The notes under the pieces were generated by a model. That model did no database searches, had not been told where the DNA came from, and saw nothing but the letters and a program-made list of their open reading frames with translations. Below are positions 1 to 51,215 of a stretch of 51,215 bases of DNA, one piece after another. How positions within the stretch are numbered: the first letter of the stretch is position 1; the number at the start of each line of letters is the position of its first letter. Source of the stretch: Caloramator sp. GTDB taxonomy: Bacteria > Bacillota > Clostridia > Clostridiales > Caloramatoraceae. The translations under genes were made by a program, and so were the position numbers. The stretch spans positions 1 to 51,215 of the forward strand of contig JAOAEI010000005.1 of NCBI GenBank assembly GCA_026416875.1. Reading direction: 5' to 3'.

Positions 1-327
1 TCGCTAAACTCAGTTGCTAAGATACCATATTCATCATACATGGACGGAGTTTCAAATACCTTCTCAATCCTTCCAGATGCCCTTGGAAAGGATATGGAGG
101 ATAGAATTAGCAATCTTGTCGCTATAATGGACGGATACTTTGGACAAGGTGCTCATCATCTAAATGTTAACGTGTTAAATAGGGAAATGCTCGAGGATGC
201 TATGGAACATCCTGAAAAATATCCATCCCTTACAATAAGGGTTTCAGGATATGCAGTAAACTTTGCAAGACTAACAAGAGAGCAGCAGCTTGAAGTAATT
301 AAAAGAACATTCCACGAAAGGGTGTAA
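1..327 (+). CDS. pflB: formate C-acetyltransferase (pyruvate formate-lyase), C-terminal part, truncated by window start
   Basis: Frame 1 is open from base 1 ([21 protein letters not shown]...); C-terminal glycyl radical motif [17 protein letters not shown]; followed by activase gene. Confidence 0.95.
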
Positions 328-329
328 TT

Positions 330-1079
330 ATGCTAAAGGCAAGAGTTCATTCTATAGAGACGATGGGATTAGTAGACGGACCTGGTATTAGGGTTGTTGT
401 GTTTATGCAAGGATGCAAATTGAGATGTGCCTACTGCCATAATCCAGATACCTGGGACTTAAAGGGCGGACAAGAAATGACTGTTGATGAGCTTATAAAT
501 AAAGTAAAAAGATATAAAATATATTTCCAAAGGTCAAAGGGAGGGGTTACCCTCTCTGGAGGAGACCCCCTTTTGCAGCCTGACTTTGTAATTGAGTTTT
601 TTAAAAGGTGCAAACAGGAGGGAATCCATACCGCCCTTGATACCTCAGGTTATGGAATTGGAAAATATGATGAGATATTAAAATGGACAGACCTTGTGCT
701 TCTTGATGTTAAACATATAGACGATATAGAACACAAAAAACTTACAGGGGCAGATAGACACGGATTTTTCGAATTTTTAAATGCAATAAAGAGAAATGGA
801 ACTAAGCTTTGGATAAGACACGTTGTAGTTCCTGGAATAACAGATGGCGAGGAGCATATAAAAAAGCTTGCAAAATTTATAAATACAATCCCTAATGTAG
901 AAAGGGTTGAACTTTTGCCTTACCATGTTCATGGTGTTAACAAGTATAAAGAAATGAATCTTAAATATAGATTAGAAGATGTGCCTCCCCTTGATAAAGA
1001 TAGATTGGAAAAACTATATAAAATATTAAATGAAAATCTAACCACACAGCAAGCAAATGTTGAAAAGATTGCTATTTGA
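330..1079 (+). CDS. pflA: pyruvate formate-lyase activating enzyme (radical SAM)
   Basis: GCKLRCAYCHNPDTW CxxxCxxC radical SAM motif, TLSGGDPLLQ; directly downstream of pflB. Confidence 0.95.
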   Translation: MLKARVHSIETMGLVDGPGIRVVVFMQGCKLRCAYCHNPDTWDLKGGQEMTVDELINKVKRYKIYFQRSKGGVTLSGGDPLLQPDFVIEFFKRCKQEGIHTALDTSGYGIGKYDEILKWTDLVLLDVKHIDDIEHKKLTGADRHGFFEFLNAIKRNGTKLWIRHVVVPGITDGEEHIKKLAKFINTIPNVERVELLPYHVHGVNKYKEMNLKYRLEDVPPLDKDRLEKLYKILNENLTTQQANVEKIAI

Positions 1080-1082
1080 TTT

Positions 1083-1110
1083 GCTATGGCCTATGCCATA
1101 GCTTTTTTTT
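1083..1110 (+). terminator. Rho-independent terminator after pflA
   Basis: GCTATGGC-CTAT-GCCATAGC followed by T8. Confidence 0.85.
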
Positions 1111-1183
1111 TATGGAAAGTTGGTCTAAGTCTAGAACAAATTACATATATTGTAAATTGAGATAATTTTTATAAAGGAGTGTT

Positions 1184-2908
1184 TTGATGAAAAAAGGAAG
1201 GATATCAGCATTGCTAACAGTAATTTTTTTGCTGATGTTACTTTTACCTGGCTTTGCAAAGGCAACTGAAGGTGAAGTTACTCAAAGCACACCTATTGAA
1301 ACACAACAAGAAGAAATTATTAATAAACAAATTGATAATACTTATTTAAATGAAAAAGTTCCATTTATGGGAGACAAGGATGGGAATAAAATATCCGATG
1401 ATCTTGATGATTTAATTAAGGTTAATGAAACAGATGAAGTTTCGGTAATTATTAGATTAAAGGAGCATCCATCAGATAAAGTTTTAGCCGAAATTGCAAA
1501 CAAAGTAGGTAAGTTCAAAGAGAAGGATAGATGGCAGCATGCTCTTAAGGGATTTTCAGCTGTAATGACAAAGACTCAAGTCAAATCACTATCAAAGATT
1601 CCGTTTATTGAGAGAATAGAGTTAGATAGAGAAGTTAAAGCATATCTTGATACTTCTTCCCAATGGACTGGTGTTAACAATGCAAGAGCTGAATTTGGTG
1701 TTGATGGGGATAGAGATGGAAATAAGACTTATTACTCTAAAAACGATGTAGTAATAGCAATTATAGATACTGGTATTGATGCAAATCACGTTGATTTGGA
1801 TGGAGGAAAGGTTATAGGTTGGTATGATGTAATTAATGGAAGAACTACGCCTTATGATGACAATGGACATGGAACGCATGTTGCAAGCATAGCAGCAGGA
1901 ACAGGGGAAGGTAATGCAAATTATAAAGGAGTTGCACCAGGGGCAGCGCTGGTAGGCATAAAAGTTTTAAATTCCTCTGGTTCAGGAACAACAAGTGGTA
2001 TTATATCAGGAATAAATTGGATGATACAAAATAAAAATACTTACAATATAAGAATTGGAAACATGAGCCTTGGTTCTGCAGGTTCTTCTGATGGAACAGA
2101 CAGCCTTTCAGTTGCAGTAAATAATGCAGTTAATAATGGAATAATAATGGCTGTTGCTGCAGGCAACGAAGGACCAGGAACTTATACTATAGGTTCTCCG
2201 GCAGCTGCAGCGAACGCTATAACTGTAGGTTCAGTTTATGACCCAGGAGAAAAAGGGTGGGTATTGTCGGAGTTTTCAAATAGAGGACCAACAGCAGATG
2301 GTAGAATAAAGCCTGATATAACAGCACCAGGAAGCAATATAACAGCAGCAAAGGCTGGAACAACAAGCAGTTATGTAACATATAGCGGAACATCTATGGC
2401 AACGCCATTTATTTCTGGGGTTATAGCATTGATGTTAGATGCTAATTATTCCCTTACAGATTCACAAGTAAAAAATATTCTATATTCAAGTGCCAATGTA
2501 AAGGATTTTGGGCCATCTGGGAAAGATATTGATTTTGGTTACGGTATTGCACTGCCGTATAATTGCATAAAGCAGGCGGGTGGATTTAGTGGCAGTTTTT
2601 CAGATAATATCGGATTTACATTTATTCAGGACAGCTTAACAGGCACGGGTAATACTGACTGGTGGCAGTTTAATGTAACAGATACAACAAAACCTATAGG
2701 AATAACATTTATTATTTCAAATTACACCACAAGCATAGATTTTGATATATATTTATATAATCCAAGTGGAACCCTTGTAGCAAAATCTGAAGGGTCAACA
2801 AGACAGGAGCAAATTAGATATTTACCGACCTCAACTGGAACCTATAAGATAAAAGTATATTCATATAAAGGTTCGGGTAATTATTGGTTTAACTTGAGTT
2901 GGAAATAA
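1184..2908 (+). CDS. secreted S8 (subtilisin-like) serine protease with C-terminal PPC-type domain
   Basis: Signal peptide; AIIDTGID (Asp), DDNGHGTHVAS (His), GTSMATPFISG (Ser); inhibitor-like prodomain. ATG at 1187 (preceded by TTG 1184), RBS aaaggag. Confidence 0.92.
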   Translation: MMKKGRISALLTVIFLLMLLLPGFAKATEGEVTQSTPIETQQEEIINKQIDNTYLNEKVPFMGDKDGNKISDDLDDLIKVNETDEVSVIIRLKEHPSDKVLAEIANKVGKFKEKDRWQHALKGFSAVMTKTQVKSLSKIPFIERIELDREVKAYLDTSSQWTGVNNARAEFGVDGDRDGNKTYYSKNDVVIAIIDTGIDANHVDLDGGKVIGWYDVINGRTTPYDDNGHGTHVASIAAGTGEGNANYKGVAPGAALVGIKVLNSSGSGTTSGIISGINWMIQNKNTYNIRIGNMSLGSAGSSDGTDSLSVAVNNAVNNGIIMAVAAGNEGPGTYTIGSPAAAANAITVGSVYDPGEKGWVLSEFSNRGPTADGRIKPDITAPGSNITAAKAGTTSSYVTYSGTSMATPFISGVIALMLDANYSLTDSQVKNILYSSANVKDFGPSGKDIDFGYGIALPYNCIKQAGGFSGSFSDNIGFTFIQDSLTGTGNTDWWQFNVTDTTKPIGITFIISNYTTSIDFDIYLYNPSGTLVAKSEGSTRQEQIRYLPTSTGTYKIKVYSYKGSGNYWFNLSWK

Positions 2909-2913
2909 GATGC

Positions 2914-2961
2914 AAAATTGTCCCCTTAGAGATATAGCAAAACTCTAGGGGGACAAATTTT
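2914..2961. terminator. long inverted repeat, likely terminator
   Basis: AAAATTGTCCCCTTAGAG...CTCTAGGGGGACAAATTTT. Confidence 0.6.
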
Positions 2962-3092
2962 GTGATTTAAAACAACTTTGCATTATATTAATAAAATCAA
3001 TACTTATCTTAATATTCATAAAAATTAACGATTTTTAATATTGGTTTTATTACCATATAATTAAATTGAAAATACAAAAAAGGGGGATAGTT

Positions 3093-4178
3093 ATGCAGGA
3101 TAAAAGGTTAATCATCATCAACGGTCTTATTGTTGGACTTTTAGCTGTTTTGCTTGTAAAGTTTGGCAATCCAGTAAACATGGGGATTTGCATTGCCTGC
3201 TTTATAAGGGATATTGCAGGTGGACTTGGACTTCATAGGGCAGAACTTGTTCAGTATATCAGACCAGAAATCATAGGTATTGTTTTAGGTGCCTTCTTGA
3301 TGTCCTATGGAAAAAAGGAATTTAATGCAAGAGGAGGCTCTTCACCTTTAGTAAGATTTGTTCTTGGCTTTATTGTTATGATAGGTGCTTTAATGTTTTT
3401 AGGTTGTCCACTGAGAATGGTTTTAAGAATAGCAGGAGGAGACTTAAATGCAGTTGTTGGTCTTATAGGGTTTGCAGCAGGTATATATCTTGGAATAATA
3501 TTCTTAAACAAAGGATTTACATTAAAAAGAACATATACTTTAAACAAAGCGGAAGGTTTCTTATTTCCAGCAATTAATATAGGTTTATTAATACTACTTT
3601 TAGCAGCACCAGCCTTTATATTCTTTAGTGAAAAGGGTCCGGGTTCTATGCATGCTCCAGTATTTTTAGCTTTAGCTGCTGGGCTTATAGTTGGTGGATT
3701 TGCTCAAAGAACAAGGATGTGTATGGTTGGAGGAATAAGGGACCTTATATTATTTAAAGATTGGTATTTAATCTCAGGGTTTATTGCAATATTTGTTGCT
3801 GCGCTAATAGGCAACATTGCAATTGGAAAGTTTACATTAGGTTTTGTAAAGCAGCCTGTTGCCCATAATGATGCTTTATGGAACTTCCTCGGAATGGGAC
3901 TTGCTGGCTTTGGCTCAGTATTACTTGGAGGATGTCCATTAAGACAGCTAATCTTAGCAGGAGAAGGAAATATAGATTCTGCTATTACAGTTCTTGGAAT
4001 GCTTCTTGGAGCAGCCTTTGCCCATAACTTTAAGCTTGCTTCAACTCCAGATGGACCAACGCCAAATGGGAAAATAGCAGTTATTTTAGGGTTTATAATA
4101 GTTTCTCTTATAGGATACTTTAACATAGAAAGGGAAGTTAATGTTAAAGTTAAAGGGGGAGTTAAAGTTGAAGGGTAA
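3093..4178 (+). CDS. yedE: YedE/YeeE-family putative selenium (sulfur-compound) transporter
   Basis: Multi-TM protein with duplicated GCPLR motifs ([30 protein letters not shown]) and [15 protein letters not shown] track begins at 3066; ATG at 3093 after gggggata is the likelier start. Confidence 0.85.
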
Positions 4179-4380
4179 TTTAGTTGATGCAAGGGGAAGG
4201 TCCTGTCCAGAGCCTGTTCTTTTGACGAAGAAGGCAATTGAAGCTTCACCTGAAGGGGTTAAAGTTTTAGTTGACAATGTAACAGCAAGGGAAAATATAA
4301 AAAGATTTGCAAAAAATAGTGGATATAATGTTGAAGTTGTAGAAAATGAAGAGGGAATACTTTTAACTTTAAGTAGGTGA
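4168..4380 (+). CDS. TusA/YedF-like sulfurtransferase domain protein
   Basis: [19 protein letters not shown] is the SirA/TusA CPxP motif; overlaps the yedE 3' end; TTG start at 4168 likely. Confidence 0.85.
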
Positions 4381-4384
4381 CAAG

Positions 4385-4618
4385 ATGCAATATATAGTAA
4401 CCTTTTATACACAAAACGGAGCATTTAAGTTTCAAAGATTCCTGAAAGACAAGGGGATAGAGGTTAAGCTTATGCCAACTCCAAGGGTTCTAAGTTCAAG
4501 CTGCGGAATTTCAGCAGCCTTTGAATATGAAGATGATATATCAGGGTTTATAATAGAAGAAGTAGATGCGATTTATAAGAAGGAAAAGGATCAATATTAT
4601 CTTGTTTACAGGGATTAG
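4385..4618 (+). CDS. DUF3343-like putative Se/S carrier protein
   Basis: Short protein MQYIVTFYTQNGAFKFQRFLKDKGIEVKLMPTPRVLSSSCGISAAF; position after YedE/TusA. Confidence 0.75.
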   Translation: MQYIVTFYTQNGAFKFQRFLKDKGIEVKLMPTPRVLSSSCGISAAFEYEDDISGFIIEEVDAIYKKEKDQYYLVYRD

Positions 4619-4730
4619 TTATCTTATACAATTTACATTTAAAGAAAGTAAAAAGCAGTTGCTATATGGAGACTTGGTCTTGAAAATCCTGATTATTGGA
4701 ATGTTATAAAAATCAAATTAAATAGATGAT

Positions 4731-4764
4731 AATTAAGCCCCACTTTTTATGGTGGGGCTTAATT
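4731..4764. terminator. bidirectional terminator
   Basis: AATTAAGCCCCAC-N7-GTGGGGCTTAATT between convergent genes. Confidence 0.8.
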
Positions 4765-5001
4765 ATGATTATTGTTTTCTATGTTATTATCTTCATTTGT
4801 ATGATTTTCCATGCTTTTTATTAAATTAGTATCCTTTAAAGTATCCCTTGCAGTTGATTGGCCAAAATAAAAGGAAATTATCATAGTAAATACGGTTAAA
4901 AATTCTGTGGAGCTAATAACTCCCTTTATACTAAGATAACAAAATACGCCTGTGAGCATTATGGCGATTGTTTTTTTGGTGCTAACCCACGTGTTTTTCA
5001 T
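4759..5001 (-). CDS. small membrane protein (holin-like appearance), unknown function
   Basis: 80 aa, two hydrophobic stretches, charged tail. Confidence 0.55.
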   Translation of the reverse strand: MKNTWVSTKKTIAIMLTGVFCYLSIKGVISSTEFLTVFTMIISFYFGQSTARDTLKDTNLIKSMENHTNEDNNIENNNHN

Positions 5002-5011
5002 ATTATCACCT

Positions 5012-6316
5012 TCAATTGGATAAGAAATAGGATTTATTTGCCAATATAAACCTTATTGCCCTTGCAAGGATATCGATTTCATCGAAGGTATTGTAAAGTC
5101 CAAAGCTTAATCTTATCATTCCTGGTCTTTTAGAATCTGGATTTTTTGCAAACTTTTGTATTTGTTCTTTATCTATTCTTAAAAGCCTTTGAATATAGGG
5201 CTGTGCACAAAAACATCCGCTTCTTACGGCAATTGCAAAATAGTCAGAAAGTATTTCTGCAACTTTTCCATGATACATCTCTTTGATATTAAAGGGAAGG
5301 ATTGCTACCTTATTGTCAACATCGGGACAGTAAAGTTCAACTTCATCAAATTGGGACAAAATTTGATTTGCATATTTTAAAAGCTTTTTCTCGTATTCAT
5401 CTATTTTATCCATTCCAATATTTTGAAGTGTTTCGATTGCAGCAACTAGTGCTACAACTCCCATAAGATTTGGAGTTCCTGCCTCCTCTTTAGAAGGTGG
5501 ATCCTCCCATATTACAAAATCATGGGAGACAAGCTTAACTGTTCCTCCACCCTTTAGATCAGGTTCTCCCTTTTCAAAAATTTTTTTTGGTCCGATTAGG
5601 GCGCCAACACCAAAGGGGGCATACATTTTATGTCCAGAAAAGGCTATAAAATCTATATGTTCATCATCAGAATGGGATTTCATATTAAACTTTTTATGGG
5701 GGATAAGCTGAGCGCCGTCTACTAAAATAAATGCTCCATATTTATGGGCTAATTTTGCTATTTGATAGTAGGGATTGATGTATCCTGTTACATTTGATGC
5801 ACCAGTTACTGTAACAAGCTTTACTTTACCATCATATTTTTTAAGTTTACCTTCTAAGTCATCAAGTAAAAGCCTTCCACAATCATCGGTTTCAACATAA
5901 TCTACTTTAAACTTTCCCCTCCAAGGAAGGTCATTTGAATGGTGTTCCATAAATGTAGAGAGGATTACGCATTTATCATCTTTACATAATCTATTTGACA
6001 ATTTATTTATTGCCTCAGTTGCATTTCTAACATATATTAAAGTATCAAGTTTAGTATCAGCACCTACAAAATTTAAAACCTTTTCCCTTGATGACTCATA
6101 AATTTCTGTTGATAATATAGATTTATATCCTGTTCCCCTGTGGATAGATGAATACCAAGGAGCAAAACTGTTTATTGCATTCATGACATTTATAAATGGC
6201 GGTGTAGTTGCAGCGTTGTCAAAATTAATATATCTTGTAAATTTTCCACTTTTAAGAGGAACTAATGTATTAACTCCAACAACTAAATTTCTAAAATACA
6301 TATAAATCAACCCCAA
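5012..6316 (-). CDS. class V aminotransferase / cysteine desulfurase-like PLP enzyme
   Basis: NFDNAATTPP N-terminus, FSGHKMYAPFGVGALIG PLP-Lys motif, RSGCFCAQPY active-site Cys loop. Confidence 0.88.
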   Translation of the reverse strand: MGLIYMYFRNLVVGVNTLVPLKSGKFTRYINFDNAATTPPFINVMNAINSFAPWYSSIHRGTGYKSILSTEIYESSREKVLNFVGADTKLDTLIYVRNATEAINKLSNRLCKDDKCVILSTFMEHHSNDLPWRGKFKVDYVETDDCGRLLLDDLEGKLKKYDGKVKLVTVTGASNVTGYINPYYQIAKLAHKYGAFILVDGAQLIPHKKFNMKSHSDDEHIDFIAFSGHKMYAPFGVGALIGPKKIFEKGEPDLKGGGTVKLVSHDFVIWEDPPSKEEAGTPNLMGVVALVAAIETLQNIGMDKIDEYEKKLLKYANQILSQFDEVELYCPDVDNKVAILPFNIKEMYHGKVAEILSDYFAIAVRSGCFCAQPYIQRLLRIDKEQIQKFAKNPDSKRPGMIRLSFGLYNTFDEIDILARAIRFILANKSYFLSN

Positions 6317-6426
6317 AGGCTTTCTTATATTAGTATATTAAAGTCTAAATTTTTTGACATCGATTTAAAGGAATTTATAAACTTGTATAGAATAGTATTA
6401 TTATAAAAATTTATCAGGTGATTTAA

Positions 6427-6774
6427 ATGATACAAGAAGTTTTTATGATGGTAATTCAAAATCTAATAACTACATTGGTGGCAATAATTCTTTTTTTAGT
6501 ATTAATCTGATATTTAAAAAGCTTATTGTCTCCGGTTAAGACGATAACAGCAAAAGTTGTAGATAAAAAGACGAGTATAATAAAAACGGTAAATATTCCA
6601 TATCATGTAAGTCGTAACTTAAATAGGACAAGATTTTTTATAACATTTGAAACTAAAGGTGGAAAAAGAATAGAACTTTTAACTCATCCAATACTTTATG
6701 ATGAGATTTATATAGGAGAAGAAGGATATGTTACCTACAAAGGGGAATGGTTAAAGGATTTTAAAAGAAAATAA
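6427..6774 (+). CDS. DUF2500-like membrane-anchored protein with one in-frame TGA (putative selenocysteine); 115 aa if TGA is decoded
   Basis: ATG 6427 preceded by aggtga (6416-6421). Translation MIQEVFMMVIQNLITTLVAIILFLVLI[U]YLKSLLSPVKTITAKVVDKK... is continuous with the 6526..6774 ORF. The ORF-track TTG start at 6526 has no RBS and loses the TM anchor. Confidence 0.7.
6523..6547 (+). other. candidate bacterial SECIS hairpin
   Basis: TTATTGTCT-CCGGTTA-AGACGATAA: 9 bp with one G-U, GG in the loop, beginning 12 nt after the TGA at 6508-6510. Confidence 0.55.
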
Positions 6775-6797
6775 CAGCTTTGAAGGGTGGGCTTTAA

Positions 6798-8033
6798 ATG
6801 AATTTGTTTAAAAAATTTTTTTCACCATATATGGGACTTCCAAGGGATATTTATTTTTTATTTCTAGCAAGGGTTATAAATAGCATGGGAAACTTTGTTT
6901 TCCCACTAATGACTATGCTCCTAACAGATAAGCTTAAAATGTCGCCGAAGGCTGCGGGAGAATTTATAAGCCTTGCAGCTGCATCATATCTTCCAGGTTC
7001 AATTTTAGGAGGAAAACTTGCAGATAAATATGGAAGGAAAAGCATATTTATTTTTTGTCAAACTATTGCTGGGCTTTTTATTTTAGTCTGCGCCTTTATA
7101 GATAAAACCATGATACCTTGGCTTATTATTTTATTTGGTGTTTTAAATGGTGCTGCACAGCCTGTAAACAGTGCTATGGTAACGGACCTTACAAACAAAG
7201 AAAACAGAAAACAAGCTTTTTCGTTAATTTATCTTGGGATAAATCTTGGTTTTGCAGTTGGTCCTTTGATAGCAGGTTTTTTATATATAAATTATTTTAA
7301 TTTAATTTTTATAGGAAATGCACTGGCTATATTTTTATCAGTATTTTTTATATGGTATTTTGTAAGGGAACCTGAAATAAAGAATGATGAACTTGATGAA
7401 CTAGAAAGGCCTCAACAGGGAAATATATTTAAAGTGTTATTTGAAAGAAAAGAATTATTATACTTTGCACTTGTATCTTCAATATTTGCCTTTTCCTATG
7501 CTCAGGTTAACTTTTCAACGACTATACAATTAAAGGATGTTTACGGTGAAAATGCTGCAAAATTAATGAGCATAATTAATTCAATAAATGCAACTGTTGT
7601 AATAACGTTTACAACGATAATTATTCACATAACAAGAAAAAATAAAGCTATATTGAACATAACAATTGCAGGGATATTCTTTGCAATCGGATTTGGCATA
7701 CAGTATTTTTTCATAAATTTTTATCCCTATATTTTATCAACCTTTATTTGGACGCTTGGCGAGATAATGCATGCTACAAACTCAGGGGTTTATATTGCAG
7801 ACCATACTCCAGCCTCCCATAGAGGTAGACTTAATTCGCTAATGTCAATTGTTCAAGGTTTAGGGCATGGAATAAGCCCCTTGATAATGGGAAGGTATAT
7901 TCAAAGATATGGTGTAAGAAATGTTTGGCCCCTTATATTTATTCTAAGCTCTGCTGCAAGCCTTTTTATGTATATTTTAGGTAAATACGACAAAAAAGAA
8001 AACCTAGGCAAAAAAGAAGAGGCTGCACTCTAG
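6798..8033 (+). CDS. MFS transporter
   Basis: 12-TM pattern; GGKLADKYGRKSIF motif. Confidence 0.88.
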   Translation: MNLFKKFFSPYMGLPRDIYFLFLARVINSMGNFVFPLMTMLLTDKLKMSPKAAGEFISLAAASYLPGSILGGKLADKYGRKSIFIFCQTIAGLFILVCAFIDKTMIPWLIILFGVLNGAAQPVNSAMVTDLTNKENRKQAFSLIYLGINLGFAVGPLIAGFLYINYFNLIFIGNALAIFLSVFFIWYFVREPEIKNDELDELERPQQGNIFKVLFERKELLYFALVSSIFAFSYAQVNFSTTIQLKDVYGENAAKLMSIINSINATVVITFTTIIIHITRKNKAILNITIAGIFFAIGFGIQYFFINFYPYILSTFIWTLGEIMHATNSGVYIADHTPASHRGRLNSLMSIVQGLGHGISPLIMGRYIQRYGVRNVWPLIFILSSAASLFMYILGKYDKKENLGKKEEAAL

Positions 8034-8041
8034 CAGCCTCT
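8018..8041. terminator. bidirectional terminator between convergent genes
   Basis: AGAGGCTGC-ACTCTA-GCAGCCTCT. Confidence 0.65.
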
Positions 8042-8366
8042 AACTAAAAATCAGGTCATAGTATCTTCTTATAGTTTCCTCAAAACCCTCTACGCTGACA
8101 TATCTAGATTCCCTTGCATATTCTTTCCCTTCTATAAATAAAAGCATAGTTGGATAAGCAAATATCGAATAGGCACCTGCAGCTTCAAGGGTTTTTGACA
8201 CGTCAATTTTTGCAAGCTTTACATTTGGGTATCTTTGAAGCATTTCTTCTATTTTAGGTAATAACACCTTACAAACATTGCAGCCTTCAACGGTGAAATA
8301 TAACACTACCATTTGATTAGTAGATATAAAATCCTTTATTTCATTGTTAGAGTTTAATGTCAACAT
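8040..8366 (-). CDS. thioredoxin-family protein
   Basis: VVLYFTVEGCNVCKVLLPKIEEM, CxxC; YPTMLLF cis-Pro loop. Confidence 0.88.
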   Translation of the reverse strand: MLTLNSNNEIKDFISTNQMVVLYFTVEGCNVCKVLLPKIEEMLQRYPNVKLAKIDVSKTLEAAGAYSIFAYPTMLLFIEGKEYARESRYVSVEGFEETIRRYYDLIFS

Positions 8367-8572
8367 AAAAATCTCCTTTCTAAATAATTATTCAATATCA
8401 AATTATATACCTGTATTAGGTATATGTCAAAATTAATTTATATTTTTATTTTACCAAGAATAATATAGACTAAATATAAAATTTTTATTATTTAGTCCAA
8501 ATATTTATCTATTGATAATAAATATTAAATAAAATATAATATTTATAAAAAGAAAAGGAAAGGAGAGTTTTT

Positions 8573-9901
8573 ATGAAGGTAGTTGTTATAGGATGCACCC
8601 ATGCAGGGACAGCTGCAATTGTTAATACTGCAAAACTTTATAAGGATGCAAATATTACTGTTTATGAAAAAAATGATAACATTTCATTTTTATCATGTGG
8701 TATAGCTTTATATGTTGGTGGGATTGTTAAGGATCCTTTAGGACTTTTTTACAGCTCACCAGAAAAGTTAAAGGAGCTAGGCGTAGATACTAGAATGAAA
8801 CATGAGGTTTTAGATGCAGATCTAGACAAAAAAATACTAAAGGTAAAAAATTTAGACACCGGAGTAATTTTTGAAGATAATTATGATAAATTAATTATAA
8901 CAACTGGTTCATGGCCAATTGTTCCTAAAATTGAAGGCATTGAATTTGAAAACATACTTCTTGCTAAAAACTTCTATCATTCGAATACAATAATTGAAAA
9001 ATCAAAGTATGCAAAAAACATAGTCATAGTTGGTGCTGGATATATTGGAGTTGAACTTGCTGAAGCCTTTGAAAGAAATGGCAAAAATGTAACTTTAATT
9101 GATAGTCAAGATAGAATACTTAGTAAATATTTAGATAAAGAATTCACAGATTTAGCAGAAGAGGAATTAAAGAAATATGGAATTAAACTTGCTTTATCCC
9201 AAAGTGTTGTTAGGTTTGAGGGGGAAAATGGTAAAGTAAAAAGAGTAGTAACTGATAAAGAAACATATGATGCTGACCTTGTAATTCTTTGCATAGGCTT
9301 TAGACCAAACACAGATTTATTTAAAGGTAAATTAAATATGCTTTCAAACGGTGCGATAATAGTAGATGAATATATGAGAACAAGCAAAGAAGATGTCTTT
9401 GCTGCAGGAGATAGCTGTGCAGTGATTTACAATCCTATCAAAAAGCATGAATATATCCCCCTTGCAACTAACGCCGTAAGAATGGGAACTTTGGTAGCAA
9501 GGAATCTAGTAAAGCCAACAACAAAATACTTAGGAACACAAGGAACGTCGGGGATAAAAATTTACGATCTTAATATAGCTGCAACAGGACTTACAGAAAA
9601 CATGGCAAAATACTACGGGCTTGATGCACAAAGTGTTTTAATCGAGGATAGCTATAGGCCAGAATTTATGCCAACCCATGATAAGGCTATATTAAAGGTT
9701 GTATATGAAAAGAAAAGCAAAAGGATCCTTGGAAGTCAGATACTTTCAAAGGTTGATTTAACTCAAATGATGAATACAGCATCAGTATGTATTCAAAATG
9801 AAATGACGATTGATGAACTTGCATTTGTAGACTTTTTCTTCCAGCCTCATTTTAATAAGCCTTGGAATCTACTTAATATAGCAGCGTTAAAGGCAATATA
9901 A
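8573..9901 (+). CDS. FAD-dependent NAD(P)H oxidase / CoA-disulfide reductase-like pyridine nucleotide-disulfide oxidoreductase
   Basis: MKVVVIGCTHAGTAA FAD motif, redox Cys SFLSCGIALYVGG, VIVGAGYIGVELAE NAD motif. Confidence 0.88.
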   Translation: MKVVVIGCTHAGTAAIVNTAKLYKDANITVYEKNDNISFLSCGIALYVGGIVKDPLGLFYSSPEKLKELGVDTRMKHEVLDADLDKKILKVKNLDTGVIFEDNYDKLIITTGSWPIVPKIEGIEFENILLAKNFYHSNTIIEKSKYAKNIVIVGAGYIGVELAEAFERNGKNVTLIDSQDRILSKYLDKEFTDLAEEELKKYGIKLALSQSVVRFEGENGKVKRVVTDKETYDADLVILCIGFRPNTDLFKGKLNMLSNGAIIVDEYMRTSKEDVFAAGDSCAVIYNPIKKHEYIPLATNAVRMGTLVARNLVKPTTKYLGTQGTSGIKIYDLNIAATGLTENMAKYYGLDAQSVLIEDSYRPEFMPTHDKAILKVVYEKKSKRILGSQILSKVDLTQMMNTASVCIQNEMTIDELAFVDFFFQPHFNKPWNLLNIAALKAI

Positions 9902-9925
9902 GCAGGTAGTTGTTGCCTTTTTTTG
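9889..9925 (+). terminator. Rho-independent terminator
   Basis: AAAGGCAA...TTGCCTTTTTTT. Confidence 0.7.
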
Positions 9926-10035
9926 TAACATTTTTTAAAATAATGAATATTATAATTGTATCAACAAATTAATTTTTGAATTATTGCTAATATCTACATA
10001 AAGTGCTATAATTAACTAAACAAGGAGGGATGGGT

Positions 10036-10392
10036 ATGTCGAAAAAGGTTATAATCGATCTTGACTTTAAAGGAAAGAAAAAGGCAAAGGAAAATCTTAA
10101 AAAGGGGTTTGCTATAGGTGCAGCAATAGGAAGCGTTGTAGGATTGGTTTCAGGTATTTTAACAGCACCAAAATCAGGTAAGGAAACAAGGGAAGAAATA
10201 AAAGAAGAAGTTATGGAAGCGTCAAAGAAGGCTGCTTTGAAGATAAAGGAAACGACTAAACTTGTTAAAGAAAAAGTTGAAGAAAAGTTTTTAAAGAAAG
10301 AAGAACCAATAAACGAAGAAGTAATTGCGGAGGATACATCTAATGCTCAAGAAGTCCAAGAAAATACATCAGATGAAAATGCAAATGAATAA
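10036..10392 (+). CDS. YtxH-domain protein
   Basis: GFAIGAAIGSVVGLVSGILTAPKSGKETREEI; ORF track starts 10030 (GTG/ATG choice). Confidence 0.8.
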   Translation: MSKKVIIDLDFKGKKKAKENLKKGFAIGAAIGSVVGLVSGILTAPKSGKETREEIKEEVMEASKKAALKIKETTKLVKEKVEEKFLKKEEPINEEVIAEDTSNAQEVQENTSDENANE

Positions 10393-10403
10393 GAGGTGAC
10401 TTT

Positions 10404-10757
10404 ATGACACTAACGATAACACCTCAAGGGTTAATTTTAACTTTAATTGCTATTTTGCTCATAGTTATCACATTTTATTTAGTTAAGACTTTAAAAAAGT
10501 TAAATGAGCTAATTGATAATGCTAACTCTATTCTAAAGGACAATAAAAAAAATATAGATGAATCGCTTCAAAACGTAAGTCAAATAACAAATTCAGCAAA
10601 GCAAAAGATAGATTATGTAGATAAATTATTTAATCAAAATGGAGAAGCAGCTGCTTCGAAGGAAGGAATTGATTTAGTTACAACTATAGAGGCAGTATTA
10701 GCTTTAATAAATGAAATAAAGGAATTTTGGCCAAAGAAAAAAAGGTTTAAAAAATAG
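10404..10757 (+). CDS. small membrane protein, DUF948-like
   Basis: N-terminal TM then coiled-coil; pairs with YtxH gene. Confidence 0.55.
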   Translation: MTLTITPQGLILTLIAILLIVITFYLVKTLKKLNELIDNANSILKDNKKNIDESLQNVSQITNSAKQKIDYVDKLFNQNGEAAASKEGIDLVTTIEAVLALINEIKEFWPKKKRFKK

Positions 10758-10777
10758 CCGCTGTTGCGGCTATTTTT
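10751..10777 (+). terminator. terminator
   Basis: AAAATAGCCGC-TGTT-GCGGCTATTTTT. Confidence 0.8.
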
Positions 10778-11492
10778 ATGCAGGTTGAAACTGCATTTCT
10801 TTATAGTTTTTTTTATCCCTATACATCATCATGTCAGCAAAGGCTATCATTTCATCGGATGTTTTATAAAAATCTTCTAAAGATGCTATTCCAAAACTAA
10901 CGCTATGTTCAATTTGGGGGTTTTTTTGATTTAATTTATTTAATGCATCTTTTATTCTAATAATTATGTTATGCGCTTTTAAGCTGTTGCAATTAGGCAG
11001 TATTATTAAAAATTCATCTCCACCTATTCTTACAACATAGTCAGAGTTTCTTATATTCTTTTTTAATACATCGGCTACATTGATTATTAACCTATCGCCT
11101 TCGTGATGCCCAAGTGTATCGTTTACTTGTTTAAGATTATTGATATCGGCATAAATAATTGAAAGATCTTTATTTTCCCTTTTGTGTTTTTCAAATATTT
11201 TTTCAAGAATTTCAAGCCCGGCATTTCGATTATAGGTTCCTGTCATAATATCATAAGTTGCAAAATATTTCCATATTTTTATTCTTCGTTCAGTTTCTTT
11301 TTTTATTAGTATATAAAGAAGGGTAGCTGTAATAAAGATAAAGAAGATGCCTTTTAAAATTGAAAGCTTTACGAAGGATGTTTTTTCATCTGAATATTTA
11401 ACTATGAAATTATCTGAATAAAATATCCAGCAGAGACTCAATATTACGTAAATTAAGGCTATTTTAAATGCACCAAAGTTAAACCTTTTCAA
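10776..11492 (-). CDS. membrane-anchored diguanylate cyclase (GGDEF)
   Basis: Two TMs; DIMTGTYNRNAG, VVRIGGDEFLIILP (GGDEF). Confidence 0.92.
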   Translation of the reverse strand: MKRFNFGAFKIALIYVILSLCWIFYSDNFIVKYSDEKTSFVKLSILKGIFFIFITATLLYILIKKETERRIKIWKYFATYDIMTGTYNRNAGLEILEKIFEKHKRENKDLSIIYADINNLKQVNDTLGHHEGDRLIINVADVLKKNIRNSDYVVRIGGDEFLIILPNCNSLKAHNIIIRIKDALNKLNQKNPQIEHSVSFGIASLEDFYKTSDEMIAFADMMMYRDKKNYKEMQFQPA

Positions 11493-11640
11493 TCCTTATC
11501 TTCCTTTCAAAAGGAATTTTATGCTTATATTATACAAATAAATTCGACAAAATTCAACACAAGCCATAATTATATTGATTTTTTATTACATTTATTTTAT
11601 CTTAGCAATAAGAAAATACTTACTATATGGATGATTATTT

Positions 11641-12144
11641 ATGGAGCACAAATATAAAAACTATTTGCCTAAAATTCATGAAACTGCTTTTGTTGCAGAA
11701 GGGGCTCATATCATAGGGGACGTTGAAATTGGAGAAGAGGCTAACATATGGTTCAATTCCGTTTTGAGGGGAGATGTAAATAGCATAAAGATCGGAAGAG
11801 GAACAAATATTCAGGATAATACTACTGTTCATGCCTCAACAGGGCAAAGTCCAACGATAATAGGTGATTATGTTACTGTAGGGCATAATTGTATTATTCA
11901 TGGCTGCAAGATAGGAGATTATTCACTTATAGGTATGGGTTCAATTATTTTAGACAATGTTGAAATTGGGGAATATACTATTATTGGTGCTGGCTCTTTG
12001 GTAACCCAAAACAAAAAAATACCACCAAGGGTTTTATGTATGGGATCGCCTGCCAAGGTTATTAGGGAATTGACTGAAGAAGAAATAAAATACCTAAAAA
12101 ATTCAGCAAAACATTACATAGAACTTTCTAAAAATTATAAGTAG
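11641..12144 (+). CDS. gamma-carbonic anhydrase family / hexapeptide-repeat protein
   Basis: Left-handed beta-helix repeats; RGDVNSIKIGRGTNIQDNTTVH, GHNCIIHGCKIGD. Confidence 0.9.
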   Translation: MEHKYKNYLPKIHETAFVAEGAHIIGDVEIGEEANIWFNSVLRGDVNSIKIGRGTNIQDNTTVHASTGQSPTIIGDYVTVGHNCIIHGCKIGDYSLIGMGSIILDNVEIGEYTIIGAGSLVTQNKKIPPRVLCMGSPAKVIRELTEEEIKYLKNSAKHYIELSKNYK

Positions 12145-12152
12145 GTGATGAT

Positions 12153-12614
12153 ATGATTAATAATTCAAGATCCTGCTGAGGCCCTAAAACTGCTTCAGTT
12201 GAAGCTAAAAGAAAAAAATGTCCTGTATGTAATAGGGAAGGTGAAGAAGTAAGTTTAAAGACGGTAAAACATCTTGTTAAGGAAGACAATGTGGTTAGAA
12301 ATTTAGATTACTTCATTTGCCTTAATGAAGAATGTGATGCTATTTATTATGCAGATGATTTGGTGTATAAAAAGGAGAATGTAAAGGTACCGGTATGGTT
12401 TAAAAGGGATGCTAATCCTAAAATAATCTGTTATTGTAGCATGGTGACAGAGAATGATATTAAAAGAGCAGTTGAAAATGGTGCAAAGAGCTTGAAGGAT
12501 GTAATAATAATTACTGGTGCGATGAAAAATTGCAATTGTGAAATAAACAATCCTAAAGGAAAATGCTGCAGCAATGAAATAAAAAAAGTAATGGAAAGAT
12601 ATTTGGGCATTTGA
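12153..12614 (+). CDS. CopZ-like zinc/[2Fe-2S] protein with N-terminal in-frame TGA (putative selenoprotein)
   Basis: ATG 12153 with aggtgatgat RBS. MINNSRSC[U]GPKTASVEAKRKKCPVCNREGEEVSLKTVKHLVKEDNVVRN... is continuous with ORF 12291..12614. CPVC zinc site; Cys motif ICYCSMVTE...NPKGKCC as in CopZ N-terminal/BFD-like domains. Confidence 0.85.
12192..12205 (+). other. candidate bacterial SECIS hairpin
   Basis: GCTTC-AGTT-GAAGC, perfect 5-bp stem, G at loop position 2, 12 nt after the TGA at 12177-12179. Confidence 0.5.
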
Positions 12615-12672
12615 CAAAAATTAAAATAAGAGATACTATATAATTGACAAATGCTCAAAATGAGGTGATACT

Positions 12673-13497
12673 ATGTCAAATTGCAATACATGTCCTTCAG
12701 CTGCAACCTGCAGCAGTAAAGATTCAGGAACATGCACAATTAACTTTAATCCAAACAACAATATTAAAAAAGTTATTGCTGTAATGAGTGGAAAAGGTGG
12801 AGTTGGAAAATCTACGGTTTCTGTTATTATTGCAAGGCAGTTAATGGAAAGAGGTTATAAGGTCGGCATTTTAGATGCAGATATCACAGGACCTAGTATT
12901 CCAAGACTTTTAGGGATTAAAGATAAAAGGGCAACAGGCAATGAGGAATTTATTTTCCCTGTTGAAACAAATGATGGAATAAAGGCAATGTCATTAAACT
13001 TTCTGATGGAGGATGAAAATCAGCCTGTAATTTGGAGGGGACCTATAATAACAGGTGTAGTTCAGCAATTTTGGAATGAGGTTCTATGGGGTGACTTAGA
13101 TTACCTTATAATCGATATGCCTCCAGGAACAGGGGATGTTGCCCTAACAATAATGCAGTCCATCCCAATTACGGGACTTATAATGGTTTCTGTTCCACAG
13201 GATTTAGTTTCTATGATTGTTGCAAAGGCAATAAATATGGCAAGGAAGATGGAGATAAATGTTTTGGGAGTCATTGAAAACATGAGCTATATAGAATGTC
13301 CTGATTGTGGGAAGAAGATTAAACTATTTAAAGGAGATACTGAAAAGTTTGTAAAGGATTTAGGCGTTGAGCTTCTTGGAGAAATTCCGATGAATGAAGA
13401 TATAAATAATTTAGAATTATATAATGAAAATAGAGATAAAATTTCCAAAATGTTTGGGCCTATAATAGATAAAATATTAGAAAAAGTAAATGGATAG
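12673..13497 (+). CDS. Mrp/NBP35-family Fe-S carrier P-loop ATPase
   Basis: AVMSGKGGVGKSTVS deviant Walker A; Cys-rich N-terminus; IECPDCGKK. Confidence 0.92.
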   Translation: MSNCNTCPSAATCSSKDSGTCTINFNPNNNIKKVIAVMSGKGGVGKSTVSVIIARQLMERGYKVGILDADITGPSIPRLLGIKDKRATGNEEFIFPVETNDGIKAMSLNFLMEDENQPVIWRGPIITGVVQQFWNEVLWGDLDYLIIDMPPGTGDVALTIMQSIPITGLIMVSVPQDLVSMIVAKAINMARKMEINVLGVIENMSYIECPDCGKKIKLFKGDTEKFVKDLGVELLGEIPMNEDINNLELYNENRDKISKMFGPIIDKILEKVNG

Positions 13498-13514
13498 GAT
13501 TACCCTATCCATTT
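13488..13514. terminator. bidirectional terminator
   Basis: AAATGGATAGG...CCTATCCATTT. Confidence 0.65.
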
Positions 13515-14080
13515 AATATTATTAAAACTATTAATGTTGAAAAGATGCCAACTAATGTTCCTAAAATGAGCTCCCTGGACGTGTGACGGTTCATTTTAAG
13601 TCTTGCCCACCATGTTATGGGTAAAGCAATCCATAAAATGAGGGATTTAACTCCAATAAAGTTAAAAGTAAAGGTCAATGGACCAGCAATTCCACAGGCG
13701 TGGCCACTGGCCTTTATTTTTATTACTTTGTTTATAAATGTTAAAACAATGCTTGATAAAAGATAGGATAAAAATATTATTTTTATTTTATAAGGTGAAT
13801 TAAAATAAAAAACTAATATTGATCCTAATATGTATGAAAGTAAAGCAAAAATAAATGCTAATTTCCTTTCTCCCCTTCGCCCTTGCGCTTTAATAGATGG
13901 GATGAAGTTTTGAACAAAGTATGAAGATATTGGAATTAAAGTCAAAAATAAAATACAAAAGTATAACCATTTTATATCATTAAAAATTACTGTATTTTTA
14001 TAGATAAATAATATTACAAATAAAGCGAAACTGGGAACAGTAGTAATGATGCTTATTATTTTGGCTAATTTTAATTGCAT
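13505..14080 (-). CDS. PAP2-superfamily-like membrane protein
   Basis: KASGHACGIAGP...WWARLKMNRHTSRELILG resembles PAP2 motifs. Confidence 0.65.
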   Translation of the reverse strand: MQLKLAKIISIITTVPSFALFVILFIYKNTVIFNDIKWLYFCILFLTLIPISSYFVQNFIPSIKAQGRRGERKLAFIFALLSYILGSILVFYFNSPYKIKIIFLSYLLSSIVLTFINKVIKIKASGHACGIAGPLTFTFNFIGVKSLILWIALPITWWARLKMNRHTSRELILGTLVGIFSTLIVLIILNG

Positions 14081-14217
14081 AAAACCACCTCGATCAATGT
14101 TATCTATTTAACATATCTTACAATAAAATTATCTCAGATAAATTTTTCCAAGTCAACAAAATGCTACAAAATAAAAATATGTTATAATAAAAATAAGAAC
14201 AGTTTAGGAGTGATGTT

Positions 14218-15708
14218 ATGAACAATGTTTTAAATATTATTAAAGATTTTACCCAGACATATCATCAAAAGATTATATCCCTTGCTAGGGCTGCAGAAAA
14301 TTCATTGAATGTTCTTAATATAAGCAATGATGCAAAAAAATTAAAGGAAGAAGGAATAATTTGCGATCTTAACGAAGGGAATGCACCATATAGGCCAAGA
14401 TATATAGTTGTCGACTTTGAAAAGTTTTTTAAAAACGGAAGTGCTTTTTTAAGGCTTAACCCTCCAAAGGATATATGGGAGGCTACTAATAATCTTTTAA
14501 TATTATATAAACATATTCCATCAATAACGACTTTCCCTGTTTATATAGGGAATATAGATTATTTGCTCGAGCCCTTTATTGAAGATGAAAGGGAAGCATA
14601 TAAAGCTATAAAATTATTTTTAGAGCATATCGATAGGACTATAACGGATTCTTTTTGCAACGCCAATATCGGTCCTAAAAGAACGAAGGCGGGAGAAATA
14701 ATTTTAAAGATAACAAGGGAACTTCAAAATTCAGTTCCAAATATAACTTTAAAGTATAACAAAGAAACCGATGATGATTTTGCAATTGAGGCTATTTTAA
14801 CATCTTTGGATACTGCAAAGCCAAGTTTTGCAAATCATGAAATGTTTGTAAAGGATCTTGGTGAAAACTACGCTATAGCCAGCTGCTATAACGGTCTTCC
14901 GATAGGTGGAGGAAGCTATACCCTTGTTAGATTAAATCTTGCCTATCTTGCTAAAAAGGCAAAGGATGAGGGGGACTTTTTAGATAATATCTTACCCTAT
15001 GCAGTTGATGTGATGGCAAACTATATGGATGAAAGAATAAGATTTTTAGTGGAGGAGTCCAACTTTTTCCAAAGCAGTTTTCTTGTAAAGGAAGGGCTTA
15101 TAGATAGCGACAGGTTTACAGCTATGTTTGGAGTATTTGGCCTGGCAGAGTGTGTTAATCATTTTATAAATTCAGACAATGTTTTTGAAAGATTTGGACA
15201 TGGAGAATATGCAAATAGGCTTGGAATTAAAATAATTGAAAAGCTAAGCGAAGAAGTAAAAAAACATAAAAACGATTATTGTAAATTTTCTAATGGTTCT
15301 TTTCTTCTTCATGCCCAAGTTGGTATTGATACAGATAAAGGAATAAGCCCAGGATGTAGAATTCCAATTGGTGAAGAGCCAGAGCTTCCACAACATCTTC
15401 TACAGTCTGCACCCTTCCATAAGTATTTCCCTTCAGGAATAGGGGATGTGTTTAGTTTTGATGCTACAGCGAAAAATAATCCAGAGTTTATTTTGGATAT
15501 CATAAAGGGTTCCTTCAATAGTGGTTTGAGGTATATATCCTTCTATGGAAATGATAGCGATGTTATAAGGATTACTGGATATCTTGTAAAGAAATCAGAT
15601 ATTGAAAAATTAGAAAGAGGAGAACAAGTGTATAATGATGCTGTTATATTAGGTCTCGGTTCAGTTAAAAATCAAAGGATTCTTGAAAGAAAGGTAAGGA
15701 AAATATGA
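14218..15708 (+). CDS. yjjI: YjjI-family glycyl radical enzyme
   Basis: C-terminal DVIRITGYLVKKSD radical-loop-like motif; ASCYNGLPIGGGSYTLVRLNL; next gene is a YjjW-like activase. Confidence 0.82.
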   Translation: MNNVLNIIKDFTQTYHQKIISLARAAENSLNVLNISNDAKKLKEEGIICDLNEGNAPYRPRYIVVDFEKFFKNGSAFLRLNPPKDIWEATNNLLILYKHIPSITTFPVYIGNIDYLLEPFIEDEREAYKAIKLFLEHIDRTITDSFCNANIGPKRTKAGEIILKITRELQNSVPNITLKYNKETDDDFAIEAILTSLDTAKPSFANHEMFVKDLGENYAIASCYNGLPIGGGSYTLVRLNLAYLAKKAKDEGDFLDNILPYAVDVMANYMDERIRFLVEESNFFQSSFLVKEGLIDSDRFTAMFGVFGLAECVNHFINSDNVFERFGHGEYANRLGIKIIEKLSEEVKKHKNDYCKFSNGSFLLHAQVGIDTDKGISPGCRIPIGEEPELPQHLLQSAPFHKYFPSGIGDVFSFDATAKNNPEFILDIIKGSFNSGLRYISFYGNDSDVIRITGYLVKKSDIEKLERGEQVYNDAVILGLGSVKNQRILERKVRKI

Positions 15709-16538
15709 GGGCACCTGTTAATAAGTTAATTCCCTTCAGCAGCGTTGATGGACCAGGAAATAGATTTTCGATATTTTTTCAAGGGTGTAATTTTAATTGT
15801 CTATACTGTCATAATCCAGAAACCATAAACTTATGCAGTAGCTGTGGAGCATGTGTAGATGTTTGTCCAAATAATGCATTAGATGTTATTGATGGAAAAG
15901 TTGTATGGAAGGAAGCATTTTGCTTAAAGTGCGATTTGTGTATAAATGAATGTTCTAATCTAAGTTCTCCTAAGGTTAAATATATGTCGGTTGAAGAAAT
16001 TTTGAAGGAAATTATTAAATATAAAACTTTTTTATCAGGGGTAACGGTATCCGGTGGAGAATGTATGCTTTATGCTGAATTTTTAAAGGAATTATTTAAA
16101 GAAATAAAAAATTTAAACTTAACTTGTTTTATTGATTCTAACGGGCTTATTTTGTTTGAAGGATTTAATGATTTGTTGAATTTGACTGATGCAGTTATGT
16201 TAGATGTAAAATCCTTTGATGAAAGGGAACATATAATGCTCACAGGAAAAAGCAATAAAAACGTCTTAAAGAATTTAGTTTACCTAGGAAGTAAGGGAAA
16301 GCTCTATGAAGCGCGAACGGTTGTAGTTCCGGATGTATTAGATAATGTTAGCAATGTTGACAATGTAAGCAGGATGATAGCAAAGATTGATGATAAAATA
16401 AGATACAAGCTTATAAAGTTTAGACCACTAGGCGTTAGGAAGGAATTTTCAAAAATAAAAATTCCAAGCGATGATTTAATGGCAAAGTTAAAGGATATAG
16501 CCTTAAAGAATGGCTGTAAAAATGTTATAATAACGTGA
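15705..16538 (+). CDS. yjjW: YjjW-family glycyl radical enzyme activase (radical SAM with extra ferredoxin-like Cys cluster)
   Basis: GCNFNCLYCHNPE; CSSCGACVDVCPNNAL...CLKCDLCINEC insertion; overlaps upstream GRE gene. Confidence 0.87.
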   Translation: MRAPVNKLIPFSSVDGPGNRFSIFFQGCNFNCLYCHNPETINLCSSCGACVDVCPNNALDVIDGKVVWKEAFCLKCDLCINECSNLSSPKVKYMSVEEILKEIIKYKTFLSGVTVSGGECMLYAEFLKELFKEIKNLNLTCFIDSNGLILFEGFNDLLNLTDAVMLDVKSFDEREHIMLTGKSNKNVLKNLVYLGSKGKLYEARTVVVPDVLDNVSNVDNVSRMIAKIDDKIRYKLIKFRPLGVRKEFSKIKIPSDDLMAKLKDIALKNGCKNVIIT

Positions 16539-16552
16539 TAAGGAGGGATAGT

Positions 16553-17209
16553 ATGGTCCTTGATCAAAAGAAAGCCTTAGATGCTTTAGGGGAAATGAAA
16601 AAGTTTTTAGAGGAAAGACCGCAGCTAGATATTAATGAATTAAATCCAAAAGAAACAGTTTTAGTCATAGTTGATATGATTAACGGATTTTGTAAGAGTG
16701 GAAATCTTGCAAGTCCAAGGATAAATGCTTTGATTCCAGAAACAGAAAGAATACTAAAGCTTTGTAGTGAAAAAGGCATAAAGGCTATTGCCTTTGCGGA
16801 CAGCCATAGTGAGGATTCACCAGAGTTTAGCTCCTACCCGAGCCATTGCGTAAGGGGAACTTGGGAAAGCGAAGTTGTAGATGAATTAAAGGGGATAACC
16901 GATATAAGGATAATTAACAAAAATTCCACCAATGGCTTTTTAGAGGAAGAATTTCAAAATTGGTTAAAGGATAATCCACAGATTAAAAATTTTATAGTTG
17001 TAGGGGATTGCACTGACATATGTGTTGAACAGTTTTCTAATACATTAAAGGCGTATTTCAATATGAAAAATATAAAGGCAAGGGTTATAGTTCCAATAAG
17101 TGCGGTGGAAACTTATGATTTAGGATATCATTATGCAGAACTTTTAAATTTAGTTGCGTTAATTATCATGGCAGGAAATGGAGTTGACATAGTAAAGACC
17201 ATAAAATAA
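16553..17209 (+). CDS. isochorismatase-like cysteine hydrolase family protein
   Basis: VLVIVDMINGFCKSGNL...VVGDCTDICVEQF; RBS aggaggg before ATG 16553. Confidence 0.85.
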   Translation: MVLDQKKALDALGEMKKFLEERPQLDINELNPKETVLVIVDMINGFCKSGNLASPRINALIPETERILKLCSEKGIKAIAFADSHSEDSPEFSSYPSHCVRGTWESEVVDELKGITDIRIINKNSTNGFLEEEFQNWLKDNPQIKNFIVVGDCTDICVEQFSNTLKAYFNMKNIKARVIVPISAVETYDLGYHYAELLNLVALIIMAGNGVDIVKTIK

Positions 17210-17230
17210 GAGGATGCACTGCATCCTCTT
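17208..17230. terminator. bidirectional terminator
   Basis: AAGAGGATGC-ACT-GCATCCTCTT. Confidence 0.8.
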
Positions 17231-18497
17231 AACATTTATTTATCATTATATTTAATATCACATCATCGGTAACAGACATTCCTAATGTTCCAACTTTGGC
17301 AAGGTTGATTATTGTTTTTTCCACATCATCTTCTATTATTCCGTCATGCTTTGATACCTCAACTCCAGAAATAGCAAGAAGGGCTGATTGAACTGCTGTA
17401 GAGGCTGATGTTGCAAGTTTTAGAGCACAGCTTGGTTTTGCACCATCGCATATAATTCCAGTAAGGTTAGCAACCATGTTCTTAATTGCCTTTGTTATAT
17501 TGTCATATACTCCTCCAAGAAGATAGGTAATGGCACAGCTTGCACCAATGCCCGCTGCAACACCGCATCCGCAAACAGGTGAAAGCCTTCCTAAGTGGGT
17601 TTTTATGTGGTAGGTTATTAAATGGCTTATGGCAATAGCTCTAGCAAGCCTTTCCCTAGAGCAGTTTATTTTTTCAGCAACTGCCACAACAGGCAATATT
17701 GCGGTTAATCCCTGATTACCACTTCCTGCACTGCTCATAACAGGTAAGGTTGCTCCAGACATTCTAGCATCAGCTCCTGCTGCTGTAAGGGCCATAGCGA
17801 AGCTGTGAATGTCATCGGATAAAATCCCTTTTTTGATATTTTCAATAATATTTTTGCCAACATTAAGGCCATAGTTTTTGTCTAAACCTTCCTGTGCAAT
17901 TTTTTTGTTCATTTCAACGCCTTCAAGTAAAAATGCTATTTCTTCAAAATTCACTGATGTTGCAAATTCATATATTTCCTTTATTGAAAGCTTGTGGCTT
18001 TTAGAGGATAATGCTATTTCTTCCGTTTCATCATTTAAAATGACATCTCCATTTCTTTCAACATATATAATTTTATCGTGCTTATCCTTGATGATAACTT
18101 TAACATAAGAATCTTCTTTATAAAGAATAGCTTCTATATATAGCTTGTCCTTAGTTTCCTTGAGAAAAATTTTAACCTTATCATTTTTTAAAAAATTTTT
18201 TGCTTCAAAAAGTATTTTATCATTAACATCTTCAAGTATATTTAGCCCCTTATGGGAGTTTCCGATTAAACTTCCTACAGCTGCTGCAATATCAAGACCG
18301 ACCATGCCAGTATTTGGGACAGAAACCCCCATTCCGTTTTTTAAAACATTTTTGCTGACAAAAACTTCGACTTTTTCAGGAATACCATTAAGCTCATCCT
18401 TTGCCCTCCCACAACATAGTGCCACAGCTACAGGCTCAGTGCAGCCAAGGGCAGGCTTAACTTCACGTTTTAAAATGGTTAAACAGTGAGTTTCCAT
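17229..18497 (-). CDS. UPF0597/CyuA-like L-cysteine desulfidase or serine dehydratase alpha-like protein
   Basis: ALGCTEPVAVAL; GAGSGNQGLTAILPV-like; SPVCGCGVAAGIGA Cys motif. Confidence 0.82.
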   Translation of the reverse strand: METHCLTILKREVKPALGCTEPVAVALCCGRAKDELNGIPEKVEVFVSKNVLKNGMGVSVPNTGMVGLDIAAAVGSLIGNSHKGLNILEDVNDKILFEAKNFLKNDKVKIFLKETKDKLYIEAILYKEDSYVKVIIKDKHDKIIYVERNGDVILNDETEEIALSSKSHKLSIKEIYEFATSVNFEEIAFLLEGVEMNKKIAQEGLDKNYGLNVGKNIIENIKKGILSDDIHSFAMALTAAGADARMSGATLPVMSSAGSGNQGLTAILPVVAVAEKINCSRERLARAIAISHLITYHIKTHLGRLSPVCGCGVAAGIGASCAITYLLGGVYDNITKAIKNMVANLTGIICDGAKPSCALKLATSASTAVQSALLAISGVEVSKHDGIIEDDVEKTIINLAKVGTLGMSVTDDVILNIMINKC

Positions 18498-18515
18498 TAA
18501 TATTTCCCCCTCTAA

Positions 18516-19367
18516 TTATTCTTTTTTCTTTGGTTTAAATTCTATAATTTTTGATTTTAATTCCTCTTCTTCTGTAATGTGTTCGTGATTATAAAGGTGT
18601 TCTGAGCAATATGCATGTTTTCCAGCACATTTTGAACAATATCTAAATTCCATAGTAGGATCATCTGTATCGGTTATACCGCAGACGGTGCATTTGTGAT
18701 GATAATTTTTTGATTTTGGAAGTTTGCTTTTAAATTCTTTCCTTCTTAAGTATGAATATCTTCTTGTTTTTGTCCTTGTAAATATTTCGCTTCCAAAGAA
18801 TATTAGAAAGTTAACGACAGAAAAAAGGGCTGTAATTTTTGATGGGAAATGACCAAATAAAACAGCGTAGGCAAGGGATATCCAATAAATATAGCCTATA
18901 TATTTAACCTTTATTGGAAGAATAAAAAACAAGAGTATTTCCATGTTTGGGAAAAGGTAAGCGAAAGCTAAGAATAAAGATAGATTAAGATAAAATGATG
19001 TTCCGTATCCTCCTGTTATAAACATGGCAGCTATTGTTGCTAAAGTTCCTATAAGGTAATAAAGATTGAACTTAAAGGAACCCCAATAATTTTCAAGGGA
19101 TGAGCCTATCATGTAATAAAAATAGAGGGTTATTATAAGCCAGAGGGGGCTAGAGGTTGGTGGGATAAAAAGGAATGTAACAAGACGCCAAATTTGCCCC
19201 TTTAAAACAAGGCTTGGAATGAGCATAAAATTTTCAATAATGGATGGATTAAAAGTAGAGATTAAATAGGTTGCAAAGGTTAAAGTTACGATATATAACA
19301 TCAAATTTTTTATTGAATATTTATAATATTTGTTTTCCATTTTATAAAGCCACTTCATTCCAATCAT
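18516..19367 (-). CDS. rhomboid-like membrane protein with C-terminal zinc-ribbon-like domain
   Basis: Derlin/rhomboid-like TM pattern (GQIWRLVTFLFIP, WGSFKFNLYYLIG) without GxSG; CTVCG...YCSKCAGKHAYCSEH. Confidence 0.65.
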   Translation of the reverse strand: MIGMKWLYKMENKYYKYSIKNLMLYIVTLTFATYLISTFNPSIIENFMLIPSLVLKGQIWRLVTFLFIPPTSSPLWLIITLYFYYMIGSSLENYWGSFKFNLYYLIGTLATIAAMFITGGYGTSFYLNLSLFLAFAYLFPNMEILLFFILPIKVKYIGYIYWISLAYAVLFGHFPSKITALFSVVNFLIFFGSEIFTRTKTRRYSYLRRKEFKSKLPKSKNYHHKCTVCGITDTDDPTMEFRYCSKCAGKHAYCSEHLYNHEHITEEEELKSKIIEFKPKKKE

Positions 19368-19431
19368 CCCTTCAATTGTATTTTAATTATATTATAACCT
19401 AAAACCAAATTTTTTTCATTAAATTTGAGTA

Positions 19432-19447
19432 TGTGATAAAAATCACT
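19432..19447. promoter_or_regulatory. CRP/FNR-type palindromic operator upstream of hcp
   Basis: TGTGATAAAAATCACT (GTGAT-AAAA-ATCAC palindrome) about 60 bp before hcp start. Confidence 0.5.
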
Positions 19448-19508
19448 GATTAGGATGGGATAAAGTAGTATATTTAAACTGTAAAATTAATCAAAAGGAG
19501 GAATAAAC

Positions 19509-21149
19509 ATGAGTATGTTTTGTTTTCAATGCCAGGAAGCTGCAAAGGGGGTAGGATGCTCCCTAAGGGGTGTTTGCGGAAAAACCGATGATGTAGCAAG
19601 AATGCAGGATCTTTTTATGTATACTTTAAAGGGCATTTCACTATATAATATTGTTGCAAAGGAAAACGGAATCCAGTTTGATGATGTCGATAAATTTGTG
19701 ATGGAGGGCCTGTTTGCTACGATTACAAATGTAAATTTTGATAAAGTTTACTTTGTAGAAAAGATTAAGAATGCGCTTATTGTAAGAGATAATATTAAAA
19801 ATGCTCTTTCAATTAAAGGAATAAATATTAGCGATATTAATCATGATGCGGCAACTTGGACTAGAAACGAAAATGATTTTGATTCAAAGGCAATAGAAAT
19901 AGGAATTCTATCAACAGCAAATGAAGATATAAGATCATTAAGAGAGCTTATAACTTATGGAGTTAAGGGAATGGCTGCATATGCTTATCACGCATATCAG
20001 TTAGGATTTAAGGATAATGAAATATTCAAATTTATGCAAAGGGCACTTGCAGCTACTTTAAATGACAGCTTAACGGCAGATGAGTTGGTTGCTCTTGCTA
20101 TGGAAACTGGTAAATACGCAGTAGATACAATGGCCCTTTTAGATAAGGCTAATACTTCAACATACGGCAATCCAGAAATAACAAAGGTTAATATTGGTGT
20201 TAGAAACAATCCAGCTATATTAATAAGTGGTCATGACCTAAAGGACCTTGAAGAGCTTTTAAAGCAAACTGAGGGGACAGGAGTTGATGTTTATACCCAC
20301 GGCGAAATGCTTCCAGCACATTACTATCCAGCGTTTAAGAAGTATCCTCACTTCGTAGGAAACTACGGAAATGCATGGTGGCAGCAGGAGAAAGAATTTG
20401 AAAGCTTTAATGGACCAATCCTTATGACAACTAACTGCTTAGTCCCACCAAAGGATTCATATAAAGACAGAGTATACACAACAGGAATTGTGGGATTCCC
20501 AGGAGTTAAGCATATTAGTGAAGGTAAAGACGGAAGGAAGGACTTTAGTGAAATTATAGAACATGCAAAGAGATGTAAGCCACCTGTTGAGATTGAAAAG
20601 GGCGAAATAGTTGGTGGATTTGCCCACAACCAAGTTCTTGCCCTTGCAGACAAAGTTGTTGAAGCTGTAAAGAGTGGTGCAATAAAAAGATTCTTTGTAA
20701 TGGCAGGTTGCGATGGAAGAATGAAGTCAAGGGAATACTACACAGAATTTGCAAAAGCCCTTCCGAAGGATACAGTTATATTAACAGCAGGATGTGCAAA
20801 GTATAGATATAATAAACTAGATCTTGGAGATATAGGAGGAATACCAAGAGTTCTAGATGCAGGACAGTGCAACGACTCATATTCCCTTGCAGTTATTGCA
20901 CTAAAACTTAAGGAAGTATTCGGCCTTAATGACGTTAATGAACTTCCAATTTCATATAACATTGCTTGGTATGAACAAAAGGCTGTGACAGTTCTTCTTG
21001 CACTACTTTACCTTGGAGTTAAAAATATTCACCTTGGACCAACGCTACCAGCCTTCCTTTCACCAAACGTTGCTAAAGTTTTAGTTGATAAGTTTGGAAT
21101 AGGCAGCATCACAAACGTTGAAGATGATTTGAAAATGTTTTTAGGTTAA
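19509..21149 (+). CDS. hcp: hybrid-cluster protein (hydroxylamine reductase)
   Basis: [26 protein letters not shown]-terminal Cys motif; full-length Hcp features. Confidence 0.95.
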
Positions 21150-21151
21150 AC

Positions 21152-21197
21152 AAAAAACTTAAACTTAAGTGCCAGGCACTTAAGTTTAAGTTTTTTT
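21152..21197. terminator. long near-perfect palindrome/bidirectional terminator
   Basis: AAAAAACTTAAACTTAAGTGCC-A-GGCACTTAAGTTTAAGTTTTTT. Confidence 0.75.
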
Positions 21198-21199
21198 GT

Positions 21200-22570
21200 T
21201 TATATGCTTATATTTTTATCATTCTTTGAAATACCCCTTAGTATATATTCTTCATTGTATTTTAAAAACAATATAAGCCCTAAAAAGCAGAACAGTGCAG
21301 CTGATAAGGCAGTTAATCTTATTCCTATCTCGTTGCTGCCGTTTCTTTTATACAGCAAAAGGGAACTTAAAACCAGCATAGAAAGCATTTGACCAACCTT
21401 TGACATAAATGTTCGGGTGCCAAAGAATATAGCCTCCCTTTTAGAACCAGAACGGATAGCATCGAATTCTGCTATGTCTGCAATAACTGCATTAGGTAGT
21501 ATTCCAAAGACAGCCATCGGGATTGAAGCAAAGATAACCAAAATGTATGCTTGAATGGTATTGGATATAGGGAGTTTCCCTAAAAAGAAACCTAATGAGT
21601 AAGTAATTATAAAAAGAACGAAGGCGAATATAAGAAGTTTTTTCTTGCCATATTTTTTTGCAAGTAAATTAACCGGAACATAGAAGATAAAGGACCCTAC
21701 TCCGAGTAAAATCAATAGAATACCTAACATAGCCTCAGGAAGATTTAGTAAAACTGTTATATAGTAAAGGAGTGCATTTTGGAAGGTTGTGATTGCTATC
21801 CAATAAACCAAGTCAGAAAAAACAAAAACTTTAAAATCCTTATTTTTAAAAGTAGCTTTTATGGATTCAACCATTTTGATTTCTGAAGGAGTCGCTTTAC
21901 AATATTTTTTTTCATCTATCGTAAACACTGGGACAAGTAAAAATATTAAAGCAATTATTGAAAGTATTGAAAAAGTTATTAATATTGCACTTCTTTTATT
22001 ATAGCCCATGTTTAAAAATATGTTCCATATAACAGGTGCCTGAGAAGCAACAGCAAAACCTAAAAACCATGTGATGGAAATAGCTGTAGAGAGATTAAGT
22101 CTTTCTTCAGGAGTATGGCCAAGTTCTGAAAGGAGTGCAAAATAGGGTGTTACATACATTGTCATAAAAAGATAGAAAAGGAGAAGAACTACTGCCAAAT
22201 ATAAAGCGTTATAATAACTTTCGCCCTTTGAAGGAGTCCAAAACACAAGAACGGTTGTTATAGTAAATGGAATAGCAGAATATTTCATAAAAGGGATTCT
22301 TCTCCCATCCTTTGATTTGCATCTGTCGCTTAAGGTTGCAATCCATGGGTCGGTTATTGCATCAAAAAATCTCCCTAGCATAGTTATCATACCAATGATA
22401 GTTAAAAAACCAAAAAAAGTTACTTGTGGGATCAAAGTAGAGATTCCTGATTTTTCAGTAGGAATGTAGTAGAAGATTAGATATGTCCCTATTATTCCAG
22501 ATAAAATTGACCAGCCAAATTGCCCTAAGGAATAGGCAACAAGTTTTGAAAAAGGTAATTTTTCCTTCAT
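21200..22570 (-). CDS. GPH/MelB-like MFS sugar:cation symporter
   Basis: Multi-TM; FDAITDPWIATLSDRCKSKDGRRIPFM motif. Confidence 0.87.
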   Translation of the reverse strand: MKEKLPFSKLVAYSLGQFGWSILSGIIGTYLIFYYIPTEKSGISTLIPQVTFFGFLTIIGMITMLGRFFDAITDPWIATLSDRCKSKDGRRIPFMKYSAIPFTITTVLVFWTPSKGESYYNALYLAVVLLLFYLFMTMYVTPYFALLSELGHTPEERLNLSTAISITWFLGFAVASQAPVIWNIFLNMGYNKRSAILITFSILSIIALIFLLVPVFTIDEKKYCKATPSEIKMVESIKATFKNKDFKVFVFSDLVYWIAITTFQNALLYYITVLLNLPEAMLGILLILLGVGSFIFYVPVNLLAKKYGKKKLLIFAFVLFIITYSLGFFLGKLPISNTIQAYILVIFASIPMAVFGILPNAVIADIAEFDAIRSGSKREAIFFGTRTFMSKVGQMLSMLVLSSLLLYKRNGSNEIGIRLTALSAALFCFLGLILFLKYNEEYILRGISKNDKNISI

Positions 22571-22726
22571 TTTATCCCCCCACTTTTTGAAAGTTTTAGT
22601 AATAAAGAAAATAGAAAAGGCTTTCTATTATATTTTAAAATATTTTACCTAAATAGTAAATAACTAGATTGGTAATAATTACAATTTAGTTTTATAATAA
22701 TTATTAAGAAGGTTAGGGGGGGTTAA

Positions 22727-23476
22727 ATGAGGGAATTGCAGTTAAATCAAGAAGATTTAAGAAAAGAATATTTCTTAAAGGGCAAAGAAGAAGGATGCCT
22801 TTTAATTCACGGATTTACTTCAACGCCTGCTGAACTTAGGGAATTAGGACACTTTTTAAATGAAAAGGGATATACAGTTTATGGCGTTAGATTGCACGGA
22901 CATGGAACCACAATCGATGAAATGGAAAGGGCTACTTTTAAAGATTGGATAAGATCCGTTGAGGAGGGATTAAATTTTTTAAAGGAAAGCTGTTCTAAGA
23001 TTTATGTTATAGGCCATTCTATGGGTTCGCTTTTAGCTTTATATATTGCTGAAAATTATGATATAGATAAGGTAGTTGCCCTATCACCTCCATTAATTTT
23101 AAAAAATAAAACTGGTAAATTTGCATTTATAGCAAAATATTTTATGAGATATGCAAAATGGCCTCCTCAGGAAAGACCAGAAGAGGAAAGAAAATATCTT
23201 TTAGGGTATGATAAGATTCCGGTAAAGTCTATTCATGAATTTAATAAACTAAATCGCATAGTGAAAAAGAATCTAAAAAAAGTAAAATCACCTTTATTTA
23301 TCGTTCAATCTGAAGGGGATGGAACAGTAGATATTAAAAGTGTAGATTACCTTTATAATACAGCGGTATCTTCAGTAAAACAAAAGTGTATTCTAAAAAA
23401 GTGTGGGCATAACATAACGATTGAATGCGAAAAGCATGATGTTTTTGATTCGGTGTATAAATTTTTAAACTCATAA
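22727..23476 (+). CDS. alpha/beta hydrolase (carboxylesterase/monoacylglycerol lipase-like)
   Basis: LLIHGFTSTPAELRELG, VIGHSMGSLLAL nucleophile, CGHNITIE His. Confidence 0.9.
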   Translation: MRELQLNQEDLRKEYFLKGKEEGCLLIHGFTSTPAELRELGHFLNEKGYTVYGVRLHGHGTTIDEMERATFKDWIRSVEEGLNFLKESCSKIYVIGHSMGSLLALYIAENYDIDKVVALSPPLILKNKTGKFAFIAKYFMRYAKWPPQERPEEERKYLLGYDKIPVKSIHEFNKLNRIVKKNLKKVKSPLFIVQSEGDGTVDIKSVDYLYNTAVSSVKQKCILKKCGHNITIECEKHDVFDSVYKFLNS

Positions 23477-23517
23477 AAACTTAACTTTAGGTGCTAGCAC
23501 CTAAAGTTAAGTTTTTT
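23475..23517. terminator. perfect palindrome/terminator
   Basis: AAAAACTTAACTTTAGGTGCTAGCACCTAAAGTTAAGTTTTTT. Confidence 0.75.
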
Positions 23518-23582
23518 GTTTACTAATTTTTATTGGATGATAAAATTATTTATAAAGAAATTTAAAGCATTAGAGGTGCAGG

Positions 23583-24155
23583 ATGGTTAAGGAAAAGCTT
23601 GTTAAAATAAGCGATGAATATATTGTAGTAACCTTTGAAGAAGTTTTTGAAAGATATAAAAGTTTAATACATAACTTGTGTCAAAAATGGCAAAGCAAAG
23701 TAGAGTATGCTGACCTTTTTCAAGTTGCAAGTATAGGACTTTACAAGGCCTTTTTAGATTATGATATTTCTAAAGACATAGAGTTTTCAACTCTAGCCTA
23801 TACATACATTAAAAATGAGATAAGAACTTTTTATAGACAAGCTCAGAAAAATTTTGGATACATCTCATTAAACCAAGAGCTCTATAATGATTCGAATAGA
23901 AAGATAGAAGATATTATAAAGGACGAAGAGTTTGAACATAAAATCCTTGAAGAGATAACCAAAGAACAGGATTTACAAAGAATATATAGTGCCTTTAGGC
24001 ATCTAACAGCAAGGCAGGAGGAAATAATAAAAAAGTATTTTTTAGAAGGTAAGACGATGCAGGAGATAGCAGATGAATTTGGCTTTCATGTTAGCTACAT
24101 AGGGAAAGTTATTAAAAACTCCGTTAAGAAAATACAAAATAGTTTAGATTACTAA
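23583..24155 (+). CDS. sigma-70 family RNA polymerase sigma factor
   Basis: YADLFQVASIGLYKAFLDYD region 2; C-terminal HTH LTARQEEIIKKYFLEGKTMQEIADEFG. Confidence 0.85.
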   Translation: MVKEKLVKISDEYIVVTFEEVFERYKSLIHNLCQKWQSKVEYADLFQVASIGLYKAFLDYDISKDIEFSTLAYTYIKNEIRTFYRQAQKNFGYISLNQELYNDSNRKIEDIIKDEEFEHKILEEITKEQDLQRIYSAFRHLTARQEEIIKKYFLEGKTMQEIADEFGFHVSYIGKVIKNSVKKIQNSLDY

Positions 24156-24256
24156 TGGATAATAATTTTCTCCAAAAAACTATTGTCAAAAACAAAAAAG
24201 TATGATAATATTAAAAATGTAAAGAGTAAATTAATTGTGATAGGGAGGATGGGAAG

Positions 24257-24802
24257 ATGAAAAAGTTTGTTTGCACAATTTGTGGTTATGTTCATGAAGG
24301 AAGTGAAGCACCAGAAAAATGTCCACAATGCGGTGCACCAAAGGAAAAATTCATAACAAAGGAAAATGGAGAGCTCGTTTGGGCTGATGAACATAGAATT
24401 GGAGTTGCAAAGGGAGTTGATCCAGAAATAATCGAAGGTTTAAAGGCAAACTTTATAGGAGAATGCACAGAAGTTGGTATGTATCTTGCAATGAGCCGTC
24501 AGGCAGATAGGGAAGGATATCCTGAAGTTGCAGAAGCATATAAAAGAATAGCCTTTGAAGAGGCAGAGCATGCTGCAAAGTTTGCTGAACTTTTAGGAGA
24601 AGTTGTAACAGACAGCACAAAGAAGAACCTTCAAATGAGGGTTGAAGCTGAATACGGTGCATGTGAAGGTAAGCTAAAACTTGCAAAGAAGGCAAAGGAA
24701 CTTGGCCTTGATGCTATCCATGATACTGTTCATGAAATGTGCAAGGATGAAGCAAGGCACGGTGCCGCATTTAGGGGCCTTTTAAAAAGATATTTTGAAT
24801 AA
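24257..24802 (+). CDS. reverse-rubrerythrin-like protein (N-terminal rubredoxin, C-terminal diiron domain)
   Basis: [25 protein letters not shown] then [15 protein letters not shown]...EEAEHA...DEARH. Confidence 0.9.
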
Positions 24803-24832
24803 TCTCCCCTCTTTTAAAAAGGGGGATCCCCA

Positions 24833-24856
24833 GAGGTCGCATAATGCGACCTTTTA
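24833..24856 (+). terminator. terminator
   Basis: AGGTCGC-ATAAT-GCGACCTTTT. Confidence 0.75.
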
Positions 24857-24931
24857 ATTTTACAATGTTTTAACTGTTTTATAATTCTTCCTTTAATAAA
24901 AGATTTTAAAATATGAGTAGGAGGTGGAAGT

Positions 24932-25510
24932 ATGAGAAGATTCAATATATGTATAGATATCGATGGAACTATAACAGATCCTTTTTATTGGCTAGATTTA
25001 GCAAATTATTATTTTGATAAGGATGTAAAGGAAGATGATGTTAAAGAATATGAAATTTATAAAGTATTAAATATTTCACAGGAGGAATATAATAAGTTTT
25101 ATCGGATGTATTCAGAGCTAATACATTTTAGAGCAAGGCCGAGGGAATTTGCATCAGAGATTTTAAAGGATATATCTCAAAAGCACAATATTTTTTATGT
25201 TTCTGCCAGGGAACAAAGGCTAATGAATATAACAGAAAAATGGCTTAAAAAACATGCTTTTCCTAAAGGAGAAATATATTTATTGGGAAGTCATAACAAA
25301 ATTCAAAAAGCAAAAGATTTAAAATGCGATATTTTCATTGAAGATAGATATGAAAATGCTGTTGATCTTGCAAATGAGGGATTTGAGGTTTTACTTATAG
25401 ACTGTCCTTATAATCGTAAACCGTTAAAAGAAGGCATTCAAAGAGTTTACAACTGGGAACAAATTCATGAGATGATTGAACTAATAGAAAAAGAAAGAGA
25501 GATTGCATAA
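24932..25510 (+). CDS. HAD-like 5'-nucleotidase (NT5C-like)
   Basis: NICIDIDGTITDPFYW; FYVSAREQR; DIFIEDRYENAVDLA. Confidence 0.78.
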   Translation: MRRFNICIDIDGTITDPFYWLDLANYYFDKDVKEDDVKEYEIYKVLNISQEEYNKFYRMYSELIHFRARPREFASEILKDISQKHNIFYVSAREQRLMNITEKWLKKHAFPKGEIYLLGSHNKIQKAKDLKCDIFIEDRYENAVDLANEGFEVLLIDCPYNRKPLKEGIQRVYNWEQIHEMIELIEKEREIA

Positions 25511-25532
25511 AAATCACCGTTGGGTGATTTTA
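25509..25532. terminator. terminator
   Basis: AAAATCACC-GTT-GGGTGATTTT. Confidence 0.7.
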
Positions 25533-25538
25533 CCTTTT

Positions 25539-26657
25539 TTATGAGTTTTTATGTGCTTTAATATGGTTTATTAACTTCATGTATGGCGTAGTTAATTTTA
25601 GTATATCTATACTTATAGTATTGCTGCATATTCTATTAGTGAATTTATTAATCAGCTTATTATTAAGATTTTTTACTAATTTATCGATCTCATAATCATC
25701 TAAACCTTCTAAGAATCTTCTAAGAACTAGGGAGTTATAATAGTTTTTAAATAAAGGCTTTGTTAGTATTTCGTATTTTCCTCTTCCTAAAATATCATAA
25801 GCACAATATACGCCAGTTAAAATAGATGCAAACTGGCCAAAACCAAGCCCAGGGCTTATGGTCCCAAAGCAATTCCCGACAAAGTAAGTATTATCTACTT
25901 TAGGCCTTAAGCATATTCCCATCATGTATCTTGTTATTTCAAATCTATCTGTAATCCTTAAACTTTGTTTTAACTCATTACATGCTAAGTTATAGAAGGC
26001 CTCCCACATATTATTTATATCCAATTTTATGTTGTTTGGGTAATCTGGATAAGCTATAACTAAATTAGCTTCCTTATCTGTAAAGGGAATTAACCATGCA
26101 TACCCTTTCGGGATAATTTCATAAATAAACCATACATGTGGGTTGTCAATTGTAAAATCTCCGATAACCGTAGCACCTTTTATAGTGCAAGTAAGGTCAC
26201 ATCTGTAGTTGCCTAAATGTGTAGCATATTCTCCATCTCCCGTTGCTAATACTATATAATCGAATTCTTTACAAAGTTTTTCATATTCATAATTTGAGTT
26301 AAATATTATGTTGCTTTTAACTTGTTTTTTTAGCTGATTTTCAAAGGAGTTTTCGTGTCTTCCTCTTATGTTGGTATAACCTATCTTACCAATAATATTG
26401 CCTTTTTCGTTTTTGGAATGGATGGTTAATTTATTTACTTCACTTATAGGATCTAAAACTATATTAAATTTTTCTTTTATATAGAGAATGCAATCCTTTA
26501 TTGGCCTATTTAATATTTCAAACATAGCTTCTGCATTAATGAATCTATCTCCAACTCTATTTCTTTTTTCAAAAATTGTTGGCATGATTCCATATCTTTC
26601 AAGTATAATAGCACAGGACAGTCCAGAAATACCAGCACCCATAATAGCTACCCTCAA
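25539..26657 (-). CDS. NAD(P)/FAD-dependent oxidoreductase (geranylgeranyl reductase-like)
   Basis: MRVAIMGAGISGLSCAIILE dinucleotide motif; VLATGDGEY; YFVGNCFGTISPGLGFG. Confidence 0.75.
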   Translation of the reverse strand: MRVAIMGAGISGLSCAIILERYGIMPTIFEKRNRVGDRFINAEAMFEILNRPIKDCILYIKEKFNIVLDPISEVNKLTIHSKNEKGNIIGKIGYTNIRGRHENSFENQLKKQVKSNIIFNSNYEYEKLCKEFDYIVLATGDGEYATHLGNYRCDLTCTIKGATVIGDFTIDNPHVWFIYEIIPKGYAWLIPFTDKEANLVIAYPDYPNNIKLDINNMWEAFYNLACNELKQSLRITDRFEITRYMMGICLRPKVDNTYFVGNCFGTISPGLGFGQFASILTGVYCAYDILGRGKYEILTKPLFKNYYNSLVLRRFLEGLDDYEIDKLVKNLNNKLINKFTNRICSNTISIDILKLTTPYMKLINHIKAHKNS

Positions 26658-26756
26658 GTTTTCACCTCCTTCTCTTTATATTATGAAAAATAAAGCTATT
26701 TATACAAATTATTTTTGTGTTAAACTAAATAAAAGTCATTTTTTGGGGGAATTACT

Positions 26757-27695
26757 ATGAGTTATGATGACACCAGGGTAAGAAGTATAATTAGAAAATT
26801 GTTTGCAATGGATGTTGAAGAGATAAGATCAATAGGACATTATGAATTAAACAGACACTATGTGTATTATATTAGACTAAAAGGTGGTCAAAAGGTTATT
26901 TTCAAGATATTTGGAATAAAAAATAGAATGCCAAGGGAGATAGCTTCCCTTAGTTTATTAAAAAATTCCACCATAAAATGTCCAAAATATTTTAGATATG
27001 GAATTTTAGATGATGGCAATGAGTGGATGATATATGAATATATTGAAGGAGAACAATTAGATAAATTATATAAAACTATGACTTTAGATGAGTTAAAAAA
27101 GTTATTTTTTGAAATAGGTCAGGAATTAGGTAAAATTCATTCTTATAAAACTTTTGACTTTTTTGGCGATTGGGATGAGAAAGGAAAAAGTATTCATAAT
27201 ATAAGGGATTATTATACATATTTTGTAAGAAGCTTTGAGATTCAATTGTGCGAATTAATGCAACAAAATATGGAGGAAAAGAGAATCTTAATTGAAGCTG
27301 CAGAAAAAATAAAAAGGAATTTTTTTTTAATAGAAAGCATTAAGGAGTCAAGGCTTTGTCACAATGACTTTGACGGGCGAAATATACTAATTATCTGTCA
27401 AAATGGTGAATACAAAGTGAATGGGATTGTCGATTTTGAACAAAGTTTCCCGGGAAATATAGAAATGGATATTGTCAGGTTGTATTTTAGGTATTTTTTG
27501 GAGAATAAAGACATCGAAAAAACATTTTTTGAGGGGTATAATAAATATATTAGTATTGATGAGGGTTTTTTTAAAAGGCTTGATTATTATCTATTAAGAT
27601 TAGGTTTTGGGATCTGCTGCTGGACGTATTATAAGGCACCAGAATATTATAAACAGGGGCTAGAATTAGTAAAAAAATATATTAATAAATTTTAG
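26757..27695 (+). CDS. aminoglycoside phosphotransferase-family (APH/choline kinase-like) protein
   Basis: Brenner-type LCHNDFDGRNILI and GIVDFEQSFPGNIEMDI. Confidence 0.82.
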   Translation: MSYDDTRVRSIIRKLFAMDVEEIRSIGHYELNRHYVYYIRLKGGQKVIFKIFGIKNRMPREIASLSLLKNSTIKCPKYFRYGILDDGNEWMIYEYIEGEQLDKLYKTMTLDELKKLFFEIGQELGKIHSYKTFDFFGDWDEKGKSIHNIRDYYTYFVRSFEIQLCELMQQNMEEKRILIEAAEKIKRNFFLIESIKESRLCHNDFDGRNILIICQNGEYKVNGIVDFEQSFPGNIEMDIVRLYFRYFLENKDIEKTFFEGYNKYISIDEGFFKRLDYYLLRLGFGICCWTYYKAPEYYKQGLELVKKYINKF

Positions 27696-27705
27696 GTGGT
27701 GAGTT

Positions 27706-27936
27706 ATGAAAAAGGGGATACTAACTGTTCTAATAATTGCACTCATTGGGACTATAATTATGGGTTCGTATTTTATCGGCATCATTTCAGCAATATTTTC
27801 AACTTCGACACCAAAATTTTTTGCCTATTTAATCGTTTTTATAGCTTTATTTATAATAGGCTCATTCATTTATGTTGCCTATGAAAGGATTAAGGAAATA
27901 AGGGAGGGGAAGGAAGATGATATTAGTAAATACTGA
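27706..27936 (+). CDS. small two-TM membrane protein
   Basis: 76 aa, hydrophobic, RBS aggtggtga; overlaps next gene. Confidence 0.6.
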   Translation: MKKGILTVLIIALIGTIIMGSYFIGIISAIFSTSTPKFFAYLIVFIALFIIGSFIYVAYERIKEIREGKEDDISKY

Positions 27937-28228
27937 TTTTATTACGGGAAAAGAGCTTGAAACTTTGTCCCTTGTTAAGGGTTCAGTTGTTCATTCAAAG
28001 CACATAGGAAAGGATATCTTAAGTGCACTTAAAACTTTAGTCGGCGGTGAGATAGTATCATATACAGAGATGATGAATGAAGCAAGGGCTATTGCAACCA
28101 AAAGGATGGTAGAAGAGGCAGAAAAATTAGGAGCTGATGCTGTTATAAACATTAGATATGCAACCAGCAATATTATGCAAGGTGCAGCAGAAGTTATTGT
28201 TTATGGAACGGCGGTAAAATTTAAATAA
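27917..28228 (+). CDS. YbjQ/UPF0145-family protein
   Basis: VKGSVVHSKHIGKDILSALKTLVGGEIVSYTEMMNEARAIATKRM. Confidence 0.87.
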   Translation: MILVNTDFITGKELETLSLVKGSVVHSKHIGKDILSALKTLVGGEIVSYTEMMNEARAIATKRMVEEAEKLGADAVINIRYATSNIMQGAAEVIVYGTAVKFK

Positions 28229-28229
28229 A

Positions 28230-28278
28230 AAATAAAAACCTCTCACCAGCAAATAACTTGCAGGTGAGAGGTTTTTAT
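28230..28278. terminator. bidirectional terminator
   Basis: AATAAAAACCTCTCACC...GGTGAGAGGTTTTTATT. Confidence 0.8.
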
Positions 28279-28292
28279 TAATATAAATGAAA

Positions 28293-28916
28293 TTATTTAT
28301 GCCCCTTTTCAGCAGCTTCTGCATCTTCTTTAGTTTTATGAATTGTTCCCTTAGGATGCTGAGGTGGTGCATAAATAGAATAAAGTTTAAGTGGCTTATT
28401 ACCTGTGTTTATTAAATTATGCCACTTTCCAGCTGGTATAAAAATAGCATAGTTATCGTAAACATTTGCTCTGAAATCTAAGCTGTCTTTTCTGTCTCCC
28501 ATCATTACAACTCCCTGACCTTCTTCGATGCGTAAGAACTGATCAACATTAGGATGCATTTCTAAGCCTATTTCTTCTCCAGGTTTAATACTCATCAATG
28601 TAAGTTGTAGATGTTCTCCGGTCCATATAGCTAAACGGAAGTTATTGTTTTGTATTGTGGCTTTTTCAATGTCAACTACAAAGGCTTTTGAGCCATAATC
28701 CTTTAGTTCAATTAAGTTAGAACCTTGCGACGGTTGAGGGTAAGCTGGTCTTGAATCAAAGCGCTCATAATTAGAATCTTCATTTGCATACTCATCGCTG
28801 TAAAAAGGCATGTTCACAAAGTAGGGGCATGGACAGGAGATGAAGGGTGTAAACATAGCCTCCTTAGTGTTTCTTGGTTGATTAACAAAATAAGGGCAAA
28901 AGTAAGGGTAATACAT
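28293..28916 (-). CDS. cupin-domain protein with Cys/Tyr/Pro-rich N-terminal repeat
   Basis: GEEIGLEMHPNVDQFLRIEEGQGVVMMG...IPAGKWHNLINTG; tandem CPYFVN near N-terminus. Confidence 0.83.
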   Translation of the reverse strand: MYYPYFCPYFVNQPRNTKEAMFTPFISCPCPYFVNMPFYSDEYANEDSNYERFDSRPAYPQPSQGSNLIELKDYGSKAFVVDIEKATIQNNNFRLAIWTGEHLQLTLMSIKPGEEIGLEMHPNVDQFLRIEEGQGVVMMGDRKDSLDFRANVYDNYAIFIPAGKWHNLINTGNKPLKLYSIYAPPQHPKGTIHKTKEDAEAAEKGHK

Positions 28917-29049
28917 ATTCTTTTCCTTTCAACATGCTCACAATAACATTATATGAAAAGTAAAGTTTAAATGTGAAAATTTCCTTTAATATTAAATGTA
29001 TTCTTTTATCTTGACAATAATTTTCTGACGATTTATAATTAAAATAGTC

Positions 29050-29100
29050 ATAAATGAGCAATAATGAGCATAAATTATAACAAAAACAATCAAAAATGAG
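29050..29100. promoter_or_regulatory. candidate DeoR-family operator repeats
   Basis: ATAAATGAGCA / ATAATGAGCA direct repeats plus AAAATGAG at 29093-29100, immediately upstream of the regulator gene. Confidence 0.4.
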
Positions 29101-29113
29101 ATTAGGTGATTAT

Positions 29114-29869
29114 ATGTTTGCAGAAGAGAGGAAAAATAAGATAATCGACATTATTAAAAGTGGGCAAAGCGTAAAGGTGTCAGAACTTGCTAAAATATTT
29201 AATGTATCTGAATCAACCATAAGAAGGGATTTGAATGAGCTTGAAACCATGGGGGTTATAATAAGAACCCATGGTGGTGCTGTAAATAGTTTTCATACTA
29301 ATTTTGAGCCTTCCTTTATTGAAAAACAGGACAAGTATCTTTATGAAAAGGATTATATAGGAAAGATTGCAGCAAGGTTTATTAAAGATGGAGATACAAT
29401 TATACTTGATGCAGGAACTACAACCCAATATATCGCAAGATATATTACAGCTAAAAATGTTACCATAATTACAAATTCGGTTAACCTTGCTAATGATCTT
29501 TCAAACAGGGAAGACATAGAAGTTCTTATAACCGGTGGAATTATAAGGCCAAAAACAAAGGCAATGGTAGGCTTTATAGCTGAAAACACATTAAGGCAAT
29601 TTAGAGTTGATAAGGCCTTTATTGGTGCAAATGGAGTTTCAATTAAGTATGGAGTTACAACACCAAATTCAATGGAGGCAAATGTAAAAAGAGCTATGAT
29701 AGAAAATGCAAAGGAGGTTTACCTTTGTGTAGATAGCTCAAAATTCGATGAAGTTACCTTTTCACTGATATGCCCGGTATCAAGGGTAAATTATATTATT
29801 ACAAATAATATGGAGGATGAGGAAAAGCTAAGATACAAAAAACTTGGCGTAGAAGTTATAACAGAATAA
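29114..29869 (+). CDS. DeoR-family transcriptional regulator (FruR-like)
   Basis: MFAEERKNKIIDIIKSGQSVKVSELAKIFNVSESTIRRDLNELE; RBS aggtga before ATG 29114. Confidence 0.9.
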   Translation: MFAEERKNKIIDIIKSGQSVKVSELAKIFNVSESTIRRDLNELETMGVIIRTHGGAVNSFHTNFEPSFIEKQDKYLYEKDYIGKIAARFIKDGDTIILDAGTTTQYIARYITAKNVTIITNSVNLANDLSNREDIEVLITGGIIRPKTKAMVGFIAENTLRQFRVDKAFIGANGVSIKYGVTTPNSMEANVKRAMIENAKEVYLCVDSSKFDEVTFSLICPVSRVNYIITNNMEDEEKLRYKKLGVEVITE

Positions 29870-29871
29870 AG

Positions 29872-30813
29872 GTGGTAGATAATTTGATTTACACGGTTAC
29901 TTTAAATCCCGCATTTGATATGACGGTATATTTGGATGAGCTCATAAAAGGTGATGTTAATAGGAGTATTAAGAGCATAATAGATATCGGAGGAAAGGGA
30001 ATTAATGTTTCTAAGGTAATAAAATCCCTTGGAGGAGAAAGTATTTCCCTTGGATTTTTGGGAGTAGAAAACAGGCATAATTTTACTAATTATCTTGATA
30101 GGCTTGAAATTAAGCATGACTTTATTTGTGTAGAAGGTGAAACAAGGACAAATATAAAATTGGTAGAAAATAAATTAGGAATTTTTACTGATATAAATCA
30201 AAAAGGGTTTGGGGTTTCTAAGAAGGATATTGAAAAGTTGTTTGAAAAAATTAAATATTTTGCAAGGCAAGGGGATATATTTGTATTATCAGGAAGCCTT
30301 CCTGAGGGAGTTAATAACGATATTTACTTTGAGTTAATTACTTTTTTAAAGAATGTAGGGGCTGTGACGGTATTAGATGCAGATGGAGAGGCCCTTAAAA
30401 ATGGCCTTTTAGCAAAACCAGATATCGTTAAACCAAATATAAATGAACTTAAGATGATATTTGACTTTAAAGACGACCTAAATTCCATAGTTTCAGTGGG
30501 CAAAGAACTGATAAGACAAGGGATTAAGAAGGCTGTTATTTCGATGGGGGATAAGGGGGCCTTTTATGTAACGAGGGATAAGATATTTTACGCATATCCT
30601 CAAAAGGTTGAAGTTAAAAGCACTGTAGGTGCAGGGGATGCTATGGTGGCAGCAATCGCCTTTGGAAAGTCAAAAAATATGGAAGATGAAGATATATTTA
30701 GATTAGCAGTATCCTCTGCTACAGCTTCAATTATAGAGGAAGGAACAAAATCACCCAAATTAGAAAACATTAACGAACTAATGAAAAAAATTAAAATCGA
30801 AAGGTGGATGTAA
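29872..30813 (+). CDS. fruK: PfkB-family 1-phosphofructokinase (or related hexose-phosphate kinase)
   Basis: TLNPAFDMTVYLD, DIGGKGINVSKVIKSLGG, STVGAGDAMVAAIAFG. Confidence 0.85.
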   Translation: MVDNLIYTVTLNPAFDMTVYLDELIKGDVNRSIKSIIDIGGKGINVSKVIKSLGGESISLGFLGVENRHNFTNYLDRLEIKHDFICVEGETRTNIKLVENKLGIFTDINQKGFGVSKKDIEKLFEKIKYFARQGDIFVLSGSLPEGVNNDIYFELITFLKNVGAVTVLDADGEALKNGLLAKPDIVKPNINELKMIFDFKDDLNSIVSVGKELIRQGIKKAVISMGDKGAFYVTRDKIFYAYPQKVEVKSTVGAGDAMVAAIAFGKSKNMEDEDIFRLAVSSATASIIEEGTKSPKLENINELMKKIKIERWM

Positions 30814-30829
30814 AGTAGCTATATAACTT

Positions 30830-31339
30830 TTATTTTTGCCCTCTTATATAATCAGCTATATCAACAAAGGATTTATCAATTGTAAAATTGATTTCTTTCT
30901 GTAAATTTAATGTTTTTATTATTCCATTTGATTTAACTTCAGAAGTTAAATTGATTATCTTTTCATTGTTTTCATATATTTCTATTATTATATTTTTATT
31001 TGATGGATTAATATAGATTTCCCTAGAAAAATCCAGCAATATTTTAATATAATCTATGCACTTTTGATTTTGTCTTTTAAATAATATATTGGTTATTGTT
31101 AAACCATCTAATGATTCTGGCTCGGAAATATTAATCTGTTCTGCTATTCTAATAGACGAACGAATATCTTCTGGATTATTGGAATTTATAAACTCCTGCA
31201 ACCCTTTATTATATTCTGTCAATATCGCATTCAGGCTGCTTTGATAAAAATATGATATTTTAAGCGTTGCTCTTAAATCTAATGCCAATAATAGAGCAAT
31301 TATAAATAAAAAGATTATTAAATTTTTATTGGATTTCAT
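30830..31339 (-). CDS. secreted/membrane-anchored protein of unknown function
   Basis: N-terminal TM/signal anchor; no recognised motif. Confidence 0.55.
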   Translation of the reverse strand: MKSNKNLIIFLFIIALLLALDLRATLKISYFYQSSLNAILTEYNKGLQEFINSNNPEDIRSSIRIAEQINISEPESLDGLTITNILFKRQNQKCIDYIKILLDFSREIYINPSNKNIIIEIYENNEKIINLTSEVKSNGIIKTLNLQKEINFTIDKSFVDIADYIRGQK

Positions 31340-31377
31340 ATATAATCCCCTCTTTTTAAATATTTAGTTTTTATTAT

Positions 31378-31575
31378 CTAATATAAAATAGAAAAAGACA
31401 ATTTTGCACATCCAACTAACTTTCCAAAAGAAGTATATGCTCCTAAAAAGAAACCCTTATCATCTACCCATTTGTGGAAAATATGAGGAAGGTAATCAGT
31501 CCCACCCAAAATATCTTTACATATATCAAGGATATCTCCATAATCATCATGAGAAATTTTTTCAAATTTTATCAT
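31378..31575 (-). pseudogene. truncated GNAT-like acetyltransferase N-terminus
   Basis: MIKFEKISHDDYGDILDICKDILGGTDYLPHIFHKWVDDKGFFLGAYTSFGKLVGCAKL stops before the acetyl-CoA-binding motif. Confidence 0.55.
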
Positions 31576-31587
31576 AAAGTTATCCCC

Positions 31588-32961
31588 CTAAATTGAAAGA
31601 ATTTTAATTTGTTTATGCTTTAAATTTAAACTTGAAATTATAAATGTTACTAAAGGTGTAATATAACACAACACCGCAAAGGGAATATATCCTTTAGATG
31701 AACCAGCAATTATAGATATTAAAAGGGCGTTTACATTCCATGGCATTAATGGAGCTATAATTGTTCCTGTGTCGGATATTGTTCTTGCAAGTATTTCTCT
31801 TTTTACATTTAATTTATCGTATTTTGAAGATAAAATCCTTGCTGGGAGAACTATTCCAATAGTTTGGTCGCAAGTTATTATTGTTAAAATGCTGCTTACA
31901 ATTCCAGTCTTTAAAATTAATTCCTTTCTGCTTTTTATATTGTTAAATATTTTATCTGTAAAAAAGTAAATCACACCTGTTCCTTCAAGGATACTGCTAA
32001 GGGAAATTGCTCCCATTACGATAAAAAGCACTTCGACCATTGATATCATTCCGCCGCTTGTTAGTATTCTATCTAAAGATGAACCAGTATTATTCTTAAA
32101 ACCCAAAATTATGAATCTAACAACTTCATTCAGTGTAAAATGCTGAACAAAAAGGCTTATCGAAATTCCAATAAATAAACATGTAATTATAGAATAAATT
32201 ATTTTAACACCCAGCAAAGACATTACAACCATTATTATTGGAACTACTAGTAAATAGGGTGAAATGAAAAATATATCCTTAATTGATGACTGTAGTATTT
32301 TAATACTTGGCAAGTCGATATGTCCTGCAAATCTTCTTCCTAAAACATAATATATTACTGATGTGATTATAATAGTCGGGATTAGGGTTAAAATCATTGA
32401 TTTTAAAACATCCTTATATTTTGTATTGGTTGTTGACAATGTTAGATTTAAAAGTCCTGAGATAGGTGATATTTTATCTGCTATAAATGCACCAGATACG
32501 ATTGCACCAAGAAGAATATTTGATGGAATTCCAAAACCTAAACCTATTCCAAGAATTGCGACGCCTATAGTGCTTATTGTTCCTACTGCTGTTCCCATAA
32601 ATAATGCACAAAATGAAATGATAAAAAAGGCTGCAAGTAGAAAATTTGCCCTTGCCATATACTCAAAGCCATAGTATATCATAGAAGGGACAATCCCCGA
32701 TGACAGCCAAATAGACACAGTTGCTCCGATAAGTAAAATTAGAGCATATAAAATCTTACATTCACTTAAACCTTTTATCATCATTAAATATAAATCCTTC
32801 CATGAAAAACCCTTTTTAGAAAAAAATAAAAAATATGATACTATGCTTATTATGAAGCCATATGCCATTGAAATGTTTACTAATAAACAAAAAATTATTG
32901 AAATAATAAAGAAAATTAATGTTCCATATATTTCTATCGGTTTTAAAACGTTTTTTGACAT
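31588..32961 (-). CDS. NhaC-family Na+/H+ antiporter-like transporter
   Basis: Multi-TM; FMGTAVGTISTIGVAILGIG, GAFIADKISPISGLLNLT. ORF track start 32985; ATG MSKNV near 32961 likely. Confidence 0.82.
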   Translation of the reverse strand: MSKNVLKPIEIYGTLIFFIISIIFCLLVNISMAYGFIISIVSYFLFFSKKGFSWKDLYLMMIKGLSECKILYALILLIGATVSIWLSSGIVPSMIYYGFEYMARANFLLAAFFIISFCALFMGTAVGTISTIGVAILGIGLGFGIPSNILLGAIVSGAFIADKISPISGLLNLTLSTTNTKYKDVLKSMILTLIPTIIITSVIYYVLGRRFAGHIDLPSIKILQSSIKDIFFISPYLLVVPIIMVVMSLLGVKIIYSIITCLFIGISISLFVQHFTLNEVVRFIILGFKNNTGSSLDRILTSGGMISMVEVLFIVMGAISLSSILEGTGVIYFFTDKIFNNIKSRKELILKTGIVSSILTIITCDQTIGIVLPARILSSKYDKLNVKREILARTISDTGTIIAPLMPWNVNALLISIIAGSSKGYIPFAVLCYITPLVTFIISSLNLKHKQIKILSI

Positions 32962-33113
32962 GATTATTTTCCCCCCTAGTGCCAATCCCCTATAATAAAT
33001 TTATTATACTATGTCCTTATTTGAATCTAAATAGTTACATTTGCTATACATTGATAATTTAACTAATGAAATTTGAAAATAATATCTCAAATATATGAGC
33101 TTGTTGATAAAAA

Positions 33114-33365
33114 CTAATTTCTAATTACTATATCTCTTATAAACAAACCACATTTTTCTGCAATAATTTTGTATTTATTTATATCGTCCTTATTTAAGAA
33201 AAAAATAGGAAATGATAAATCGAAGTTACCAATAATTATAATAGGGAATTTGATAAAATAAAATATAGGAAAATACAATTCCCTCGTGGCTAGTTTTGTA
33301 AATAACTCAATAAGCTCAGGATATTTAATCTTGTAATATGTCCTTTGAGCTGTTAATTTGCGCAT
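33114..33365 (-). CDS. hypothetical protein, possibly the 3' part of a frameshifted gene with 33325..33684
   Basis: 83 aa ORF overlapping the preceding ORF by 41 nt, without clear RBS. Confidence 0.35.
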   Translation of the reverse strand: MRKLTAQRTYYKIKYPELIELFTKLATRELYFPIFYFIKFPIIIIGNFDLSFPIFFLNKDDINKYKIIAEKCGLFIRDIVIRN

Positions 33366-33684
33366 TTGTTCTATTTAACATATTTAATAAATGAGTGCTA
33401 TCTATTTCGTGAAAAGGTAAATTCATTATTATTGGCTCGTTTTCATTCAACTTATATGCTAGTTTAAAAAACTCTATAAACTTATATTCATGTTTCAAAT
33501 TATGCTCTAGGAAAGAAGACAGTAAATATTTAGTTTCCTTTTCATTAAGACAATGATCGAAATTGTCCCAAAATCCATGAGTGTACATATCGAATGCCTT
33601 ATCAATGTTTTCATGGGTTATAATATTCCCTTTTAAGATATTCTTTAATTTAATATCATCTATTCCTTCTAATAGCTTAATCAT
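33325..33684 (-). CDS. hypothetical protein
   Basis: 119 aa ORF, no recognised domain. Confidence 0.45.
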   Translation of the reverse strand: MIKLLEGIDDIKLKNILKGNIITHENIDKAFDMYTHGFWDNFDHCLNEKETKYLLSSFLEHNLKHEYKFIEFFKLAYKLNENEPIIMNLPFHEIDSTHLLNMLNRTNAQINSSKDILQD

Positions 33685-33741
33685 TTATTATGCAACTCTG
33701 ATAATATAAAATCCTTTATTTCAATCGATCTATCAATAAAC

Positions 33742-34698
33742 TTATGTTTCTAAATTATATTTAAATCCTAAGTAATCTAGTATTGTAATTAAAAGTATAA
33801 GTTCTGTTTCAGCACCTAATTGAGATAAAGTAAAAGGGTTACTATTAGAATAAAACTTTTGCATAAATTTATTTATTTCTGCGTGTTTTGAATTAACAGT
33901 CCCAGTATGGCAGTTTAAAAAATTAGACGTAATTCCATATATTGCAGCTAACTTACTGCTTTCAAGCCCTCTGATATTATTAGACAAATCTTTAACTAAT
34001 CCTTTGTTTTTGTAAGATAGACAATAGTTTATCCAAACAGCAACAACAATATAAATAAATTCAAAAATAAAATTTTCTTCTGTAAAGGTTAAATATCCAT
34101 CAAACCAGTTAATTTCATTTGCAACTTTTAGAATATTATTGTATTTTTCTGATATTGATGATTTTATATCAAATATCTTTATGAAATCCTGAATTATTAT
34201 ACGACAAATATTTTCGCTAAATGGAGATATATCAGAATAACGATACATAATATTCAATAATTCTAATTCAGTATCGGAATACTTCTTGTTTATATTTTCG
34301 AGTATGCGTTGAAGTAGTTTTTGTTCCTTATCATTTAATATAGGACGTATAATTATTTTACATGGTTTATTTTGAATAATATAATTATCGCATATTCCTA
34401 AGTCATCTTCTATTTTATAAGACTTAAATAATGGTTTTAAATCAATAAACATATCGAGTATTTTATAGTATTCTTCTTCATCAATCCCATTCCATTTGAA
34501 AAATCCATTTATTTTATTATTTTCAAGAGATAGAACAAGAGGTTCACTCTTACCTTTTAGAAATATAAGTTCTAAACTGATATCACTTATATTTAATTTG
34601 CACTCTAAAAATTTAGCATGCTTTTCAATAATTGAAACGATATCTTTAAAAGTATACTCATCCTTTAATTTCCCCTTGTAAAATACTGTGCAACTCAA
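33742..34698 (-). CDS. hypothetical protein, unknown family
   Basis: 318 aa, TTG start preceded by AGGAGG at 7-nt spacing. Confidence 0.65.
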   Translation of the reverse strand: MSCTVFYKGKLKDEYTFKDIVSIIEKHAKFLECKLNISDISLELIFLKGKSEPLVLSLENNKINGFFKWNGIDEEEYYKILDMFIDLKPLFKSYKIEDDLGICDNYIIQNKPCKIIIRPILNDKEQKLLQRILENINKKYSDTELELLNIMYRYSDISPFSENICRIIIQDFIKIFDIKSSISEKYNNILKVANEINWFDGYLTFTEENFIFEFIYIVVAVWINYCLSYKNKGLVKDLSNNIRGLESSKLAAIYGITSNFLNCHTGTVNSKHAEINKFMQKFYSNSNPFTLSQLGAETELILLITILDYLGFKYNLET

Positions 34699-34726
34699 CG
34701 AAATTCCTCCTGCTAAAACATAATTA

Positions 34727-34801
34727 TTAGATACCTAATCCACTACCAAATGCGATTATTAGCAATATATTTGAAATAATATTTAAAGTTAAATAAAACA
34801 T
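34727..34801 (-). CDS. 24-aa hydrophobic peptide MFYLTLNIISNILLIIAFGSGLGI
   Basis: Small ORF between two RBS-bearing ORFs of the same strand; weak GGGG upstream. Confidence 0.3.
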   Translation of the reverse strand: MFYLTLNIISNILLIIAFGSGLGI

Positions 34802-34816
34802 TAACGCCCCAACATA

Positions 34817-34996
34817 TTATCTTACCCTAAATATTTTAGGATATATATCAAATACTATCATAGCGATTTCAAAAATAATTAAGATTAATTCAATTTTATA
34901 TGATATTTCTTGGATATCTCGTGAAATTATATTTTTAAAAATACTTGCTAAAATTTCTGCAAATGCGAAAGGTAATAATATTTTATGTATTTCCAT
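34817..34996 (-). CDS. 59-aa hydrophobic small protein
   Basis: MEIHKILLPFAFAEILASIFKNIISRDIQEISYKIELILIIFEIAMIVFDIYPKIFRVR; GGAGGT about 7 nt upstream of ATG. Not in ORF track. Confidence 0.55.
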   Translation of the reverse strand: MEIHKILLPFAFAEILASIFKNIISRDIQEISYKIELILIIFEIAMIVFDIYPKIFRVR

Positions 34997-35418
34997 TAAA
35001 AAACCTCCGTTTTATAGTATATTTAAAATTGCTCATTGTGCCAAAAACAGATTACCCAATTATTAGTTCTTCGACAGGTTTTAAAACTTTTGATTGGTTA
35101 TATATTTTTACTGTCATCTTTATTGAGATCTTTAAACTATATTTGCCTTCCATTTAATTTATATTTTTATATATAGTTTTACCTGTATTTCTCTTTATTT
35201 ATTATTACTAAAGTAAATATTAAAAACAAAAAGGGTATATGCCCTCTTTATTCCCAATTTTTACATACATCCCCCATTTCTTATTTGAAGACAAAACATC
35301 CAATTCTTCACATGTAAGTTCTATGGCAGAATTGCTGCTGCCGCAAGCTGGGAAGACAGTGTTAAATCTTTTTAAAGAAATGTCAAGATAAACCGGCAAA
35401 TCATATTTTAATGATATT

Positions 35419-36765
35419 CTATTTCCTTTCTATCAACGCAACAGTTTCCACATGCGGCGTATGAGGGAACATGTCAACGCATTTTACTTTCTTTACCTCA
35501 TATCCGCTTTCTACAAATATTTTTAAATCCCTTGCAAGGGATGTAGGCTTGCAGGATACATAAACTATTTTTGGTGCTTTAAAATTGATTATTTTATTTA
35601 TGGCCTTAGGATGAATTCCATCCCTTGGAGGGTCAAGGATTATGATATCAGGTTTTATATTCAACTCATCAACCTTTGTAAGGACATCTCCTGCAATAAA
35701 TTCACAGTTGCCTAAGTTGTTTAACTGTGCATTTACCTTTGCTGCGTCAACAGCTTCTTTAACTATTTCTATTCCAATAACCTTATTTGCAACGGGTGCC
35801 ATAATTTGAGCTATAGTTCCTGTGCCTGAATATAGGTCGAATATAACTTTATCCTTTGCATTACCTGCAAAATCCCTTACAACCGAATATAATCTTTCTG
35901 CACCTTTGGAGTTAGTTTGAAAGAAGGAAAAGGCGGTTATCTTAAATTTAAGACCTAATATTTCTTCTGTTATAAAATCGACGCCGTATAGTATTTCTGT
36001 TTTATCGCTTTGAACAACATCGGATATAGAATCGTTAGTAGTATGAAGGATTCCCATTATTTCTCCTTCTAAGTTTAATGAAAGAAGCATATTAACATAT
36101 TCTTTAAAATCGAAACTTAACTGTGAGGTAGTAACTATGTTTATAAGCAGTTGATTAGTATTAAAGGCTCTTCTTAAAACAAGATGCCTTAAAAATCCCT
36201 CATGAGTTTTTTTGCTGTAGTAGGGGATATTAAGTTTAGAAAAATAGGAGAGGGTGGCATCTAATATTTTATTAAAATCATCGTGGACGATTTTGCAATC
36301 ATCTGTTGTAATAACCTCATAGAACTTTCCCTTTTTATGTAATCCTAAAGCTAGTTTTCCATCGTCGTCGCCAAATGTAAACTCCATTTTATTTCTATAC
36401 CCAAACTCTAATGGGCTTTTTTCAATTCCTAAAAATTCGTATTTAATTCCCGCCTCATCTAAAAGTTTTTTAACCTGATTAGACTTTAAATCAAGCTGAA
36501 CTTCATAAGGAAGGGATTGATAGGAGCATCCCCCGCATAAACCAAAGACGCTGCAGGGAGGTTTTATTTCATTATTTGCCCTTTCTATAATTTCAACAAT
36601 AACACCTTCTGCATAATCTTTTTTGTTTTTTACTATTTTTATTTTAACCTTTTGACCTAATAAAGCATTTTTAATATACACGGTTTTACCATCTATAACT
36701 GTTACTCCTTTGTTAGGGAAGTTAACATCCTTTATTTCAACTTCGTAAATTTCACCTTTTTTCAA
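35419..36765 (-). CDS. TrmA/RlmD-family RNA (uracil-5-)-methyltransferase
   Basis: TRAM-like N-terminus; CSVFGLCGGCSYQSL Fe-S Cys; FDLYSGTGTIAQIMA; LDPPRDGIHPKAI; VSCKPTSLARDL. Confidence 0.92.
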   Translation of the reverse strand: MKKGEIYEVEIKDVNFPNKGVTVIDGKTVYIKNALLGQKVKIKIVKNKKDYAEGVIVEIIERANNEIKPPCSVFGLCGGCSYQSLPYEVQLDLKSNQVKKLLDEAGIKYEFLGIEKSPLEFGYRNKMEFTFGDDDGKLALGLHKKGKFYEVITTDDCKIVHDDFNKILDATLSYFSKLNIPYYSKKTHEGFLRHLVLRRAFNTNQLLINIVTTSQLSFDFKEYVNMLLSLNLEGEIMGILHTTNDSISDVVQSDKTEILYGVDFITEEILGLKFKITAFSFFQTNSKGAERLYSVVRDFAGNAKDKVIFDLYSGTGTIAQIMAPVANKVIGIEIVKEAVDAAKVNAQLNNLGNCEFIAGDVLTKVDELNIKPDIIILDPPRDGIHPKAINKIINFKAPKIVYVSCKPTSLARDLKIFVESGYEVKKVKCVDMFPHTPHVETVALIERK

Positions 36766-36858
36766 ATTGCATCCTCCTCACATTATGTTATAACTATTAA
36801 GTTATTATATAATTAATTATAGTATTTCTCAATAATAATATGGTTTTGGAGGTGGACT

Positions 36859-37317
36859 ATGTCAATAAGGAATTCTGCAAAGGCGATAATAATAAAGGAT
36901 GGCAAGCTTTTGTGCACTAAAAATAAGGACCAATTTGGAATATTTTATCTTCTTCCTGGTGGAGGACAAAATAAAGGTGAGAATATAATAGAGGCATTGA
37001 AAAGGGAATGTAAGGAAGAAATAGGTGCAGAAGTTGAAGTTGGGGATTTAAAATTTGTAAGGGATTACATTGGAAAAAATCATGAATTTAAAGAATGGGA
37101 TAGCGACATTCATCAAATAGAATATATGTTTATATGCACTTTAAAGGGTGAGATAAACTATGAAGGGGCAAAGGAAAAGGATGCATATCAAATAGGGATT
37201 GAATGGGTAGACCTTAAAGATTTAAAAGCTGTGAGAATATATCCTAAAAAACTATCAGAAGTAATTAAAGAAGATGGAAGTTTTGCTGATGTCGTATATT
37301 TAGGGGATGTAAATTAA
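36859..37317 (+). CDS. NUDIX hydrolase
   Basis: GGGQNKGENIIEALKRECKEEIGAEV Nudix box. Confidence 0.9.
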   Translation: MSIRNSAKAIIIKDGKLLCTKNKDQFGIFYLLPGGGQNKGENIIEALKRECKEEIGAEVEVGDLKFVRDYIGKNHEFKEWDSDIHQIEYMFICTLKGEINYEGAKEKDAYQIGIEWVDLKDLKAVRIYPKKLSEVIKEDGSFADVVYLGDVN

Positions 37318-37338
37318 TATAATTTTACTAAAGAAATT

Positions 37339-37794
37339 ATGTGGAGTGATCTTGTGGAAGATATTAATAAAATAAAGGAGGATTTAGAAAGAATATTAGA
37401 AAGAATAAGAGAACTTTATTCGATGGAGTTTTTAGCCTTATGTCCCATTGAGAAGGAGTATTACAAAAATATGATAATAGACAGTATAGATGGAGCTTGT
37501 TTGAAATTGGAGGAAGCATTAAAAATTTTAAGACAAAATGAAGAAAAAAGAGAATTAAGGGAATTTACTTTGGATGAGCTTGCAAATTTCGATGGGACAA
37601 ATGGTAAACCAGCCTATGTTGCGGTAAATGGAATAGTTTATGATGTAACTTTAATTGCCTCATGGGGAGGCGGAAGTCATTTTGGAGTTTTAGCAGGTAG
37701 GGACGTTACTGATGAATATAATAAATGCCATGAGGGCAAAGATAAACTTTCAAAACTTGAAGTAGTTGGAACGCTAAAAGGGAGCAATCTTTAG
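37339..37794 (+). CDS. cytochrome b5-like heme-binding-domain protein with N-terminal helical segment
   Basis: FTLDELANFDGTNGKPAYVAVNGIVYDVTLIASWGGGSHFGVLAGRDVTDEYNKCH. Confidence 0.82.
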   Translation: MWSDLVEDINKIKEDLERILERIRELYSMEFLALCPIEKEYYKNMIIDSIDGACLKLEEALKILRQNEEKRELREFTLDELANFDGTNGKPAYVAVNGIVYDVTLIASWGGGSHFGVLAGRDVTDEYNKCHEGKDKLSKLEVVGTLKGSNL

Positions 37795-37805
37795 GGGGAA
37801 ATAGA

Positions 37806-38684
37806 TTGAAAATTAGCGGTTGCGTAGAAGAAATTATAAATAGCAGAAACTTACTATCAAGCATTTTAGCAGAAGAAGCTATTACGCAAATTAAAAGGGG
37901 AAGGGTAAATAAACCTAATGTAATTTGGATCGAATCTACCGGGTGTTCTGGGAATACTATTTCACTTTTAAATGCAAATTTTCCCGATGTAGTATATCTT
38001 CTTAACAACATGATAAACTTAAAATTTAGCAACAGCCTTATGACCTGTGAAGGGGAGGAGGCCTTTGAAATCTTTTTAGAAACAATTAAGGGAGAATTTA
38101 TTCTTGTAGTTGAAGGGGCAATCTCAACAAGGGAAAACGGGCTTTTCAATGTAATAGCAAGTTACAAAGGCAAAAAAATTACTGCCCTTGAAGCTGTGAA
38201 ACTTTCAGGCAATAAGGCAAAACATGTCATTGCCGTTGGGACATGTGCCTCCTTTGGCGGAGTATCAAAGGCTAATCCTAACCCATCCGAATCAAAAAGC
38301 GCAAAGGAGATTTTAGGAAGGGATGTAATTAATCTTCCGGGGTGTCCTAGCCATCCGGATTGGATTATAGGCACTTTGGCATATCTTATAACCAATGGTG
38401 CTATAGAGCTTGATGCCGAGGGAAGACCTTTATTATTTTACGGATTTACCATCCACGATTTTTGCCCAAGGAGGACCTATTTTAATAATAGGATTTTTGC
38501 ACAGAATGTGGGCGAGCCCTATTGTATGTTTAGGTTAGGCTGCAGAGGCCCTGTGACAAGGACAGATTGCCCAACGAGAAAATGGAATAGCGGTGTCAAC
38601 TGGCCGATAGGCGACAATACTCCCTGTATTGGATGTGCTAATGCTTATTTCCCAGATGGTATGGAGCCTTTTATCAGGTTATAG
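37806..38684 (+). CDS. [NiFe] hydrogenase small subunit
   Basis: VIWIESTGCSGNT; VAVGTCASFGG; NLPGCPSHPDW; GCRGPVTRTDCPTRKWN; Cys-rich C-terminus. TTG start. Confidence 0.93.
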   Translation: MKISGCVEEIINSRNLLSSILAEEAITQIKRGRVNKPNVIWIESTGCSGNTISLLNANFPDVVYLLNNMINLKFSNSLMTCEGEEAFEIFLETIKGEFILVVEGAISTRENGLFNVIASYKGKKITALEAVKLSGNKAKHVIAVGTCASFGGVSKANPNPSESKSAKEILGRDVINLPGCPSHPDWIIGTLAYLITNGAIELDAEGRPLLFYGFTIHDFCPRRTYFNNRIFAQNVGEPYCMFRLGCRGPVTRTDCPTRKWNSGVNWPIGDNTPCIGCANAYFPDGMEPFIRL

Positions 38685-38693
38685 GGGGATAAT

Positions 38694-40040
38694 ATGGGAA
38701 AGGTAGTTGTGATAGATCCAATAACAAGGATGAGCGGATTTTTAGGGATAGAGGTTGAAATTGAGGGGGATAAAATAGTTGATGCCAAGGCGGTTGGCAA
38801 TCTGTTTAGGGGCTTTGAAAAGATTTTAAAGGGAAGGCATGCTTTAGACGCTGTTTATTTAACTGAAAGGATATGCGGTATCTGTTCGTCAGCTCATTCA
38901 GTTGCATCGACTTTAGCCCTTGAGGATGCATTAGAAATAAAGCCATCGTTAAATATAAAATATATTCGCGACCTAATTCATGCCTTTGATATAATTCAAA
39001 ACCATATAAGACATTTTTACCTGTTTACAGTTCCTGATTATGTTAAATTTGACTCTATAAACCCTGTCTCTGAAACATGCCATAAGGATTATAGGCTTCC
39101 AGATGATTTAAATAAGAAGATTCAAGAGGATTATATAAAGAGCGTAGAGTTTAGCAAATTAGCCCATGTCGGAGTGGCACTTTTGGGTGGAAAATCACCC
39201 CACAACCACGGCATTTTACCGGGAATTGTAACTGGCTCTTTGGATAGATTTAAAATACAAGAATTAAAATTTATGATAAATAGAATAAAGGACTTTGTAG
39301 ATAACTACATGCTTGAAGATGTTAATATTATTTCTAATTATTACAGCGATTATTTTGAAAAGGGTGGGGCATACAATAATTTTTTGAGTTTTGGGCTATT
39401 TGATTATGAAGACTTTTCCTATGTAAAACCTTCGGTTATTATAAATGGGATAAGGCAGGAGTTCGATAAAGACAAAATAACAGAAAATATAATTTACTCG
39501 TGGTATGAAGTTGTAGACGGACAAATGGTTGAAGATATAAATAAGGAAAATGCCTATTCCTTTGTTAAGTCTCCAAGATATGATAAATGGGCTATGGAGG
39601 TGGGCCCTCTAGCAAGAATGATCTTAAGCGGAAGATATAAAATGCAAAGCTCAACCATGGACAGGATAAAGGCAAGGTGCCTTGAGGCCTCGATTATATT
39701 AAAAATAATGCAGGTTTTGGTAGAAATGATAGAGCCTATTGAAGAAAAGATAAAATATGAATTTAAAGATAAATCTATAGGGATAGGATTTACAGATACA
39801 ACAAGGGGTGCATTGCTGCACTTTGTAAGTTTAGAAAAGGATATAATAAAAGGTTATGATATAATAACCCCGTCTGCATGGAACTTTTCCCCAAGGGATG
39901 AAAATTCTTTTGGGACAGCAGAAAAGGCCTTGATGGGGACTAAAATTAAAGATATAAGTGATATAGTTGAGGTTGGAAGAATAGTAAGAAGTTTTGACCC
40001 TTGTATTTCCTGCGCAACACATGTAACCATAAGGAGATGA
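38694..40040 (+). CDS. [NiFe] hydrogenase large subunit
   Basis: RICGICSSAHSVAS (L1-type CxxC) and DPCISCATH|VTIRR C-terminal processing site. Confidence 0.94.
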   Translation: MGKVVVIDPITRMSGFLGIEVEIEGDKIVDAKAVGNLFRGFEKILKGRHALDAVYLTERICGICSSAHSVASTLALEDALEIKPSLNIKYIRDLIHAFDIIQNHIRHFYLFTVPDYVKFDSINPVSETCHKDYRLPDDLNKKIQEDYIKSVEFSKLAHVGVALLGGKSPHNHGILPGIVTGSLDRFKIQELKFMINRIKDFVDNYMLEDVNIISNYYSDYFEKGGAYNNFLSFGLFDYEDFSYVKPSVIINGIRQEFDKDKITENIIYSWYEVVDGQMVEDINKENAYSFVKSPRYDKWAMEVGPLARMILSGRYKMQSSTMDRIKARCLEASIILKIMQVLVEMIEPIEEKIKYEFKDKSIGIGFTDTTRGALLHFVSLEKDIIKGYDIITPSAWNFSPRDENSFGTAEKALMGTKIKDISDIVEVGRIVRSFDPCISCATHVTIRR

Positions 40041-40044
40041 AGGG

Positions 40045-40493
40045 ATGGGATAAAGGTAATTGGAATAGGTAATATATTAATGGGGGATGATGGGGTTTCG
40101 ATTGAGGTTTTAAAAAGGATAAAAAAAGAGCTTCAAGGGAATCAAATTGAGGTTTTTATATTAGAAACTGATCTAAATTTTTTATTTAGTATTTTAAAAG
40201 AAGATGATTTAGCAATCTTTGTAGATGCCATGATATCCTCAGAAAATGCAGGGGAAGTAAAAATATTCAGACCTGATTTGTCTGAGGAAAATGAATGTTT
40301 TTGCCATGCTTATTTTCCATGGGATGCTATATCTAAAATTTGTAAAGAAATATTTATAATAGGAATAGAGATAGAAGATATAGATTTTAGAATTGGTCTA
40401 AGCGAGAAATTGCAAGATAAAATCGAATGTATTGCAAATGATGTGTTAAATTCAATCGAATATATATTGACAAAAGGAGAAAATAAAGTATAA
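40045..40493 (+). CDS. hydrogenase maturation endopeptidase, apparent 1-nt frameshift at the start
   Basis: In-frame upstream of the ATG 40080 call lies IKVIGIGNILMGDDG (GNxLMGDDG family signature) but no ATG/GTG/TTG; ATG 40045 with AAGGAG RBS is in another frame (ATG GGA TAA). Confidence 0.75.
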
Positions 40494-40539
40494 TTATTTT
40501 AAAAAAAGAAAAAATAAAAATAAAATATTGCAAAGGGCG

Positions 40540-40797
40540 ATGATAAGAAGAGTAGGAATAAGTCGATGCTTCAGCGAGCTAACGATGGTGGGAGGTTAGT
40601 GCTAGACTTATTCTGAAGAACATCTTGGAGCCTCTAACCGAAATTGCACTAAGCAAAAGTAGGCTTAGACGGGGCTACGCTGTTAAAAGGTAGGCGATAT
40701 CGAGTTTATCTCCGTATCGTTAAAGGGGGCTTTTGCCAATTTGGGTGGCACCGCGGAATCAACCTTCCGTCCCATTAGGGACGGAAGGTTTTTTTAT
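40540..40797 (+). promoter_or_regulatory. T-box riboswitch (predicted Asn specifier)
   Basis: T-box TGGGTGGCACCGCGG (40742-40756); stem I helix GAATAAGTC...GACTTATTC; AAC at 40619-40621 followed by A; downstream gene asnA. Confidence 0.93.
40761..40797 (+). terminator. T-box terminator
   Basis: CCTTCCGTCCC-ATTA-GGGACGGAAGG followed by T7. Confidence 0.92.
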
Positions 40798-40815
40798 TAC
40801 AAAAGGAGGGGTAAA

Positions 40816-41826
40816 ATGAAAAGGTTAATATTTCCTAAGGATTACGTTCCTTTGTTGGGATTAAAGGAAACAGAAATAGCTATAAAAAATATTAAGGATT
40901 ATTTTGAAAGGGAACTTGCAAGAAAACTAAATCTTACAAGGGTTTCAGCTCCTTTATTCGTAAAAAGAAAAAGCGGTTTAAACGATTACCTTAACGGAAT
41001 AGAAAGACCTGTTGGATTTGATGCCTATGACATTGAAGATGATACCTTAGAAGTTGTTCAATCTTTAGCTAAATGGAAAAGACTTGCTCTTAAAAGATAT
41101 GGATTTTCTGTAGGTGAAGGTTTATATACCGATATGAATGCCATAAGGCGGGATGAAATTTTAGATAATCTTCATTCAATATATGTTGATCAATGGGATT
41201 GGGAACTTGTAATAGACAAGAAGGATAGAAATGTAGAAACTTTAAAAAGAATTGTAAAGGATATATATGATGTATTCAAAAGCACAGAAGAATATATTTG
41301 TAGAAAATATAAAAAGATAACTCCTATATTGCCTGAAGACATATTTTTTATTACAAGTCAAGAACTTGAGGACTTATATCCCGATTTAACACCAAAGGAA
41401 AGGGAAAGGGAAATTGCAAAGATAAAAGGGGCAGTTTTTATAATGCAAATAGGAGATACATTAAAATCAGGAATAAAGCATGACGGCAGATCACCTGATT
41501 ATGATGATTGGAGGTTAAATGGGGACATAATATTTTGGTATCCGGTATTAAACTGTGCCTTTGAGGTTTCGTCTATGGGGATTAGAGTTGATGAAGAATC
41601 TTTGTTACAGCAGCTTAAAAAGGCAGGATGCATCGAGAGAATTAATCTTCCATTTCACAGAATGCTTCTTAAGGGAGAATTACCCTATACTGTTGGTGGG
41701 GGAATAGGACAATCGAGGATATGTATGTTCTTTTTAAGAAAGGCCCATATAGGTGAAGTTCAGGTTTCTGTATGGGATGAGGAGATATATAAAAAATGCT
41801 GGGAAAACAATATCATGCTTTTATAA
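40816..41826 (+). CDS. asnA: aspartate--ammonia ligase
   Basis: [72 protein letters not shown] 40816 with aaggagggg RBS. Confidence 0.95.
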
Positions 41827-41858
41827 TAAGAGGTGGATTATCCTAACCCACCTCTTAT
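41825..41858. terminator. bidirectional terminator
   Basis: ATAAGAGGTGG...CCACCTCTTAT. Confidence 0.75.
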
Positions 41859-43442
41859 GCTTCCTAGCTTTGTAATTAATTCTTTTAGGATATTATATTC
41901 TTGACAATTGTTATCGAGTATTTGGGACTCTTTACCTAAAAGATGCAAAAGTATTGGTCTTACGGTTTTTAAAAGGGTATGGTAAAAGTCATTTTCGATA
42001 TTTGCCTCCATGTCAAAGTCAAGATTAAGTATTTCCCTTGTAAGGGCAATGTCTAATTCGTATTCCTTTCTAACTTCTTCAGCAATAAAACGTTTTGAAA
42101 TGTTTGGATTTGTATATTTCAAAGCAAATTCCATATCGCTTTTGATTTGTGGATAAAATTCAATGAGTTTTTCTATCCCAAAATCACCATATTTATTTTT
42201 TATTTCCCTAAGGGCCCGGCCAGTTCCTAAAAATTCGGGAGGCATCCCTATGGTATACATTGAAGCGGTAAAGGAAATAGCCCTTGGAATATTTACATTT
42301 AATGTAGTATCGATTTCTAAAATTTCTTCTTTTGCCCTTTCGTTTTCGATTATTGTTGCAAATTTATTAAGATCAACAAATTCCCTGTGATACGATAATC
42401 CCTTTTTAGAAGCTGCTAGCCTGTCGCGGTTTTTAGGGATAAAGATAGATATATTTGCTGCTGTTTCTGCAATTTTTAAAAAGGATTTTATATAATACTT
42501 TGTAAAAATTACAATGAGATCTTTTATCAAAGAGATTTCTTCTTTTGAAAATTCTTTAGGTTTATACTTATCTATGTTTTCTTCTATATATTTAACAAGA
42601 TTTCTTGTCTTTTCAAATCCATGGTCATATCTTAATGCTGATTGGATCGTTATTGTTTTAACTCCAGAATATGTTTTAAGGAAATTTTCTATATTTTCAT
42701 AGGTAAGCTGCCCTCTAAAGGGAAGGGTGCCACATCCCATGATAGGGTAAATTTGAATAGGATGTCTTTTTTCTAGTTCTTTAGCTTTAGATATAGATAA
42801 AACTATAGCTAAGACGCTTGATACCATTCCGTATGACAAGGCAGAATCAGACCTTCCAATCATAAATCTTATATACTGAGGTTTGTTTTTTAAACCATCT
42901 ATAAATTCTTCTAATAAATTATCGATATTTACAAGGGAGACAATATCTTCAAATAAAGGGATAATGTTTATTGAGTTTTCAGCGAATTTGATACTAAAAT
43001 TCTTATTGCCAAGTTCGATTACCGACTGGATGCGGGAAAGGGTATCAAGAAGGTCCTTAGAAGATTCGCACATGGGGACGATTACTTCCTTTATTGCTTG
43101 ATATTGTGTCTTTTCAAACATAGAAAAATTTGTTTCTACTGCAGCCATTATGCACATGATTTGCCTAAATACCGTTTCTTTATCTGCGCTTGATAGCCTT
43201 GGAGTTATAAAGACATCTTTACCGGGAATTAGGCCGTTATGATAAAGCTCATTTGCCACCTGAAGGGGTTGATGATAGGGGGTTAATTTTCCTTCGAAAT
43301 CTATCATAATTTCATCAATACCAAGACCTCCTGAATTTTGAGGGAGAAGAGAAAATAGGGCTTCTTCTGGTTCTTGCTGGATAGAAATATATTCAACTGC
43401 GTTATCAGGATGCTGAGTCATCATAGTTCTTGGAATTTTCAT
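41838..43442 (-). CDS. ppcA: phosphoenolpyruvate carboxylase, archaeal type
   Basis: MKIPRTMMTQHPDNA...PLFEDI...YGMVSSVLAIVLS; 534 aa, typical archaeal-type length. Confidence 0.9.
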   Translation of the reverse strand: MKIPRTMMTQHPDNAVEYISIQQEPEEALFSLLPQNSGGLGIDEIMIDFEGKLTPYHQPLQVANELYHNGLIPGKDVFITPRLSSADKETVFRQIMCIMAAVETNFSMFEKTQYQAIKEVIVPMCESSKDLLDTLSRIQSVIELGNKNFSIKFAENSINIIPLFEDIVSLVNIDNLLEEFIDGLKNKPQYIRFMIGRSDSALSYGMVSSVLAIVLSISKAKELEKRHPIQIYPIMGCGTLPFRGQLTYENIENFLKTYSGVKTITIQSALRYDHGFEKTRNLVKYIEENIDKYKPKEFSKEEISLIKDLIVIFTKYYIKSFLKIAETAANISIFIPKNRDRLAASKKGLSYHREFVDLNKFATIIENERAKEEILEIDTTLNVNIPRAISFTASMYTIGMPPEFLGTGRALREIKNKYGDFGIEKLIEFYPQIKSDMEFALKYTNPNISKRFIAEEVRKEYELDIALTREILNLDFDMEANIENDFYHTLLKTVRPILLHLLGKESQILDNNCQEYNILKELITKLGSIRGGLG

Positions 43443-43695
43443 AAGATCACTCCTAATTTGATATATTATATTCTATTCGAATATGCAAGAAAATGATACA
43501 AAAATTTCATAATATATTAATATAATAATGGATTATGATTAAAATTTCAATAAATTTGCAAAATTAATTTAATTAAATTTCATTTATTTTTCTCTGGTGT
43601 CAAATAGTGATTATTTTTAATATGTAAAGATATTTTTAGAAAAAGTGAATTTAATATATTTTTGGTTTAAAAAATAAAATAATCTTAATTTGACA

Positions 43696-43744
43696 AACCT
43701 ATATATAGTGGGTAAAATTTTTAAAGTGCACAAAATATTGTGGT
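43696..43744. promoter_or_regulatory. tandem NrdR-box-like sites
   Basis: AACCTATATATAGTGG (43696-43711) and CACAAAATATTGTGGT (43729-43744); centres 32 bp apart, just upstream of nrdD. Confidence 0.6.
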
Positions 43745-43768
43745 AATTTTTGAAAAGGGGAGATTTTG

Positions 43769-45802
43769 ATGCTAACGCAAGTAAAAAAGAGGGACGGGAG
43801 AGTTGTAAACTTTACGAAGGAAAAAATAACAAGAGCTATTTATTTGGCAGCTCAAAACGTAGGGGGGACTGATTATTCAAAGGCAGAGGAATTGACTGAG
43901 AAGGTTATATCCTACATAATGAATAACCTTCCGCAGGAGGAAATTCCAACGGTAGAATTTATTCAGGATTGTGTTGAAAAGGTTTTGATTGAAAATGGTC
44001 ATGCTAAAACAGCTAAGGCGTATATACTATATAGAGCCAAAAGAACAAGATATAGAGAAGCTAAAAGCGAACTTATGGATGTTGTAAAGGAAATATTAAA
44101 GGAAACAAGCAGAGAAAACGCTAACATAGGAAACTCTCCTTCAGCAAAGATGCTACAGATAGCATCAGCTGCAAGCAAACAATATTATCTACATAATGTA
44201 ATTCCAGAGGAAATGGCAAAGGCACATATTAATGCGGATATTCATATTCATGATCTTGACTTTTACGGCAAAACTTTAAATTGCCTTCAAATAGATCTTA
44301 CAAAGCTTTTATTAAATGGTTTTAATACAGGATACGGATATATTCGTCCGCCAAAGAGGATATCCTCTGCAACAGCACAAGCAGCAATTATCCTTCAAAG
44401 CAACCAAAATGATATGTATGGTGGTCAAAGTTTCCCCCATTTCGATAAAGCGATGGCAGAGGTTATAAGAACCTTTAAAGAAAAGCCATCTTATGAAGAA
44501 ATATTCCAGGCTATGGAGGCCCTTGTTTATAATCTAAATAGCATGCATTCAAGGGCAGGAGCTCAGGTTCCCTTTAGCAGCATAAACCTTGGAACAGACA
44601 CTTCAGAGGAAGGAAGAATGGTAATTAGGGCAATGCTTGAAGCCTTTGACAAGGGACTTGGAAGGGGAGAAAGTCCGATATTCCCTAACCTGGTGTTTAG
44701 AGTTAAAAAAGGAGTAAATTTTGAGGAAGGCGATCCAAATTACGATTTATTTAAGCTTGCCATGAAGGTTGCAGCCCACAGAATGAATCCAACCTTTAGC
44801 TTTATGGATTCAAGCTTCAATGCAAAATATGGTGATGAAATCTCCTATATGGGATGCAGAACAAGAACAATTCAGAATAGAAACGGCCTTGAAATATCAG
44901 CAGGAAGAGGGAATATAGCACCAGTTACTATAAACCTTCCAAGGCTTGCTCTTAAGGCTGGATTTGGAAACATAGAGGGTTTCTTTAAAAACTTAGATGA
45001 AATGCTTGATTTGTGTAAAAGGCAGCTTCTTCATAGATTTGAGGTTCTTGCAAATCTTAGGGTAAAGGACCTTCCCTTCCTTATGGGACAAAAGCTTTAT
45101 ATGGGTTCAGAAAATCTAAAGGAAGAGGATACTATAAGAGAAGCAATAAAAAATGGAACTTTAGGAATAGGATTTATAGGCCTTGCCGAAACGTTAAAGG
45201 CACTTGTTGGAAAGCATCACGGTGAGGATAAGGATGCATTAGAATTAGGTTATAAGATAATAGAGTATATGAGAAAGTATACGGATAAGACATCAGAAGA
45301 AACAGGGCTGAATTTCGTCTGCTATGCAACGCCGGCTGAAGGAACGGCAGGAAGATTTGTGCCTGTCGATAGAAAAATGTTTGGATTAATTGAGGGAGTA
45401 ACTGACAAGGATTATTATACTAATTCATATCATGTTCCGGTTACACATGAAATAAGCATATTTGACAAGATTGAAATAGAAGGAAGATTCCATAAACTTT
45501 GCAATGGCGGCCATATTAGCTACGTTGAGCTTCCTTCAACTGTTGAAAACAATATCGAAGCCTTTGAAAAGATACTAAAGTGGATGGCAAAATGCGATGT
45601 CGGATATGCAGGAATAAACTTCCCAATAGATGAATGTAGAGTATGCGGACATAGGGGAATTATCCATAATGAATGCCCAGAGTGTGGAAGTGAAGACATA
45701 AGAAGAATTAGAAGAATAACAGGATATTTATCTACTATCGATAGGTTTAATGATGCAAAGAAAAAGGAACTTTATGATAGAGTAAAGCATGGGTGGAATT
45801 AA
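43769..45802 (+). CDS. nrdD: anaerobic ribonucleoside-triphosphate reductase
   Basis: ATP-cone N-terminus (VKKRDGRVVNFTKEKI); C-terminal zinc site CRVCGHRGIIHNECPECGS; RRITGYLSTIDRFN radical loop. ORF track 43766 (TTG) vs ATG 43769. Confidence 0.96.
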   Translation: MLTQVKKRDGRVVNFTKEKITRAIYLAAQNVGGTDYSKAEELTEKVISYIMNNLPQEEIPTVEFIQDCVEKVLIENGHAKTAKAYILYRAKRTRYREAKSELMDVVKEILKETSRENANIGNSPSAKMLQIASAASKQYYLHNVIPEEMAKAHINADIHIHDLDFYGKTLNCLQIDLTKLLLNGFNTGYGYIRPPKRISSATAQAAIILQSNQNDMYGGQSFPHFDKAMAEVIRTFKEKPSYEEIFQAMEALVYNLNSMHSRAGAQVPFSSINLGTDTSEEGRMVIRAMLEAFDKGLGRGESPIFPNLVFRVKKGVNFEEGDPNYDLFKLAMKVAAHRMNPTFSFMDSSFNAKYGDEISYMGCRTRTIQNRNGLEISAGRGNIAPVTINLPRLALKAGFGNIEGFFKNLDEMLDLCKRQLLHRFEVLANLRVKDLPFLMGQKLYMGSENLKEEDTIREAIKNGTLGIGFIGLAETLKALVGKHHGEDKDALELGYKIIEYMRKYTDKTSEETGLNFVCYATPAEGTAGRFVPVDRKMFGLIEGVTDKDYYTNSYHVPVTHEISIFDKIEIEGRFHKLCNGGHISYVELPSTVENNIEAFEKILKWMAKCDVGYAGINFPIDECRVCGHRGIIHNECPECGSEDIRRIRRITGYLSTIDRFNDAKKKELYDRVKHGWN

Positions 45803-45814
45803 AGAGGTGGTAAA

Positions 45815-46306
45815 GTGAAAATCAAGCTTGCGGGTATTGAGAAGGAGAGCTTTGTTGACGGCCCAGGGATAAGATATACGATATTTGCTCAAGGGTGTAA
45901 ACATAAATGCAGAGGATGTCATAATCCCTCCACCCATGATTTTGATAAGGGATTTTGGATGGGGGTTGAAGAAATATATGAGGATATTTTAAAAAGAAGA
46001 TTTATTGACGGTGTAACCTTTACAGGAGGAGACCCCTTCTTTCAAGCAGAAGCATTTGCCTATCTTGCAGAAATGCTTAAGAAGGAAAATTATCATATTA
46101 TAGCCTACACAGGATTTTATTTTGAGGAGCTTTTGAAGGAGGAAAGTTTTGTTAGATTATTAAAAAATATAGATATCTTAATTGATGGACCGTTTATCAT
46201 GGAGGAAAGGGATTTAGAGCTTAAATTTAGAGGTTCGAGAAATCAGAGGGTAATAGATGTTAAAAAGAGTTTGGAGGAAAATAAAACAGTAACAATTGAA
46301 TTTTAA
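45815..46306 (+). CDS. nrdG: anaerobic ribonucleotide reductase activating protein
   Basis: FVDGPGIRYTIFAQGCKHKCRGCHNPSTHDF; adjacent to nrdD. Confidence 0.95.
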   Translation: MKIKLAGIEKESFVDGPGIRYTIFAQGCKHKCRGCHNPSTHDFDKGFWMGVEEIYEDILKRRFIDGVTFTGGDPFFQAEAFAYLAEMLKKENYHIIAYTGFYFEELLKEESFVRLLKNIDILIDGPFIMEERDLELKFRGSRNQRVIDVKKSLEENKTVTIEF

Positions 46307-46331
46307 AAGGGCTGCTTAGCAGCCCTTTTTT
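46305..46331. terminator. bidirectional terminator
   Basis: AAAAGGGCTGC-TTA-GCAGCCCTTTT. Confidence 0.85.
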
Positions 46332-47794
46332 GGCAGTGTTATATAAAACTTTACCCCACTAACTGTATTTTCAACTCCATAGCCCCCTCCATGGAGCTGC
46401 ATGATGTTTTTTACAATAGAAAGTCCAATTCCTGTTCCCCCAAGTTTCCTATTTCGTGACTTGTCTAATTTATAAAATATATCCCATATTCTTTCCTTCT
46501 CCTCTTCAGGAATGTGAGAGCCTGTATTTTCGACCTCCACTTTTATTTTATTATATTCATTTATCATATTGATAAAAATAGTTCCATTTTGGGGAGTGTG
46601 TTTTATTGCATTTGTAATATAATTAGTTAAAACTTGATTCATTCTATCAAAGTCGGCGAAAACTTCTATATCGTCTATTAGATTTAATTTTAATGTAAGA
46701 TTTTTTTCTTCAATAGGTCCTTTAAATTTATTGATGATATTTTTTATCAATTTATCTAATTTAAAGTTTTCCTTTGACAATTCAAGCTTCCCAGATTCAA
46801 GCTTTGAAAGTTCTAACATATCCTCCACGAGGTTTGTCATATTTTTAGTTTCATCAAGAATTATTTTGAGATAATAGTCTTTATCTTTATCGTCAAATAT
46901 TCCATCCTTTAATGCTTCTGCATAGCCTTCAATAAGGGCAATAGGTGTTTTGAGGTCATGGGAAACAGCAGCAATAAAATCCCTTCTCATTTTATCCAGC
47001 TTTTTTTCCTTTTCTATGTCCTCTTCAAGTTTTGCATTAGCTTCTTTTAACGAGGTTAGAGCATTGCTTAGATTTTCAGAGAGGATGTTTAAGCTATTTG
47101 CAAGGCTCCCTATTTCATCTTCAGTTTTTACGCTACATTTTTGACTAAAATCCAGGTTTGCCATTTTTACAGCGACTTTATTCAGTTCAACCAATGGTTT
47201 TGATATTATTTTAGAATATAAATATGATAGTATAAGGATTATGCCAAGGGCTAACAGGATGAAATATACATATATTTTATTTATTACTAATATAGCCTCA
47301 TTTATAGGCTGCAGCGATGTTGCACAAATAATAAGTTCCTTATTGTCTAAATTATATATGCTGACAACACCCATTATAGGTTCACTTTTATCTGTTAAAA
47401 AAAAGGTGGCGACATTATTTCCTCTCCTAATAAGTCTCATCTGTGAACGGTTAATCCCCTTTATAACATCTAAAAGCAATCTGTTTTTTAATACCTTGTC
47501 TCTACCATCTAATCTAAAAATTTTAGGCATTAGGTTTTCACTCAAAACCATTATTTTAGAATTTGACTTTTCTTCTACTTCAAAAAGGATGCTTTCAACC
47601 TCTGAAATGGTTTTGGCTTCCTTGTATTTATCTACAAATTGGCTCAATGTTTTTTCAGTTTCGTTTATTTTTTGCGTGATATAAACTCTTTCAAAAAAAA
47701 GAGAAAGAAACAACATGGTTAGAACAAGGAAGGATATAAAAATTGCTGCATTTATTAAAAAGAGCTTTATGGTTAAACCTTTAATCTTTATCAT
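46316..47794 (-). CDS. sensor histidine kinase (HAMP, HisKA, HATPase)
   Basis: AAVSHDLKTPIALIEGYAEAL; NYITNAIKHTPQNG; GGTGIGLSIVKNI. Confidence 0.95.
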   Translation of the reverse strand: MIKIKGLTIKLFLINAAIFISFLVLTMLFLSLFFERVYITQKINETEKTLSQFVDKYKEAKTISEVESILFEVEEKSNSKIMVLSENLMPKIFRLDGRDKVLKNRLLLDVIKGINRSQMRLIRRGNNVATFFLTDKSEPIMGVVSIYNLDNKELIICATSLQPINEAILVINKIYVYFILLALGIILILSYLYSKIISKPLVELNKVAVKMANLDFSQKCSVKTEDEIGSLANSLNILSENLSNALTSLKEANAKLEEDIEKEKKLDKMRRDFIAAVSHDLKTPIALIEGYAEALKDGIFDDKDKDYYLKIILDETKNMTNLVEDMLELSKLESGKLELSKENFKLDKLIKNIINKFKGPIEEKNLTLKLNLIDDIEVFADFDRMNQVLTNYITNAIKHTPQNGTIFINMINEYNKIKVEVENTGSHIPEEEKERIWDIFYKLDKSRNRKLGGTGIGLSIVKNIMQLHGGGYGVENTVSGVKFYITLPKKGC

Positions 47795-48467
47795 GATTCA
47801 CCTCAAACCTATATCCATAGCCTCTTACTGTTGATATAAGGCATCCTTTAGGTCCCAATTTTTCTCTGAGTCTTTTTACATGAGTATCAACTGTTCTTAA
47901 GTCACCATCATAATCAAATCCCCAAATTGCGTCAAGTATTTTTTCTCTTGTAAGAGTTATACCTTTATTTTTAAAAAGATAAAGAAGTATTTCAAATTCT
48001 TTAGGTGAAAGAAAAACCTCCTGCCCGTCGATTAGAACTCTATGGCCATCCTCGTCAATATAAAGCCCGTTATATGATGCATGATTTGAATATTCCTCTA
48101 TATAATATGTTCGTTTTAAAAGGGCCTTTACATTTGCAACCACAACCTTAGGACTTACAGGCTTTGTAAGATAGACATCCGTTCCAAGTTCAAAACCTAA
48201 CAATTTATCATCATCGTCGGATTTTGCAGTAAGCATTATGACAGGCAGGGAAGATGTTTTTCTTATTTCATTTAAGAGTGCCCAACCATCCATAATAGGC
48301 ATCATTACGTCTATTATAGCAAGGTGAATCTTATGAGACTTTAATATTTTCAATGCTTCATACCCGTTTTCAGCTGTAAGAACGTTATAATTCTCCTTTA
48401 CAAGGTAGGCCTTTAAAAGATCCCTTAATCTTTCTTCATCATCGACTATGAGGATGGTTTCCTTCAC
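47781..48467 (-). CDS. OmpR-family response regulator
   Basis: ILIVDDEERLRDLLKAYL; VDTHVKRLREKLGPKGCLISTVRGYGYRFE. Confidence 0.95.
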   Translation of the reverse strand: MKETILIVDDEERLRDLLKAYLVKENYNVLTAENGYEALKILKSHKIHLAIIDVMMPIMDGWALLNEIRKTSSLPVIMLTAKSDDDDKLLGFELGTDVYLTKPVSPKVVVANVKALLKRTYYIEEYSNHASYNGLYIDEDGHRVLIDGQEVFLSPKEFEILLYLFKNKGITLTREKILDAIWGFDYDGDLRTVDTHVKRLREKLGPKGCLISTVRGYGYRFEVNHDKD

Positions 48468-48479
48468 AATATCACCCCA

Positions 48480-49652
48480 CTATTCATAACGTAGAGCCTC
48501 AATTGGATTGGATTTTGATGCTTTATTTGCAGGATAGATACCAAATAATATTCCTATTACTATAGAGAATATAACTGCAATAGATATCGTTTGGATAGAA
48601 ATATAAATGGACATTTTGAAGAATACTTTTAATATGTTTGAAATTAAATACCCTAATATTACTCCAAAGATTCCACCTAAAAGGCTTATGGTTGACGATT
48701 CAATCAAAAATTGTAGAAGAATCCATTTTCTTTTAGCACCTACAGCCTTTCTAATACCTATTTCCCTTGTTCTTTCAACTACAGAAACTAGCATAATATT
48801 CATGATGCCTATGCCTCCAACTAGTAGGGAAATAGCAGCAATTCCCATGAGCATTAAAGTCATGCTGTTTGTTGTTTCTGTAGCAGTATTTAAAAGACTT
48901 GTTTGGTCAAATACTCTATAACTTGTGGTATCACCATTAAATTTTTTGCTAAGATATAATTCTAAGTATCCCTTTGCAAACTCAACTTCATCTTTGCTAG
49001 TAGCTTCTATGTATAAAGTCCTTATGTTAGTATTCCTTGTTAACCTTTGGGCAGTTGAAATAGGAATTATAATTCTATCATCACCTGATCCGGATGAACT
49101 GCTGCCTTGGGATTTAAGTATTCCCACAATTGTAAAATCAATCCCATTAATATTTATATATTCTCCGATTATATTAACTTTTCCGCTGTAAAGTTCATCA
49201 ACTATATCTTGACCTATAACAGCAACATGACTTCTATTCTTAACATCATCATCGCTTATAAATCTACCAATGTCAACATAGATTTTTCTGATATCTGAGT
49301 ATTCGGAAGTAGAACCTTCTAAATTAGTAGTGTATGTTTTTGAACCATATTTTGCAGTTACATTACCAGATATAAAAGGTGCGATTCTTTTTATTCCTGG
49401 TTTTGCCTTTAAATATTCAATATCTTCATTTGAAAAGGATTTTGAATGAAAGCCTGTAATGTTTACTGTTATAAGATTGGTTCCTAGACTTTCTATTTGA
49501 GATTGAATTTGTTTTTTAGTTCCTTCACCAAGTCCTACAAGTATTATTACAGATGAAATACCTATGATTATACCCAACATAGTTAGAAATGATCTCATTT
49601 TGTTTACTAAAATCGATCTAAAGGCTACTTTAAATAATTTACTTACCTTCAT
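48480..49652 (-). CDS. MacB-like ABC transporter permease (FtsX domain)
   Basis: FRSILVNKMRSFLTMLGIIIGISSVI; REIGIRKAVGAKRKWILLQFLIES. Confidence 0.92.
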   Translation of the reverse strand: MKVSKLFKVAFRSILVNKMRSFLTMLGIIIGISSVIILVGLGEGTKKQIQSQIESLGTNLITVNITGFHSKSFSNEDIEYLKAKPGIKRIAPFISGNVTAKYGSKTYTTNLEGSTSEYSDIRKIYVDIGRFISDDDVKNRSHVAVIGQDIVDELYSGKVNIIGEYININGIDFTIVGILKSQGSSSSGSGDDRIIIPISTAQRLTRNTNIRTLYIEATSKDEVEFAKGYLELYLSKKFNGDTTSYRVFDQTSLLNTATETTNSMTLMLMGIAAISLLVGGIGIMNIMLVSVVERTREIGIRKAVGAKRKWILLQFLIESSTISLLGGIFGVILGYLISNILKVFFKMSIYISIQTISIAVIFSIVIGILFGIYPANKASKSNPIEALRYE

Positions 49653-50128
49653 AGGCTAACCTCCTTAGCTATATTATCAGAGGTTATAATACCGTCCTTT
49701 ATAGAAATTATTCTCCTTGCTTCCTTTGCTATGTCCTTGTCGTGGGTAATTAAAACTATAGTATGCCCGGCATTGTTTAATTTCTGTAAAAGCTTTAAAA
49801 TTTCGCTACCTGTTTTGCTATCAAGGGCTCCTGTAGGTTCATCTGCAAGTAAAATAGATGGATTAGAAACCAGAGCCCTTGCAATTGCTACTCTTTGCAT
49901 TTGACCGCCTGAAAGCTCAGAAGGTTTATGATTAATATGAGTTTCAAGTCCTACTTTTTCTATAGCCTCCATAACTCTTTTTTTTGATTCCTTTGAATCA
50001 AGCCCCATATAAATTAAAGGAAGTTCTATGTTTTCATAAACGTTTAATCTAGGCAAAAGATTATATGTTTGAAATATGAAACCTATTTTTTTGTTTCTAA
50101 TTTCTGCAAGTTTATCATCTCTACATTT
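49649..50128 (-). pseudogene. MacB/LolD-like ABC ATPase lacking its N-terminal part including Walker A
   Basis: Homology-like frame DDKLAEIRNKKIGFIFQTYNLLPRLNVYENIELP...LSGGQMQRVAIARALVSNPSILLADEPTGALD begins inside the domain near 50120. Confidence 0.75.
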
Positions 50129-50277
50129 TGTATTTTCGATTTTTTAGCCATTGCAATCATGTATTTTGAAGTTGATTGCTGAGATTTAGTTGAAAGTTTT
50201 TTGCTAACAAAAAAAATACTTGTTGCAAAAATTAAAATTAAAGAGATTGATAAGATTAATTTTGTGCTTTTTTTCAC
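50120..50277 (-). pseudogene. MacA/HlyD-like periplasmic adaptor, N-terminal fragment
   Basis: GTG start with GGAGG RBS; MKKSTKLILSISLILIFATSIFFVSKKLSTKSQQSTSKYMIAMAKKSKI then abrupt join to ATPase sequence. Confidence 0.6.
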
Positions 50278-50364
50278 ATTAACTACCTCCTTTTGCTTTT
50301 TTAAACATTTTAATTTTTATGGATGATAGTAAAGTTACAAAATTATTAATAAACTATTAACAAA

Positions 50365-50396
50365 AAAAGAGAATCCTTTTTGGAGGATTCTCTTTT
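50365..50396. terminator. terminator
   Basis: AAAAGAGAATCC...GGATTCTCTTTT. Confidence 0.8.
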
Positions 50397-50421
50397 AAAA
50401 ATTATGTTTTACTTTGTAAAT

Positions 50422-51215
50422 CTAAGCTTTAAACTTGCTGATTTTATTGTTGAGGTCTTCGGAAATTGATTTAAGGCTTTTTGATAGTTGTGCTACTTCG
50501 CTTATAATAGAATTCATTTCCAGCGTAGAGGATGATATTTGTTCTGATGATGCTGAAATTTCCTGAGCAACTGAAGATACAGATTCAACTTTAGAAAGGA
50601 CGATATCTTTAGCTTCTATAGTTTTATTTACAGATTCAAAGGTTTGATTAATGTATGGTGGTATATTTTCTATTGAAGTAAGTATATTATTAAATGAGTT
50701 TATTGCATCCTCTGCTAGGGTTATTTGATTTTTAATTTGAGTATCTACATTATTTGAAGTTACAATAACATCCGTTGCTTCTAGTATGATAGATTCAATC
50801 AATTTTTTTATTTCCTTTGATGACTCTTGGGATTTTTCAGCAAGTTTTCTAACTTCATCAGCAACTACTGCAAAACCCTTTCCAACCTCACCTGCTCTTG
50901 CAGCCTCTATAGCAGCATTTAGTGCTAATAGATTTGTTTGTTCTGCTATACCATTTATTGTATCGGTAATTTTAGAAATATTTTTTATTTGTTCAGATAG
51001 TTCATTGAGTTTACCGATAACTTGTCTGTATCCTAAGAGGATATCTTCAAAATAATTTATTATTTTATTTATTTTTTCCTTACCTAAATTAGCAAGGTTT
51101 TCAGTTTCGTATGTTTTAGTGTTTACATTTAATAGATTAGAGTTTATCTCATCAAGCTGATGAGAAAAATCGTGGATTTGGGATACTATATCGTTAAGTT
51201 CAGTTGCTTGCTGGC
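50422..51215 (-). CDS. methyl-accepting chemotaxis protein, C-terminal part (truncated by window end)
   Basis: Minus frame open to window end; contains [49 protein letters not shown] signalling hairpin. Confidence 0.93.

Follow-up and report, generated by a model that had tools for sequence, protein, structure and literature searches.

The coding sequence and its in-frame TGA

The window, that is, the whole stretch of 51,215 nt of Caloramator sp. DNA analysed here, contains a gene that is interrupted near its 5' end by an in-frame TGA. The gene, its immediate neighbours and a group of selenium-related genes in the same window are as follows:

3066-4618, + strand: selenium accessory genes, namely a yedE transporter (3066-4178), a YedF-like TusA domain (4141-4377) and a short ORF (4385-4618)
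11641-12144, + strand: gamma carbonic anhydrase-like hexapeptide protein, upstream neighbour (NF050158, 5.8e-65, under the cut-off; gene order shared with C. australicus and C. fervidus)
12153-12614, + strand: coding sequence of the readthrough product, 153 aa with predicted Sec at residue 9, a CopZ N-terminal-domain-like zinc/[2Fe-2S] selenoprotein (NF045877, PF18423, PF04324)
12177-12179, + strand: in-frame TGA, very probably a selenocysteine codon giving Cys8-Sec9 within the motif SCUGP (C. australicus and C. fervidus also have TGA here, other relatives have Cys; selABCD present)
12192-12205, + strand: bSECIS-like hairpin GCUUC-AGUU-GAAGC (GCTTC 12192-12196, AGTT 12197-12200, GAAGC 12201-12205), fitting the bSECIS model
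12219-12335, + strand: zinc domain with four invariant Cys, 23, 26, 56 and 61 (CPVC ... CLNEEC; PF18423; invariant in 25 aligned relatives)
12423-12596, + strand: BFD-like [2Fe-2S] domain with invariant Cys 93, 95, 129, 138 and 139 (PF04324 and alignments)
12673-13497, + strand: Mrp/NUBPL-type Fe-S carrier P-loop NTPase, downstream neighbour (PF10609, 7.4e-93)

The RBS-like sequence TAGGTGATGAT lies 5' of ATG 12153, from which the codons read MINNSRSC, TGA 12177-12179 and then GPKTASVEAKRKKCPVC, the frame running on uninterrupted as far as the TGA stop codon at 12612-12614. This start, its ribosome-binding site and the residues leading up to the TGA agree to the base with the original prediction. 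The CPVC zinc motif corresponds to codons 23-26 of the readthrough frame, and none of the 13 codons separating it from TGA 12177 (GGC CCT AAA ACT GCT TCA GTT GAA GCT AAA AGA AAA AAA) is an ATG, GTG or TTG; CPVC can therefore be reached only through the TGA, and a translation start 3' of the TGA and ahead of the motif is ruled out. The mechanical ORF list begins the gene at GTG 12291 (12291-12614), so that the listed product lacks the zinc motif, which makes up the N-terminal half of the zinc site, a loss that had been correctly anticipated. Homologues bear a CPxC region that lies upstream of the position equivalent to 12291.

Selenium machinery of the source genome

A single contig of the same genome clusters selD, a selA-like ORF, selB and the gene for tRNA-Sec. 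SelB scores 396.9 bits and tRNA-Sec, with the anticodon TCA, 68.8 bits; selD (397 bits) carries an in-frame TGA of its own, and the selA-like ORF, immediately 5' of selB, was recognised by eye, without a profile test. The whole selABCD set that the original prediction proposed to look for is thus present, and neither of the two findings that it named as weighing against it, a genome devoid of Sec machinery and homologues lacking the CPVC region, was encountered. Within the window, the yedE selenium transporter is matched by TIGR04112 (4.9e-160, 532 bits) and the YedF-like TusA domain by TIGR03527 (6.7e-17, under the cut-off). This YedF consists of the TusA-like domain only, with 78 aa against the 194 positions of the profile. 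The ORF at 4385-4618 has no match in NCBIfam; it is presumably DUF3343-like and may be the usual DUF3343 partner of YedF. The window also contains a T-box leader (RF00230, 112.8 bits) at 40531-40777.

A hairpin that accompanies the TGA

As predicted, a GCTTC-AGTT-GAAGC hairpin follows the TGA: its stem begins 12 nt after the TGA and its loop 17 nt after the UGA. The bSECIS model, as quoted in PMC13188914, comprises a loop of 3-9 nt, an upper stem of 4-16 bp, a G in the first two loop positions and a loop located 16-37 nt after the UGA; the window hairpin, with its AGUU loop, 5-bp stem and distance of 17 nt, agrees with it on each point. The window sequence also allows the alternative AACTG-CTT-CAGTT hairpin that had been proposed; this one is disrupted in the two Caloramator relatives, its loop lacks a G, and it was rejected as a functional element.

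By itself, the window hairpin does not stand out from synonymous recodings of the same peptide, 18.5% of which reach its score. Across the family, the strict hairpin (G at loop position 1 or 2) is present in 13 of the 15 distinct TGA genes, L041 and L073 failing the rule, versus 1 of 24 distinct Cys genes (Fisher p 1.7e-7, relatedness ignored), and the sole Cys gene possessing it is a near-copy of a TGA gene. Pairs were counted by script in a fixed register, the automatic DNA alignment having misplaced the hairpin. The five inner pairs were paired in 60 of 60 cells, a count reached by none of 2000 shuffles (mean 41.5) and compared with 14-26 for slid controls, although the register was picked by eye from the same sequences, which favours the observed 60/60. 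All five pairs of the stem show changes on both sides; neither the number of pairs with such changes nor the number of pair types exceeds that in 2000 shuffles, only the paired percentage being higher. L102, a TGA relative retrieved in a separate class-level search and left out of the choice of register, possesses the hairpin CCACT-AGTTC-AGTGG. Globally, the family-wide hairpin is clearly beyond chance and co-occurs with TGA but not with Cys, so that it serves as a separator of Sec from Cys genes.

Distribution of TGA and Cys among relatives

The TGA is kept in two further genomes of the same genus, matching C. australicus (SCUSP) and C. fervidus (SCUGP). In the three Caloramator-group sequences the residues on both sides of the TGA are conserved, indels involve whole codons only and the hairpin is invariant; we count this conservation of the flanking frame as selection. 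Within the genome collection, 19 of 70 relatives have TGA at the Sec position, and others have Cys there, or lack the N-terminal motif and start near CPxC. SelB is found in the genomes of all 19 TGA loci (split over contig ends in one case) and is absent, at the cut-off, from 9 of 29 other genomes (one-sided p about 0.006, relatedness ignored). In Thermoanaerobacterium saccharolyticum NTOU1 a TGA lies a few codons out of place and no SelB exceeds the cut-off, for which reasons this TGA is probably a mutation or an error. Sporosalibacterium faouarense possesses two paralogues on one contig, a Sec-type gene (L033, 4001-4474, SCUGS) and a Cys-type gene (L091, 842-1309, SCCGG).

A block of 0.5-1 kb containing the CU gene is mostly 95-99% identical across genera of human-associated anaerobes (Fenollaria, Ezakiella, Oribacterium, Finegoldia, Anaerococcus and Peptoniphilus; loci L024, L026-L029, L031, L032, L034, L035, L042 and L089, around 3900-4930), in differing neighbourhoods. 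Such near-identity suggests recent horizontal transfer; the block has no match among plasmid or phage collections. In two near-copies the Sec codon, near 4013, has been replaced by TGT (Cys, Mediannikoviicoccus, L024) or GGA (Gly, Lagierella, L034), and SelB is kept in both genomes.

A search of 391 class-level genomes with NF047645, the profile of a related family with a Cys-Cys motif, yielded nothing over the cut-off, and the matches inspected proved to be related to the CU family, which left no separate CC set for the tree. In this tree the Caloramator sequences group in one supported clade, with a long branch, amid the Sec relatives. The deep forks are weak, and both a single and independent origins of Sec are compatible with the tree.

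Family, domains and fold

The readthrough product matches NF045877 ('Csac_0668 family 2Fe-2S cluster-binding (seleno)protein') with an E-value of 9.8e-51 and 171.9 bits, below the curated cut-off of 190; residues 5-151 align to profile positions 7-160 of 161, the N-terminal CU region included. The statement in the original prediction that some members of the family are annotated as '(seleno)protein' is correct. Its two Caloramator relatives score 173.3 and 174.2 bits, so that the whole branch (172-174 bits) stays short of 190. The Caloramator proteins therefore lie outside the NF045877 equivalog as curated and are best classed with the CU-type CopZ N-terminal proteins, as a divergent sister branch. 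They share with this family, the CopZ family form 2, the zinc and BFD-like domains, the vicinal Cys-Sec near the N-terminus and an occurrence in Clostridia, and differ from it in that their linker is shorter, the hairpin loop measures 4 nt, the gene neighbours are gamma carbonic anhydrase and Mrp, and the score falls below the cut-off. NF047645 (putative iron-sulfur cluster-binding metallochaperone, CopZ_Nterm_CC) has the same two domains, and its match to the readthrough product (3.2e-27, 95.4 bits, slightly below the cut-off of 100) is far weaker than that of NF045877; its motif is Cys-Cys, whereas the window product has Sec in place of the second Cys. In the alignments, the SCU of the window product lines up with the SCC/CCC of relatives, upstream of the zinc domain, and homologues with an N-terminal motif have either Cys-Cys or Cys-TGA, which supports the proposed vicinal Cys-Sec (CUGP).

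A recent review (2026) lists a '(2Fe-2S)-binding protein (copper chaperone Copz family) form 2 (Csac_0668 family ... selenoprotein)' with the motif CU (PMC13188914). CopZ form 2 is also tabulated in a 2022 review (PMC9312934), and the main text of Zhang and Gladyshev 2008 makes no mention of CopZ. The Caloramator gene is thus a divergent extra member of an already catalogued selenoprotein family, not a discovery.

Pfam assigns zf_CopZ (PF18423, 6e-17) and Fer2_BFD (PF04324, 9.5e-07) to the readthrough product, and detects no HMA copper-transfer domain in its 153 aa. In both sequence and fold, the N-terminal domain of Archaeoglobus fulgidus CopZ (2HU9; phmmer 2.2e-19; Foldseek of the AlphaFold model, E 1.6e-09, TM 0.70/0.81) is the one clear structural relative, and the product has the zinc and [2Fe-2S] Cys residues in common with it; by analogy with 2HU9, Cys 23, 26, 56 and 61 would act as zinc ligands. 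Full-length archaeal CopZ ends in a C-terminal HMA copper domain. The window protein is devoid of this domain and has an added Cys-Sec tail, so that the predicted CopZ-like identity holds for the N-terminal module and not for the copper-carrying part. The AlphaFold model has a pLDDT of 87, falling below 50 at residues 1-17, the stretch that includes the Cys-Sec pair; according to the model, this N-terminal tail is probably mobile.

Gene neighbourhood

Only 8 nt separate the gamma carbonic anhydrase-like gene from ATG 12153, and the two genes probably share one transcript. The Mrp-type gene may also be transcribed on its own, since a promoter-like site lies ahead of it at 12611-12639. The order gamma carbonic anhydrase, CopZ-CU, Mrp is kept in three Caloramator-group genomes. 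Elsewhere in the family, the Sec-bearing genes L033 and L053 lie downstream of genes for an ArsR-family regulator and for MerA (559 and 573 bits against a cut-off of 454), and other relatives adjoin genes for a cadmium-type P-type ATPase, CadD, arsenite methyltransferase (ArsM) or MerR. Such a mercury-, cadmium- or arsenic-type context is absent from the window, where the neighbours are the gamma carbonic anhydrase and Mrp genes, and no copper ATPase was detected among the neighbouring genes examined.

Selenocysteine or stop, and the function of the product

The ORF, the Sec machinery, the family, the fold and the hairpin covariation all have strong computational support. We infer from these sequence comparisons that Sec is inserted at UGA 12177 in vivo, and consider it very probable that the CopZ-like protein of Caloramator uses it there: SelB and tRNA-Sec would decode the UGA as selenocysteine under the direction of the hairpin at 12192-12205. 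Alternatively, the TGA could be a true stop, created by a nonsense mutation or an assembly error, with a shortened protein made from GTG 12291. Standard ORF calling indeed yields 12291-12614, the source assembly is fragmented (272 contigs, 78% complete), and a similar-looking TGA in the same window appears to be such a case. The latter (6508-6510) interrupts a DUF2500 ORF at 6427-6774, which the original prediction had put forward as a second selenoprotein candidate with the same hairpin spacing; the C. australicus-like genus mate G001 (locus L094) has an Arg codon in its place, AGA, which differs from TGA by one base, and the TGA at 6508 is for that reason most likely a nonsense change or assembly error and not Sec. 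The 6508 ORF is accordingly not supported as a selenoprotein and the analogy fails. TGA 12177, on the contrary, is shared by two independently sequenced species, the codons between it and GTG 12291 are conserved and include the zinc motif, and the hairpin tracks TGA rather than Cys, which makes a true stop highly improbable.

As regards function, the NF045877 selenoprotein family is, to our knowledge, catalogued and functionally uncharacterised. Under the decoding proposed above, the product would be a free-standing module of the CopZ N-terminal type, combining a four-Cys zinc knuckle, a BFD-like [2Fe-2S] domain and a disordered tail with the vicinal Cys-Sec. This tail would most likely serve as a mobile and strongly nucleophilic arm for binding a soft metal or a thiol/selenenyl-sulfide, and the [2Fe-2S] cluster would pass electrons, the protein acting as a soft-metal metallochaperone/reductase. 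The most likely description is a metallochaperone, of soft-metal or thiol redox type, whose Cys-Sec tail is flexible, the chances that metal handling is its role being about even. The main rival is a selenoprotein that serves Fe-S cluster traffic with the neighbouring Mrp, by electron donation or cluster handling, instead of metal detoxification. The gene order kept in three Caloramator-group genomes and the BFD-like [2Fe-2S] domain are consistent with it; however, that order is known from three related genomes only and may be mere inheritance, and beyond this group the gene often sits beside mercury, cadmium or arsenic genes, so that we regard it as possible, if rather doubtful. Less likely still is a copper chaperone handing Cu(I) to CopA in the manner of A. 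fulgidus CopZ: the match to the CopZ N-terminal domain extends to both sequence and fold, but the HMA domain and a neighbouring copper ATPase, in the Pfam search and among the genes examined, are both missing.

Implications

The Caloramator branch is likely misannotated: as it lies below the curated cut-off, routine annotation probably truncates the gene, dropping the Sec residue and the zinc motif. The value of the present analysis is mainly in correcting this annotation, and a catalogued selenoprotein family gains a divergent branch through it. It is conceivable, though we consider it unlikely, that a Cys-Sec protein of CopZ type, encoded elsewhere near genes of the mercury, cadmium and arsenic type, has acquired an Mrp-type Fe-S carrier as its permanent partner in the Caloramator lineage. 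If this partnership is real, selenocysteine would gain a role in the traffic of Fe-S clusters or metal cofactors.
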